Shown piece by piece: positions 1 to 43,641 of a DNA stretch of 43,641 nucleotides (position 1 is the stretch's first letter; each line of letters begins with the position of its first letter). Both the position numbers and the translations under genes were made by a program. Source of the stretch: Acidobacteriota bacterium. Lineage in GTDB: Bacteria; Acidobacteriota; Terriglobia; UBA7540. The stretch lies in contig CADDZC010000029.1 of the NCBI GenBank assembly GCA_902812365.1, positions 1-43,641 on the forward strand, written 5' to 3'. The notes under the pieces are model-generated. The model worked only from the letters and a program-made list of their open reading frames with translations, searched no databases and had not been told where the DNA came from.

Positions 1-807
1 GGGCGGTGGGGCGAGATGACTCTGCGGCGGGTGGCAGAGTTGGCCGGGATGTCCGAGCATTGCGACTTCGCCGAGCAGGAGACGTTGACCGGCAATAGCG
101 GCCGCGCGCGCCCGGATATGATCGTCGACCTGCCGGGCGGATGGCGCATTGCTGTGGACGCGAAAGCGCCTCTGCAGGCCTTTCTGGACGCCACTGGGGC
201 GACCACTGAAGAGCAGCGGCGGGCATGCCTGGAGCGGCACGCCCAGTTCGTCCGCGCTCACCTCAACCAGCTCGCGGCGAAAGCGTACTGGGACCAACTG
301 AACCCCACGCCGGGGCTGGTGGTGTTGTTTCTGCCGGGCGAATCCTTTTTCAGCGCGGCGCTGGAGCAGGATCGAACGCTGATCGAGGATGGCATCCAGA
401 AGCGCGTATTTCTGGCGACCCCGACGACGTTGATTGCCTTGCTGCACGCCGTGGCCTACGGCTGGCGCCAGGAGCAGATGGCCCAGAACGCGCAGAAGGT
501 CAGCGAACTCGGGAAACAACTTTATGATCGCCTGAGAATTTTTATCCGGCACTTCGCCGGGGTGGGTGAGGCCCTGAAAGGGGCGGTGAGTGACTACAAC
601 AGCGCCGTGGGCTCACTGGAGAGCCGAGTCCTGATTCCGGCCCGCAAATTGAAAGACCTGGGGGCGGCTAGCGGTGACGATTTAACGGAGGTCCCAACCG
701 TGGATGAAATTCCGAGGGCGCTGAACGCCCCTGAAGCCGGAGCCTCCATCGGGCCGATACCCGACGAAGCCCGTGGGAGCGGAGATCCTGGCGACAACGA
801 CGTTTAG
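1..807 (+). CDS. rmuC: RmuC-family DNA recombination protein (5' truncated)
   Basis: The reading frame is open from the first base of the window, and the residues before the first ATG (GRWGE at bases 1-15) continue the RmuC core motif, so the N-terminal part lies outside. The visible part has the RmuC signature: a PDM(I/V)VxLPGG stretch, the VDAKAPL nuclease-like motif at about 38-60 residues from the window edge, the LAAKAYW segment, and the FLPGE and ATPTTLIALL motifs. RmuC proteins are predicted PD-(D/E)XK-type nucleases that limit DNA inversions and rearrangements. The missing N-terminus normally carries a membrane anchor and a coiled coil. The extreme C-terminus is Pro/Gly/Asp rich and poorly conserved. 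The gene converges on the small minus-strand unit at 828-1019, and the 36-bp palindrome between them may terminate both. Confidence 0.93.
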   Translation, partial: GRWGEMTLRRVAELAGMSEHCDFAEQETLTGNSGRARPDMIVDLPGGWRIAVDAKAPLQAFLDATGATTEEQRRACLERHAQFVRAHLNQLAAKAYWDQLNPTPGLVVLFLPGESFFSAALEQDRTLIEDGIQKRVFLATPTTLIALLHAVAYGWRQEQMAQNAQKVSELGKQLYDRLRIFIRHFAGVGEALKGAVSDYNSAVGSLESRVLIPARKLKDLGAASGDDLTEVPTVDEIPRALNAPEAGASIGPIPDEARGSGDPGDNDV

Positions 808-824
808 GGCGGAAGATGGCCCTT

Positions 825-863
825 AAAAAGCTTCGGGGATGCAGCGCTGCATCCCCGAAGCTT
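825..863 (-). terminator. Perfect 36-bp palindrome with U-tract on the minus strand
   Basis: Bases 828-863 are a perfect inverted repeat of 18+18 bp with no spacer (centre between 845 and 846). On the minus strand the stem runs straight into five T residues (complement of A825-A829), the classical intrinsic-terminator layout. On the plus strand no U-tract follows, so termination of rmuC there is less certain, although the stem could still serve both directions. Confidence 0.8.
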
Positions 864-886
864 GTGTCCAAGATTTTCCGAAGAGG

Positions 887-922
887 TTATCTCTTCTTCT
901 TGGCTTTCTTCTTCGCTGCCAT
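887..922 (-). CDS. Putative 11-residue Lys/Ala-rich micropeptide
   Basis: An ATG at 922-920 opens an 11-codon frame reading MAAKKKAKKKR and closes with TAA at 889-887. A purine-rich ribosome-binding site (GAGAGGAG) lies about 6 nt upstream. The ORF sits between a near-consensus promoter (991-1019) and a strong intrinsic terminator (825-863), in a predicted transcript of about 160 nt. The composition (6 Lys, 1 Arg, 3 Ala) recalls the basic tails of bacterial histone-H1-like proteins, but it is far too short for a homology claim. It may be a real micropeptide, a leader ORF, or an accidental ORF within a small RNA. Function is unknown. Confidence 0.45.
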   Translation of the reverse strand: MAAKKKAKKKR

Positions 923-990
923 TCTATTCTCCTCTCTTGCTGACTCAAAATTCCGCCAATCAAACTGGCGGAGCGCGTTTTCAACTCCCA

Positions 991-1019
991 TGTATAGTGA
1001 TTGAGTGAGACGTTGTCAA
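991..1019 (-). promoter_or_regulatory. Near-consensus sigma-70 promoter for the small minus-strand transcript
   Basis: Read on the minus strand, a perfect -35 TTGACA (1019-1014) is followed after exactly 17 bp by TATACA (996-991), 5/6 to the -10 consensus. It is the best promoter match I found in the window, and no long gene lies directly downstream of it. Confidence 0.75.
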
Positions 1020-1182
1020 GCAGAAAGTGAAGGGATCTGGATAAAAGTTGCGATGATGGATTCCTCACCCCGGAGATCCCGGTCACTCACATCCGGAAAA
1101 TCCGGCGGGGCGGAGGCTGGCGCCGACGCGGGAGCTCTGCTCCGCATCTAACTGCCAGCGGGCCGCAAAGGCGAGCACGACG

Positions 1183-2205
1183 ATGAACGCAGAACCGCGG
1201 AGAATGGTGAAAAGGCAGATGAGGATGGCGGTGGCCGCCTTGCTCGGCGTCCTGCCTGCGGGGAGCGTTCGAGCGCGGCAGGCACCCTCCCCGGGCGGGG
1301 CGAACGATTTGCCGCCCGCCGCGCAGACACTGAAAATCTCCGTGGAAGTCGTGAATGTCTATGCGGTGGTGTGGGACCACAAGCGCTTGGTCCCCAACCT
1401 GAGGAAAGAGGACTTCGAGCTGACCGAAGACAATGTTCCGCAATCGATCAAGTATTTTTCCCGCCAGACCGACACGCCGCTGACGCTGGTGATCGGCGTC
1501 GACACCAGCCCCAGCCAGCAACGTGTGCTGCCCATCGAGCAGGAAGCGGCCAAGAATTTTATCCGGCAAGTGATCCGGCCGAAAGACCTGGCCAGCGTCT
1601 TGCATTTCGACTTGCAGGTGGAGCTTCTGCAAGACTTCACGAGCGACCCGAACCGGTTATCCCGGGCCGTTGATGAAATGGTGATCAACGGCGGCGGTCA
1701 GGGGCCTTTGCCCGGAACCTTTCCCACCAGCGGCCGCGCTTGCTGCACGCAGCTCTACGACGCCGTCTACTTGGCATCGACCGACCTGTTGAAACAAGAG
1801 GTGGGCCGCAAGGTGCTGATCCTGCTCACAGATGGCGTGGATGCGGGGAGCAAGGAAACTTTGAACGCCGCCTTGGAAGCGGCGCAAAGGAATAACGTCA
1901 TCATCTATTCTATCGATATCGCCGACCGGGCGTTTTACGGCGTGCTGGGCATGGCCGAGAATGGTGATTCCGTCCTCGGCAAGCTCTCGAACGAAACTGG
2001 GGGGCGGGTCATTCGGGTCAGCCGAGCGAGCCAAACCGCGGCGGCCTTTGACGAAATCGCCAACGAGCTCCGCACCCAGTATCTGCTGGGATATACACCG
2101 ACCAACTCCCGGCACGACGGAACCTACCGCCGCATTCGCGTCCGCACGGTCAACGGAAACTACAAGGTCCAGGCTCGGCGGGGCTACTACGCCCCTTTGG
2201 ACTGA
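1183..2205 (+). CDS. Secreted VWFA-related domain protein (acidobacterial type)
   Basis: 340 residues. The N-terminus is basic and then hydrophobic (about residues 8-30), consistent with export. After a beta-rich segment containing a VNVYxVVxDxxxxxVxxLxxxDFxLxED stretch, a von Willebrand A domain starts near residue 100 with the MIDAS motif D107-T-S-P-S and a later LLTDGVD strand. The C-terminal QYLLGYTP...DGTYRRI...RRGYYAP segment is the hallmark of the VWFA-related acidobacterial family (TIGR03436). These are secreted or periplasmic proteins, probably metal-dependent adhesion or protein-interaction modules, with no established biochemical role. It is convergent with a paralogue at 2275-3222. 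The start is uncertain: ATGs at 1204 and 1219 are alternatives. Confidence 0.88.
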   Translation: MNAEPRRMVKRQMRMAVAALLGVLPAGSVRARQAPSPGGANDLPPAAQTLKISVEVVNVYAVVWDHKRLVPNLRKEDFELTEDNVPQSIKYFSRQTDTPLTLVIGVDTSPSQQRVLPIEQEAAKNFIRQVIRPKDLASVLHFDLQVELLQDFTSDPNRLSRAVDEMVINGGGQGPLPGTFPTSGRACCTQLYDAVYLASTDLLKQEVGRKVLILLTDGVDAGSKETLNAALEAAQRNNVIIYSIDIADRAFYGVLGMAENGDSVLGKLSNETGGRVIRVSRASQTAAAFDEIANELRTQYLLGYTPTNSRHDGTYRRIRVRTVNGNYKVQARRGYYAPLD

Positions 2206-2216
2206 GCTAGTGCAAA

Positions 2217-2233
2217 GCCGGCTCGCTGCCGGC
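2217..2233. terminator. Short GC hairpin between convergent VWA genes
   Basis: Two copies of the self-complementary GCCGGC (2217-2222 and 2228-2233) separated by 5 nt can form a 6-bp stem in either transcript, in the 69-bp gap between two convergent stops. There is no T-tract, so function as a terminator is only inferred from position. Confidence 0.3.
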
Positions 2234-2274
2234 GAGGCGGCACCTGGCCCGGAACGGGTCGCTTGCTGGCGGGG

Positions 2275-3222
2275 CTACGGCGAGGGCGCGAAATAGCCGT
2301 TTTTGGCCCGTACGCGCAAGCCTTTTTCGAGCGGCTCAATCGTAATGGTACGGAAGGTTCCGTCATGCGCCTGGTTGGTGGACAGATAGGCCAGGCTGTA
2401 CTGGCTGCGCAGCTCGCGAGAAATCTCTTGGAAATTTTCCGCCAAGTCGCTCGCTTCAAACGGGAAAAAAGCCCGGCCGCCGGTTTGTTGGGCAAGGTAC
2501 TTGAGGACGCGATCGCCGCGCGTGTCGATGCCGCTTCGGTTGGTGCTGATGGCAAAAATAGTGGCTTCCGCCCGCTGCGCCATGGAGAGCGCGTCGTCGC
2601 GCGAGTGCTGGCTTTGGTTATCGCGACCGTCGCTGACAATGATCAACACGCGGCGCAGGTACGGTTCGGGAGGAGGAAAGATCAACATTTTCTGCTGGCA
2701 CGCATAGTAGATGGCGTCGTAAAGCGCCGTTCCTCCCCCGGCCTGAAGGCCTCGAATGGCGGTGGCGAGTTTATCCAGGTCGTCGGTATAGTCCTGCAAC
2801 ATCTGCGGCTCAACATCAAATCCCACCACGAAGGCCTGGTCCTTTCCCGGCCTCAAAGTCTCGTTGAGAAAGTCGATGGCCGCTTCTTGCTCAAAGTGCA
2901 GCCGTTCGCGGATGCTATTGCTGGTATCGATCAGGATGCCGATGCGCAGCGGCAAGTCAGTCTCACGGCTAAAGAAGCTGATAGTTTGCGGCTTGCCGTC
3001 TTCGAACACCCGGAAGTCATTCTTGGCGAGGTCCAACACCATGCGTTCTTTCTTATCCGTCACGGTGAAGAGGACGTTGACCAGGTTGACTTGGACCTTG
3101 AGCGGCTTCTGAATCGTTGTCGCTTGATCAGCGGCGGGGCGAGGAGCAGCCGCTTGGTTACCTTGGGCTGCAACCTGACCGGGCAGGGAGAGCAGCAAAG
3201 CCATCCACCCAACTCTTTTCAT
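2275..3222 (-). CDS. Secreted VWFA-related domain protein (paralogue)
   Basis: 315 residues with a clear Sec-type signal peptide (residues 1-20, ending near QVAAQ). The layout matches the 1183-2205 protein: VNLVNVLFTVTDKK strand, DFRVFEDGKPQTISFFSRETDLPL, MIDAS D99-T-S-N-S, IIVSDGRD, and the C-terminal RSQYSLAYLSTN...DGTFRTI...RAKNGYFAPSP. The shared architecture implies an old duplication, but the sequences are well diverged and the genes now face each other. The gene has its own good promoter (3251-3280) and shares its upstream region with dnaA. Role: exported metal-dependent binding domain, exact function unknown. Confidence 0.9.
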   Translation of the reverse strand: MKRVGWMALLLSLPGQVAAQGNQAAAPRPAADQATTIQKPLKVQVNLVNVLFTVTDKKERMVLDLAKNDFRVFEDGKPQTISFFSRETDLPLRIGILIDTSNSIRERLHFEQEAAIDFLNETLRPGKDQAFVVGFDVEPQMLQDYTDDLDKLATAIRGLQAGGGTALYDAIYYACQQKMLIFPPPEPYLRRVLIIVSDGRDNQSQHSRDDALSMAQRAEATIFAISTNRSGIDTRGDRVLKYLAQQTGGRAFFPFEASDLAENFQEISRELRSQYSLAYLSTNQAHDGTFRTITIEPLEKGLRVRAKNGYFAPSP

Positions 3223-3250
3223 GATCCGCCTGCCTTCTACTATCGAAAAA

Positions 3251-3280
3251 AGTATAAGAAGGGGCAGAGTCTGGCGTCAA
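3251..3280 (-). promoter_or_regulatory. Predicted promoter of the 2275-3222 VWA gene
   Basis: On the minus strand TTGACG (3280-3275) and TATACT (3256-3251) are separated by 18 bp, each 5/6 to the sigma-70 consensus. The start codon follows about 30 nt downstream. Confidence 0.6.
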
Positions 3281-3302
3281 CTCGCGCTGAACCGCGGCGG
3301 CC

Positions 3303-3331
3303 TTGGCGTAAATTGGGTTTTGTGCTATCTT
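3303..3331 (+). promoter_or_regulatory. Weak candidate promoter for dnaA
   Basis: TTGGCG (3303-3308) and TATCTT (3326-3331) have 17-bp spacing but only moderate matches to consensus. It would give a leader of about 200 nt before the dnaA ATG. Confidence 0.3.
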
Positions 3332-3541
3332 CGCTACGGGGTGTGAGAGCGCGGCTCGGAATTTAGTGCGGCGCCTTCTTCCATTACGTCTCAGATTAGA
3401 TGGATAAACAGGTTTGGTCGGCTGACACGGTCGCCGCCGCCCGTCGTAAGTCTTTGAGTCCCCGACGGGCATGATCACCCTGGGTGACCTCGGTGTAAAC
3501 GCGAAGAGGCTCGCCACACTCCCTCCGCTTGAAAGACAACT

Positions 3542-4870
3542 ATGAACGCCTGGCAGGAAATCCTCAACGATCTCAAGAATCGGGTGAACCCCCAGAGCTA
3601 TCAGACCTGGCTGCGCCCGACGCGTTTGAGCCACACGCGCGAGGATACCATTTTTGTCCAAGTACCGAATCGGGAATTTCAGGAATGGATCCATGAGAAT
3701 TATAGCGGGCTGATTTACGAGGCCATCAGGCGCCTTGGTCTCCAATACCGGCAGGTTTCCTTCGTGTTTCCCGAAAACACTCGACGTTCAGAACCTCACC
3801 ATAGCGGTGCGAAGGCGGAACAAGGCAAGCTGGACTTTGACTCCGTCGACCACCAACTCAATCCGAAGTACACTTTTGATACCTTTGTGGTTGGTTCTTG
3901 CAACCAGTTTGCCCATGCGGCAGCCCGGGCCGTCGCCGAGGCTCCGTCGAAAGCTTATAACCCCCTTTTCCTGTACGGAGGTGTTGGACTCGGCAAGACC
4001 CACCTGATGCACGCCGTCGGCCATACCATTAAGAAAGAGTGGAAGGAGATGCGGCTAGCGTACGTCTCGTCTGAGAATTTCACCAACGAGGTTATTAATT
4101 CGCTTCGTTATGACCGGATGGTCTCATTTCGTGAAAAGTATCGTAACGTTGATGTCCTATTGATGGATGACATCGAGTTCATCGCCGGCAAAGAGCGCAC
4201 CCAAGAAGAGTTCTTTCACACGTTCAACGCGTTATATGAAGCGCAGAAGCAGGTCGTCATCTCCAGTGATTGCGCTCCCAAGGAGATTCCCCAACTAGAA
4301 GAGCGGTTGCGCTCTCGTTTCGCCTGGGGGCTTATTGCTGACCTGCAGCCGCCTGACCTTGAAACCAAGATTGCGATTCTCGCCAAAAAGAGCGAAAGTA
4401 TGGGCGTTACACTGCCCCCAGCGGTGGCAGACTTTGTGGCTTCCAAGATCAAATCGAGCATTCGTGACCTGGAAGGCGCCCTGACTCGTCTCATTGCGTA
4501 CTCGTCGTTGACGGGGTCTGAGGTTTCCCTAACAATGGCTCAACAGGTGCTGCGAAATATGGTCGACCAGGACGACCGCAAGGTGTCGATTGAACATATC
4601 CAAAGATTGGTATGCCAGGAATTTGCTCTTAACCTTACATTATTGAAATCTAAGAATAACAGCCATGCGATCTCCTACCCCCGGCAGATCGCAATGTACC
4701 TTGCAAAGCAATTAACTACAGCCTCCTTACCTCAAATTGGGCGAGAATTTGGCGGGAAGCACCACACAACCGTCCTGCATTCAATCCAGAAAATCTCTGA
4801 GTTACGGAAGTCAGACCGTGATTTAGACAGACTTATCAACAGGCTGAGTGATAGTTTGCAAAGGTTTTAG
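3542..4870 (+). CDS. dnaA: Chromosomal replication initiator protein DnaA
   Basis: 442 residues, normal DnaA length. Domain I is at residues 1-80, with a short linker to about 103. The AAA+ domain III begins with LNPKYTFDTFVVGSCNQFA (106-124). Walker A GGVGLGKTH is at 146-154, Walker B LLMDDIEF at 206-213, sensor 1 SSDCAPKEI at 241-249, the arginine-finger box LEERLRSRF at 252-260, and sensor 2 near R308. Domain IV carries YPRQIAMYLAKQ (379-390) and the DNA-binding loop GGKHHTTVLH (404-413). DnaA binds ATP and DnaA boxes to open the origin. The start ATG has only a weak ribosome-binding site. Codon use is visibly AT-richer than in neighbours. dnaN follows 183 bp downstream. Confidence 0.98.
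   Translation: MNAWQEILNDLKNRVNPQSYQTWLRPTRLSHTREDTIFVQVPNREFQEWIHENYSGLIYEAIRRLGLQYRQVSFVFPENTRRSEPHHSGAKAEQGKLDFDSVDHQLNPKYTFDTFVVGSCNQFAHAAARAVAEAPSKAYNPLFLYGGVGLGKTHLMHAVGHTIKKEWKEMRLAYVSSENFTNEVINSLRYDRMVSFREKYRNVDVLLMDDIEFIAGKERTQEEFFHTFNALYEAQKQVVISSDCAPKEIPQLEERLRSRFAWGLIADLQPPDLETKIAILAKKSESMGVTLPPAVADFVASKIKSSIRDLEGALTRLIAYSSLTGSEVSLTMAQQVLRNMVDQDDRKVSIEHIQRLVCQEFALNLTLLKSKNNSHAISYPRQIAMYLAKQLTTASLPQIGREFGGKHHTTVLHSIQKISELRKSDRDLDRLINRLSDSLQRF
4833..4841 (+). promoter_or_regulatory. Degenerate DnaA box inside the 3' end of dnaA
   Basis: TTATCAACA has one mismatch to the consensus TTWTNCACA. Given its chance frequency it is only suggestive, but it lies close to the box at 5003. Confidence 0.3.
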
Positions 4871-5053
4871 GCAAGGGCTGGACAAATGCTCCGGATACGC
4901 TCAGGAATCTCGGGTTTTAACCTAGAATTTACACAAGAACGGAACGATCCTATTCACGTAGAGTTTAATGGTAGGTATATGATTTCAAAGGTGTTGTGGT
5001 AATTTTCCACAAATTCACAAGGCCTACTACTAGAAACTGGAGAATATAGAAAT
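4871..5053. other. AT-rich dnaA-dnaN intergenic region, candidate origin component
   Basis: 183 bp, clearly AT-richer than most of the window. It contains a consensus DnaA box TTTTCCACA (5003-5011), a one-mismatch site ATTTACACA (4927-4935) and a two-mismatch site directly after the first box (5011-5019). The dnaA-dnaN spacer is a common oriC position in bacteria, but so few boxes do not prove it. A weak promoter-like pair for dnaN (TTCACG, 17 bp, TATATG) is also present around 4953-4981. Confidence 0.5.
5003..5011 (+). promoter_or_regulatory. DnaA box between dnaA and dnaN
   Basis: TTTTCCACA fits the relaxed consensus TTWTNCACA exactly and lies in AT-rich DNA 43 bp before the dnaN start. 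Confidence 0.6.
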
Positions 5054-6169
5054 ATGGAATTCTCAGCGGCTAGAGCTGAACTACTTAAGGAACTGGATTT
5101 GGTGCAAGGAGTGGTTGAAAGGAAGACAACAATTCCCATTCTCTCGAATCTTCTTTTGGAGGCGGGGGGAAGTTCGGTGCGCCTAAGCGCAACTGATCTG
5201 GAGCTGGGTATTCGCTGCAAGTGTGTGGCAACAGTTAAGAAGGAGGGTTCCGGCACGGTGCCAGCCAAAAGGCTGCTGGATATTGTTCGTTCCTTGCCAG
5301 AGGCGGAGGTTAGGTTCAAGCTGCTGGACAGCCAGTGGGTCCAACTGACGTGCGCGAGGTCGTCATTCAAGTTGGCAGGGATGGCTCGAGATAATTTTCC
5401 AGTATTGCCCAGTATTCCTAAGGCGCAGGCGTCGCTACCGGCACGGACGCTCGAGACGCTGATTCGTCGCACGGCGTTTGCCATTGCCAATGAAGAGTCC
5501 CGTTATACCCTGAATGGGGCTCTGCTTGTGCTAAAACCTGACACGGCCATGATGGTGGCGACGGATGGCCACCGTTTGGCCTTGATAGAGTGTGACGTGC
5601 GGGTGGGAGGATTGAGCAACGAGCTGCGGATGTTAATCCCTAAAAAGGCTATGGGTGAGCTTCAGAAAATCCTAGGTGGGGCAGGCAATGAAACAATAGT
5701 GGAAATTTGCCGGGATGATAACCACCTCTTTTTTGCCGTTGATGAGCACATCTTGATCGCCCGCCTACTGACCGGGCAATTCCCAAATTATGAAGCTGTG
5801 TTACCCCGGGATAACAACCGGATTATTGAGGTCGACCGCGCCGCCTTCTCGGCGGCGATTCACCGCGTCGCTCTGCTGGCGGATGAAAGGTCTCACGCGG
5901 TCCGTATACAACTTGATCCAGCCCAATTGGAAGTATTTTCGTCCAGTGGGGAATACGGAGAGGCTCATGAGAGCGTGGATGTTCAATACGGCGGAGAACC
6001 GATGCAGATAGGGTTCAACTATCAATACCTACTGGATTTCCTGAACGTCCTCAGCGGGGACGGAAAGATAAGAATGGAACTAAAGGATGAGCAGAGCGCG
6101 GGGCAACTTCGTCCCGACGGGGACGAGCCCTATCGATATCGTTACATTGTGATGCCCATGAGGATTTAA
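5054..6169 (+). CDS. dnaN: DNA polymerase III beta subunit (sliding clamp)
   Basis: 371 residues, the normal clamp length. All three clamp domains are recognisable: the N-terminal ERKTTIPILSNLLLEA segment (about residues 22-37), the middle domain with NEESRYTLNGALL and ATDGHRLALIE (about 156-183), and a C-terminal domain ending YIVMPMRI, the near-invariant clamp C-terminus. The homodimeric ring tethers DNA polymerase III and other clamp-binding proteins to DNA. A GGAG ribosome-binding site lies about 11 nt before the ATG. Order and orientation dnaA-dnaN are canonical, but recF and gyrB do not follow; a beta-propeller gene on the other strand does. Confidence 0.98.
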   Translation: MEFSAARAELLKELDLVQGVVERKTTIPILSNLLLEAGGSSVRLSATDLELGIRCKCVATVKKEGSGTVPAKRLLDIVRSLPEAEVRFKLLDSQWVQLTCARSSFKLAGMARDNFPVLPSIPKAQASLPARTLETLIRRTAFAIANEESRYTLNGALLVLKPDTAMMVATDGHRLALIECDVRVGGLSNELRMLIPKKAMGELQKILGGAGNETIVEICRDDNHLFFAVDEHILIARLLTGQFPNYEAVLPRDNNRIIEVDRAAFSAAIHRVALLADERSHAVRIQLDPAQLEVFSSSGEYGEAHESVDVQYGGEPMQIGFNYQYLLDFLNVLSGDGKIRMELKDEQSAGQLRPDGDEPYRYRYIVMPMRI

Positions 6170-6319
6170 GCCCCACCTTCCACTTCCTTCTTAAATGAAT
6201 GAGAGTAGTTAGCCTAGTTTTAAAACGGTGTAGTACGGCATTTTATCCACATTTTTCCAATAGACAGCGCGAGCCTGGCCGGGGGCTAGTGAGCTCACCT
6301 CGACCCAACCCAAATCTTG
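6170..6319. other. AT-rich spacer after dnaN with a perfect DnaA box
   Basis: 150 bp between convergent dnaN and the beta-propeller gene. Bases about 6185-6265 are AT-rich and contain a perfect DnaA box at 6243-6251. The stretch could be part of the origin or a DnaA titration site. No T-tract terminator was recognised. Confidence 0.45.
6243..6251 (+). promoter_or_regulatory. Perfect DnaA box downstream of dnaN
   Basis: TTATCCACA is the strongest DnaA box sequence (9/9 to the E. coli R1/R4 consensus) and sits in an AT-rich noncoding stretch 74 bp after the dnaN stop. Confidence 0.7.
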
Positions 6320-7363
6320 CTACAGGGTGAACACCAGCAGGGTGAACGACCCCGGGACCAGCGGCAATCTGCGGAACCCCTGACCGGGTTGGGCACGCGG
6401 CATCGGGCCGAATTCCGCCGTTACCAAATACACTCTATGCGTTTTGGGATCAAGCGTCATGGTCCGCGCACCGCGCTGTGTTTGTACGTTCTCGACCACG
6501 GTGTATTTCTCGGCCGAATCCTCATGCACCACCGTCAGCGTCCCGTCGCTGTTCGAGCTGAAGACCAATTCTGGTGCCGGATCGAAGCGGTTGGAATCCA
6601 CACCCTGACCGATGGGCACGGTGGCCACAACTCTTCCACTATCCGCGTCCACGACCGCCATCATTTTATTACGGCAGCCGACAAACAGCAGCCGGTGGTC
6701 ACGATGGATGGCCATACCTGACGGGCTTTCGCAAGGGGCGAGAGGCCAACGGTTCAGCACCTTCAGGTTTTTCGGGTCGATTTGGAGCACAATGCTTTTG
6801 TCTTCCAGATTATTGTAGACGTGGCCCTCGCGGTCCGCCGCAGCGAATTCGGGACGGCCGCCGAGCTCGATGGTTCCCGCCACATTACCAGTCGCCCCAT
6901 CGACAGCGGTCGAGGTTCCTGTGCGGCCATTGAAGGTGAAGACGCGCTTCGGCACAGGATCATAAATGATAGCATCTGGAGCTTCGCCCGTCTTGACTGC
7001 GCCCAGAGCCCTCAGCGTCTTCAGATCAAAAATGGTTACTTGATTCGTACCACCATCACTTGTGAACCCGCGGCCAAACTCCGGGGCAAGGGCGATGCCG
7101 TGGACGCCCGGCGTATTGGGGATGTCGCCCCCGACGTTATAAGTGTCTGCGTCCACGACCATTACGTGGCTTCCACGAGAGATGTAGAGCCGGCGAGCGT
7201 CAGGATCAAGTTTCAGATAATCCCAGAAGCTCTCTCCACCCAGACGGACCTTCTTGAGAAGGTGATATCCCTCCGGAGGCGCAGCGACGACGGAGGGACT
7301 GGCAACCTTTATCGCCAACAGGATCAGCGAGACCGAGACCAGCGGACTGCGTCGAGATGTCAT
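6320..7363 (-). CDS. Secreted YncE-like beta-propeller protein
   Basis: I chose the ATG at 7363 because a GGGGGG stretch lies 5 nt upstream and a typical signal peptide follows (MTSRRSPLVSVSLILLAIKVASPSVVAAP). The frame is open further upstream but reads as non-protein-like sequence. The 347-residue product is a chain of YncE/YVTN-type repeats: RRLYISRGSHVMVVDADT, NQVTIFDLKTLRALG, KSIVLQIDPKNLKVL, RLLFVGCRNKMMAVVDADSG and HRVYLVTAEFG. These are blades of a seven-bladed propeller. Family members are periplasmic or extracellular with unknown ligands. It is convergent with dnaN and appears monocistronic. Confidence 0.85.
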   Translation of the reverse strand: MTSRRSPLVSVSLILLAIKVASPSVVAAPPEGYHLLKKVRLGGESFWDYLKLDPDARRLYISRGSHVMVVDADTYNVGGDIPNTPGVHGIALAPEFGRGFTSDGGTNQVTIFDLKTLRALGAVKTGEAPDAIIYDPVPKRVFTFNGRTGTSTAVDGATGNVAGTIELGGRPEFAAADREGHVYNNLEDKSIVLQIDPKNLKVLNRWPLAPCESPSGMAIHRDHRLLFVGCRNKMMAVVDADSGRVVATVPIGQGVDSNRFDPAPELVFSSNSDGTLTVVHEDSAEKYTVVENVQTQRGARTMTLDPKTHRVYLVTAEFGPMPRAQPGQGFRRLPLVPGSFTLLVFTL

Positions 7364-8210
7364 AAATTCCCCCCGATACGTTTTGTGCCGACCAACCGCA
7401 ATGAAATTTGGAGACTGATGCCCTCGGCAAAACCATCGGTAATGACGGCAGACGGACTCCCGTCGCATCCAAGAGGATATTGCCGACGACCGCAGCAAGA
7501 CCCATGATGCGAGCCTCACTGGCGAAGCTCAAAGTGGTACGCGCGTGGAAGAGACAATTCGTAATACTCGGGCTTGATCGAACCCGAGACCCTTGGATCG
7601 TCGCTCGCGATCATACCTCCTGCATCATGGCGGCCGCCTTAGGCCGGGCATAGGTTCCGTAGCGTCAAATATTGCCGCACCTCCGGTGACCGCAGAGTCC
7701 CGCTCTTTTTCCGCCGGGACGCAATTCACAACTTGAATAACCTCTGGCCGTGCCGCCCTGCCAGGGTAGAGCACTGGGACGCGCTCCCGGTTCGTAGGTC
7801 AAAATGTTTCCGCTCCTGCCACTGCACATACGTTCAGCCAACCGGAGAGGTTACGACACGGCGTTCCAAATGTTTAGCACGCCTCCCTGGATTGCCCTGA
7901 GGGGCTGGATAATCTACACGGTCCTCCAAGGGCGGCCTGGAGGATCTTTTTTCGGCGAGAAAACTCGATTTCTGGGCCCAAGACTCCGCGGCGATTCGTC
8001 TATCTAAGCGGTCTTAATCAAGGACACACAAGCCGTTCATCCGGCCGCGGCCACATTGGGATGAAGCTATGAAGTGGGGCTGCCCCCTCACGCGCCATGG
8101 CCGCTGTAACGTATCAACCCCGCGCGCGGCCTTCGACCGTATTGCGGGCGCCCTAATTTCAGTTTCCAGATTCCCGACTTCCTTCTGTACACTGATCGAG
8201 AATGTGAACG
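7364..8210. other. 847-bp gap without a convincing protein gene
   Basis: No frame here shows consistent protein-like composition. The stretch contains a tRNA-like relic (about 7747-7825), several GC hairpins, including GTCCCG/CGGGAC near 7698-7721, and a plus-strand intrinsic terminator (7922-7952). The terminator implies that something upstream on the plus strand is or was transcribed, perhaps a small RNA. No known RNA family was recognised. Confidence 0.6.
7922..7952 (+). terminator. Intrinsic terminator in a gene-free gap
   Basis: A 7-bp stem (TCCTCCA 7922-7928 with TGGAGGA 7938-7944), a 9-nt loop and, two bases later, six T residues (7947-7952). No protein gene ends upstream on this strand; the nearest plus-strand gene is dnaN, 1.7 kb away behind a minus-strand gene. 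Confidence 0.7.
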
Positions 8211-9764
8211 ATGGTCTCCCGACGGCAAATGCTGCGCAGCTCGGTTGTGGTGGGGCTCTTCTCGCTGCTTGCCAGCCTGACCGGCATCCTCGTCGAAACC
8301 AGCATCGCGGCGAAACTGGGACTTTCCCAGCGCTCCGACACCTTCTACGTTGCCTTCACCATACCTTACATTATCACCAATCTGGTGGGGGCCACCGGCC
8401 AGTTTTCCCTTGTTCCCTTCTTTTCCTCGCTCGCGGCTCGGCGTTCACCCGAAGAACTGTGGCGCGGAGTGAGCTACGCGATCAACCTCGTCTTTTTCGG
8501 TTCATGCAGCCTTGCGATGCTTGGAGCGACAGCGGCTCCGTGGATCATTCGCGGCATCGCTCCTGGCTTTACAACGGCCGAAACCGTGGCCGCGACTTCG
8601 CTCTGCCGTTGGCTGTTTTTGATTGTCGTTCCGGCTGGCTTGGCTGAAGTCTTTCGGTCGTTTCTGCTCAGCCAGGGACGCTTCGCCCTCCCGTCGGCGG
8701 CCGGCCTCTTCCGCAACCTGACGGTCATCGCGCTCGTCTTCATTGCCTTCCGCCGTTATGGAGCGCATAGCATAGCGATGGGATACTTGGCAGGCTGGGT
8801 GTTCCAATTTGTGGTGTTGGCTGGACAGGTTTTGATAAGCTTCCCCGTCCATTACTCGCTTGTCCTGCGGGGGAGTAGCGAGGCTTTCCGTAATTTGCGG
8901 GGTGCGGGCGCAGCGCAGATGGGAGCTGCACTCGGCTGGCAAGCGGTGGTGATTGTCGAGAGGATGATCGCTTCGTTTCTCCCGCCGGGAACGCTGACAG
9001 CCCTCAGCTACGGGTTAAAGATCATGAGCACCCTAGCCGAGCTGCTGGCAGGGAGTGTGGGCACGGCGGCGCTACCCTCTCTTTCCCGCGCTGCAGCTCA
9101 CCGCTCGGCGGTCGAAGTGCGTAGCACGTTCCAGCACACGCTCGAAATCACCCTGGCACTCGTCTCGCCTGTGACGGTCTTCTGTCTGCTGCTCGCCCGT
9201 CCCATTATTCGGCTTGTCTTTGAGAGGGGCAACTTCACGGCGAACGCCACGACTCTTGCAGCCACCGTGTTCTTCTATTACAGCCTGAGCCTCACGCTCT
9301 ATTCACTGGTGCGGGTTCTCAACTTCTATCTCTTTGCGCGCCACGAGGGAGTGACCTTTCTACGCCTCTCCATCGCTCAATACGGTCTGATGATCCTGCT
9401 GGACCTACTCTACGTCGCCGGGCTCGGCTGGGGTGCGATAGGCATTCCTCTCGGGATGTTCACGGCGATGGCGATCCTGTGCGTCTGGGCGATCGGGCGG
9501 AATGTGGCCGACATTCGAGACGCGTTGGATCGCACGATAGGAATGTTTAGCGCTAAGAGTCTACTTGGCACCACGCTGGCTGCCCTCGCCATCTGGATGC
9601 TTGAGCGAGGTCAAGCCGCGCCTTCAACGGGTTGGGCTAATGTCGTTTACGTCGGCGAGCTGTGCGGCGCGGGCGGTCTAGTTTTTCTGGCGACCCTCGC
9701 CGCCTCAGGCGCCATTCCGGTCGCCCGGCTCGCCACGATTCGACACCGCGTCAAAGACGCCTGA
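8211..9764 (+). CDS. murJ: MurJ/MviN-family lipid flippase
   Basis: 517 residues, a very hydrophobic protein with about 14 membrane segments and the MviN/MurJ fold: N-terminal SLLASLTGILVETSIAAKLG, SDTFYVAFTIPYIITNLVGATGQFSLVPFFSS, a central LSYGLKIMSTLAELLAGSVGTAALPSLSR motif and the IRLVFERGNFTANAT motif. MurJ flips lipid II to the periplasm for peptidoglycan synthesis, while related family members export other polyprenyl-linked glycans. The adjacent downstream glycosyltransferase (15 bp away) leaves room for a role in surface polysaccharide export. An in-frame stop just before the ATG supports this start, although the ribosome-binding site is weak. Confidence 0.88.
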   Translation: MVSRRQMLRSSVVVGLFSLLASLTGILVETSIAAKLGLSQRSDTFYVAFTIPYIITNLVGATGQFSLVPFFSSLAARRSPEELWRGVSYAINLVFFGSCSLAMLGATAAPWIIRGIAPGFTTAETVAATSLCRWLFLIVVPAGLAEVFRSFLLSQGRFALPSAAGLFRNLTVIALVFIAFRRYGAHSIAMGYLAGWVFQFVVLAGQVLISFPVHYSLVLRGSSEAFRNLRGAGAAQMGAALGWQAVVIVERMIASFLPPGTLTALSYGLKIMSTLAELLAGSVGTAALPSLSRAAAHRSAVEVRSTFQHTLEITLALVSPVTVFCLLLARPIIRLVFERGNFTANATTLAATVFFYYSLSLTLYSLVRVLNFYLFARHEGVTFLRLSIAQYGLMILLDLLYVAGLGWGAIGIPLGMFTAMAILCVWAIGRNVADIRDALDRTIGMFSAKSLLGTTLAALAIWMLERGQAAPSTGWANVVYVGELCGAGGLVFLATLAASGAIPVARLATIRHRVKDA

Positions 9765-9779
9765 CATCAACTCGGAACA

Positions 9780-10853
9780 ATGGCTGAGAAGTGGAATCCG
9801 GCAGCGGTCAGCGCAGGGGCATCCTTCAGCGCGGCGCCTGGATCCGGCGCAAAAAACGGGGGGCTTGAGCAGGCTCGCCCCTATAGGATTCTGGTGGTCA
9901 CGAATTTATGGCCCACGACCGAGGATCCAGGTTACGGAAGCTTCGTGGAAGCGCAAATGGAGTCGCTGCGCCCGCTGGGCGTGGAGTACGACGTGGTGTT
10001 CATCAACGGCCGCAAGTCAGTATGGAATTATCTGCGGGGTATGGGCGAGATGCGGAGTCGGCTGCGGCGGCAATGCTATGACCTCATTCATGCTCATTTC
10101 GGGCTTTCGGGTTGGGTCGCTCGATGCCAGCTTCGACGGCCCGTGGTAGTGTCGTTTATGGGCGATGACGTTCTGGGCCGGCCAGGGCGCGGCGGAGGGA
10201 TGACTTGGGCGGGGCGCTTCTTCCAGGTGTCAAGTTTCGTGCTGGCCCGCGTGGTGCGGGCCGTGATCGTCAAGACTCCAGAAATGAAGGCGCGCCTCGC
10301 GCTGGGCACGGCGCACGTAATACCCAACGGCGTAGACCTGCGACTTTTCCAGCCCACCGACCAGGTCTCCGCCCGGCGAGAGCTGGGTCTGGACATCAGC
10401 AAGAAATTTATCCTGTTTCCGTACAATCCGGCGGAGGTGCGCAAGCGATACGACCTTGTGGAAGCGGCGGCGAAGTTGGCCCGGCGGGAGATTCCCGAGC
10501 TCGAGATTCTGCCGGTGCGCGGCGTCGCACGCCGCCGCATGCCGCTGTACATGAACGCGGCGGATCTGCTGGTCTTGGCGTCGCTGTGGGAGGGCTCGCC
10601 AAATGCGGTCAAGGAGGCCATGGCGGTGAACCTGCCGGTGGTGGCCGTCGACGTGGGCGACGTGGCCGAGCTTATCGGTCCGACGGAGGGCTGTTCTTTG
10701 GTGCGCCCTGACACGCGAGAAATAGCGTCCCGGATTGTCGAAGTCTGCCGACGGGGGCGGCGAACCCGCGGGCGTGAGTGGATCGCTCGGCTTTCGATTG
10801 AGAGTGTGGCGCGGCAAGTGGTGAATGTCTATGCCAGCTGTATAGGAAAGTGA
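9780..10853 (+). CDS. GT4-type glycosyltransferase (GT-B fold)
   Basis: 357 residues. After a low-complexity Ala/Gly-rich start, the first Rossmann domain opens with RILVVTNLWPTTEDPGYGSF (about 36-55) and contains HAHFGLSGWVA. IPNGVDLRLF (181-190) marks the domain junction. The C-terminal donor-binding domain has the retaining-GT E-x7-E motif E271/E279 within WEGSPNAVKEAM. The family transfers sugars from nucleotide donors to lipid or glycan acceptors in the cytoplasm. The short gap after the flippase gene suggests co-transcription and a joint role in a surface glycan. Donor and acceptor cannot be told from the sequence. Confidence 0.9.
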   Translation: MAEKWNPAAVSAGASFSAAPGSGAKNGGLEQARPYRILVVTNLWPTTEDPGYGSFVEAQMESLRPLGVEYDVVFINGRKSVWNYLRGMGEMRSRLRRQCYDLIHAHFGLSGWVARCQLRRPVVVSFMGDDVLGRPGRGGGMTWAGRFFQVSSFVLARVVRAVIVKTPEMKARLALGTAHVIPNGVDLRLFQPTDQVSARRELGLDISKKFILFPYNPAEVRKRYDLVEAAAKLARREIPELEILPVRGVARRRMPLYMNAADLLVLASLWEGSPNAVKEAMAVNLPVVAVDVGDVAELIGPTEGCSLVRPDTREIASRIVEVCRRGRRTRGREWIARLSIESVARQVVNVYASCIGK

Positions 10854-11700
10854 AGACGAGCCGGCTTAGAATAAGCGCAAGCGCCGGCCAAGCTAGGCGG
10901 GAGGGACGGGGCGGAGCGGAGGAGAACACTTCCCATGCCGCTACGTATATAGATGAACCAGCATGCCACGACGCCGGTTGATCTCGGAGTGCTCGAGACG
11001 ATGCTGCCCGATCTCAGCGAGAAGTTTCGGAATGCCGCCGGCTGCAACGGTCGGCTGGGGTGGCAGGGCGATGAAGCCAGCGAGAAAGGGTGCCCAACTA
11101 AGGCAAAGGCTGTCTACCTCGCCGCTCTCCCCCCGTCAGGCCTGTGCCGGGTGACGTCCTGCTAGCTGCCGCCGGTGGCAGCCTTCTCCGAGGAGGGGCG
11201 GGATGCGGTAGTTTTCACCGGGAGGTTAGCCGGTTCGGATGCACACGTCGGCGCTGAATGCTTCTGGATGGACACTGCGGTTCTAGGTGAGGCAGGGGCC
11301 CCAATGCGGGTTTGGCCCGCGGACCACCGGCTTGCACTCCGTCGTCGAGTGTGCCAACATCGAGGACGTGGTGAAGCGGGGAGCGGCGGTAGTGGAACGC
11401 GCAGAGAACCTTTGCCAGTAAACTGAGTGGCCGGGGGAACCGATCCGCCAACAACCTGTGCGCGTCGGGATGGCATCCAAGCTGATGGACGTGCGAGCTT
11501 TGCCAGCACATGTGAAGAGTTAGAGTCAGGGGAGACTGTCCCGCCGGTCAACTGGCGGAGTCGAGTGGAGCATTGTGTCAGAACTAATGTCTAGAGACGG
11601 CAGTTCTCGTTGCCGGAGCCGAGATGACCCGGTCGCCCTCCCGCGCGGGGGGATGCACTCTTGATCGAGCTCCGAGGTGAATCAAGGAGGACGATTTTCC
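10854..11700. other. 847-bp gap, possible decayed coding sequence
   Basis: No intact gene of convincing length. Fragments with coding-like composition lie in different plus-strand frames: 10953-11165 (first about 33 residues protein-like), 11175-11300, and a 44-codon frame 11287-11421 starting at GTG and ending in CAG-TAA. Their succession in shifted frames suggests a frameshifted gene remnant, but I cannot name a parent family. The last 250 bp before htrA read as ordinary noncoding DNA with a good ribosome-binding site at the end. Confidence 0.45.
10953..11421 (+). pseudogene. Possible frameshifted gene remnant
   Basis: Three coding-like fragments in different frames follow each other: a 70-codon frame from ATG 10953 to TAG 11165, a segment from about 11175 reading AAFSEEGRDAVVFTGRL and on to about 11300, and a frame ending at 11421 that reads HSVVECANIEDVVKRGAAVV. 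The last segment has strongly G/C-biased third positions. I see no recognisable domain. Ordinary GC-rich noncoding DNA could look similar, so confidence is low. Confidence 0.22.
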
Positions 11701-13233
11701 ATGCAACCTGCTACGAGAAGGTTTCTACGTGAAAACACGCTGGGGCTTAGCCTTACCCTGATCGGCATTCTGTGCTTGGTAGTGTCTTCCATCCTTTACA
11801 TGAATCACCGCGACAGTGTGCCCTTCGCGCTGGCGAGCAGTAATGGACTGGACGGCGCTGACATAGAGCAGCTGGAAAAAATCGACAAGGCTTACGAACG
11901 CATCGCGCAGAGTATTCTGCCCGCGGTCGTTTACATCTCCACGACGCAAATCGTTCGAGTGAACGAGTCGCCATTTTTGATGGACCCTTTCTTTCGTCAG
12001 TTTTTTGGCAACATTCCCGGCTTCACGATTCCCCGCGAGAGGCAAGAGCATGCTCTGGGCAGCGGCGTGATTGTGTCGTCCGACGGATACATCCTGACGA
12101 ACAATCACGTGGTAGCTCATGCGACCGATGTGAAGGTCACGCTTTCTGACAATCGGACTCTGAAAGCAAAAATCGTGGGCACAGACCCTCAAACCGATCT
12201 AGGGGTGTTGAAGATTGACGCCAACAATCTTTCGGCGGCTCCCCTTGGTGATTCTTCAACGCTTCACGTTGGAGACATTGTGATGGCTTTCGGCAACCCG
12301 TTTGGCTTTCGGTTTACGGTAACCCGCGGTGCGGTCAGCGCTTTGGGCCGGTCCGGCCTCAGTGAAAATCCTAACCAGATTGAAAACTTCATCCAAACGG
12401 ATGCCGCCATTAACCCGGGCAATTCCGGGGGGCCGCTGGTGAATGTGCGGGGTCAAGTCGTGGGCATTAACACGGCTATTTTCAGTGGTAATGCCGGCCC
12501 GGGCGGAGAAGGCAGCTTTCTGGGGATTGGCTTCGCGATCCCGATCAACATGGCCAAGCACGTGATGGAAGACCTGATCAAGACCGGAAAGGTCAGACGC
12601 GGTTACTTGGGCGTGGAAATCAGCGATTTGACGCCCGACTTGGCCAAGCAATTCCATGTCCCCGACACTGCGGGGGCGCTGGTGCAAGACATCACCGCCG
12701 ATGGGCCCGCCGACAAAGCTGGGATCAAGGCTGGTGACGTCATCCGTAAGTTTAACGGCCGGACGATCCAGGGCAAGGACGACCTAACGGAACTGGTGAC
12801 GGAGACGAACCCAGGTTCCACCGTTACGCTGGAGATCCTTCGCGATGGCAAACCGATGACCATCAAGGCGACTCTGGGTGAGCGACCGGGGAATCTGGGG
12901 CTGAGTGCGGGCGTCAGTAAAGCGCCGTCAGTGGGCCCACTCAAGGGCGTGACCGTGCAAAACTTGACTCCCGATATCCGCCAACAACTGGGCTTGCCGT
13001 CGGAGGTGCGCGGTGTCGTGGTGACTGACGTCGATCCTCGCAGCCCCGCGGCGCAGGTCCTGACACAGGGCGACATCATCGAAAGCATCAACCGTCGTCC
13101 GGTGAATAATGTCCGCGACTTCAACCGCCTAGCATCCGAAGCCAGAGGTCAGGTGCTCTTGCGGATCAATCGGGAGGGTGAGAGCATGTTTGTTGTTATT
13201 TCCCCTGCAGAGGGCGGTGACGACGAGCAGTAG
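11701..13233 (+). CDS. HtrA/DegP-family periplasmic serine protease
   Basis: The ATG at 11701 is chosen because AGGAGG at 11685-11690 is correctly spaced; an in-frame GTG at 11677 lacks such a site. The 510-residue protein has an N-terminal membrane anchor or signal (residues 14-34). The trypsin-like domain carries the catalytic triad His136 (TNNHVV), Asp166 (TDLGVL) and Ser242 (GNSGGP). PDZ1 begins near 297 (RGYLGVEI) and PDZ2 near 407 (KGVTVQNL). Family members degrade or refold misfolded envelope proteins under stress. The second PDZ domain makes it DegP/DegQ/MucD-like rather than DegS-like. An alpha/beta hydrolase gene follows 68 bp downstream on the same strand. Confidence 0.95.
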   Translation: MQPATRRFLRENTLGLSLTLIGILCLVVSSILYMNHRDSVPFALASSNGLDGADIEQLEKIDKAYERIAQSILPAVVYISTTQIVRVNESPFLMDPFFRQFFGNIPGFTIPRERQEHALGSGVIVSSDGYILTNNHVVAHATDVKVTLSDNRTLKAKIVGTDPQTDLGVLKIDANNLSAAPLGDSSTLHVGDIVMAFGNPFGFRFTVTRGAVSALGRSGLSENPNQIENFIQTDAAINPGNSGGPLVNVRGQVVGINTAIFSGNAGPGGEGSFLGIGFAIPINMAKHVMEDLIKTGKVRRGYLGVEISDLTPDLAKQFHVPDTAGALVQDITADGPADKAGIKAGDVIRKFNGRTIQGKDDLTELVTETNPGSTVTLEILRDGKPMTIKATLGERPGNLGLSAGVSKAPSVGPLKGVTVQNLTPDIRQQLGLPSEVRGVVVTDVDPRSPAAQVLTQGDIIESINRRPVNNVRDFNRLASEARGQVLLRINREGESMFVVISPAEGGDDEQ

Positions 13234-13301
13234 CCTAGCACGCTCGGACGGCGGCGGCGAGTCGAGGAGGCAGGATTGATCGCGACCGGTGAGAGGAGCC
13301 T

Positions 13302-14147
13302 GTGGGGTTGTTGGCCTTTAGCGTCGCCGCTATCCTTGCCCTGATCGCGGTATCGGTCCAAATTATCGAAAGCCGGTTGACCTTCGCGCCGCCGCGCTAC
13401 CCTCACGGTTTTGACGTCCTGCCCCAGTCGGCGGAAGCAGAAGAGCTGTGGATCACGACCAGCGATGGTATGCGCCTAAACGGCTGGTACCGGCCGCATC
13501 CACTTAGCTCCCAGGTGCTGGTTTGGTTTCACGGTAATGCCGAGAATACAGGCCAGGGCCTGGTGCTGCTTCCGGTCCTCGCGCGCCTGGGCGTGAACGT
13601 TCTCGAAGTCGACTACCGCGGCTATGGTAAAAGCAGCGGTTCACCCAGTGAATGCGGCCTTTACGGCGACGCGGACGCCATCTATGACTATCTGATTCAC
13701 CAATGCAACTTCCGTCCAACCGATCTCATCCTTTACGGCCACTCGCTAGGTGGGGCCGTGGCGGTTGATCTGGCTTCGCGACGCGAATGTGGCGGGCTTA
13801 TTGTCCAGAGCTCCTTTACAAGTCTTCCCGACATGGCGCGGCGGCTGTTCCCTATCCCATTCGTGGGGCTAGCCATCCGGGGACGATTCAATTCGATCCA
13901 GAAAATCCAACAAGTGAAAGCGCCCGTACTGGTGGCCCACGGAACGAACGATGAGACAGTTCCGTTTTGGATGGGGCGAAAGCTTTACGACGCGGCTCCC
14001 CCTCCCAAACGATGGATTGCGATTGACGGCGCAGGTCACAACGACGTCATTCTTGCAGGTGGAGAAAAGTATGTTGAAGACTTGCGATCTTTCATCGAAG
14101 CATCGGCAGGGAGGTTCACCGAATCCCAAGCCCAGTCGCCGCGATGA
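13302..14147 (+). CDS. Membrane-anchored alpha/beta hydrolase (ABHD13/BEM46-like)
   Basis: 281 residues starting at GTG, with a GAGAGGAG ribosome-binding site about 5 nt upstream. One N-terminal membrane segment (residues 3-22) is followed by an alpha/beta-hydrolase fold: oxyanion region WFHGNAEN, VDYRGYGKSSG, nucleophile elbow GHSLGG with Ser148, acid Asp217 in HGTNDETV, and His246 in GAGHND. The closest known type is the BEM46/ABHD13 hydrolase group, whose physiological substrates are largely unknown. It probably lies in the same operon as the HtrA gene. Its 3' end overlaps the convergent DUF4337-like gene by 32 bp. Confidence 0.88.
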   Translation: MGLLAFSVAAILALIAVSVQIIESRLTFAPPRYPHGFDVLPQSAEAEELWITTSDGMRLNGWYRPHPLSSQVLVWFHGNAENTGQGLVLLPVLARLGVNVLEVDYRGYGKSSGSPSECGLYGDADAIYDYLIHQCNFRPTDLILYGHSLGGAVAVDLASRRECGGLIVQSSFTSLPDMARRLFPIPFVGLAIRGRFNSIQKIQQVKAPVLVAHGTNDETVPFWMGRKLYDAAPPPKRWIAIDGAGHNDVILAGGEKYVEDLRSFIEASAGRFTESQAQSPR

Positions 14148-14658
14148 CGATACCGGCTACCGCCAGCCCGGAGCCTAATTTCCAGTAAAACCGCCGTCGT
14201 GTCAGCAGCGTCATAGACGTAATGACTAAGGCTGCCTCCAGGCAGACTTCGCCCAGATCGAAGCGGTTGGCGCGGTGAGCCGCGACTGCGACCTCGTTTT
14301 GGAACTCTTTCGCTTCTGTACTCGATTCGTTGCGCTTGTCACGGTAGCGCTGGACCTCGCCGGAATATTTGACCCTCAACTTGTCGGCCAGTCCGGAGTC
14401 TTTGGGATCGAGGATGGACAGTTGGTCCAGAAACTGCTCGTAACCATGCAAGCGGATGCTCTGCGCTTGATACTCCGCCCAGGCGTCGCTGGCCCTGTTC
14501 TGGAACAGCAGCTCTTCAGTATGGGCGCGATGTCCAAGGAGGGATACGACCGCCACCAGCACGGCGAGAACCGCCATGGTAACTGACACCGGCGCGAGAC
14601 CAGGATCATGATGTCCGACCTCGGCCTGCTCGTGAACTTGGTGGAGCTCCTCATTCAT
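14116..14658 (-). CDS. DUF4337-like membrane protein
   Basis: 180 residues. A His/Glu-rich N-terminus (residues 1-20) is followed by a transmembrane helix (about 23-42), then a long charged helical region with EELLFQNRASDAWAEYQAQSIR and a coiled-coil stretch to about residue 122. A C-terminal hydrophobic pair lies at about 138-178. This layout, with WAEYQAQSIR after the first helix, matches the DUF4337 family of uncharacterised inner-membrane proteins. Function is unknown. It is transcribed towards the alpha/beta hydrolase, overlapping it by 32 bp. Confidence 0.75.
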   Translation of the reverse strand: MNEELHQVHEQAEVGHHDPGLAPVSVTMAVLAVLVAVVSLLGHRAHTEELLFQNRASDAWAEYQAQSIRLHGYEQFLDQLSILDPKDSGLADKLRVKYSGEVQRYRDKRNESSTEAKEFQNEVAVAAHRANRFDLGEVCLEAALVITSMTLLTRRRFYWKLGSGLAVAGIVIAATGLGIR

Positions 14659-14798
14659 GCTTGGAACCTCTGGCTTCCTTCAGCTTCATCACTCAGCGGC
14701 GCTTCGAGTTTATTCAATATTACACGCCGGTATTTTTCAGATTGATGCCCTCGTCTCACTGCCCGCTGCTGGTCCGGTGGCCGTCCGAGTGAACGATC

Positions 14799-17700
14799 CT
14801 ACGGAGTTTCTCCACCCCCGCCCCCAGCTATAGTGCTGGCCGCCGCTGGCACCGTTGCTCCGTGGCACTTCTTGTACTTCTTTCCGCTTCCGCACGGACA
14901 GGGATCGTTGCGCCCTATCTTCTCCCGTCGAATTACCTGTTGCGGCTTTTCCATCGCGCCGCCGCCCACCATGCGCATCTCCTGCTGCTCGCGCCGTTTG
15001 CGCCGTTGATATTCTCGTATCATCGCCTCTTCTTCTTGCGGGGTTCGCATCAAGAAGAGGTAGCGCAGCGTTTCGTCTTCGATGCGATCCATCAGGGCTT
15101 CAAACATTTCATAGGATTCACGCTTATACTCGACGAGCGGATCTCGCTGACCGTAGCCGCGGAGGCCGATTCCTTCCTTGAGATGGTCCATGGCCAGCAG
15201 ATGGTCCTTCCACTGGGCGTCGACCACCTGGAGCATGATCATACGTTCATGCACCCGCATCCGCTCCGAACCCCATACCTTTTCTCGCTCCTCGTAGTGA
15301 GCATGTACGATACGTTTCAGCTCGCCAGCTAGGGTGTCGAGCGTCCGCGGATCATACTTCAGGCCTTCGTGTTTCTTGAGGTCGATGCCAAATCGCCCCC
15401 AGAACTCCGTGCGCAGGCCCTGCAGGTTCCATTGATCGACGTTCTGGTCCTTCGGGCAAAAACTCTCGACCAGCCAATCCACGACGCGGTCGGCGGCTTC
15501 GAGGACGCGCTCCTTCTGGTCCATGCCCCGCAAAAGCTCGTTGCGCAAGCCATAAATGGTCTCGCGCTGCTTGTTCATGACGTCGTCATACTCAAGCAAA
15601 TGCTTGCGCGATTCGAAGTTCTGCGCCTCAACGGCCTTCTGTGCAGCCTCGATGCGCTTCGAGATCAGTCGGGACTCAATCGGCACCCCCTCTTCCATGC
15701 CGAGCTTGTGCATGATCTTTGAAATACGCTCGCCAGCGAAAATGCGCAGCAAGTCGTCCTGGAGTGAAAGGTAGAACCGCGACGACCCCGGATCGCCCTG
15801 ACGCCCGGCCCGGCCGCGCAACTGGTTGTCGATTCGACGGGATTCGTGCCGCTCGGTACCGAGGATGTGGAGGCCGCCCAGCTCGACCACGCGGTCGTGC
15901 TCGACGTCCGTAACCGCCTTGAAGCGGCTCACAAATTTCTGCCAGTTCTCCCGCCACTTCGAATACGCATCCACGAAGGCATCGTAAACTTCGGGCGGGG
16001 AGCCAGCCGGTGGGCGGTCGGGAGGCTCAGGATCTACACCCTGCTCGCGGTATTTTTCAGGGTTCTTGCGGAACTCCTCGCGCGCCATGAATTCGGGATT
16101 CCCGCCCAAGAGAATGTCGGTACCGCGCCCCGCCATGTTCGTGGAAATCGTAACGGCCCCCACGCGACCCGCCTGGGCGATGATCAGCGCTTCCTTCTCG
16201 TGCTGCTTGGCGTTTAGGATGTTATGCTTTAGCTCGCCTTCTTCCAGCACCTCCACCAGCCTCTCCGGCCGGCAGTGGATCTCAATGAGATAATCGATGA
16301 TGGGCAGGTTCTTATCTGTGGCCTCTTCGACTAATGCCGCGATGAGGAGGGCAATGGCTTCGTCAGAGTCCGGTAGCGCATGTCCGGTGTAATCACGTCG
16401 GGCCTGACGGAGGAGTGCCTGCAAGAAGCCGGCCCGGTTGCCGTTGGATCCGGCGGCGAGCGATTGAAATCGCCCACTTTTCAAAATCTTCTGGGCAGCC
16501 GAGGCCGTCACCCCGGCGCGGATCAACCAGTCACACGCGCGACTATGGCGCGCGGCCAGCTCTTTCGCCCAGCGCTCCAGCCGAGCCCCTTCGAGTCCCG
16601 CGTTCCGCGCCAGCTCCTGCAAGCGAGCGGGCAGGTAACCGGACTTTTTAAGTGCTTGGCTCAGCTTTTCGGATTTTTCAATCGCAATGGTGCCCACAAG
16701 CACAGGTTGGCCGCGCAGGTGATATTCTTTGATCTCTTCGATCGCTGCTTTGAACTTTTCTGGCTCGGTGCGGTAAACCACGTCGGGATATTCGTGGCGT
16801 ATGAGAGGCCGATTGGTGGGGATCACGACCACTTCGAGGTCATAGATCTTCTCGAACTCTGCCGCCTCAGTTTCCGCCGTGCCGGTCATGCCGGCCAGCT
16901 TGTGGTACATGCGGAAATAGTTCTGGAAGGTGATCGTGGCGAGGGTCTGATTTTCCTTCTCGATCTTGACACCTTCCTTCGCTTCAATCGCCTGGTGAAG
17001 GCCATCCGACCAGCGGCGGCCGGGCATCAAGCGGCCGGTAAATTCATCCACAATAATGACTTCGCCGTCTTTCACAACATAGTCACGATCGCGCTTGAAC
17101 AGCGCGTGAGCGCGGATAGCTTGGTAGAGATGGTGGGTATAGTCGATATTGGCGGGATCATAGAGATTATCGAGGCCCAGCAACCTTTCAGCTTTCTCGA
17201 CGCCGGCCTCAGTGATGCTAGCCGTTCGCAACTTCTCGTCCACGTCGTAATCCACGCCTTCTTCCAGATGAGGAATGATCTTGTCGATTTTGTAATACTT
17301 CTCGGTGGATTCCTCGGACGAACCGGAAATGATCAAAGGCGTGCGGGCCTCGTCAATCAAAATCGAGTCGACTTCGTCGACGATGGCATAATGGTGACCC
17401 CGCTGTACCAAATCAGCCAGGTCAAATTTCATATTATCCCGCAAATAGTCAAAGCCGAACTCGTTGTTCGTGCCGTAAGTGACATCGCAGGCGTAAGCCT
17501 GGCGACGCTCGTCATCATCGAGGTCATGGACGATAACGCCCACCGACAGGCCGAGCAGACGATAGATCGGGCTCATCCAGGCGGCGTCACGCTTGGCGAG
17601 ATAGTCGTTCACGGTAACCACGTGGACGCCCTTGCCCTCAAGAGCATTCAGATAAACGGGCAGCGTCGCCACGAGCGTCTTGCCCTCGCCCGTCTTCATT

Positions 17701-18011
17701 TCCGCGATCTTGCCTTCATGCAGCACGATGCCGCCCATCAACTGCACATCAAAATGACGCATGTTGAGTGTGCGGCGGCCGGCTTCGCGACAAAGGGCGA
17801 AAGCTTCCGGCAGCAAATCGTCCAGTGTGGCACCCTCTGCCAGCCGTTGCTTGAGCTTCTCGGTGCGCAGTGGGAACTCGGCATCCGGCAGCGTTTGCAT
17901 CTCGGGTTCAAGCGCGTTGATGGCTTGGATGCGGTCCCGCAAGCGCCTAACCTCGCGCTCGTTCTTGGTGCCGATAATCTTGCCGAGAATCTTTTGGAAG
18001 TAGTCCGCCAT
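14799..18011 (-). CDS. secA: Preprotein translocase ATPase SecA with a large NBD2 insertion
   Basis: 1070 residues against about 840-900 in typical SecA. Walker A MKTGEGKT is at 105-112, the DEAD-like [10 protein letters not shown] at 211-220, followed by the preprotein cross-linking domain, MTGTAETE (375-382), NMAGRGTDI (625-633) and [19 protein letters not shown] (722-740). A C-terminal zinc-binding SEC-C motif (C1038, C1040, C1049, H1050) binds SecB or ribosomes. The protein pushes unfolded preproteins through SecYEG. About 135 extra residues (about 459-594) are inserted between [12 protein letters not shown] and [14 protein letters not shown] in the second nucleotide-binding domain. A smaller charged insertion lies at about 640-700. 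No Shine-Dalgarno sequence precedes the ATG; a hairpin does (18020-18038). Confidence 0.97.
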
Positions 18012-18019
18012 GCGGGTTG

Positions 18020-18038
18020 AGCGCCAGCTTCAGGCGCT
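18020..18038 (-). promoter_or_regulatory. Leader hairpin immediately before the secA start codon
   Basis: AGCGCC (18038-18033 on the minus strand) and GGCGCT (18025-18020) form a 6-bp stem with a 7-nt loop, ending 9 nt before the ATG. With the promoter at 18047-18075 the predicted start of transcription lies almost at the base of this stem. The leader would then be about 28 nt, consisting mostly of the hairpin and without a Shine-Dalgarno sequence. Confidence 0.45.
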
Positions 18039-18046
18039 ATGCATTT

Positions 18047-18075
18047 ATTCTACCTATCTGCCTAAGGATTAGCAA
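18047..18075 (-). promoter_or_regulatory. Predicted secA promoter
   Basis: On the minus strand TTGCTA (18075-18070, 4/6) and TAGAAT (18052-18047, 5/6) are separated by 17 bp, 36 bp upstream of the secA ATG. Confidence 0.55.
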
Positions 18076-18205
18076 CGCGACCGCACGGGCTGTTTGATCA
18101 CAGCCCTGTTTTTCCCGATGGCAGCGAGCGTTTGCGCAATCGATCGGGCCCTTGCTAGACTGGCAATATAGAGGGGCGGCGGGGAATGGGCCGCCGTGGA
18201 TCCGG

Positions 18206-19117
18206 GTGGAAGTAGTGACATCGGAAGCTGCATCCAAGTCCCCGGCAGGCGCTGGCTCGAAAGGCAAGCTTTACTTGGTCGGGACGCCCATCGGCAATCT
18301 GGACGACATTACCCTTCGAGCGATTCGAACTCTGAAGGAGGTAGACCTGATCGCCTGCGAGGACACGCGCCGCACCCAACAGCTACTCAGCCATTACGGC
18401 ATCAGGACCCCTACGACGAGCTACTATGATCATAACGAGCTAGTCCGCGCGCCGGAATTGATCATCGAAATCGAGCGTGGGCGCGATGTTGCACTGGTCT
18501 CTGACGCCGGCATGCCCGTGATCTCCGATCCCGGTTATCGGCTCGTCCGGTTGGCCATCCATCACAACATCCAGGTGGTACCCATTCCAGGCGCGTCTGC
18601 GCTTGTGGCGGCTTTGGTCGCCGCGGGGCTGCCGCTGGAGAGCTTTCATTTTCTGGGATTCCTGCCCCGCAAAAGGATCGCTCGCCGCCGTGTTCTTGAG
18701 CGGCTGCGCGATGAAAGTCGCACCTTGGTATTTTATGAAGCTCCCCACCGGCTTATCCAAACGCTAAGCGATGTCCTTAAGCTCCTCGGCGACCGCGAGG
18801 TGGCCGTCGCACGCGAGGTCACGAAGATCCACGAGCAGTTTGTGCGGAGCTCGCTTTCGGAGGTCATCCAACGCCTCCAGCAGCGGCCGGTTCGGGGAGA
18901 AATCACCGTGATCGTCGGTCCTCTGGAACCGGCCCGCCAGAGCGGCGGCGCTGCGGGACCCGGCGAAAATCAGTCGATCAGCACGGAAGTGGCCCGCATC
19001 ATGAAAGAGCGCGACCTCGACGAGCGCAGTGCCCTCAAGGTAGTGGCGAGAGAACGCCGCATTTCGCGCAGTGAGGCATATCGACAATGGCAGAATGAGC
19101 GGGGCGCAATTCGCTGA
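18206..19117 (+). CDS. rsmI: 16S rRNA (cytidine1402-2'-O)-methyltransferase RsmI
   Basis: The frame is open from a TTG at 18152, but the first 18 codons look untranslated. GTG at 18206 or 18215 is more plausible, giving about 303 residues, near the family length. The tetrapyrrole-methylase fold is clear: KLYLVGTPIGNLDDITLRA, the VDLIACEDTRRTQQLL motif, LVSDAGMPVISDPGYRLV, the VPIPGASALVAAL loop, FLPRK and FYEAPHRL. RsmI uses S-adenosylmethionine to methylate the ribose of C1402 in the ribosomal P site, partnering RsmH at the same nucleotide. The gene diverges from secA across about 190 bp. Confidence 0.93.
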   Translation: MEVVTSEAASKSPAGAGSKGKLYLVGTPIGNLDDITLRAIRTLKEVDLIACEDTRRTQQLLSHYGIRTPTTSYYDHNELVRAPELIIEIERGRDVALVSDAGMPVISDPGYRLVRLAIHHNIQVVPIPGASALVAALVAAGLPLESFHFLGFLPRKRIARRRVLERLRDESRTLVFYEAPHRLIQTLSDVLKLLGDREVAVAREVTKIHEQFVRSSLSEVIQRLQQRPVRGEITVIVGPLEPARQSGGAAGPGENQSISTEVARIMKERDLDERSALKVVARERRISRSEAYRQWQNERGAIR

Positions 19118-19128
19118 CCTCGGTCAGC

Positions 19129-19446
19129 TTATAACGTTTCCGAGGAATAGAGCGGCAGCGTCGCTCCGATGAAACGAAGTGACACCCGGTTGAATTCACC
19201 CTGTTTTCGTACGTCGATGACGGTTGCATTCGCCGAAAAGTTACCGCCAGCCGTCCGGCGATTGGGAATGGCCACCGTAAGTGAGGCGTCCAGCACAATC
19301 TCTCGCTGAGTGAGTACCGACAGGCCACGCCGGCTCACATCATTGACTCGGGCCAGTTCGGCGAAGGTTTGACCTTGGGCGTCCACGCCCTGGATCATCA
19401 CCAGCATGGAGACCGGGATTCTCTTTTGGGCTCTTCGCTCCTGCAT
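19129..19446 (-). CDS. PilZ-domain protein (putative c-di-GMP receptor)
   Basis: 105 residues, essentially a single PilZ beta-barrel. Both c-di-GMP-binding signatures are intact: R5-x3-R9 in RRAQKR near the N-terminus, and the D/N-x-S-x2-G motif in DVSRRGLSV around residues 36-44. PilZ proteins of this size usually act as stand-alone cyclic-di-GMP adaptors for motility, adhesion or polysaccharide systems. It lies 79 bp downstream of dusB on the same strand and could be the last gene of the mfd-surA-blaI-fabZ-dusB row. An AAGG ribosome-binding site precedes the ATG. No motility gene is nearby, so the target is unknown. Confidence 0.8.
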   Translation of the reverse strand: MQERRAQKRIPVSMLVMIQGVDAQGQTFAELARVNDVSRRGLSVLTQREIVLDASLTVAIPNRRTAGGNFSANATVIDVRKQGEFNRVSLRFIGATLPLYSSETL

Positions 19447-19525
19447 TTCTACCTTGATCTACGATCGTCAGGGCACGAAATCACCTGGCTGGGAACTTCC
19501 CGCTGGAGCCGCTTCGTCTGATGCC

Positions 19526-20548
19526 TCACCGCCCGGCGTGGGCGTTTGCGCGACCGCATGACGACGCCGACCAGGCCAGCCGGGCGCCAAAAAACTCGTC
19601 GACGCGATCGATCACCTGCTGGCAATCCACGGCGCTCTGCACGCTCCGGCGTAACTCGGCGCCATTGCGCACGCCATGAGTAAACCAACTGGCGAATTGC
19701 TTCATCTTGCCGAGCGCCCCGGGGGTCTCTTCGGCCACCAGCAAGGTGTAATAGTCGCGGATGAGTCGGTAGCGGTCGGCCTCTGTTGGCTCACCATACG
19801 TGCCCCCCCGAAAATATTGTTCCATCTGGCGAAAGATCCAGGGGTTCGACGGCGCCGCGCGGCCGATCATCACCGCGTCGCACCGCGTCTGCTCCCACAG
19901 CGCGGCGGCGTCCCGCGGCGTCATCACGTCTCCGTTGCCGATTACCGGGATTCGCACCGACTGTTTGACTTCAGCAATCACGTCCCAGCGCGCTCGGCCA
20001 CTGTAGCCCTGCAGCCGGGTTCGCCCATGGACGGCTATCGCTTCCACGCCGCAATCCTCGGCCATCCGCGCCAGCGGTACCGCCACAATCTCCTGGTCGC
20101 TCCAGCCAATGCGAATTTTGATCGTAAACGGAATGGTCACGGCGGCCCGAATCTTCTCGAAAATCACCTTCAGGAGCGGCAGATCGCGCAGCAAGCCTGA
20201 GCCTCCACATTTCACCACTTTTTTTGCCGGGCACCCCAGGTTCAAATCGATCAGATCGAACCCCAGGTCTTCGATCAGGCGCGCCGCTTCGGCCAAGTGA
20301 TCGGGGTCGGCCCCGAAAACTTGAGCTGTAATAGGGCGCTCCTCTTCGGTGTAGTACAGATACCGCTCCGAGCGGGGGTTGTGTCGCAGCATCCCTTCGC
20401 TCGAGACGAACTCGGTCATGATTAAACCGCATCCGCCCAACCGCTTGATGAAGCGACGAAAGACTGTATCGGTAATGCCGGCCATCGGCGCCAGGATGTG
20501 CGCCGGACGAATAACCACATGGCGAATGCGCAGTTCGTTAAACGGCAT
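19526..20548 (-). CDS. dusB: tRNA-dihydrouridine synthase (DusB type)
   Basis: 340 residues from the ATG at 20548, preceded by GGGAG; the frame could also open one codon earlier at a TTG. The FMN-binding TIM barrel begins with ILAPMAGITDTVFRRF. The catalytic loop LNLGCPAKKV supplies the active-site cysteine, followed by GGSGLLRD. Other motifs are KIRIGW, VHGRTRLQGYSG, IPVIGNGDV and MIGRAAPSNPWIF. Dus enzymes reduce specific uridines in tRNA D-loops using NADPH. The length and motif set fit the DusB/NifR3 branch. It sits 77 bp after the fabZ-like gene in the same orientation. The final 20 residues are Ser/Ala/Arg-rich and not conserved. Confidence 0.94.
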   Translation of the reverse strand: MPFNELRIRHVVIRPAHILAPMAGITDTVFRRFIKRLGGCGLIMTEFVSSEGMLRHNPRSERYLYYTEEERPITAQVFGADPDHLAEAARLIEDLGFDLIDLNLGCPAKKVVKCGGSGLLRDLPLLKVIFEKIRAAVTIPFTIKIRIGWSDQEIVAVPLARMAEDCGVEAIAVHGRTRLQGYSGRARWDVIAEVKQSVRIPVIGNGDVMTPRDAAALWEQTRCDAVMIGRAAPSNPWIFRQMEQYFRGGTYGEPTEADRYRLIRDYYTLLVAEETPGALGKMKQFASWFTHGVRNGAELRRSVQSAVDCQQVIDRVDEFFGARLAWSASSCGRANAHAGR

Positions 20549-20625
20549 CAATCACTCCCACCCCCGGATGTGGTGCCACGCCAAGGGCGAAACCACCCCT
20601 CGGATCCGGCCAGCCAGCCCGCAAC

Positions 20626-21078
20626 CTACAAAAGCCCCCTCAAATTCCTCGCGTCGGCGATTACAAAACGCATGTGGCCGTCGGCGACCAGTTCATCGTC
20701 CCGATAAACCGCGCCTCGCAGCTCGCCGAACTGCTCCTTGAATTTTACGACTTGCGCCTCTATCCGCAGCTCCTCCCCCGGTCTGACCCGGTTTAACATC
20801 CGCGCCGAGGGAATTTGGAGGATCATCGCCACCTTACCCTGCATGTCCGGGCGCTCGAGCACCAGGATGGCGCCGAGCTGTGTGACGGCTTCCACTAAAA
20901 TGCTCGCCGGGACCAGTCCCGCCGGCGCCCCCTGACAAATCTCGTCGCCGGCGCTGAAATTCTTGACGGCGGCAATCCGCTCGCCGGGCACGAACTCCGT
21001 GACCCGGTCAACCAGCAGGAACGGATAGCGGTGGGGTAGAAGGCGCTGGAGGTCGAATTGAAACCGGCCGTCCTTCAT
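20626..21078 (-). CDS. FabZ-like hotdog protein lacking the catalytic histidine
   Basis: 150 residues with the FabZ layout: LLPHRYPFLLVDRV (13-26), the central helix with VPASILVEAVTQLGA (56-70), the GKVAMILQIPSARMLNRVRPGEEL strand region and a C-terminal AxGHMRFVI. In catalytic FabZ the segment before the helix reads GHFPGxPxxPG, and its His works with a Glu to dehydrate 3-hydroxyacyl-ACP. Here that segment is QGAPAGLVPAS: Ala51 replaces the His, while Glu63 is kept. The protein may be a non-catalytic or altered hotdog enzyme, perhaps acyl-ACP or acyl-CoA binding. Its start overlaps the blaI-like stop by 4 nt (ATGA), so translation is probably coupled. Confidence 0.82.
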   Translation of the reverse strand: MKDGRFQFDLQRLLPHRYPFLLVDRVTEFVPGERIAAVKNFSAGDEICQGAPAGLVPASILVEAVTQLGAILVLERPDMQGKVAMILQIPSARMLNRVRPGEELRIEAQVVKFKEQFGELRGAVYRDDELVADGHMRFVIADARNLRGLL

Positions 21079-21551
21079 AAAAGCGTCGTCTCCAGGTCTT
21101 CATCCTGAAGCTCCGCCCCTTTCACGCGCGAGCCCCCTGCCCGGCCTGGGAAGGAGCCCGCCGCCGGCTCCAGTTTCAGGTAGTCGCGTAGTCGATCACG
21201 CGAGCCCGAAAAGAAGTTGCGCGTCAGCTGGTCAACAGCCCGATCCCGCACCCGCTCCTGAGGAATGGCCGGGCGATAAACGTGAGCGCGACCGCGCTTC
21301 CGGCGCTCGACGATACCCTTGCGCGCCAGCCGGCCCATCACTGTCATCACGGTGGTATAGGCCAGCGGGCGATCGGTCGAAATCGTGGCCTGCACCTCGC
21401 GGACAGTCCCCTGCCCGAGACGCCAGAGAGCAGACATGCAGTCCAGTTCGAGGGGCGGCAGGTCCAGTTGATGGTTGCGCGTCTTCCTCGCCATGAAAGT
21501 CCCGTGAGTCGCTGGGGTTTGCCCTGGGGAAGCGGCGACATCGGGCTTCAT
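21075..21551 (-). CDS. BlaI/MecI-family winged-helix repressor
   Basis: 158 residues. The core from about residue 30 matches the BlaI/MecI/CopY family: LPPLELDCMSALWRLGQGTVREVQATI, then the recognition region LAYTTVMTVMGRLARKGIVERRKRGRAHVYRP and a C-terminal dimerisation helix with LTRNFFSG. These repressors bind dyads and are usually inactivated by proteolysis through a BlaR1/MecR1 M56-type sensor, sometimes by metal. No M56 gene is visible in the window. Both ends overlap neighbours by 4 nt (ATGA), with surA upstream and fabZ-like downstream, which supports the ATG at 21551. A second candidate ATG is at 21494. The C-terminal 35 residues are not part of the fold. Confidence 0.88.
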   Translation of the reverse strand: MKPDVAASPGQTPATHGTFMARKTRNHQLDLPPLELDCMSALWRLGQGTVREVQATISTDRPLAYTTVMTVMGRLARKGIVERRKRGRAHVYRPAIPQERVRDRAVDQLTRNFFSGSRDRLRDYLKLEPAAGSFPGRAGGSRVKGAELQDEDLETTLL

Positions 21552-22579
21552 TCGGCGGTGGTGTCCGTGACCGTCTGATCCGCCGGGTTGGGAGCCGCCG
21601 CTCCGCTGTCCATGTACCCCGGAGCGATGTAAATATAGCTCTGTTTGCGCAACTCGGTCAGGTAGGAGCGTAGCGCCTTCTGCATCTTTTGATTGTAGAG
21701 CACCTCGTCAACCTGCTGTTCGACTTCCTCAAACTTGGGGGTACCGGGACTCCGGCGGCCCAGCACCTTCAAGATCATGTAACCATATCGGGTCGGGATC
21801 ACGTCGGTGTTTTCGCCCACATCGAGCTTAGCGAGTGCGTTGGCAATGCCCGGGGCCATCGTTCCGGTTTCCATAAATCCAATGTCCCCGCCGGGACCCG
21901 TGTTTTCAGCGTCCGAATACTTCTTTACCACGTCCTCCCACCGCTGTCCGGCCTTGATCTCACTTAAGGCCTGGTTGGCGCGCGCTTCGGCTTCGGCGGG
22001 TTTGTACTTCTCGGTCGACACCAGCAGTTCGGCCAGGTGGACTCCGGCCGGATGCACGAACTCCTGCTGATGATTCTTGAAATACTCGCGAGCCTCCTGC
22101 TGGGTAATCTGAAGGCGCGACCCGACCTCACGCTCGATGGCCTTCTGCATCAAAATGCGCCGCCGGATCTTCTCCTGAAAATCTTCCCAGATCATCCCCT
22201 GATTCTCGACCTCTTTTTCGAGGTCTTGAATCGTGGCCAGATGCATATTCTGGCGAATTTGGTCGAGCTGTTTCACGACGTCGGTGTCAGCATTAAGGTC
22301 ATCGTCTTTGGCCTTCTGCACAAGCAGGTCCTCATCAATCATATCGCGCAGCAGATTCTGACTCTGCAGCCGATACTGCTTCTCCAGTTCGTCTCCCGCA
22401 TACTGCTGGGCCAACTCGCCGCGGAGCTTCTGTTTTTGCTCTTCAAACTGCCGCTGGGTAATGATGTTGTTATTCACCCGGGCGATGATCCGCTCGATAA
22501 TCTTGGTCGTCGGAACGGCCGCGGAACCTGTAGCCACCAACAGGATGGAGGCCCAACCCCAAAGTTGTTTTTTCACCAT
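21548..22579 (-). CDS. surA: SurA/PrsA-like periplasmic peptidyl-prolyl isomerase
   Basis: 343 residues with a signal peptide (about 1-21, ending GSAAVP). The SurA N-terminal chaperone region includes IIARVNNNIITQRQFEEQKQKL and DEDLLVQKAKDD. A single parvulin domain runs from about residue 178 to 275 with HLAELLVSTEKYKPAEAEARANQ, WEDVVKKYSDAEN, GGDIGFMETGTMAP and PTRYGYMILKVLG. SurA-type proteins help outer-membrane proteins fold. E. coli SurA has two parvulin domains, so this one-domain form is closer to the general SurA_N/rotamase group. It follows mfd by 26 bp and overlaps the blaI-like gene by 4 nt. Confidence 0.88.
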   Translation of the reverse strand: MVKKQLWGWASILLVATGSAAVPTTKIIERIIARVNNNIITQRQFEEQKQKLRGELAQQYAGDELEKQYRLQSQNLLRDMIDEDLLVQKAKDDDLNADTDVVKQLDQIRQNMHLATIQDLEKEVENQGMIWEDFQEKIRRRILMQKAIEREVGSRLQITQQEAREYFKNHQQEFVHPAGVHLAELLVSTEKYKPAEAEARANQALSEIKAGQRWEDVVKKYSDAENTGPGGDIGFMETGTMAPGIANALAKLDVGENTDVIPTRYGYMILKVLGRRSPGTPKFEEVEQQVDEVLYNQKMQKALRSYLTELRKQSYIYIAPGYMDSGAAAPNPADQTVTDTTAE

Positions 22580-22605
22580 GCCCGGTCACCTCCCGGCCCC
22601 TCAGT

Positions 22606-25600
22606 CTATTCCTCTGTCTGTAGTTGCTGCAAGCACTTCTGAAGTTGCCCGATGAACTCTCCGTCGCGGCCGCGCAGGTGAATCCGCAGCACGCCGTCCG
22701 GCCGCAAGCTGGCCCCGGGATGATTTTGTACGAATTCGGCGATCCTGGCCGCTTCCAGCGGCGTCTGCTCATGGAAGCGAATCCAAACCTCATCGGCTTT
22801 GCGGTCCACGGACTGAACCAGCAGTCGCTCAGCCAAGGATTTCAGAAGCGCATAATCGAGCAGCGTCATCACCGGCGCGGGAATCGCGCCGTAACGATCC
22901 ACCAATTCCGCTTCCAACTCGGCGCGTTCGTCCGGATTCGCCAAGCCGGCAATGCGCTTGTACATTCGCAGGCGCTGGCTTTCGTCGGCGATGTACGAAT
23001 CGGGAATCTTAATCTCCAGCCCGAGGTTCAGAGTGGTGCGCACCTCCGGGCGTGCCGGCTTGCCTTTCAACTCGTCAACCGTTTGTTCCAACATCCTCAG
23101 ATACAAATCAAGGCCAATGGCATTCAGGTGGCCCGACTGCTCGGCGCCCAACACGTTGCCGGCGCCGCGCAGCTCAAGATCAAGGGCAGCGAGGCGGAAG
23201 CCCGAGCCCAAATCCGAAAACTCCTTGAGCGCCGCCAGACGCCGCTGCGCCAGAGGCGTCAGAGCCTCCTCGGCCGGAATCAACAGGTAGGCATAAGCGC
23301 GGCGACTGGATCGGCCCACGCGGCCGCGAAGTTGGTAGAGGTCGGCAAGACCGAACCGATCCGCGTGGTTGATGATGATGGTGTTCGCGCGGGGGATATC
23401 CAGTCCGTTCTCGATGATCGCCGTCGAGACGAGCACGTCATACTGGCCTTGGATGAATTTCAGCATGACGCGCTCGAGTTCTTTTTCCGGCATCTGACCG
23501 TGCCCCACACCGATCCTGGCCGTCGGCACCAACCGCTGGATCAGGGCGGCGATGCTGAAAATAGACTCCACGCGGTTGTGCACGAAATAAACCTGGCCTT
23601 GGCGCTCCATCTCTTGCATGATGGCCCGCTCGATGACCGCCTGGCTGAACGGGGCGACGATGGTCTGGATCGCCAGACGGCCCCGAGGCGGAGTCTCGAT
23701 CACCGAGAGGTCGCGCAAGCCGCCGAGCGACATATGCAGCGTACGGGGGATGGGCGTCGCCGAGAGGGTGAGCACGTCCACGTTGGCGCGGAGCTTTTTT
23801 AACTTCTCTTTAGCCGCCACGCCGAAGCGTTGCTCTTCATCCACAATCAGAAGCCCGAGATCGCGAAATTGCACGTCTTTGGAGAGCAATCGGTGAGTGC
23901 CGATGACGATATCGACCCTGCCCACTTGGACTTCGCCGAGGATCCGTCTCTGTTCCGCCGCGGAGCGGAAACGACTCAGCATTTCAATCGCGACCGGAAA
24001 GGATGCCATTCGCTGGCGAAACGTCGTGTAGTGCTGGAAGGCCAGCACGGTGGTCGGGGCAAGGACAGCGACTTGGCGTCCCTCCTGGACGACTTTGAAG
24101 GCGGCCCGCATGGCCAGTTCGGTCTTCCCGTAGCCGACGTCGCCGCACAGCAGCCGATCCATTGGCTCCGGGCTCTCCAGATCGCGTTTGATGTCGGCGA
24201 GAGCCGTGAGCTGATCGGGTGTCTCTTCAAACTCGAAAGCCTCTTCAAACTCTTTCTGCCACGGTGTGTCCGCGCCGTAGGCGTGGCCGCCGCTCATCTT
24301 GCGCTGGGCATAGAGCCGCAGCAGCTCCTCCGCCATGTCGCGCAAGGCCCGCTTCACGCGCGTTTTGGTGCGCGCCCAACTCGCGCCCCCCAGACGGTCA
24401 AGCTGGGGCTTGACGCCGTCGCTGCCCGAGCGATATTTCTCCACCAGGTCGAGTCGTTCGAGGGGAACGTACAGTCGGGCGTCGTCTTGGAAGATCAGCA
24501 GCATGAAGTCGCGCCGCTTCCCTTCCACTTCCAACTGCCGTAGCCCTTGGTAAAGGCCCACGCCGTGGTCGACATGGACGACGTAGTCCCCCACTTTGAG
24601 GTCACTCAGATCGGAAAGAAAGCTGGAGACAATCGACTTGTCGTGTCGGCTCGGGGCGGCCCAGGGAAAACCTCCAAACACGTCAGCGTCGGTCAGGAGC
24701 GCCCACTTGACCTCCGGGAAAGCCAGGCCATCGTCAAGCTCGCCGCGGGTGATCAGAACCGGGCGGGAGGGTTGAGGCTCGAGGTTGGAGCGCGAGGCCA
24801 CGGCGGCCTCCGTCAGGGGAATCTCGTATTCGTTCAGGATTTCCCGCAGGCGCTCGGCCTTGCCAGCGGTGGGCGAAACCAGAATGATCGTTTCACCTGC
24901 TTCCCGGCGTCCCTGCAGGTCACGGATCCAGTTTTTCACGTCACCGTGAAACTTGGGCGCCGGCTGACTCGACAAGACCAACTGGTCCTGGGCGCCACCG
25001 GCCCGCCCATCAGCGGATGCGGCTGAATCGGCTGGTGGCATCTGCGGTGCCTCTGAGCGCCCGGCGGATGACAGATGATCGGCCGCGCCGGGTTCCGGAA
25101 CGCTGGTCACCGCCAGCTCTTTCAGCCCGATGGCGGTCATCCGCCCGACGGCTTGCCAGAATTCCTGTTGGGTGAGAAGAACGTCCTCTGGGCGCGGACG
25201 CGGCGGAGATACGTCCCGTACCGATTCAAACGCCTGATGCCACGAGTTGAAGGTCTGTTCAAGGTGCCGGCGAAGGACGCCAGGCTCGTCCCATACTAGC
25301 AAAGGCGTTGGGCCCGCTCCTTCCATCGGCGACCTACCCGCTGCGGCGGTCTCAAAGAGTGAAAACAGGGTATGGGGACGCTGCTCAACGAGCGGCGCGA
25401 AAAATTCCCAGCCGGCAAAGGCCGCCGAGTACTCCGCTGTCCAAGGAGGCTCGCCGCCACGCTCGCGAGAGCCCGAGTCGCGCGCGGCGAGGACTCTCAC
25501 CAGTTCCGTGAAGAATCCGGGCGTTCGCTGGACTTCTGAGAGGGGAAGGATCAGGGCGGTGGACACGGAGCGCCGCGAGCGCTGGGTGGTCGGATCAAAT

Positions 25601-26247
25601 TCGCGGACCGACTCAATCTGGTCGCCGAAGAATTCAATGCGAAATGGCCCTCCCCAAGGGCCCTCGGGCGGAAATATGTCGACAATGCCACCGCGCAGCG
25701 AGAATTGGCCCGGACCGGTCACCGGCTCAGCCGGTCCGTATCCCACGGCGCTCAGGTGTTCCACCAGATCGGCGAGCGGTACCTCTTCGCCCAGCTTGAG
25801 TTCGAGGCCCAGCGAGGCGTAGTGAAGCGGTTCGCAAAACCGCCCCATAGCGGCCGCCAGCGGTGCAAACAGCAGCCGGATGCGCCCGCGCGCCAGCTTC
25901 CACAGCGTGACGGCGCGCCGCTCCAGAATCTCGGCGTGCGGCGAACGGCCGTCATAAGGCGAGCAGTCGAAGGCCGGCAGGGTTGCGACCTCCCCGGAAT
26001 CGCCGCCGACCCAAGGGAAAAACGTAGCCGCCGCTCTCGTGAGGCACTCGGCGACCTCATTGCTGGCCACCAGAATCATGACGGGGCGAGCCAGCTCGCC
26101 CGCCAACCCCGCCGTCACCAACGCCTTGGCAGAGGGAGTCAGCCCAGAAACGATAACACCGCTCCGGCCTTCCACGGCGGCCTGACAAGCCGAACGGAAG
26201 GCGGGATGCTCAAGAACAGGTTGCAGAATGGAATCGATCGAGGGCAT
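22606..26247 (-). CDS. mfd: Transcription-repair coupling factor Mfd
   Basis: 1213 residues, within the normal range. The N-terminal UvrB-homology module includes FSLRGGIVDIFPPEGPWGGPFRIEFFGDQIESVREFD (about 182-218). The RNA-polymerase-interacting domain is at about 550-605 (GDYVVHVDHGVGLYQGL, LYVPLERLDLVEKY). The RecG-like translocase has Walker A GDVGYGKTE at 702-710 and Walker B VDEEQRFGV at 802-810. The relay and TRCF C-terminal domains follow. Mfd pushes stalled RNA polymerase off damaged DNA and recruits UvrA. Residues about 385-425 form a non-conserved Ala/Ser/Gly-rich linker. It is the first gene of the tight mfd-surA-blaI-fabZ row. Confidence 0.97.
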   Translation of the reverse strand: MPSIDSILQPVLEHPAFRSACQAAVEGRSGVIVSGLTPSAKALVTAGLAGELARPVMILVASNEVAECLTRAAATFFPWVGGDSGEVATLPAFDCSPYDGRSPHAEILERRAVTLWKLARGRIRLLFAPLAAAMGRFCEPLHYASLGLELKLGEEVPLADLVEHLSAVGYGPAEPVTGPGQFSLRGGIVDIFPPEGPWGGPFRIEFFGDQIESVREFDPTTQRSRRSVSTALILPLSEVQRTPGFFTELVRVLAARDSGSRERGGEPPWTAEYSAAFAGWEFFAPLVEQRPHTLFSLFETAAAGRSPMEGAGPTPLLVWDEPGVLRRHLEQTFNSWHQAFESVRDVSPPRPRPEDVLLTQQEFWQAVGRMTAIGLKELAVTSVPEPGAADHLSSAGRSEAPQMPPADSAASADGRAGGAQDQLVLSSQPAPKFHGDVKNWIRDLQGRREAGETIILVSPTAGKAERLREILNEYEIPLTEAAVASRSNLEPQPSRPVLITRGELDDGLAFPEVKWALLTDADVFGGFPWAAPSRHDKSIVSSFLSDLSDLKVGDYVVHVDHGVGLYQGLRQLEVEGKRRDFMLLIFQDDARLYVPLERLDLVEKYRSGSDGVKPQLDRLGGASWARTKTRVKRALRDMAEELLRLYAQRKMSGGHAYGADTPWQKEFEEAFEFEETPDQLTALADIKRDLESPEPMDRLLCGDVGYGKTELAMRAAFKVVQEGRQVAVLAPTTVLAFQHYTTFRQRMASFPVAIEMLSRFRSAAEQRRILGEVQVGRVDIVIGTHRLLSKDVQFRDLGLLIVDEEQRFGVAAKEKLKKLRANVDVLTLSATPIPRTLHMSLGGLRDLSVIETPPRGRLAIQTIVAPFSQAVIERAIMQEMERQGQVYFVHNRVESIFSIAALIQRLVPTARIGVGHGQMPEKELERVMLKFIQGQYDVLVSTAIIENGLDIPRANTIIINHADRFGLADLYQLRGRVGRSSRRAYAYLLIPAEEALTPLAQRRLAALKEFSDLGSGFRLAALDLELRGAGNVLGAEQSGHLNAIGLDLYLRMLEQTVDELKGKPARPEVRTTLNLGLEIKIPDSYIADESQRLRMYKRIAGLANPDERAELEAELVDRYGAIPAPVMTLLDYALLKSLAERLLVQSVDRKADEVWIRFHEQTPLEAARIAEFVQNHPGASLRPDGVLRIHLRGRDGEFIGQLQKCLQQLQTEE

Positions 26248-26398
26248 TAACTGGCTTGCAAAACGAGGTTAAACGCGGCAAGTGATGGCTTCCTCAGGCT
26301 GCCTGACTCATTCCCTCCGTCCCCCGGGCTGGGATGAGAAGGCCATCTCCAGCACAGCGGTGGCGGCCGTCGGGGATGCGGGAGCTTTCATCTATCCT

Positions 26399-26893
26399 TC
26401 AACATTGAACCTTCGCATTCTGACGGCTGACTTTCCGGATGATCGCCGTCGTCGAAAAGCCCTCTACCACCGGAACTGAAACGACTTGGCCGCCTGCCGC
26501 CTCAACTTCTTCACGGCCAACGATCTCGGCGGGGCCCCAGTCACCGCCCTTGACGAGAACTTGCGGCAACATTCGAGCAATAAGAGCGCGCGGCGTCAGG
26601 TCGTCAAAGATGGTCACGAAGTCCACCGAGCGCAGCGCTGCCAGAATCTCAGCTCGCTCCGCTTCCGACTGGATCGGACGATTCGGACCTTTCAGTTCCC
26701 GAACGCTCCGGTCGCTGTTGATGGCCACCACCAGCAGGTCTCCTAGCGTCCGGGCGGTGGCCAGGTAGCGCGTGTGGCCGGGATGCAACAGGTCAAAACA
26801 CCCGTTGGTGAAAACAATCCGGCGGCCCCGACGTTTCAACTCGGAAACGACCTCAAGCGTCCGCTCGAGTGGCAAAATTTTGTCAGCGCTCAC
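26399..26893 (-). CDS. RfaE2-like ADP-heptose nucleotidyltransferase domain protein
   Basis: 164 residues starting at GTG. It is a stand-alone cytidylyltransferase-fold protein with [17 protein letters not shown] (HxGH nucleotide-binding motif), [53 protein letters not shown] and the C-terminal STTAIIRK motif. This is the adenylyltransferase half of HldE (rfaE2, D-glycero-beta-D-manno-heptose 1-phosphate adenylyltransferase), which makes ADP-heptose for LPS core. The kinase half (rfaE1) is absent here and must be elsewhere if the pathway works. Proximity to lpxB supports an LPS role. Confidence 0.9.
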
Positions 26894-26942
26894 AAACCGA
26901 TTTCCTCAGTCGGCGTTCATTCGTCTCGCGCCGACCAATTTG

Positions 26943-26951
26943 ATTCTACCA
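26943..26951 (-). promoter_or_regulatory. Extended -10 promoter candidate upstream of the rfaE2-like gene
   Basis: On the minus strand the sequence reads TGGTAGAAT, a TGn-extended -10 element with 5/6 match to TATAAT, about 50 nt before the GTG start. No good -35 is visible, which is normal for extended -10 promoters. Confidence 0.4.
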
Positions 26952-26981
26952 CGCCGCCGTCCGATGTAGACAGGCTAAAGT

Positions 26982-26997
26982 ATTGCTTTTAAGCAAT
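26982..26997 (-). terminator. AT-rich hairpin after lpxB
   Basis: ATTGCT and AGCAAT form a 6-bp stem with a 4-nt loop between lpxB and the rfaE2-like gene. Just before it (minus-strand sense) lies the palindrome TTAACGTTAA (26998-27007). No U-tract follows, so this is a weak terminator candidate or an operator-like site. Confidence 0.25.
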
Positions 26998-27026
26998 TTA
27001 ACGTTAAGTCCTGGGGACGGAGCGGG

Positions 27027-28202
27027 TCAGGATGGTGACCTTTCCTCCATCATGTTTAAAACTGAGTGTGCGGCCCGAGCGATCGCTCCGCCGCCACCCA
27101 GGCGCTGGCGAATTAGCCGAAATTCGCGCACCTGAGCTTCGCGGGCCTCGGGGTGATCCAGCAAACGCGCGGTCTCAGCAGCCAGCCGTTCCGGGGTTAA
27201 GTCATTTTGAATCAGTTCATTAACAACTTGCTTGCGGGCCAACAGATTCACCATACTGTAATACGGCACATCAATCATCAAGCGGGCGAAGAACGCTGTG
27301 GAGCGGGCGACGCGATAGACAACGACCATAGGTCGCTCGAGCAGCGCTGCTTCCACCGTGGCGGTTCCGCTTGCCACCACGCCGACGTCCGAATGGCGCA
27401 GCGCATCCTGGGTCATACCGGACAAAACCCGGAGGGCTGCTCCCCCTTGGTAGCCCTGGCGCACCTTCGACTCGACCCACGCTGGATCCAGACCCGGCGC
27501 GGCGGCAATGAGGAACTGGACGTCGCCTCGCCCGCCCAAAAGGGAGGCGGCGGACAGCATGGCTGGAAGATTTAGCGCGACCTCGATCCCGCGACTACCC
27601 GGAAGCAGGGCCACCGTCCTTATGGCAGGATCAAGGTGGGCTTGGGCAAAAAACTCCATCCGAGAAAGCCGCGGAGCGAAGCCGTTTCGGTGTTCCAGCA
27701 TATCGACCAGCGGATGGCCTATGTATTGCACCGGGACGCCTGCTTTGCGGTAGATTTCTTCCTCGAAGTCAAAGATACACAACATGTTATCAACACGCTG
27801 GCGAAGATGGCGCATTCGCCATCGCTTCCAAGCCCAGACCTGGGGGCTGATGAAGTAGCAGACTCCGACGCCGCGAGGTTTGAGGCGCTTGGCCAAGCGA
27901 AGATTGAGCGACGGAGAATCAATCAACACAGCGAGCTGAGGCCTGCGGCGATCCGCTTCATCGAGCAGTTCCCGAAAAGCCCGATAAGCACGGGGGAGCC
28001 CCGACAGTACCTCGGTAATGCCCACCATGGAGAACTGGCGGGCATCTGCTACCGTCTCGACGCCCGCCGAGCGCATTCCGTCGCCGCCGCAGCCAAAAAT
28101 TTCAAGCCTGGGAACCCGGTGTTTGAGCTCGCTGGCAAGCTCCGCGCCGTACGCGTCCCCGGAGCGCTCACCCGCCACCATCATGAGACATGATCTCGTC
28201 AT
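27027..28202 (-). CDS. lpxB: Lipid-A-disaccharide synthase LpxB
   Basis: 391 residues, the normal length. The GT19 family hallmarks are clear: N-terminal VAGERSGDAYGA, VLIDSPSLNLRLAKRLK, CYFISPQVWAWKRWR, FDFEEEIYRKAGVPVQYIGHPLVD, LLPGSRGIEVALNLP and ASGTATVEAALLERPMVVVYR. LpxB joins UDP-2,3-diacylglucosamine and lipid X to make the lipid A disaccharide at the inner face of the cytoplasmic membrane. It is strong evidence for an LPS-bearing outer membrane. It is separated by 133 bp from the rfaE2-like gene on the same strand. Confidence 0.97.
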   Translation of the reverse strand: MTRSCLMMVAGERSGDAYGAELASELKHRVPRLEIFGCGGDGMRSAGVETVADARQFSMVGITEVLSGLPRAYRAFRELLDEADRRRPQLAVLIDSPSLNLRLAKRLKPRGVGVCYFISPQVWAWKRWRMRHLRQRVDNMLCIFDFEEEIYRKAGVPVQYIGHPLVDMLEHRNGFAPRLSRMEFFAQAHLDPAIRTVALLPGSRGIEVALNLPAMLSAASLLGGRGDVQFLIAAAPGLDPAWVESKVRQGYQGGAALRVLSGMTQDALRHSDVGVVASGTATVEAALLERPMVVVYRVARSTAFFARLMIDVPYYSMVNLLARKQVVNELIQNDLTPERLAAETARLLDHPEAREAQVREFRLIRQRLGGGGAIARAAHSVLNMMEERSPS

Positions 28203-28412
28203 TCCCGCCGCTGCCGGATCGCACGCAGGCCGCCATGACAGCCGTACTCCTATTCTAGGATATCATTTCTCGGCGACCTGGCCGGGAATCGCACTTCGGG
28301 CTTTAACGGAAGCGGCGACCAGCCGATAGGAGCGAGGTCGAAGCGCAGGGGGGCCGCTCGCCCGGTATTTTCCGTCACTTTGGCAGCCTGATCGAGCGGA
28401 AAAGCCCTATAT

Positions 28413-28424
28413 GTTGTCAACAAC
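28413..28424. promoter_or_regulatory. Inverted repeat, possible operator
   Basis: GTTGT-CA-ACAAC (5-2-5) lies in the 291-bp gap between the alcohol dehydrogenase stop and the lpxB start. TTGT-n-ACAA dyads are typical of GntR-type operators, but no such regulator is encoded nearby and the site is short. The rest of the gap shows no recognisable feature. Confidence 0.2.
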
Positions 28425-28493
28425 TTACAGACATAATCCAGGTTCGGTCCCGCACCTCCCGAGGCGCCGGTTGAGCCCCCGGCTCCTGTGCCG

Positions 28494-29507
28494 TCACGGC
28501 CTCAGAACCACCTTGACAAGCCTCGAGTCCGCTCTGGCCAGGTTTTCGAAAACCTCTTGACCGCGATCAAGAGGCTCCTCGCTTAACCACGCGGTCGGAT
28601 CAAAGCAGCCCGAGGTCACTGCCTCGACGGCAGTTTCAAAATCACGGCGACTGTAACCGTATACGCCCGCGAGCCGCACCTCACGCCGCGTCACATCGAC
28701 AAAATCGAGCACCGACTCGCCTTGCCCAAGGCCGGCGAGGACGATCAAACCGCCCGAGCGGACCACGTGCAAAGCCATCTGCCGCGTCGTGGCAAACCCG
28801 GCGGCATCGAACGCTGTCGCGCAACCATCCTCGCCGAAGAAGGCAAGGAGCCGCTCGAGTGCGCCAGGATCCTGTGGGCTTACGGCCAAATCAGCCCCGA
28901 GCTGGCAGGCGATCTGGGCTCGATACGCGTTCGGCTCGACGACCGCCAGTGGGGAAAAGCCCATCTGGCGGGCCACTTGCAGCATCAGCAGGCCGATCGC
29001 CCCGGCACCCATCAGCACCGCCGGTCCTCGATCCTGCTCCGCCGCACGCACGAAGTGCAAGGCATTCGCCAGCGGCTCGGTCAGGGCAGCCCGCGCCAGA
29101 TCGACCTGCGCCGGAACCGGATAGAGATTCGCGACCGGCACGCGTACGTATTCCGCGAAACCGCCAGCCACGTGCATCCCCATCAGCCGGCGCTTTCGGC
29201 AGAGCGCCTCGCGCCCCTGGGCGCAGTAGGCGCACCTGCCGCAGCCGATCACGGGGTAGATAGCCACGACGGTGCCGGGTGGAACCGCGGGCTGGGCGGA
29301 CCGTGTCTCCACCACTTCACCCGCCATCTCGTGTCCCAGAATCAGCGGCGGCACCCGCCCGCGGCTATGACCAGCCCAGCCGTGCACGTCCGATCCGCAG
29401 ACGCCGACGGCCCCGATGCGGATTAGAGCTTCCCCCTCCGCTGGCTCCGGGCGGGGCCAGTCTTTGAGTTCCAGCTTGCGAAGCTCGGTGTAAACAAGAG
29501 CCTTCAT
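28494..29507 (-). CDS. Zinc-dependent medium-chain alcohol/polyol dehydrogenase
   Basis: I take the ATG at 29507; an in-frame TTG at 29531 would add 8 residues. The 337-residue MDR protein has catalytic zinc ligands Cys37 (GVCGSD) and His59-Glu60 (GHEMAG). The structural zinc cysteines are at 89, 92, 95 and 103 (GCGRCAYCAQGREALC). The Rossmann motif GAGAIGLLMLQVARQMG follows. It resembles the sorbitol, galactitol and threonine dehydrogenase group. The substrate cannot be read from the sequence, but the neighbouring sugar isomerase genes favour a polyol or sugar-acid substrate. It lies 83 bp downstream of the TIM-barrel gene on the same strand. Confidence 0.9.
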   Translation of the reverse strand: MKALVYTELRKLELKDWPRPEPAEGEALIRIGAVGVCGSDVHGWAGHSRGRVPPLILGHEMAGEVVETRSAQPAVPPGTVVAIYPVIGCGRCAYCAQGREALCRKRRLMGMHVAGGFAEYVRVPVANLYPVPAQVDLARAALTEPLANALHFVRAAEQDRGPAVLMGAGAIGLLMLQVARQMGFSPLAVVEPNAYRAQIACQLGADLAVSPQDPGALERLLAFFGEDGCATAFDAAGFATTRQMALHVVRSGGLIVLAGLGQGESVLDFVDVTRREVRLAGVYGYSRRDFETAVEAVTSGCFDPTAWLSEEPLDRGQEVFENLARADSRLVKVVLRP

Positions 29508-29590
29508 CACGCGCGGTTCGAGAACCTGCAATCATCACCCCGGCCGCCCGTCGCCTTCGGACGGCAGACTCTCACGACCCGAACAGACGG

Positions 29591-30697
29591 CTATGTGCCT
29601 TCCAGCAATTCCTGTCGCACATTCTTCAGCACGAAGGCAGCGCGCTCCACGCCGACTTCACCCGTCAGGATCGGATCTTCGTTCTCAATACTGAGCATCC
29701 CCTGGTATCCGACCTCCATATAAGCCCTGACGATGTCTTTCCAAAGCTGGGCGCCGTGTCCGTAGCCAACCGCCCGAAAAGTCATCGAGCCCCGGCGAAA
29801 ATCCTCGCTGCCGGGCACGAAATTCAGGAGTCCGTACTTAGCCACGTTTTCTTTGAAAATCCACGTGTCCTTCATGTGCGCGTGGAACAGCGCGCCCTCG
29901 CGGCCGAGAAGATGAATGACCTCCACCGGATCGCAGCCCTGCCAGAAAAGGTGGCTCAGATCGTTGTTGGCACCGATCTGCTCGCCGACAGCTTGGCGCA
30001 GCTTGAGGAGCGTCCAGGGGTTGTAGACGCAGAAGCCGGGGTGCATTTCAAACGCCAGTTTCCGAACCCCGTGCTGGCTTGCGAAGCCGGCTGCCTGCCT
30101 CCAGTAGGGAATGATTTTTTCCCTCCACTGCCACTCAACCACTTCCTCATAATCGTCCGGCCAGCGATACGTAACCCAGTTTGGATGTTTGGACGAATCC
30201 GAGTCGCCCGGGCAGCCCGAGAATCCGACGATCACCGGGACTTCCAGGCGTTCGGCCAGCAACACCGTGCGGCGGAACGCCTCCCGATCCCGCTCGGCAA
30301 TGGCCGGATTTGGGTGGAGGGGATTGCCGTGGCAACTGAATGCCCCGATTCGAATGTGACGATCTTCAAACTGCTTTTTCCAGGCGCGGGCCCGGGCGGG
30401 ATCCTCGAGCAGCTCTTGCAGGGGGCAGTGCGGCGTCGAAGGCCATTGCGTCGTGGCGATCTCCACGGCTTCCAGGCCTAGGGCCACCAGCTTATCGAGG
30501 AAACCTTCGAGCGGCAGGTGATAAAAAACCGGGTCAAACACGCCGATGGGGATTTTTTTCGCGGCTTCGACCGGCCGGCCCGGCCCGGCAGCCCGGCTTA
30601 CTTCGGGGCCGCCGCGGCTGACGGCCGGCGCGGCGAGCAGTCCGCCGGCCGCCGCAAAAAATCTTCGGCGGCTCACCTGCCCGATTTTTTGCTCCAT
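29591..30697 (-). CDS. TAT-exported xylose-isomerase-like TIM-barrel protein
   Basis: The ATG at 30697 is preceded by GGAGG at proper spacing. The open frame extends upstream, but the extra residues are low-complexity. The 368-residue product begins with a twin-arginine signal (VSRRRFFAAAGGLLAAPAVS). The rest is a sugar phosphate isomerase/epimerase (AP-endonuclease-2-like) barrel with likely metal ligands in KLAFEMHPGF, NNDLSHLFW, LFHAHMKDTW and LSIENEDP. Family members isomerise or epimerise sugars and inositol derivatives. Export by TAT is common for such proteins in Acidobacteriota and Planctomycetota. Located between the dehydrogenase and the efflux operon; substrate unknown. Confidence 0.87.
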   Translation of the reverse strand: MEQKIGQVSRRRFFAAAGGLLAAPAVSRGGPEVSRAAGPGRPVEAAKKIPIGVFDPVFYHLPLEGFLDKLVALGLEAVEIATTQWPSTPHCPLQELLEDPARARAWKKQFEDRHIRIGAFSCHGNPLHPNPAIAERDREAFRRTVLLAERLEVPVIVGFSGCPGDSDSSKHPNWVTYRWPDDYEEVVEWQWREKIIPYWRQAAGFASQHGVRKLAFEMHPGFCVYNPWTLLKLRQAVGEQIGANNDLSHLFWQGCDPVEVIHLLGREGALFHAHMKDTWIFKENVAKYGLLNFVPGSEDFRRGSMTFRAVGYGHGAQLWKDIVRAYMEVGYQGMLSIENEDPILTGEVGVERAAFVLKNVRQELLEGT

Positions 30698-30892
30698 AGC
30701 GGCCTCCTGCGAATTCTTGTAGAAGGAACGTCGAAGTCTGCCAGCGCCTTCGCCGCCACGGGCGGGCTTTCTCGGCAGGCGGATGCCCCCGCGATCGGCC
30801 AAAGCCTTGTCCATTCAAAATGACTCGCCGGCCGAAAAACCACCCTATGATCTACCGAGAACCGGTGAGTTGGCAATGACCACATGGGACGG

Positions 30893-30911
30893 GCCCATGC
30901 TTGGAATGGGC
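30893..30911 (-). terminator. Hairpin directly after the tolC-like stop
   Basis: GCCCAT (30911-30906 on the minus strand) pairs with ATGGGC (30898-30893) across a 7-nt loop, beginning at the base after the stop codon. No U-tract follows, so it may only pause transcription or protect the 3' end. Confidence 0.3.
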
Positions 30912-32204
30912 TCAGGGTAGCGAGCCGAGTTGGTAACGGAGGGTACTGGACTCGATCTCGTAATCATATTTGGCGCTCGCCTGCTCGATTTCCGCCTGAG
31001 TCTGATTCAGTTGGGCTTGGCTCAACTCGACGATGGAACCTAATCCCAGTTGGTAACGGGCTCGGGCGAGATCGAGAGCCAGATTGGCCTGTTCGAGGAG
31101 CTGTTGAGTCAGGCCGACGCGCTGGAAGGCGGTGTGGGCGTTGAGCCAGGCCACCCGCACGTCACGGGCGATGCGATCCTGAAGGTCCCGCAAATTCTGG
31201 CTTTCCGCTTGGGCCCGGAATTCCGCTTCCGCTCTCTCGGCTCCAAACAAATGGCCATTGAAGATGGGAATGTTGATGTTGATTCCTGCCGCGGCGTAAT
31301 GGTCCGTCAGAGGGACTTCGCGGTACGGTGTCACTCCCGCGCTGGCCAGCATCGTCACCGAGGGAAACCAGAGGTCGCGTTGGGCTCGTGCGAACTTCTG
31401 GGAAGCCTGTTCGTTGAATTGCTGGCCGATCAGTTCGGGCCGCTGGCGGAAGGCTTCCGTCACCAGCGGCGCGAGGTCGGTGGGGGGCGGGGGCGGCATC
31501 GGGACATCTTGAAGTTGAAAGGTCCGCTCGTCGGAGTAACCGAGCGCCTCGGACAGGGCCGCAAACGACGCCTGAAGATCATTCTGAGCTTGCACTAGCA
31601 ACAGCTTGGCTTCCTCCAGATTGACCCGGGCGAAGCTCAGGTCGAGGTCCGACTTCAGTTTGCTTTTCGCCAGGGCCGCAACTTGATCGGCAACCACTTG
31701 GCGCTCCTTGACCGTCTCCTCGGCCACCCTGAGCACGGCCTGGGCTTTGAGCGCATTAAAATAAGCGCGATCCACTTGGAGCAAGACGTCCTCTCGTGTC
31801 GCCCGCACATTCTGCTGCGCGGCCAGCGCGCGCAGGCGGGAGCTCGCCACCAGGTTGTTGGTGCGACCGAAGTCGGTAATCAGTTGTCCCAGGGTCAAAC
31901 CGTTGGCATAACGGTTGTAAATAATGGGATTATTGAGCCCTCCCGCGGTCAAGCGGCTGTTCGGATTAGCGCCGGCCCCGGTCAGGCTGCCGAAGGCCAA
32001 GGGATAGTATGCCGACCGCGTTTCGCGCGTCACTTCGTTGGCCGCCAGGGCCGAATATCGGGCGGATTGAATCTGGGGATGATGACGCAAGGCCGTCATC
32101 TCGGCCTGCTCGAGCGTCAAGACCTGAGAGGATTGGCTGAGGCCGCGCCGGGCGGCCGCCAAAGCCAGAACCACAAGCAGAATGACGATTCTCCCGCGGT
32201 TCAT
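30912..32204 (-). CDS. TolC-family outer-membrane efflux protein
   Basis: 430 residues with a Sec signal peptide (MNRGRIVILLVVLALAAARRG, about 1-23). Two related outer-membrane-efflux repeats are visible: LTLEQAEMTALRHHPQIQSARYSA and later PLVTEAFRQRPELIGQQFNEQASQ. Each is followed by long helical stretches, and the C-terminal repeat has YQLGLGSIVELSQAQLNQTQAEIEQASAKYDYEIESSTLRYQLG. TolC homologues form trimeric channels through the outer membrane. The start overlaps the stop of the RND permease by 4 nt, making it the third gene of an MFP-RND-TolC operon. Confidence 0.93.
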   Translation of the reverse strand: MNRGRIVILLVVLALAAARRGLSQSSQVLTLEQAEMTALRHHPQIQSARYSALAANEVTRETRSAYYPLAFGSLTGAGANPNSRLTAGGLNNPIIYNRYANGLTLGQLITDFGRTNNLVASSRLRALAAQQNVRATREDVLLQVDRAYFNALKAQAVLRVAEETVKERQVVADQVAALAKSKLKSDLDLSFARVNLEEAKLLLVQAQNDLQASFAALSEALGYSDERTFQLQDVPMPPPPPTDLAPLVTEAFRQRPELIGQQFNEQASQKFARAQRDLWFPSVTMLASAGVTPYREVPLTDHYAAAGININIPIFNGHLFGAERAEAEFRAQAESQNLRDLQDRIARDVRVAWLNAHTAFQRVGLTQQLLEQANLALDLARARYQLGLGSIVELSQAQLNQTQAEIEQASAKYDYEIESSTLRYQLGSLP

Positions 32205-35200
32205 CGCGCCTCCGGCCGGCCGGCAGCGGGTTCGTCCTGCCCATGCCGTTGGCGGTAAGTGAGCAAATAAGCGGCGGGCACCACCAAAACGGTCAAGACC
32301 ACCGAAACGATCAGGCCGCCGATGATCGCCCGGGCCAACGGGGCGTAAGCCTCGCTGCCGGTTCCGAGTTTCAGCGCCATCGGAATCAACCCGATGATGG
32401 TGGCGAGCGAGGTCATCAGAATGGGCCGCAAGCGGATGCGGCAGGAGGTGATGGCTGCCTCGGTCACCGACAAACCGTCCTCTTCCAGCCGATGCGCGAA
32501 CTCCACAATCAAGATGCTATTGGACACGACGATCCCCACCATCATGATGAGGCCCATCAGCGACATCACGTTCACCGTCGTGCCGGTAATCCAAAGCATG
32601 GCGAGGACCCCGGTCACCCCGGTGGGCACAGCCAGCAGAATCAGCAAAGGGTCGGTGAAAGAACGGAACTGGGCGACCAAAATCAGATAGAGCAGCAAGA
32701 TGGCCAGGATGAGGCCCACGGTAAAGCTGTGAAACGAGGCTTGCATCGCCTCGACCATGCCCCGCAGATTCACGCGGACGCCGGGCGGCAAGGTCATCTG
32801 CGATGTCAGGCGCTCGATGGCGTTGGCGATCCGCCCCAAGTCTTCGCCGGAGGGCGTCACGTAGACGTCCACGACGCGGGCAATCTGGTAGTGGTCGATT
32901 TCGGTGGGTGACTCGATGCGCCGGATGCTGGCGACCGAATCGAGCATGGTGGGATCGGCCAGATTGGGCGCTCGCAGGGGCATCTCCCGCAAGGCGGGGA
33001 GGCTGGTCACGGCGTTCTCCGGGTATTGCACGGTCAGCATGTAGTCGTTCCCGGTCTTCGGATCAATCCAATAACTAGGCGCGATCATGCCGTTGGAAGT
33101 CAGGGCCGTGATCACGTTATCGACGACTTCCTTTTGGCTCAGGCCGAGTTCGCTCGCGCGCAACCGATTGATGTCCAGCACCAGGGCGGGATAATCGAGG
33201 GCCTGCGGGATGTAGGCGTCGCTGACGCCCGGCAGGGCTCGAATTTCGCGGGCTAACTGGGACGCGACGCCATAATCCTGCTCCAGGTTGGACCCGGCCA
33301 CCTGGATATCGATCGGCGCCGGCAGGCCTTGGTTGAGGACGGCGTCCACCATGCCTCCCGACTGGAAAAAGGCGCTGACCTGGGGCAATTCCCGTTCCAG
33401 CCGGTGCCGCACGCGGTCCATGTATTCATAGCTGCCGAGGCGACGGTTCTCATGCAAAGCCACCTGGATCGTCGCGCTGTCAGGGCCGGAATTGCTGGTG
33501 TAAATCGAGGAGAAGCCGGGAATGACTCCAATGTTGGAGACAATGATTTGCAAATCTCTCGGATCGACCACCTGCCGAACGATCGCTTCCACCCGCTTGA
33601 CAATGTCATTGGTCAACTCGATCCGCGTTCCGGAGGGCGCCCGCAGATTAATCACAAACTGTCCGGCGTCGGTGCGCGGGAAGAACGCCACACCCAGCAA
33701 TGGGTAGATCAACAGGCTGGCCGCGAAAATTCCCAAGACGCCGCCGACCACCGCCACCGGTCGCGTCAAGGCCACTCGCACCCACTTCTCGTACCCGTCC
33801 AGCAGGCGCTTGAAATAGGTGTTGAACCCAACGTTGAACCGCTCTCCCCATCCCTGCCGGCGGGGCGCCGCGGGGCCGTTGGCGCCTTCGGGGGCCGCGG
33901 TCTCCTCCGCCGTGGCCAGATGGTGACCCCGGATCAGCCGCGCGCAGAAGAGCGGAACCACCGTCATGGCCACAAAATAGGAAGCGAAGAGCGCCAGCAC
34001 AACCGCCAAGGCCAGGGCGGAGAACAGAAACTTGCTGACGCCGTAGAGGAAGACGACCGGAAAGAAAACCACGGAGCTGGTGAGCGTGGCCGCCAGCACG
34101 GCAGTAGAAACTTCCTGGCCGCCCTTTTCGGCCGCGACTTCGGGAGTCTCTCCGAGTTCGAGGTGACGAAAGATGTTTTCCAGGACGATGACGGCATTAT
34201 CGATGAGGCGGGAGAAGACGAGAGCCAGGCCGGCCAGGACCATCGTATTGATGGACTTCCCGCCGAAATAGAGCAGGATGGTGGCGGCCAGCGCCGACAG
34301 CGGGATGGAAAGAAAGACGGCCACGGTGGCCCGCAGGCTGCCCAAGAAGACGAGAACCATGAGCGCGGTGAGCAGCAACCCCGTCCCGCCTTCGTGCAAC
34401 AACGTCTCGATGGCCCGCTTGACGAACAGCGACTGATCAAAAACCACGCTGGCGCGCAGGCTCTTCGGAACATCGTACAGATGCCGCAGCGCGCTCTGGA
34501 TGCCGTCCACCACGGCGATGGTGTTGGTGTTCCCGCCTTGCTTCATGATGGGCAGGTAGACGGACCGTTGACCGTCCACTCGCACAATGTTGGTCTGAAT
34601 GGCGTGCGCGTCCTGCGCCTGTCCCACGTCGGCCACCGTGACCGAGGATTCGCCCACCGTCTTCAGCGGCACGGTGTTGATGTCATCTACGTGGCTGATC
34701 TGGCTGTTGGTGTAAATGTTGTAGTCGTAAGGGCCGATCTTCACGTCGCCGGCGGGCAGGATGAGGTTGGCATTGTTGATGGCCCGCACGACGTCCATGG
34801 GGCTCAGCCCGTGAGCCTGCAACTTGAGCGGATCGGTGTAGACCATGATCTGGCGATATTTCCCGCCGAAGGGCGGCGGCACCGAGGCCCCGGGAACGCT
34901 GGCGAGCTCGTCGCGGACTTCGAACTGGCCGTAATCGCGCAGTTGCGTTTCACTGAGACCCTGGCCTTTCAGGGTGATGAGGCAGACGGGAAGGCTGGAG
35001 GCGTCAAACTTGAGCACCACCGGCGGGAGCGTCCCCGGCGGCAAGCGCCGAAGATCGGCCATGGCCAGATTGGAAATCTCGTCGACGTCGGAGTCGGGAT
35101 TGGTGCCCGGCTGAAAGTAGATTTTGATCACGCTCGCCCCGGGCAACGATCGCGACTCCATGTGGTCGATGCCGGCACCGAGCGTAAAGAACCGTTCGAA

Positions 35201-35392
35201 GCGGCCGGTAATCTCGGTCTCGATGTCCTCCGGCGGCATGCCATTGTAAAACGTGGCCACAACGACCTCGGGGATGTTGATGGCGGGAAACAGGTCAACC
35301 GGCATGCGCACCAGGCTGGTCAAGCCCACCACTGCGATGATTAGGCAGGCGACGATAACGAAATAAGGATTGCGGATCGAAAACCTTGACAT
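32201..35392 (-). CDS. RND-family efflux permease with atypical proton relay
   Basis: 1063 residues, the usual AcrB-like size with 12 membrane segments and two large periplasmic loops (about 30-335 and 555-890). The N-terminus (SIRNPYFVIVACLIIAVVGLTSLVRMPVDLFP) is typical. In TM4 the AcrB Asp-Asp pair reads Asp398-Asn399 (RLIDNAVIVLEN). In TM10 the position of the AcrB lysine 940 is Ser957 (VVSNSILIVEF). Canonical HAE1 pumps need both aspartates and the lysine for proton coupling, so this pump belongs to a divergent subgroup or uses another relay. It overlaps the MFP gene by 1 nt (TAATG) and the tolC-like gene by 4 nt. Substrate unknown. Confidence 0.95.
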   Translation of the reverse strand: MSRFSIRNPYFVIVACLIIAVVGLTSLVRMPVDLFPAINIPEVVVATFYNGMPPEDIETEITGRFERFFTLGAGIDHMESRSLPGASVIKIYFQPGTNPDSDVDEISNLAMADLRRLPPGTLPPVVLKFDASSLPVCLITLKGQGLSETQLRDYGQFEVRDELASVPGASVPPPFGGKYRQIMVYTDPLKLQAHGLSPMDVVRAINNANLILPAGDVKIGPYDYNIYTNSQISHVDDINTVPLKTVGESSVTVADVGQAQDAHAIQTNIVRVDGQRSVYLPIMKQGGNTNTIAVVDGIQSALRHLYDVPKSLRASVVFDQSLFVKRAIETLLHEGGTGLLLTALMVLVFLGSLRATVAVFLSIPLSALAATILLYFGGKSINTMVLAGLALVFSRLIDNAVIVLENIFRHLELGETPEVAAEKGGQEVSTAVLAATLTSSVVFFPVVFLYGVSKFLFSALALAVVLALFASYFVAMTVVPLFCARLIRGHHLATAEETAAPEGANGPAAPRRQGWGERFNVGFNTYFKRLLDGYEKWVRVALTRPVAVVGGVLGIFAASLLIYPLLGVAFFPRTDAGQFVINLRAPSGTRIELTNDIVKRVEAIVRQVVDPRDLQIIVSNIGVIPGFSSIYTSNSGPDSATIQVALHENRRLGSYEYMDRVRHRLERELPQVSAFFQSGGMVDAVLNQGLPAPIDIQVAGSNLEQDYGVASQLAREIRALPGVSDAYIPQALDYPALVLDINRLRASELGLSQKEVVDNVITALTSNGMIAPSYWIDPKTGNDYMLTVQYPENAVTSLPALREMPLRAPNLADPTMLDSVASIRRIESPTEIDHYQIARVVDVYVTPSGEDLGRIANAIERLTSQMTLPPGVRVNLRGMVEAMQASFHSFTVGLILAILLLYLILVAQFRSFTDPLLILLAVPTGVTGVLAMLWITGTTVNVMSLMGLIMMVGIVVSNSILIVEFAHRLEEDGLSVTEAAITSCRIRLRPILMTSLATIIGLIPMALKLGTGSEAYAPLARAIIGGLIVSVVLTVLVVPAAYLLTYRQRHGQDEPAAGRPEAR

Positions 35393-36651
35393 TACTGCGC
35401 TCCGTTCCCGCTAATCTGGGCCAGGCTCATCAATTTCGGCGATACCTTTTCGCCCGGCTGAAGCTGCGACTGCTGGCCGACCACCACGCGGTCTCCTTCC
35501 CGCAACCCGGACAGCACCTCGGCCTCGGACGGAGTCTGGATCCCGAGCGCCACCACCTTCTCTTCAATCCGGTCGCCGGCGTTGACCGCGTACACCTTGG
35601 TCTGGCCGCCGGCATGAATCAGGGCCAGGACCGGAACCGCCAGGGCGTCCGGCTTGCGCTCCAGAGTCAGCGTGGCGTAAGCGTACATGCCCGGCACCAA
35701 CTCCAGCCCGGGGTTGGGCACGTCGATCTCCGTGGTCATGGTGCGCGTGGAAAGGTCCACCTGATCGGCGAACCGGACCACCTTGCCTTGGTACGTCTTG
35801 CCGAGGGCTGGCACTCGGACGGCCACCGGCGTCCCCACGTGGATGCGCGGGACGATGGATTCCGGCACGGGGATGTCCAGTCGCAGCAGGTCATTCTGGG
35901 CCAGTTGCACGACCGGCAGAGCCTGCTTCTCCGATGACGTTCCCGCCGCCACCATCGCCCCCGTATCCGCGTACCGTTGCGTCACCACCCCGTTGAACGG
36001 CGCGGTGATCCGCGAATAGTCGGTCAACGACTGCTCGCGCTGCAGCGTCGCCTGATCCACCTGGAGCTGCTCCTGGGCGGCCTCAAGGCCGGCTTGGGCC
36101 GCGGCCACCTGCGCTTCCGCTTCCTGGTCGCGGCCGCGGGCGTCGTCGATTTCCTGCTGCGCCACCAGTCCCGGCCGGGTCTTGGCGACTTCGGCCAGCC
36201 GGCTGTATTCCAAGTGCGCCACTTCGTGGGCTGACTTCGCGCGCCGCAGATCCTGCTCGGCTCGCTTCAGCTCGTCCTGACTGCGCCGCACGGCGGCCTT
36301 GGCATGATCGAGGTCGGCGGCGATTTCCGGGACCTCCAGGATCGCCAGAAGCTCCCCCTGCTTCACCCGATCCCCGATATCCACATTGATCCGCTGAACG
36401 TAGCCCGCCACCTTCGCGTAGACGTTGATTTCCTGGTAGGGACGGAACTCGGCGGCGATTTCAAAGTCTCGCGCCAGGTCCTTGCGGGTCACGGGCACAA
36501 CGGCTACCGTGGGCGGGGCGGCGCTGTCGGCCTGCGCCTCCACGTGTCTCGCTCTCGTGCAGGCGCTGCTCAGCAGCAGGCTGTAAGCGCACACCGCGCC
36601 CATTCTGACGGCGCGCGAAGCGCTGCGCGCAATGCCTCTTTGATTTTTCAT
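35392..36651 (-). CDS. RND membrane-fusion (HlyD/AcrA-type) lipoprotein
   Basis: 419 residues. A lipobox (LLSSAC, Cys31) follows a hydrophobic segment, so the protein is probably lipid-anchored in the periplasm. The lipoyl half-motifs are VYAKVAGYVQRINVDIGDRVKQGELLAIL and DYSRITAPFNGVVTQRYADTGAMVAAG. Between them lies a long helical hairpin (about 110-205) rich in Ala, Gln and Glu. Beta-barrel and membrane-proximal domains follow (VGTPVAVRVPALGKTYQGKV, LVPGMYAYATLTL). It links the RND permease to the TolC channel. It is the first gene of the three-gene operon, with AAGG before the ATG. Confidence 0.94.
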   Translation of the reverse strand: MKNQRGIARSASRAVRMGAVCAYSLLLSSACTRARHVEAQADSAAPPTVAVVPVTRKDLARDFEIAAEFRPYQEINVYAKVAGYVQRINVDIGDRVKQGELLAILEVPEIAADLDHAKAAVRRSQDELKRAEQDLRRAKSAHEVAHLEYSRLAEVAKTRPGLVAQQEIDDARGRDQEAEAQVAAAQAGLEAAQEQLQVDQATLQREQSLTDYSRITAPFNGVVTQRYADTGAMVAAGTSSEKQALPVVQLAQNDLLRLDIPVPESIVPRIHVGTPVAVRVPALGKTYQGKVVRFADQVDLSTRTMTTEIDVPNPGLELVPGMYAYATLTLERKPDALAVPVLALIHAGGQTKVYAVNAGDRIEEKVVALGIQTPSEAEVLSGLREGDRVVVGQQSQLQPGEKVSPKLMSLAQISGNGAQ

Positions 36652-36664
36652 TAACCTTACTCCA

Positions 36665-37402
36665 TCAATCTCGATCTGGCGGCGTCCGCAGCGGCCGAGT
36701 CCAGCCTGCGCCTTTAATCACTTCGCGAAGCTTCTCCAACGAGAAGTTGGGCGACCGGCAAAATTCCACCAGCCGCCGCTCCGTTTCGAGCAGTTGCCGC
36801 GCCACCGCCGGCAGCTCGGCCGCAATCTGCCGCGGCACCGTCACCACCCCGTGCCGGTCGCCGTGAAGCAGGTCTCCGGGGTGAATCTCCAGCCCGCCGA
36901 CCTCGACCGGACGGCCAAATTCAAAAAGATGCGCATAAGCGTGGGAGACGGCGACATTTCCGGCAAACAGTTGGAAGCCCGTCGGCTCGATTGAAGGCAA
37001 ATCCCGCACGGCGCCGTTTGTGATCACGCCCACGCATCCGAGGGCCAGCAGGATGTGGGCGTGGATCTCGCCCACAAAGGCCCCGACTCCCGGCTTTTTG
37101 TCCACGTCCCGCAACACTACGATCCGCGGGGCCGGCGTGCTGAGCACGTAATCCAGCCAATCCGTGCGGTCGTAATAGAGTCGGCCGTCCATGGGCGGAA
37201 CCGAGGTGCGGACGCTCGCCGTCACGGCGTAGCCCACCGTCGGCGGCAAGTGTGGAAACACGCACCGGACGCTCGCGTCGGTGAAGCCCGTGTTGCGCAG
37301 CCGCACCTCGAAACGTTCGATGGCGTTCGACACCGTACACGTATCCAGTTGCCGGAGTTGTTCCACCTGCTCCGCTGTCAGGATGGGGCGTGACTCTGCC
37401 AT
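36665..37402 (-). CDS. RraA-like aldolase/demethylmenaquinone-methyltransferase-fold protein
   Basis: 245 residues. The RraA fold is seen in LDTCTVSNAIERF near the N-terminus, VLRDVDKKPGVGAFVGEIHAHILLALGCVGVITNGAVRD (Arg133-Asp134 are the family's substrate and metal ligands), FAGNVAVSHAYAHLFEFGRPVEVGGLEIHPGDLLHGDRHGVVTVP, and a C-terminal helix. Members include 4-hydroxy-4-methyl-2-oxoglutarate/oxaloacetate aldolases and RNase E regulators; in catabolic gene sets the aldolase role is more likely. It ends 13 bp upstream of the MFP gene on the same strand and may share a transcript with the efflux operon. Confidence 0.88.
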   Translation of the reverse strand: MAESRPILTAEQVEQLRQLDTCTVSNAIERFEVRLRNTGFTDASVRCVFPHLPPTVGYAVTASVRTSVPPMDGRLYYDRTDWLDYVLSTPAPRIVVLRDVDKKPGVGAFVGEIHAHILLALGCVGVITNGAVRDLPSIEPTGFQLFAGNVAVSHAYAHLFEFGRPVEVGGLEIHPGDLLHGDRHGVVTVPRQIAAELPAVARQLLETERRLVEFCRSPNFSLEKLREVIKGAGWTRPLRTPPDRD

Positions 37403-37520
37403 TCAGCTTCTCCGTTGCGGCCGAAGTAGCCGCGGACCGAATCCGCGTCGAGCGCGGGGGGCCTGCTCGGCCCGCGCAGCCGCCATCTACTGAATCCACT
37501 GATATGAGAAAACCGAAAGC

Positions 37521-37976
37521 TTAGGCGAGAAAGGGCGGGGGAGAACGAGGTTGTAACAGGCGGTAAGCCGCGGCCAGCTTCGGCCGCGCCGGGTCGGACG
37601 GCGAAAAAAAGCGCTCCCGCCGATGAACGGCGGCCGGAAACACATCCGCCGACTCGAGCGCCCGCAGGTCGCGGTTCTCCACCTGCTGCGGAGAACCTTC
37701 GCGCATTTTACTGGCTTTAGAAAGATAGCGGACCGGGCCGGACGCCGAGACGTAACGGCTGTTCTTGGCCGCCACGGAAAGCGATACCACTCCGGCGAGC
37801 AGAAGAAACACCGCGGCCTTGAGCACCGGCCAGCGACGATTCCCGAACGGTTCGTGGGCGCAGTTTGAGCTCAACGTCAGATCAACCTTCACACTTCCGA
37901 GGTTTGGCTCGGCCTCGGCGCTGGCGAGCGTTTTCGAGATCGCCGGCCGCCCTCCGCTCCGGCCCTCCGCCACCAT
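37521..37976 (-). CDS. Hypothetical single-pass membrane protein
   Basis: An open frame extends to 38243, but the upstream part reads as arginine/glycine-rich non-protein sequence. The ATG at 37976 gives 151 residues, and a GTG around residue 29 is another option. The product has a hydrophilic N-terminus, one membrane helix (about residues 52-71, VLKAAVFLLLAGVVSLSVAA) and a basic C-terminal tail with no recognisable domain. No convincing ribosome-binding site is seen. It lies 118 bp upstream of the RraA-like gene on the same strand. I do not recognise the family. Confidence 0.4.
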   Translation of the reverse strand: MVAEGRSGGRPAISKTLASAEAEPNLGSVKVDLTLSSNCAHEPFGNRRWPVLKAAVFLLLAGVVSLSVAAKNSRYVSASGPVRYLSKASKMREGSPQQVENRDLRALESADVFPAAVHRRERFFSPSDPARPKLAAAYRLLQPRSPPPFLA

Positions 37977-38216
37977 GGTAGGCGAACTTGCCGCCTGAAT
38001 CAAGCCCCCTGAAATTCCTCTCCGGATCACCGGCAGCCGGCATCCCAGGTTCTCTCGACCGCCTGCCGCCGGATGGGGGCACCCGAACTCCGGCCTGAGG
38101 TTCCTACCGTCACCCCTCCCCGGCGGTACGAGGCAGGCGACCGCAAAAGGCGGTTGCGCTCGCCGCCGCTTTGATGCGAGGATGAGCGTCCTGATCTTCG
38201 CGGGGAGGAGAGGACC

Positions 38217-39143
38217 ATGAACCGACGTCAGTTCGCGCGCCATCTGGCGGGAGCGACCTTGGGCGCCGCGGCGCTCGGCGAGGCAGCTGCGCGGCCCGCC
38301 GCCGCGCCTTCCGGGGGTGACAATGACGCCGCCGGCGTGCCGTTCCAGCTTTCCGTGATGCTGTGGACGGTCTACCGCCAGCTACCCTTTGAGCAACGCC
38401 TGGAAAAGGTGGCCGCGGCCGGCTACAAGAACGTGGAACTGGTGGGCGAGTACCGCGGCGAACACTGGGACGAGGCCCGGTTCGAGGCAGTCAACCGAAA
38501 GCGGTGTGAGCTCGGCATTCGGTTCGATACGACGGCCGGCCTCCGGCACGGCGTCGGGAATCCGGCCGAGCGCGATGCGCTCCTGGCCGACCTCGGGGCC
38601 GAGCTGGCCATTATGGAGAAGCTCGAATGCCCCTCCATCATCATCATGTCGGGCAACGTTGTGCCGGGGTTGAGCCGCGGCCAGCAGCACCAGAGCTGCA
38701 TTGACGGCCTCAAGGCGGCCGCCCGCCTCGTCGACGGCAAGACGATTGGCGGTGCGCCGGTCCGCCTGCTGCTTGAAAACATCGACCCTGAGGAGAACCC
38801 CCGCTATTACCTCCAGTCCGTCGCGGAAGGATTCCAGATCATCGAGGCGGTCAACCATCCCCAAGTGCGATTCCTTTACGATTTCTATCACGAGCAGATT
38901 GCCGAAGGGAACCTGATCGAAAAGCTGGAAAAGAACATTGATAAAGTCGGACTTTGTCACATTGCTGACGTACCGGGCCGCCACGAGCCGGGCACCGGCG
39001 AAATCCATTACGAGAACATTTATAAGAAGCTCGCCCAGCTTGGTTACAACCATTATATTGCGATGGAGTACGTGCCGACGTACGACCCGGTAAAGAGTCT
39101 GGCGGCGGAACGGGAGAAGTGCTTCAAGGCAGCCCGCCGGTGA
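38217..39143 (+). CDS. TAT-exported hydroxypyruvate-isomerase-like protein
   Basis: 308 residues with a strong GGGGAGGAG ribosome-binding site and a short twin-arginine-type signal (NRRQFARHLAGATLGAAALGEAAA). The barrel has the Hyi hallmark HIADVPGRHEPGTGEIHY, with the metal-site strand LLENIDPEENPRYYL, FLYDFYHEQIAEGNL and the final IAMEYVPTYDP. Hydroxypyruvate isomerase interconverts hydroxypyruvate and tartronate semialdehyde in glyoxylate and sugar-acid metabolism, but many exported homologues act on unknown sugars. The 3' end overlaps the convergent MFS gene by 20 bp. Confidence 0.9.
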   Translation: MNRRQFARHLAGATLGAAALGEAAARPAAAPSGGDNDAAGVPFQLSVMLWTVYRQLPFEQRLEKVAAAGYKNVELVGEYRGEHWDEARFEAVNRKRCELGIRFDTTAGLRHGVGNPAERDALLADLGAELAIMEKLECPSIIIMSGNVVPGLSRGQQHQSCIDGLKAAARLVDGKTIGGAPVRLLLENIDPEENPRYYLQSVAEGFQIIEAVNHPQVRFLYDFYHEQIAEGNLIEKLEKNIDKVGLCHIADVPGRHEPGTGEIHYENIYKKLAQLGYNHYIAMEYVPTYDPVKSLAAEREKCFKAARR

Positions 39144-40386
39144 CGGTCAATTCCGCGGCTGCCGGGCGGAGGAGCAGGGCGAGTGCGGCGCCGGCCAAAT
39201 AGCTCGCGCCGAGCAGGGTGAAGGCGTAGACGAAGTTGCCGGTGCGGCCGTTGAGGTAGCCAACCAGAAGCGGCCCGAAATATCCCCCCAGGTTGCCGAG
39301 GGCGTTGATGAGCCCCATGGCGGAGCCGGCGGCCTCGGGCGGGAGCGTTTCGGTGGGGATAGCCCAGAAGGGTCCGAGGCCGCCGTAGGAGCCGAAGCCA
39401 ACCAGAGCGATCAGGATGAACGACAGGAGCGGCGCGCGTCGGCCGCTCGCCACCGCGCCGAGCAGGAACACACCTCCCCAGGCCAGCGCGAACGCGACAT
39501 GATGCCGGCGCTCGCGGTACCGGTCGGAGTGGCGCGAAATCACCACCATCCCCACGGCGGTCAAGGCGTAGGGGATGGCGAAGAGCAGGCCCACGCGCTG
39601 ACTGCCGAGCTGGCGGGCGTGCTCAAGGGCGGTGGGTAGCCAGAACAGATAACCATAATTGCCCGTGTTTTCGAGGAAGTAGATGACCACCATCAGCAAG
39701 ACCTGGCGGCGCAGCAGGGTGCGCCAGATCGGCTCCGGATCCGCCGGGGCCAGCTCGGAGCGCTCGCGGGCGAGGGTCGCTTCCAAGTCATCTCGTTCGG
39801 CGCTCGAAATCCAGCCCGCCTGATGGGGATGGTCGTCAATCATTCGAAGCCAGACGGCGAGCCAGATCAGGGGCAGCAAACCTTCGGAGACGAGCAGGAC
39901 CCGCCAGTTCCAGTGCTTCAGAATCCAGCCGGACACCGGCGAAGAGACGACCACCGCCACCGGCAGGCAGAGCATCCAGAAGGCGTTGGCGCGGGCGCGT
40001 TCGGCGCGAGGAAACCAGTCGGCCAACAGCACCAGGACGGCCGGCCACACACCGCCTTCCGCCACCCCCAGCAGCAAGCGCATCACCCAGAATTGGTGGC
40101 CCGAGGTCACCAGCCCGGTGGCCGCCGAACAGCCGCCCCACACGACCAGCAGAATGGCCACAAACCGCTTGGCGCTCCAGCGGCTGGCGAGATAGCCCCC
40201 GGGAATTTGCAGCGCCAGATAGCCCCAAAAGAAGATGCCCGCCGCCGCCCCCTGCTCCGTCGGACGCAGGTGCAGGTCACGGCTCATGCTGGGCAGGGCG
40301 AGCGAAATGTTGGTGCGATCGACGAAGGCGATCGTGTACATCACGAACGCCACGGCGATGACGCGCCACCAGCGTTGTTCCGGCAT
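39124..40386 (-). CDS. MFS transporter, anion:cation symporter (ACS) type
   Basis: 420 residues with about 12 membrane segments. The first is followed by AFVDRTNISLALPSMSRDLHLRPTEQGAAAGIFFWGYLALQIPGGYLASRWSAKRF, typical of the ACS subfamily that carries hexuronates, tartrate, glucarate and other organic anions. The loop-2/3 motif and PVSGWILKHWNWR also fit. A cytoplasmic loop at about 195-220 separates the two halves. Located between the Hyi-like and TPR genes, it is a likely uptake carrier for the compound handled by the nearby isomerase, RraA-like and dehydrogenase genes, but this link is inference. Confidence 0.9.
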   Translation of the reverse strand: MPEQRWWRVIAVAFVMYTIAFVDRTNISLALPSMSRDLHLRPTEQGAAAGIFFWGYLALQIPGGYLASRWSAKRFVAILLVVWGGCSAATGLVTSGHQFWVMRLLLGVAEGGVWPAVLVLLADWFPRAERARANAFWMLCLPVAVVVSSPVSGWILKHWNWRVLLVSEGLLPLIWLAVWLRMIDDHPHQAGWISSAERDDLEATLARERSELAPADPEPIWRTLLRRQVLLMVVIYFLENTGNYGYLFWLPTALEHARQLGSQRVGLLFAIPYALTAVGMVVISRHSDRYRERRHHVAFALAWGGVFLLGAVASGRRAPLLSFILIALVGFGSYGGLGPFWAIPTETLPPEAAGSAMGLINALGNLGGYFGPLLVGYLNGRTGNFVYAFTLLGASYLAGAALALLLRPAAAELTVTGGLP

Positions 40387-40500
40387 AAATCCCCTTGCGG
40401 CTCCCGCGCCGCGCGATTATAAACCCGACCGATGCCGAAGTCGTTAAGATTGACAGGCTGACTCCCCCGTGCTACCTAGACAAAAGGCGGATGACGAACT

Positions 40501-40983
40501 ATGGACGGGGAGAATGTTCAAGCCGCGTGGGATTTGCTCAAAGAGGCCTATCAATATCAGGCGGGCGGCGACTATGACATGGCCGCGGAACTCTACCGCC
40601 GCTCCCTCGATCTCCATCCCACCGCCGAGGCCTACACCTTCCTCGGCTGGACCTATTACCGCCAGGGAAAGATGGATGAGGCCGTGGCCGCCTGCAAGAA
40701 GGCCATTCAGATCGATCCCGAATTCGGGAACGCCTATAACGATATCGGCGCTTACCTGCTCGAGAAAGGCGATCCCGAGGCCGCTCGCCCGTGGCTCGAG
40801 CGCGCGCTCCAATCGCGGCGCTACGATGCCTATCATTATCCCCATTACCATCTCGGCCGCGTCTACGTGGCCCAGGAGCTCTACGGCCGCGCCCGTTTCC
40901 ACTTTGAGCAGGCCCTGAAGCTCTGCCCCGGCTACACGGCGGCTCGGGAAGCGCTCGAAGCCGTCCGGCGCAAGATCCAATAA
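40501..40983 (+). CDS. Small TPR-repeat protein
   Basis: 160 residues consisting of about four tetratricopeptide repeats: AWDLLKEAYQYQAGGDYDMAAELYRRSLDLHP, AEAYTFLGWTYYRQGKMDEAVAACKKAIQIDP, GNAYNDIGAYLLEKGDPEAARPWLERALQ, and YHLGRVYVAQELYGRARFHFEQALKLCP. There is no signal peptide, so it is probably cytoplasmic. TPR proteins are protein-protein interaction scaffolds; the partner is unknown. It diverges from the MFS gene across 114 bp, and the queuosine-precursor transporter gene follows 58 bp later. A second open frame over the same bases reads as non-protein-like. Confidence 0.87.
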   Translation: MDGENVQAAWDLLKEAYQYQAGGDYDMAAELYRRSLDLHPTAEAYTFLGWTYYRQGKMDEAVAACKKAIQIDPEFGNAYNDIGAYLLEKGDPEAARPWLERALQSRRYDAYHYPHYHLGRVYVAQELYGRARFHFEQALKLCPGYTAAREALEAVRRKIQ

Positions 40984-41041
40984 CTCTCGCCTCGCGCCCG
41001 CGCTCCCCGCCGCCGGCCCTTCTGAGTTATCCTGGGAAGCG

Positions 41042-41734
41042 ATGCGCCGTTACCGATATCTCGACGCGCTGGTGGTCGCCTTCGTGGTGCTGCTGCTCGT
41101 GTCGAATCTGGTGGCTCAGAAGATTTGCCGCGTGGGCCCTTTCAAACTCAGCGCCTCAGAGCTGTTGTTCCCGATCACGTACATCTTCGGGGACGTCTTC
41201 ACGGAGGTCTACGGCTACGCGGCGTCGCGGCGCGCCATCTGGATGGGCTTTTTCGCCATGGCGCTGCTCACGGGCGTGGGAGGCCTGGCGGTGGCGCTGC
41301 CGCCGGACCCGGAATGGCATGACCAGGCGGCCCTCGAGCGAGTCTTCAGTTTTGTGCCGCGCATGTTGGTCGCCAGCCTGGTGGCCTACTGGGCCGGCGA
41401 GTTCGCCAACTGCTACACCCTGGCCAAACTTAAGCTGTTGACCCGGGGGCGATGGCTCTGGACGCGCACCATCGGCTCGACCATCGTCGGACAGGCCGTC
41501 GATACCACGCTCGTCACCGGCCTCGCCTTCTGGGGGCGAGCCTCCTGGACGACCATCGGCCAGCTCTTGCTGTGGTCCTACACCCTCAAAGTCGCCTACG
41601 AAACCCTGGCCACTCCGCTGACCTATCTCGTGGTCGGCGAGCTCAAACGCGCCGAGAACTCCGACGCCTGGGATCAGGACGAAGACTTCAGCCCCTTCAT
41701 CTTCAATGCGCGGACGGTGCCGGCCCCGCCGTAG
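41042..41734 (+). CDS. Queuosine precursor transporter (YhhQ/VUT-1 family)
   Basis: 230 residues with about six membrane segments. Family motifs are LLLVSNLVAQKICRVGPFKLSASELLFPITYIFGDVFTEVYGYAASRRAIWMGF, then the VASLVAYWAGEFANCYTLAKLK helix and the TIGSTIVGQAVDTTLV segment with its conserved Gln and Asp. YhhQ-type proteins take up the queuosine precursors preQ0 and preQ1 for tRNA modification. A GGGAAG ribosome-binding site precedes the ATG. No queuosine biosynthesis gene lies in the window, which is normal for a salvage carrier. Confidence 0.9.
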   Translation: MRRYRYLDALVVAFVVLLLVSNLVAQKICRVGPFKLSASELLFPITYIFGDVFTEVYGYAASRRAIWMGFFAMALLTGVGGLAVALPPDPEWHDQAALERVFSFVPRMLVASLVAYWAGEFANCYTLAKLKLLTRGRWLWTRTIGSTIVGQAVDTTLVTGLAFWGRASWTTIGQLLLWSYTLKVAYETLATPLTYLVVGELKRAENSDAWDQDEDFSPFIFNARTVPAPP

Positions 41735-41750
41735 CGCCGGGACGAAGCGG

Positions 41751-42920
41751 TTATCGGTAGGCCGCGATCCCCGTCACCCGCTCGCCGATGATCAAGGTGT
41801 GGATGTTGTGCGTGCCCTCGTAGGTGGACACCGACTCGAGGTTGCACAGGTGGCGGAAGATCGGATACTCGTCAGCGACGCCGTTCGCCCCCAGCATGTC
41901 GCGCGCCGCCCGCGCCACCTCGAGGGCCATCCGGACGTTGTTGCGCTTGAGCATCGAGACATGCGCGAAGTCGGCGCGGCCGCTGTCCTTGAGGCGGCCG
42001 ACGTGGTGCGCCAACAGCTGCGCTTTGGTGATCTCGGTAATCATGTCGGCCAGCTTCTCCTGAATCAACTGATGGCTGGCGATCGGCCGATCGTCAAACT
42101 GCTTGCGCGCCTTGGCATACTCGAGCGCCTCGTGGTAACAGGCCATGGCCGCGCCAATGGCTCCCCAGCCGATCCCGTAACGCGCCTGCGTCAGGCACGA
42201 CAGCGGTCCCCTCAGGCCGCGAACGCGAGGGAGCATCGCCTCGGCCCCCACCCGCACCTCCTGCAACGAGAGGATGCTCGTCACCGAAGCCCGCAGCGAC
42301 CATTTCCCCTTGATGTCCCGCGCGGCGAAGCCCGGCAAGCCTTTTTCGACCAAAAACCCGCGAATGCCGTCGTCGGCGCGAGCCCACACCAGCGCCACGT
42401 CGGCAATCGAGCCCGACGTAATCCAGGCCTTCTCGCCGGTCAGAACGTACTCCCCCCCGTCCTTCACCGCGCGCGTCCTCATGCCGGCCGGATTCGAGCC
42501 AAAATCGGGTTCCGTTAGCCCAAAGCAGCCGATCGCCCGGCCCTGCTGGAGCGCCGGCAGCCACCGCTGCTTCTGGGCCTCTGAACCATACTCGTAGATC
42601 GGATACATCACCAGCGCGCCCTGCACGGAAACGAAGCTGCGCAGGGCGCTGTCGCCCCGCTCAAGCTCCTGCATCATGAGCCCGTACTGGACGTTGTTCA
42701 TCCCCGCGCAGCCGTAACCGCGCAGGTTGGCCCCGAAAAAGCCCAGCTCCGCCATCACCGGCACCAGATGGGCGGGGAAATGCGCCTCGCGGTTCCACGC
42801 CTCGACGTGCGGCAGCACCTCGCGGTCGACGAAGTCGCGCACCGTGCGGCGCACCAGCTTCTCCTCATCGCTCCATAGCGAATCGATTTCCAGGTAGTCG
42901 ACGCCACGAAACGGAAACAT
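41751..42920 (-). CDS. Acyl-CoA dehydrogenase, glutaryl-CoA dehydrogenase-like
   Basis: The ATG at 42920 has a GGCGAGG site; an in-frame TTG lies 6 codons upstream. The 389-residue protein has the three-part acyl-CoA dehydrogenase layout: N-terminal helices (DEEKLVRRTVRDFVDREVLP), a middle beta domain with IGCFGLTEPDFGSNPAGM and EKAWITSG, and a C-terminal helix bundle with FDDRPIASHQLIQEKLADM. The catalytic glutamate is Glu368 in YEGTHNIHTLIIG. This motif and MLGANGVADEYP resemble glutaryl-CoA dehydrogenase, which oxidatively decarboxylates glutaryl-CoA in Lys/Trp breakdown. Its stop lies 16 bp from the convergent transporter stop. Confidence 0.92.
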   Translation of the reverse strand: MFPFRGVDYLEIDSLWSDEEKLVRRTVRDFVDREVLPHVEAWNREAHFPAHLVPVMAELGFFGANLRGYGCAGMNNVQYGLMMQELERGDSALRSFVSVQGALVMYPIYEYGSEAQKQRWLPALQQGRAIGCFGLTEPDFGSNPAGMRTRAVKDGGEYVLTGEKAWITSGSIADVALVWARADDGIRGFLVEKGLPGFAARDIKGKWSLRASVTSILSLQEVRVGAEAMLPRVRGLRGPLSCLTQARYGIGWGAIGAAMACYHEALEYAKARKQFDDRPIASHQLIQEKLADMITEITKAQLLAHHVGRLKDSGRADFAHVSMLKRNNVRMALEVARAARDMLGANGVADEYPIFRHLCNLESVSTYEGTHNIHTLIIGERVTGIAAYR

Positions 42921-42979
42921 CTTCGGCCTCGCCGGCAATGATGCCCCGATTGTACCACCGCCGCCCGGCCCCCGCGCCG

Positions 42980-43641
42980 CTACCGCTTCGCCAGCTCCCG
43001 GTATGCGGCCGCCGCGATCTCGCCGAGCGCCTGGCCGACGATCCGCGTGGCGGCGTCATCCTCCTGCGGCACGGCCACGCGATTGGCGTAAACGGCGAAG
43101 GCGAAATGCCGGCCCGCCGGGGTGGTGAAATATCCCGCCAGGCCCTTGCCCGTCACCAGGAGGTCCCGGTTGAGGGCATTGTAGGCGGTATAGGTTCCCG
43201 TCTTGGCGAAGACGTGGCCGGCGGCGGGCGAGCCCGCCTGGATGTTCCACAGCGTGCCGTCGATGCCCAGGATGGGGAGGGCGCGGAAGACGAGCGGGAA
43301 ATACCGTTGCCTCCATATGTAGGCTAGATATTGGACCATGAAGTCGGGAGTGAAACCGGCCGCCTCGCTGCCCCCAGCTCCGTCGCTCTGCGAAGACCCG
43401 CTCAAGTCCAGCCCCGCCCCAGCCAGCCAGTTGTGCTCGAGGTCGAAGCCCGCCTGTTCGGCCTCGGCCCGCCGATGGCCGATCACCGCCCCGAGCAGGT
43501 ACGGCATGACGCTGGCGTGCAAATTCTGGCTCACCTTGAGCGTCACCTTGACGTCTTCGGCCAGCGGCGGCGAAACATGCTCGGCCACCAGGTCCTGCGG
43601 CCCGTAGACGGCCGGAGCCCCTTCCGCCCCCTCCCCCGGCG
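42980..43641 (-). CDS. PBP4-type D-alanyl-D-alanine carboxypeptidase (5' truncated)
   Basis: The frame runs off the right edge of the window, so only the C-terminal part of about 220 residues is visible. It has the S13-family second motif SQN (KVSQNLHASVMPYLLG), the DGAGGSEAAGFTPDFMVQYLAY region, the GTLWN...AGHVFAKTGT segment with the KTG motif, and GYFTTPAGRHFAFAVYANR. The SxxK nucleophile motif is outside. Such periplasmic penicillin-binding proteins trim or cleave peptidoglycan cross-links. The neighbouring acyl-CoA dehydrogenase gene begins 59 bp further along in the same direction. Confidence 0.9.
   Translation of the reverse strand, partial: PGEGAEGAPAVYGPQDLVAEHVSPPLAEDVKVTLKVSQNLHASVMPYLLGAVIGHRRAEAEQAGFDLEHNWLAGAGLDLSGSSQSDGAGGSEAAGFTPDFMVQYLAYIWRQRYFPLVFRALPILGIDGTLWNIQAGSPAAGHVFAKTGTYTAYNALNRDLLVTGKGLAGYFTTPAGRHFAFAVYANRVAVPQEDDAATRIVGQALGEIAAAAYRELAKR

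Follow-up and report, generated by a model that had tools for sequence, protein, structure and literature searches.

Bacterial proteins such as bTHX, bS22, and bL37 are tiny, basic, and easily missed by annotation, and trp/his-type leader peptides combine a short ORF, a repeated codon, and a terminator. Much longer polycations are found among the histone H1-like group, including HC2 (PF07382), the Burkholderia family NF038053, and AlgP with its KPAA tail, a DNA-binding protein that is also associated with polyphosphate granules (PMC9239181). We place the unit described here alongside the H1-like polycations and the small proteins of bacteria, as a version pared down to nothing but a free tail (9–26 residues). 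It is likewise Lys/Ala/Pro-rich and strongly cationic; however, the H1-like polycations are far longer proteins or tails, whereas the nano-protein is the product of a separate 9–26-residue gene.

The window analyzed is the whole 43,641-nt contig CADDZC010000029.1 (GCA_902812365.1; Acidobacteriota bacterium, UBA7540), from a soil bacterium. The unit occupies positions 825–1019 on the minus strand, with the following features:

1022–1030, minus strand: upstream element TCACTTTCT, adjoining the −35 box and near-invariant as TCACTTTCC in the family alignment
1014–1019, minus strand: −35 box TTGACA, read from the sequence
991–996, minus strand: −10 box TATACA, read from the sequence, with a 17-nt spacer to the −35 box
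952–978, minus strand: leader block ACGCGCTCCGCCAG and hairpin, close to the RNA 5′ end, near-invariant within the family
929–936, minus strand: Shine-Dalgarno (SD) sequence GAGAGGAG, 6 nt ahead of the ATG, from the sequence and the family alignment
887–922, minus strand: ORF MAAKKKAKKKR-stop, from ATG at 922 to TAA at 887, supported by coding selection and homologues of 9–26 a.a.
880–899, minus strand: small hairpin spanning the stop codon (GAAGAG..CTCTTC), from the fold, weak
825–863, minus strand: intrinsic terminator, an 18+18 palindrome with a U-tract, from the sequence, the fold, and compensatory pairs

Most of these elements had been proposed by a first-pass annotation. Its TTGACA-17-TATACA promoter is present (1019–1014 and 996–991), the Shine-Dalgarno sequence that it called good is indeed strong, and both the 11-codon ORF and the perfect 18+18-bp terminator palindrome (36 nt, 863–828, running into T829–825) were confirmed by reading the sequence. 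The leader hairpin that it described also exists (972–952), with nine pairs in the computed fold rather than the seven claimed. The promoter is near the sigma-70 consensus and, like the SD, close to optimal, from which strong constitutive expression can be inferred. The predicted transcript of ~160 nt (825–~984) contains the 11-codon ORF as its sole ORF, and the computed folding energy of the 161-nt RNA is −60.9 kcal/mol, far below the −41.6 ± 3.6 kcal/mol of shuffled sequences (z = −5.3). A search of the window for the stem GGGGAYGC..GCRTCCCC found it a single time, and 100 shuffles had none; the stop-codon hairpin is significant in 14 of 28 relatives, which is weak evidence. Immediately 5′ of the −35 box, TCACTTTCC (window 1022–1030) is possibly an activator site. 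Judged on sequence, the reading of 825–1019 as a complete monocistronic protein gene is well supported.

A nucleotide search without a peptide filter was run on 61 genomes, 37 from the same family and 24 from other families. The unit was matched in 36, all within the family (36 of the 37 members searched), at 69–80% identity, with a few matches covering only part of it; no match was returned by this search in the 24 genomes of other families. The family alignment keeps the promoter, the leader block ACGCGCTCCGCCAG with its hairpin, GAGAGGAGAAT, the ORF, and the terminator stem. Conservation of promoter, leader, SD, ORF, and terminator in the same order as in the window is the strongest proof against a chance arrangement, which the first-pass annotation had already thought unlikely; it had also named an absence of conservation in close relatives as grounds for refutation, and the unit is conserved. 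Among the 30 family loci read, the ORF is intact in every one, with peptides including MAAKKKAKKKR, MPAKKKAKAKKKR, MKKAKKKKKR, MPKKKKKKR, and MAAKKAKPKAKAKAKAKKR, the longest being 25 a.a.

Coding selection was assessed from pairwise codon differences in the family set, which had been found without a peptide filter; the counts are not independent events. The reading frame gave 250 synonymous against 74 non-synonymous differences, compared to 7:270 and 18:267 in the other frames, and ORF differences fell at codon positions 1/2/3 in the proportion 72/59/285. Gap runs were a multiple of three in 28 of 28 cases within the ORF and in 7 of 76 within the leader, and identity was 87% in the ORF, 88% in the terminator, and 46% in the spacer right after the ORF. 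The synonymous-biased substitution and in-frame indels expected of a small protein-coding gene are both present, and this very large frame contrast, together with the indels, indicates that selection acts on the peptide; on this comparative evidence, we regard the peptide as being under selection. A run of poly-Lys codons in so short an ORF could also suggest an A-rich RNA element or a ribosome-stalling minigene, in which the peptide itself would be irrelevant. However, Lys codons in the family ORFs are only AAA or AAG (57 and 149, respectively; no AAC, AAT, GAA, or GAG), Ala codons end in any of the four bases, and the indels are all in frame, leaving this explanation very improbable.

The genomic context bears on a further alternative. 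In the window, rmuC is convergent with the unit, as it is at each of the 19 other loci with an identified rmuC, and a VWA gene (TIGR03436) is usually divergent from the unit. With a terminator directly after a run of Lys codons, the unit shares its short ORF, repeated codon, and terminator with the trp/his-type attenuator leaders and might be taken for a leader peptide sensing lysine or charged tRNA-Lys. Such a leader is expected to have a regulated downstream gene on the same strand, but the unit has no co-directional downstream gene, and the lone transcription unit persists where neighbours change, with other convergent genes also seen beside it. Because the downstream rmuC is convergent, attenuation is practically excluded, and we give it next to no credence; the "regulatory leader" option of the first-pass annotation fails on the same point. 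In the window, dnaA is ~2.5 kb away from the unit and dnaN is also nearby (2275–6166); in locus L241, too, dnaA is near. We rejected the idea that closeness to dnaA belongs to the system, with no dnaA match in the six 13–19-kb stretches of relatives checked.

To look outside the family, we used a covariance model of the unit (R1); run on 299 genomes of the class, it matched 65, including nine other families. We read 34 of these matches (other families and type-2 loci, see below), and all but one shared the layout of the unit, each with a leader and terminator of its own; example peptides are MATKKKAKKKKKH, MKKAPAKKKATKKKK, and MAKCAKKKKKAAKKKTTKKKAKRKKR. In other families, the leader hairpin is replaced by other hairpins, and the promoter, SD, ORF, and terminator are kept. 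At several of these loci, VWA or rmuC still lies next to the unit, in support of orthology. Named genomes were also scanned with a pattern that fixed only the SD and first residues; this gave at least 106 acidobacterial matches, in genera including Granulicella, Acidobacterium, Paracidobacterium, and Sulfotelmatobacter. Among the matches listed, all acidobacterial ones were ≤26 a.a. (a few cut by the record edge), and the 13 outside Acidobacteriota were all ≥46 a.a.

A broader model (R2) matched 43 of the 47 class genomes sampled, with scores exceeding the control maximum in 38, plus many genomes of other classes. In the control, 34 of 143 Gammaproteobacteria genomes matched at E ≤ 0.001 (maximum 48.8 bits), mostly, among those read, through long Lys-rich proteins. 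We therefore rejected R2 E-values as evidence on their own, and out-of-class claims rest on inspected loci and scores >48.8 bits. Of the 20 loci read outside the class, nearly all hold a short ORF that stands alone, with an SD and terminator, such as MAAKKAAKKAAKKKK and the tandem MAKKKAKKKKAAKKKGAKKR / MAKRKAAKKKKKAAKKKGAKKR. As far as these sequences can tell, the same architecture recurs class-wide, and in other Acidobacteriota classes with other leaders and terminators. Tandem pairs of nano-units at one locus were seen in other acidobacterial classes (L333, L340, L358, and L360). In L336 and L337 (family f61), the nano-ORF apparently starts with ATA (AAAGGAGGTGAG..ACCATAGC) in both; this near-cognate start might be regulated, as with the AUU start of infC. 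One control genome (L364) carries a 23-a.a. ORF, MATAKKKAVKKTAKKKTTAKKKK, with an SD; Acidobacteriota may thus not be the only group with such nano-proteins.

Approximately half of the family's genomes also contain a separately transcribed type-2 unit, reached via weak matches, which was not found in the window genome (a 97%-complete assembly). It encodes peptides of the same kind (MAAKKAKKKKR and MPAKKKAKKKR) behind a different leader, with the 3′ UTR UUUCCUCCUUUCCCC-GGCCCGC..GCGGGCC. Two differing RNAs with the same peptide again point to the peptide, and this, alongside the coding-type substitution and in-frame indels, favours the "basic micropeptide" option of the first-pass annotation. 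Just downstream of the type-2 unit in L041 (minus-strand offset ~1295), we noted a possible third small ORF, MACKTKPKKKR, with an SD.

The RNA itself may nonetheless matter, and an sRNA was the third option of the first-pass annotation. Compensatory pairs occur at four positions of the terminator stem in the family alignment, and few in the leader hairpin; the 14-nt leader block is near-invariant in the family, and the terminator is as conserved as noted above. Such sequence conservation exceeds what a plain mRNA should need and suggests, from the alignment, an additional constraint at the RNA level, so an added RNA role stays possible. The transcript would in that case be a dual-function RNA, with the peptide made and the conserved leader or 3′ part also acting as a base-pairing or protein-binding sRNA. 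The type-2 3′ UTR UUUCCUCCUUUCCCC resembles the 16S anti-SD end and can pair with its own SD (L036:960-1275 and the A3 type-2 units), but this pairing beats shuffles (p ≤ 0.05) in only 4 of 11 units and is suggestive only. Given also that leader and terminator sequences differ among families where the SD and ORF persist, and that no Rfam family was matched, we consider a dual-function RNA unlikely, though not negligible.

Composition was summarized over 163 distinct units. Since these were selected by composition, their statistics describe the set rather than prove it and are circular in part, a limitation that does not touch the 30-locus family set or the pattern scan. The peptides are 9–26 a.a. 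long (median 14), with 58% K, 26% A, no D or E, and a charge of +7 to +17, meeting the Lys/Ala-rich, acidic-free composition of histone H1-like HC2; the C-terminal residue is K, H, or R in 162. A promoter was detected in 149 units and a terminator in 140. The −35 box is TTGACA or TTGACT in all 149 detected promoters (the detection pattern required TTGAC), the spacer is 17 nt in 146, and the −10 box is TATACA in 120.

A very basic product with a Lys-rich C-terminus, apparently strong expression signals, and a stand-alone gene would also fit a miniature ribosomal or RNA-binding protein restricted to this lineage, in the manner of bTHX, bS22, or bL37, and a ribosomal role is the main functional rival. 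The nano-protein is similarly tiny and basic; unlike those proteins, however, its length is variable, and length and repeat number vary freely (9–26 a.a.) in a way not expected of a specific ribosomal binding site. It also has no aromatic or structured residues. To our knowledge, no resemblance of the nano-protein to bTHX, bS22, or bL37 has been recognized, and we judge ribosome association improbable, but worth retaining.

No Pfam, NCBIfam, or Rfam family fits in profile searches, the 11-a.a. window peptide being too short to scan. The Rfam gathering score was not reached, and permissive thresholds gave only chance matches; Pfam gave no match for three 22–26-a.a. members or a 57-a.a. relative. 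Neither HC2 (PF07382) nor NF038053 matched any nano-protein long enough to scan, and only a 59-a.a. Latescibacterota protein gave weak, sub-threshold matches (17.2 bits for HC2, against the Pfam gathering cut-off of 40). The literature searched held no report of such peptides or of an acidobacterial Lys-rich small protein. The GMSC smORF catalogue predicts ORFs from 30 bp (PMC11364881), so these sequences may sit there unrecognized.

In family f36 (L357, L359, and L393), we noted an HU paralogue (PF00216) fused to a Lys/Ala/Pro tail, ...AKKAAPKKAAKKK, very like the nano-protein in composition; the nano-protein, unlike tailed HU, lacks the HU domain. The HU C-termini recovered from other sampled genomes, including the one from the window genome, had no such tail. 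The link to DNA that this fusion provides for the nano-protein is suggestive, but it was drawn post hoc, and tails of this kind are frequent among bacteria.

Our preferred reading, which we think probable without regarding it as settled, is a gene that stands alone, is probably expressed at a high level, and encodes a free polycationic tail whose partner would be nucleic acid or some other polyanion. The near-consensus sigma-70 promoter would drive an mRNA of ~160 nt, ended by the strong intrinsic terminator, and its only ORF would yield the 11-residue polycation MAAKKKAKKKR. This peptide most likely acts as a disordered polycation with no domain attached, much like a histone H1 or HU tail separated from its protein. 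Of the polyanions that it would bind, nucleic acid in the form of nucleoid DNA or rRNA is the most likely, and polyphosphate is possible. Sequence comparison shows the architecture, conservation, coding selection, composition, and stand-alone context of the gene; in-cell translation, strong constitutive expression, disorder, and polyanion binding are inferred, with no RNA-seq, Ribo-seq, or proteomic data, and DNA or polyanion binding is inferred from composition alone, with no binding data.

If translated, the unit would count as one of the smallest protein genes that stand alone and are conserved, with a distribution covering much of a major soil phylum. Its ORF is below the usual size limits of gene callers, and a Lys-rich peptide would be inferred to give almost no usable tryptic fragments, which together would explain why the gene was missed. 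Given the recurrence across much of the phylum and the lack of a match in the libraries searched, a class of very small and apparently important proteins has escaped recognition. More tentatively, and as a possibility that we would not yet back, much of Acidobacteriota may build part of its nucleoid or ribosome surface chemistry from free polycations of 9–26 residues, which would be detached and histone-tail-like, without a folded domain, and made from dedicated, strongly expressed genes among the smallest conserved stand-alone genes known. Such a peptide would offer a minimal natural test of the effect of a pure polycationic tail in a bacterial cell.
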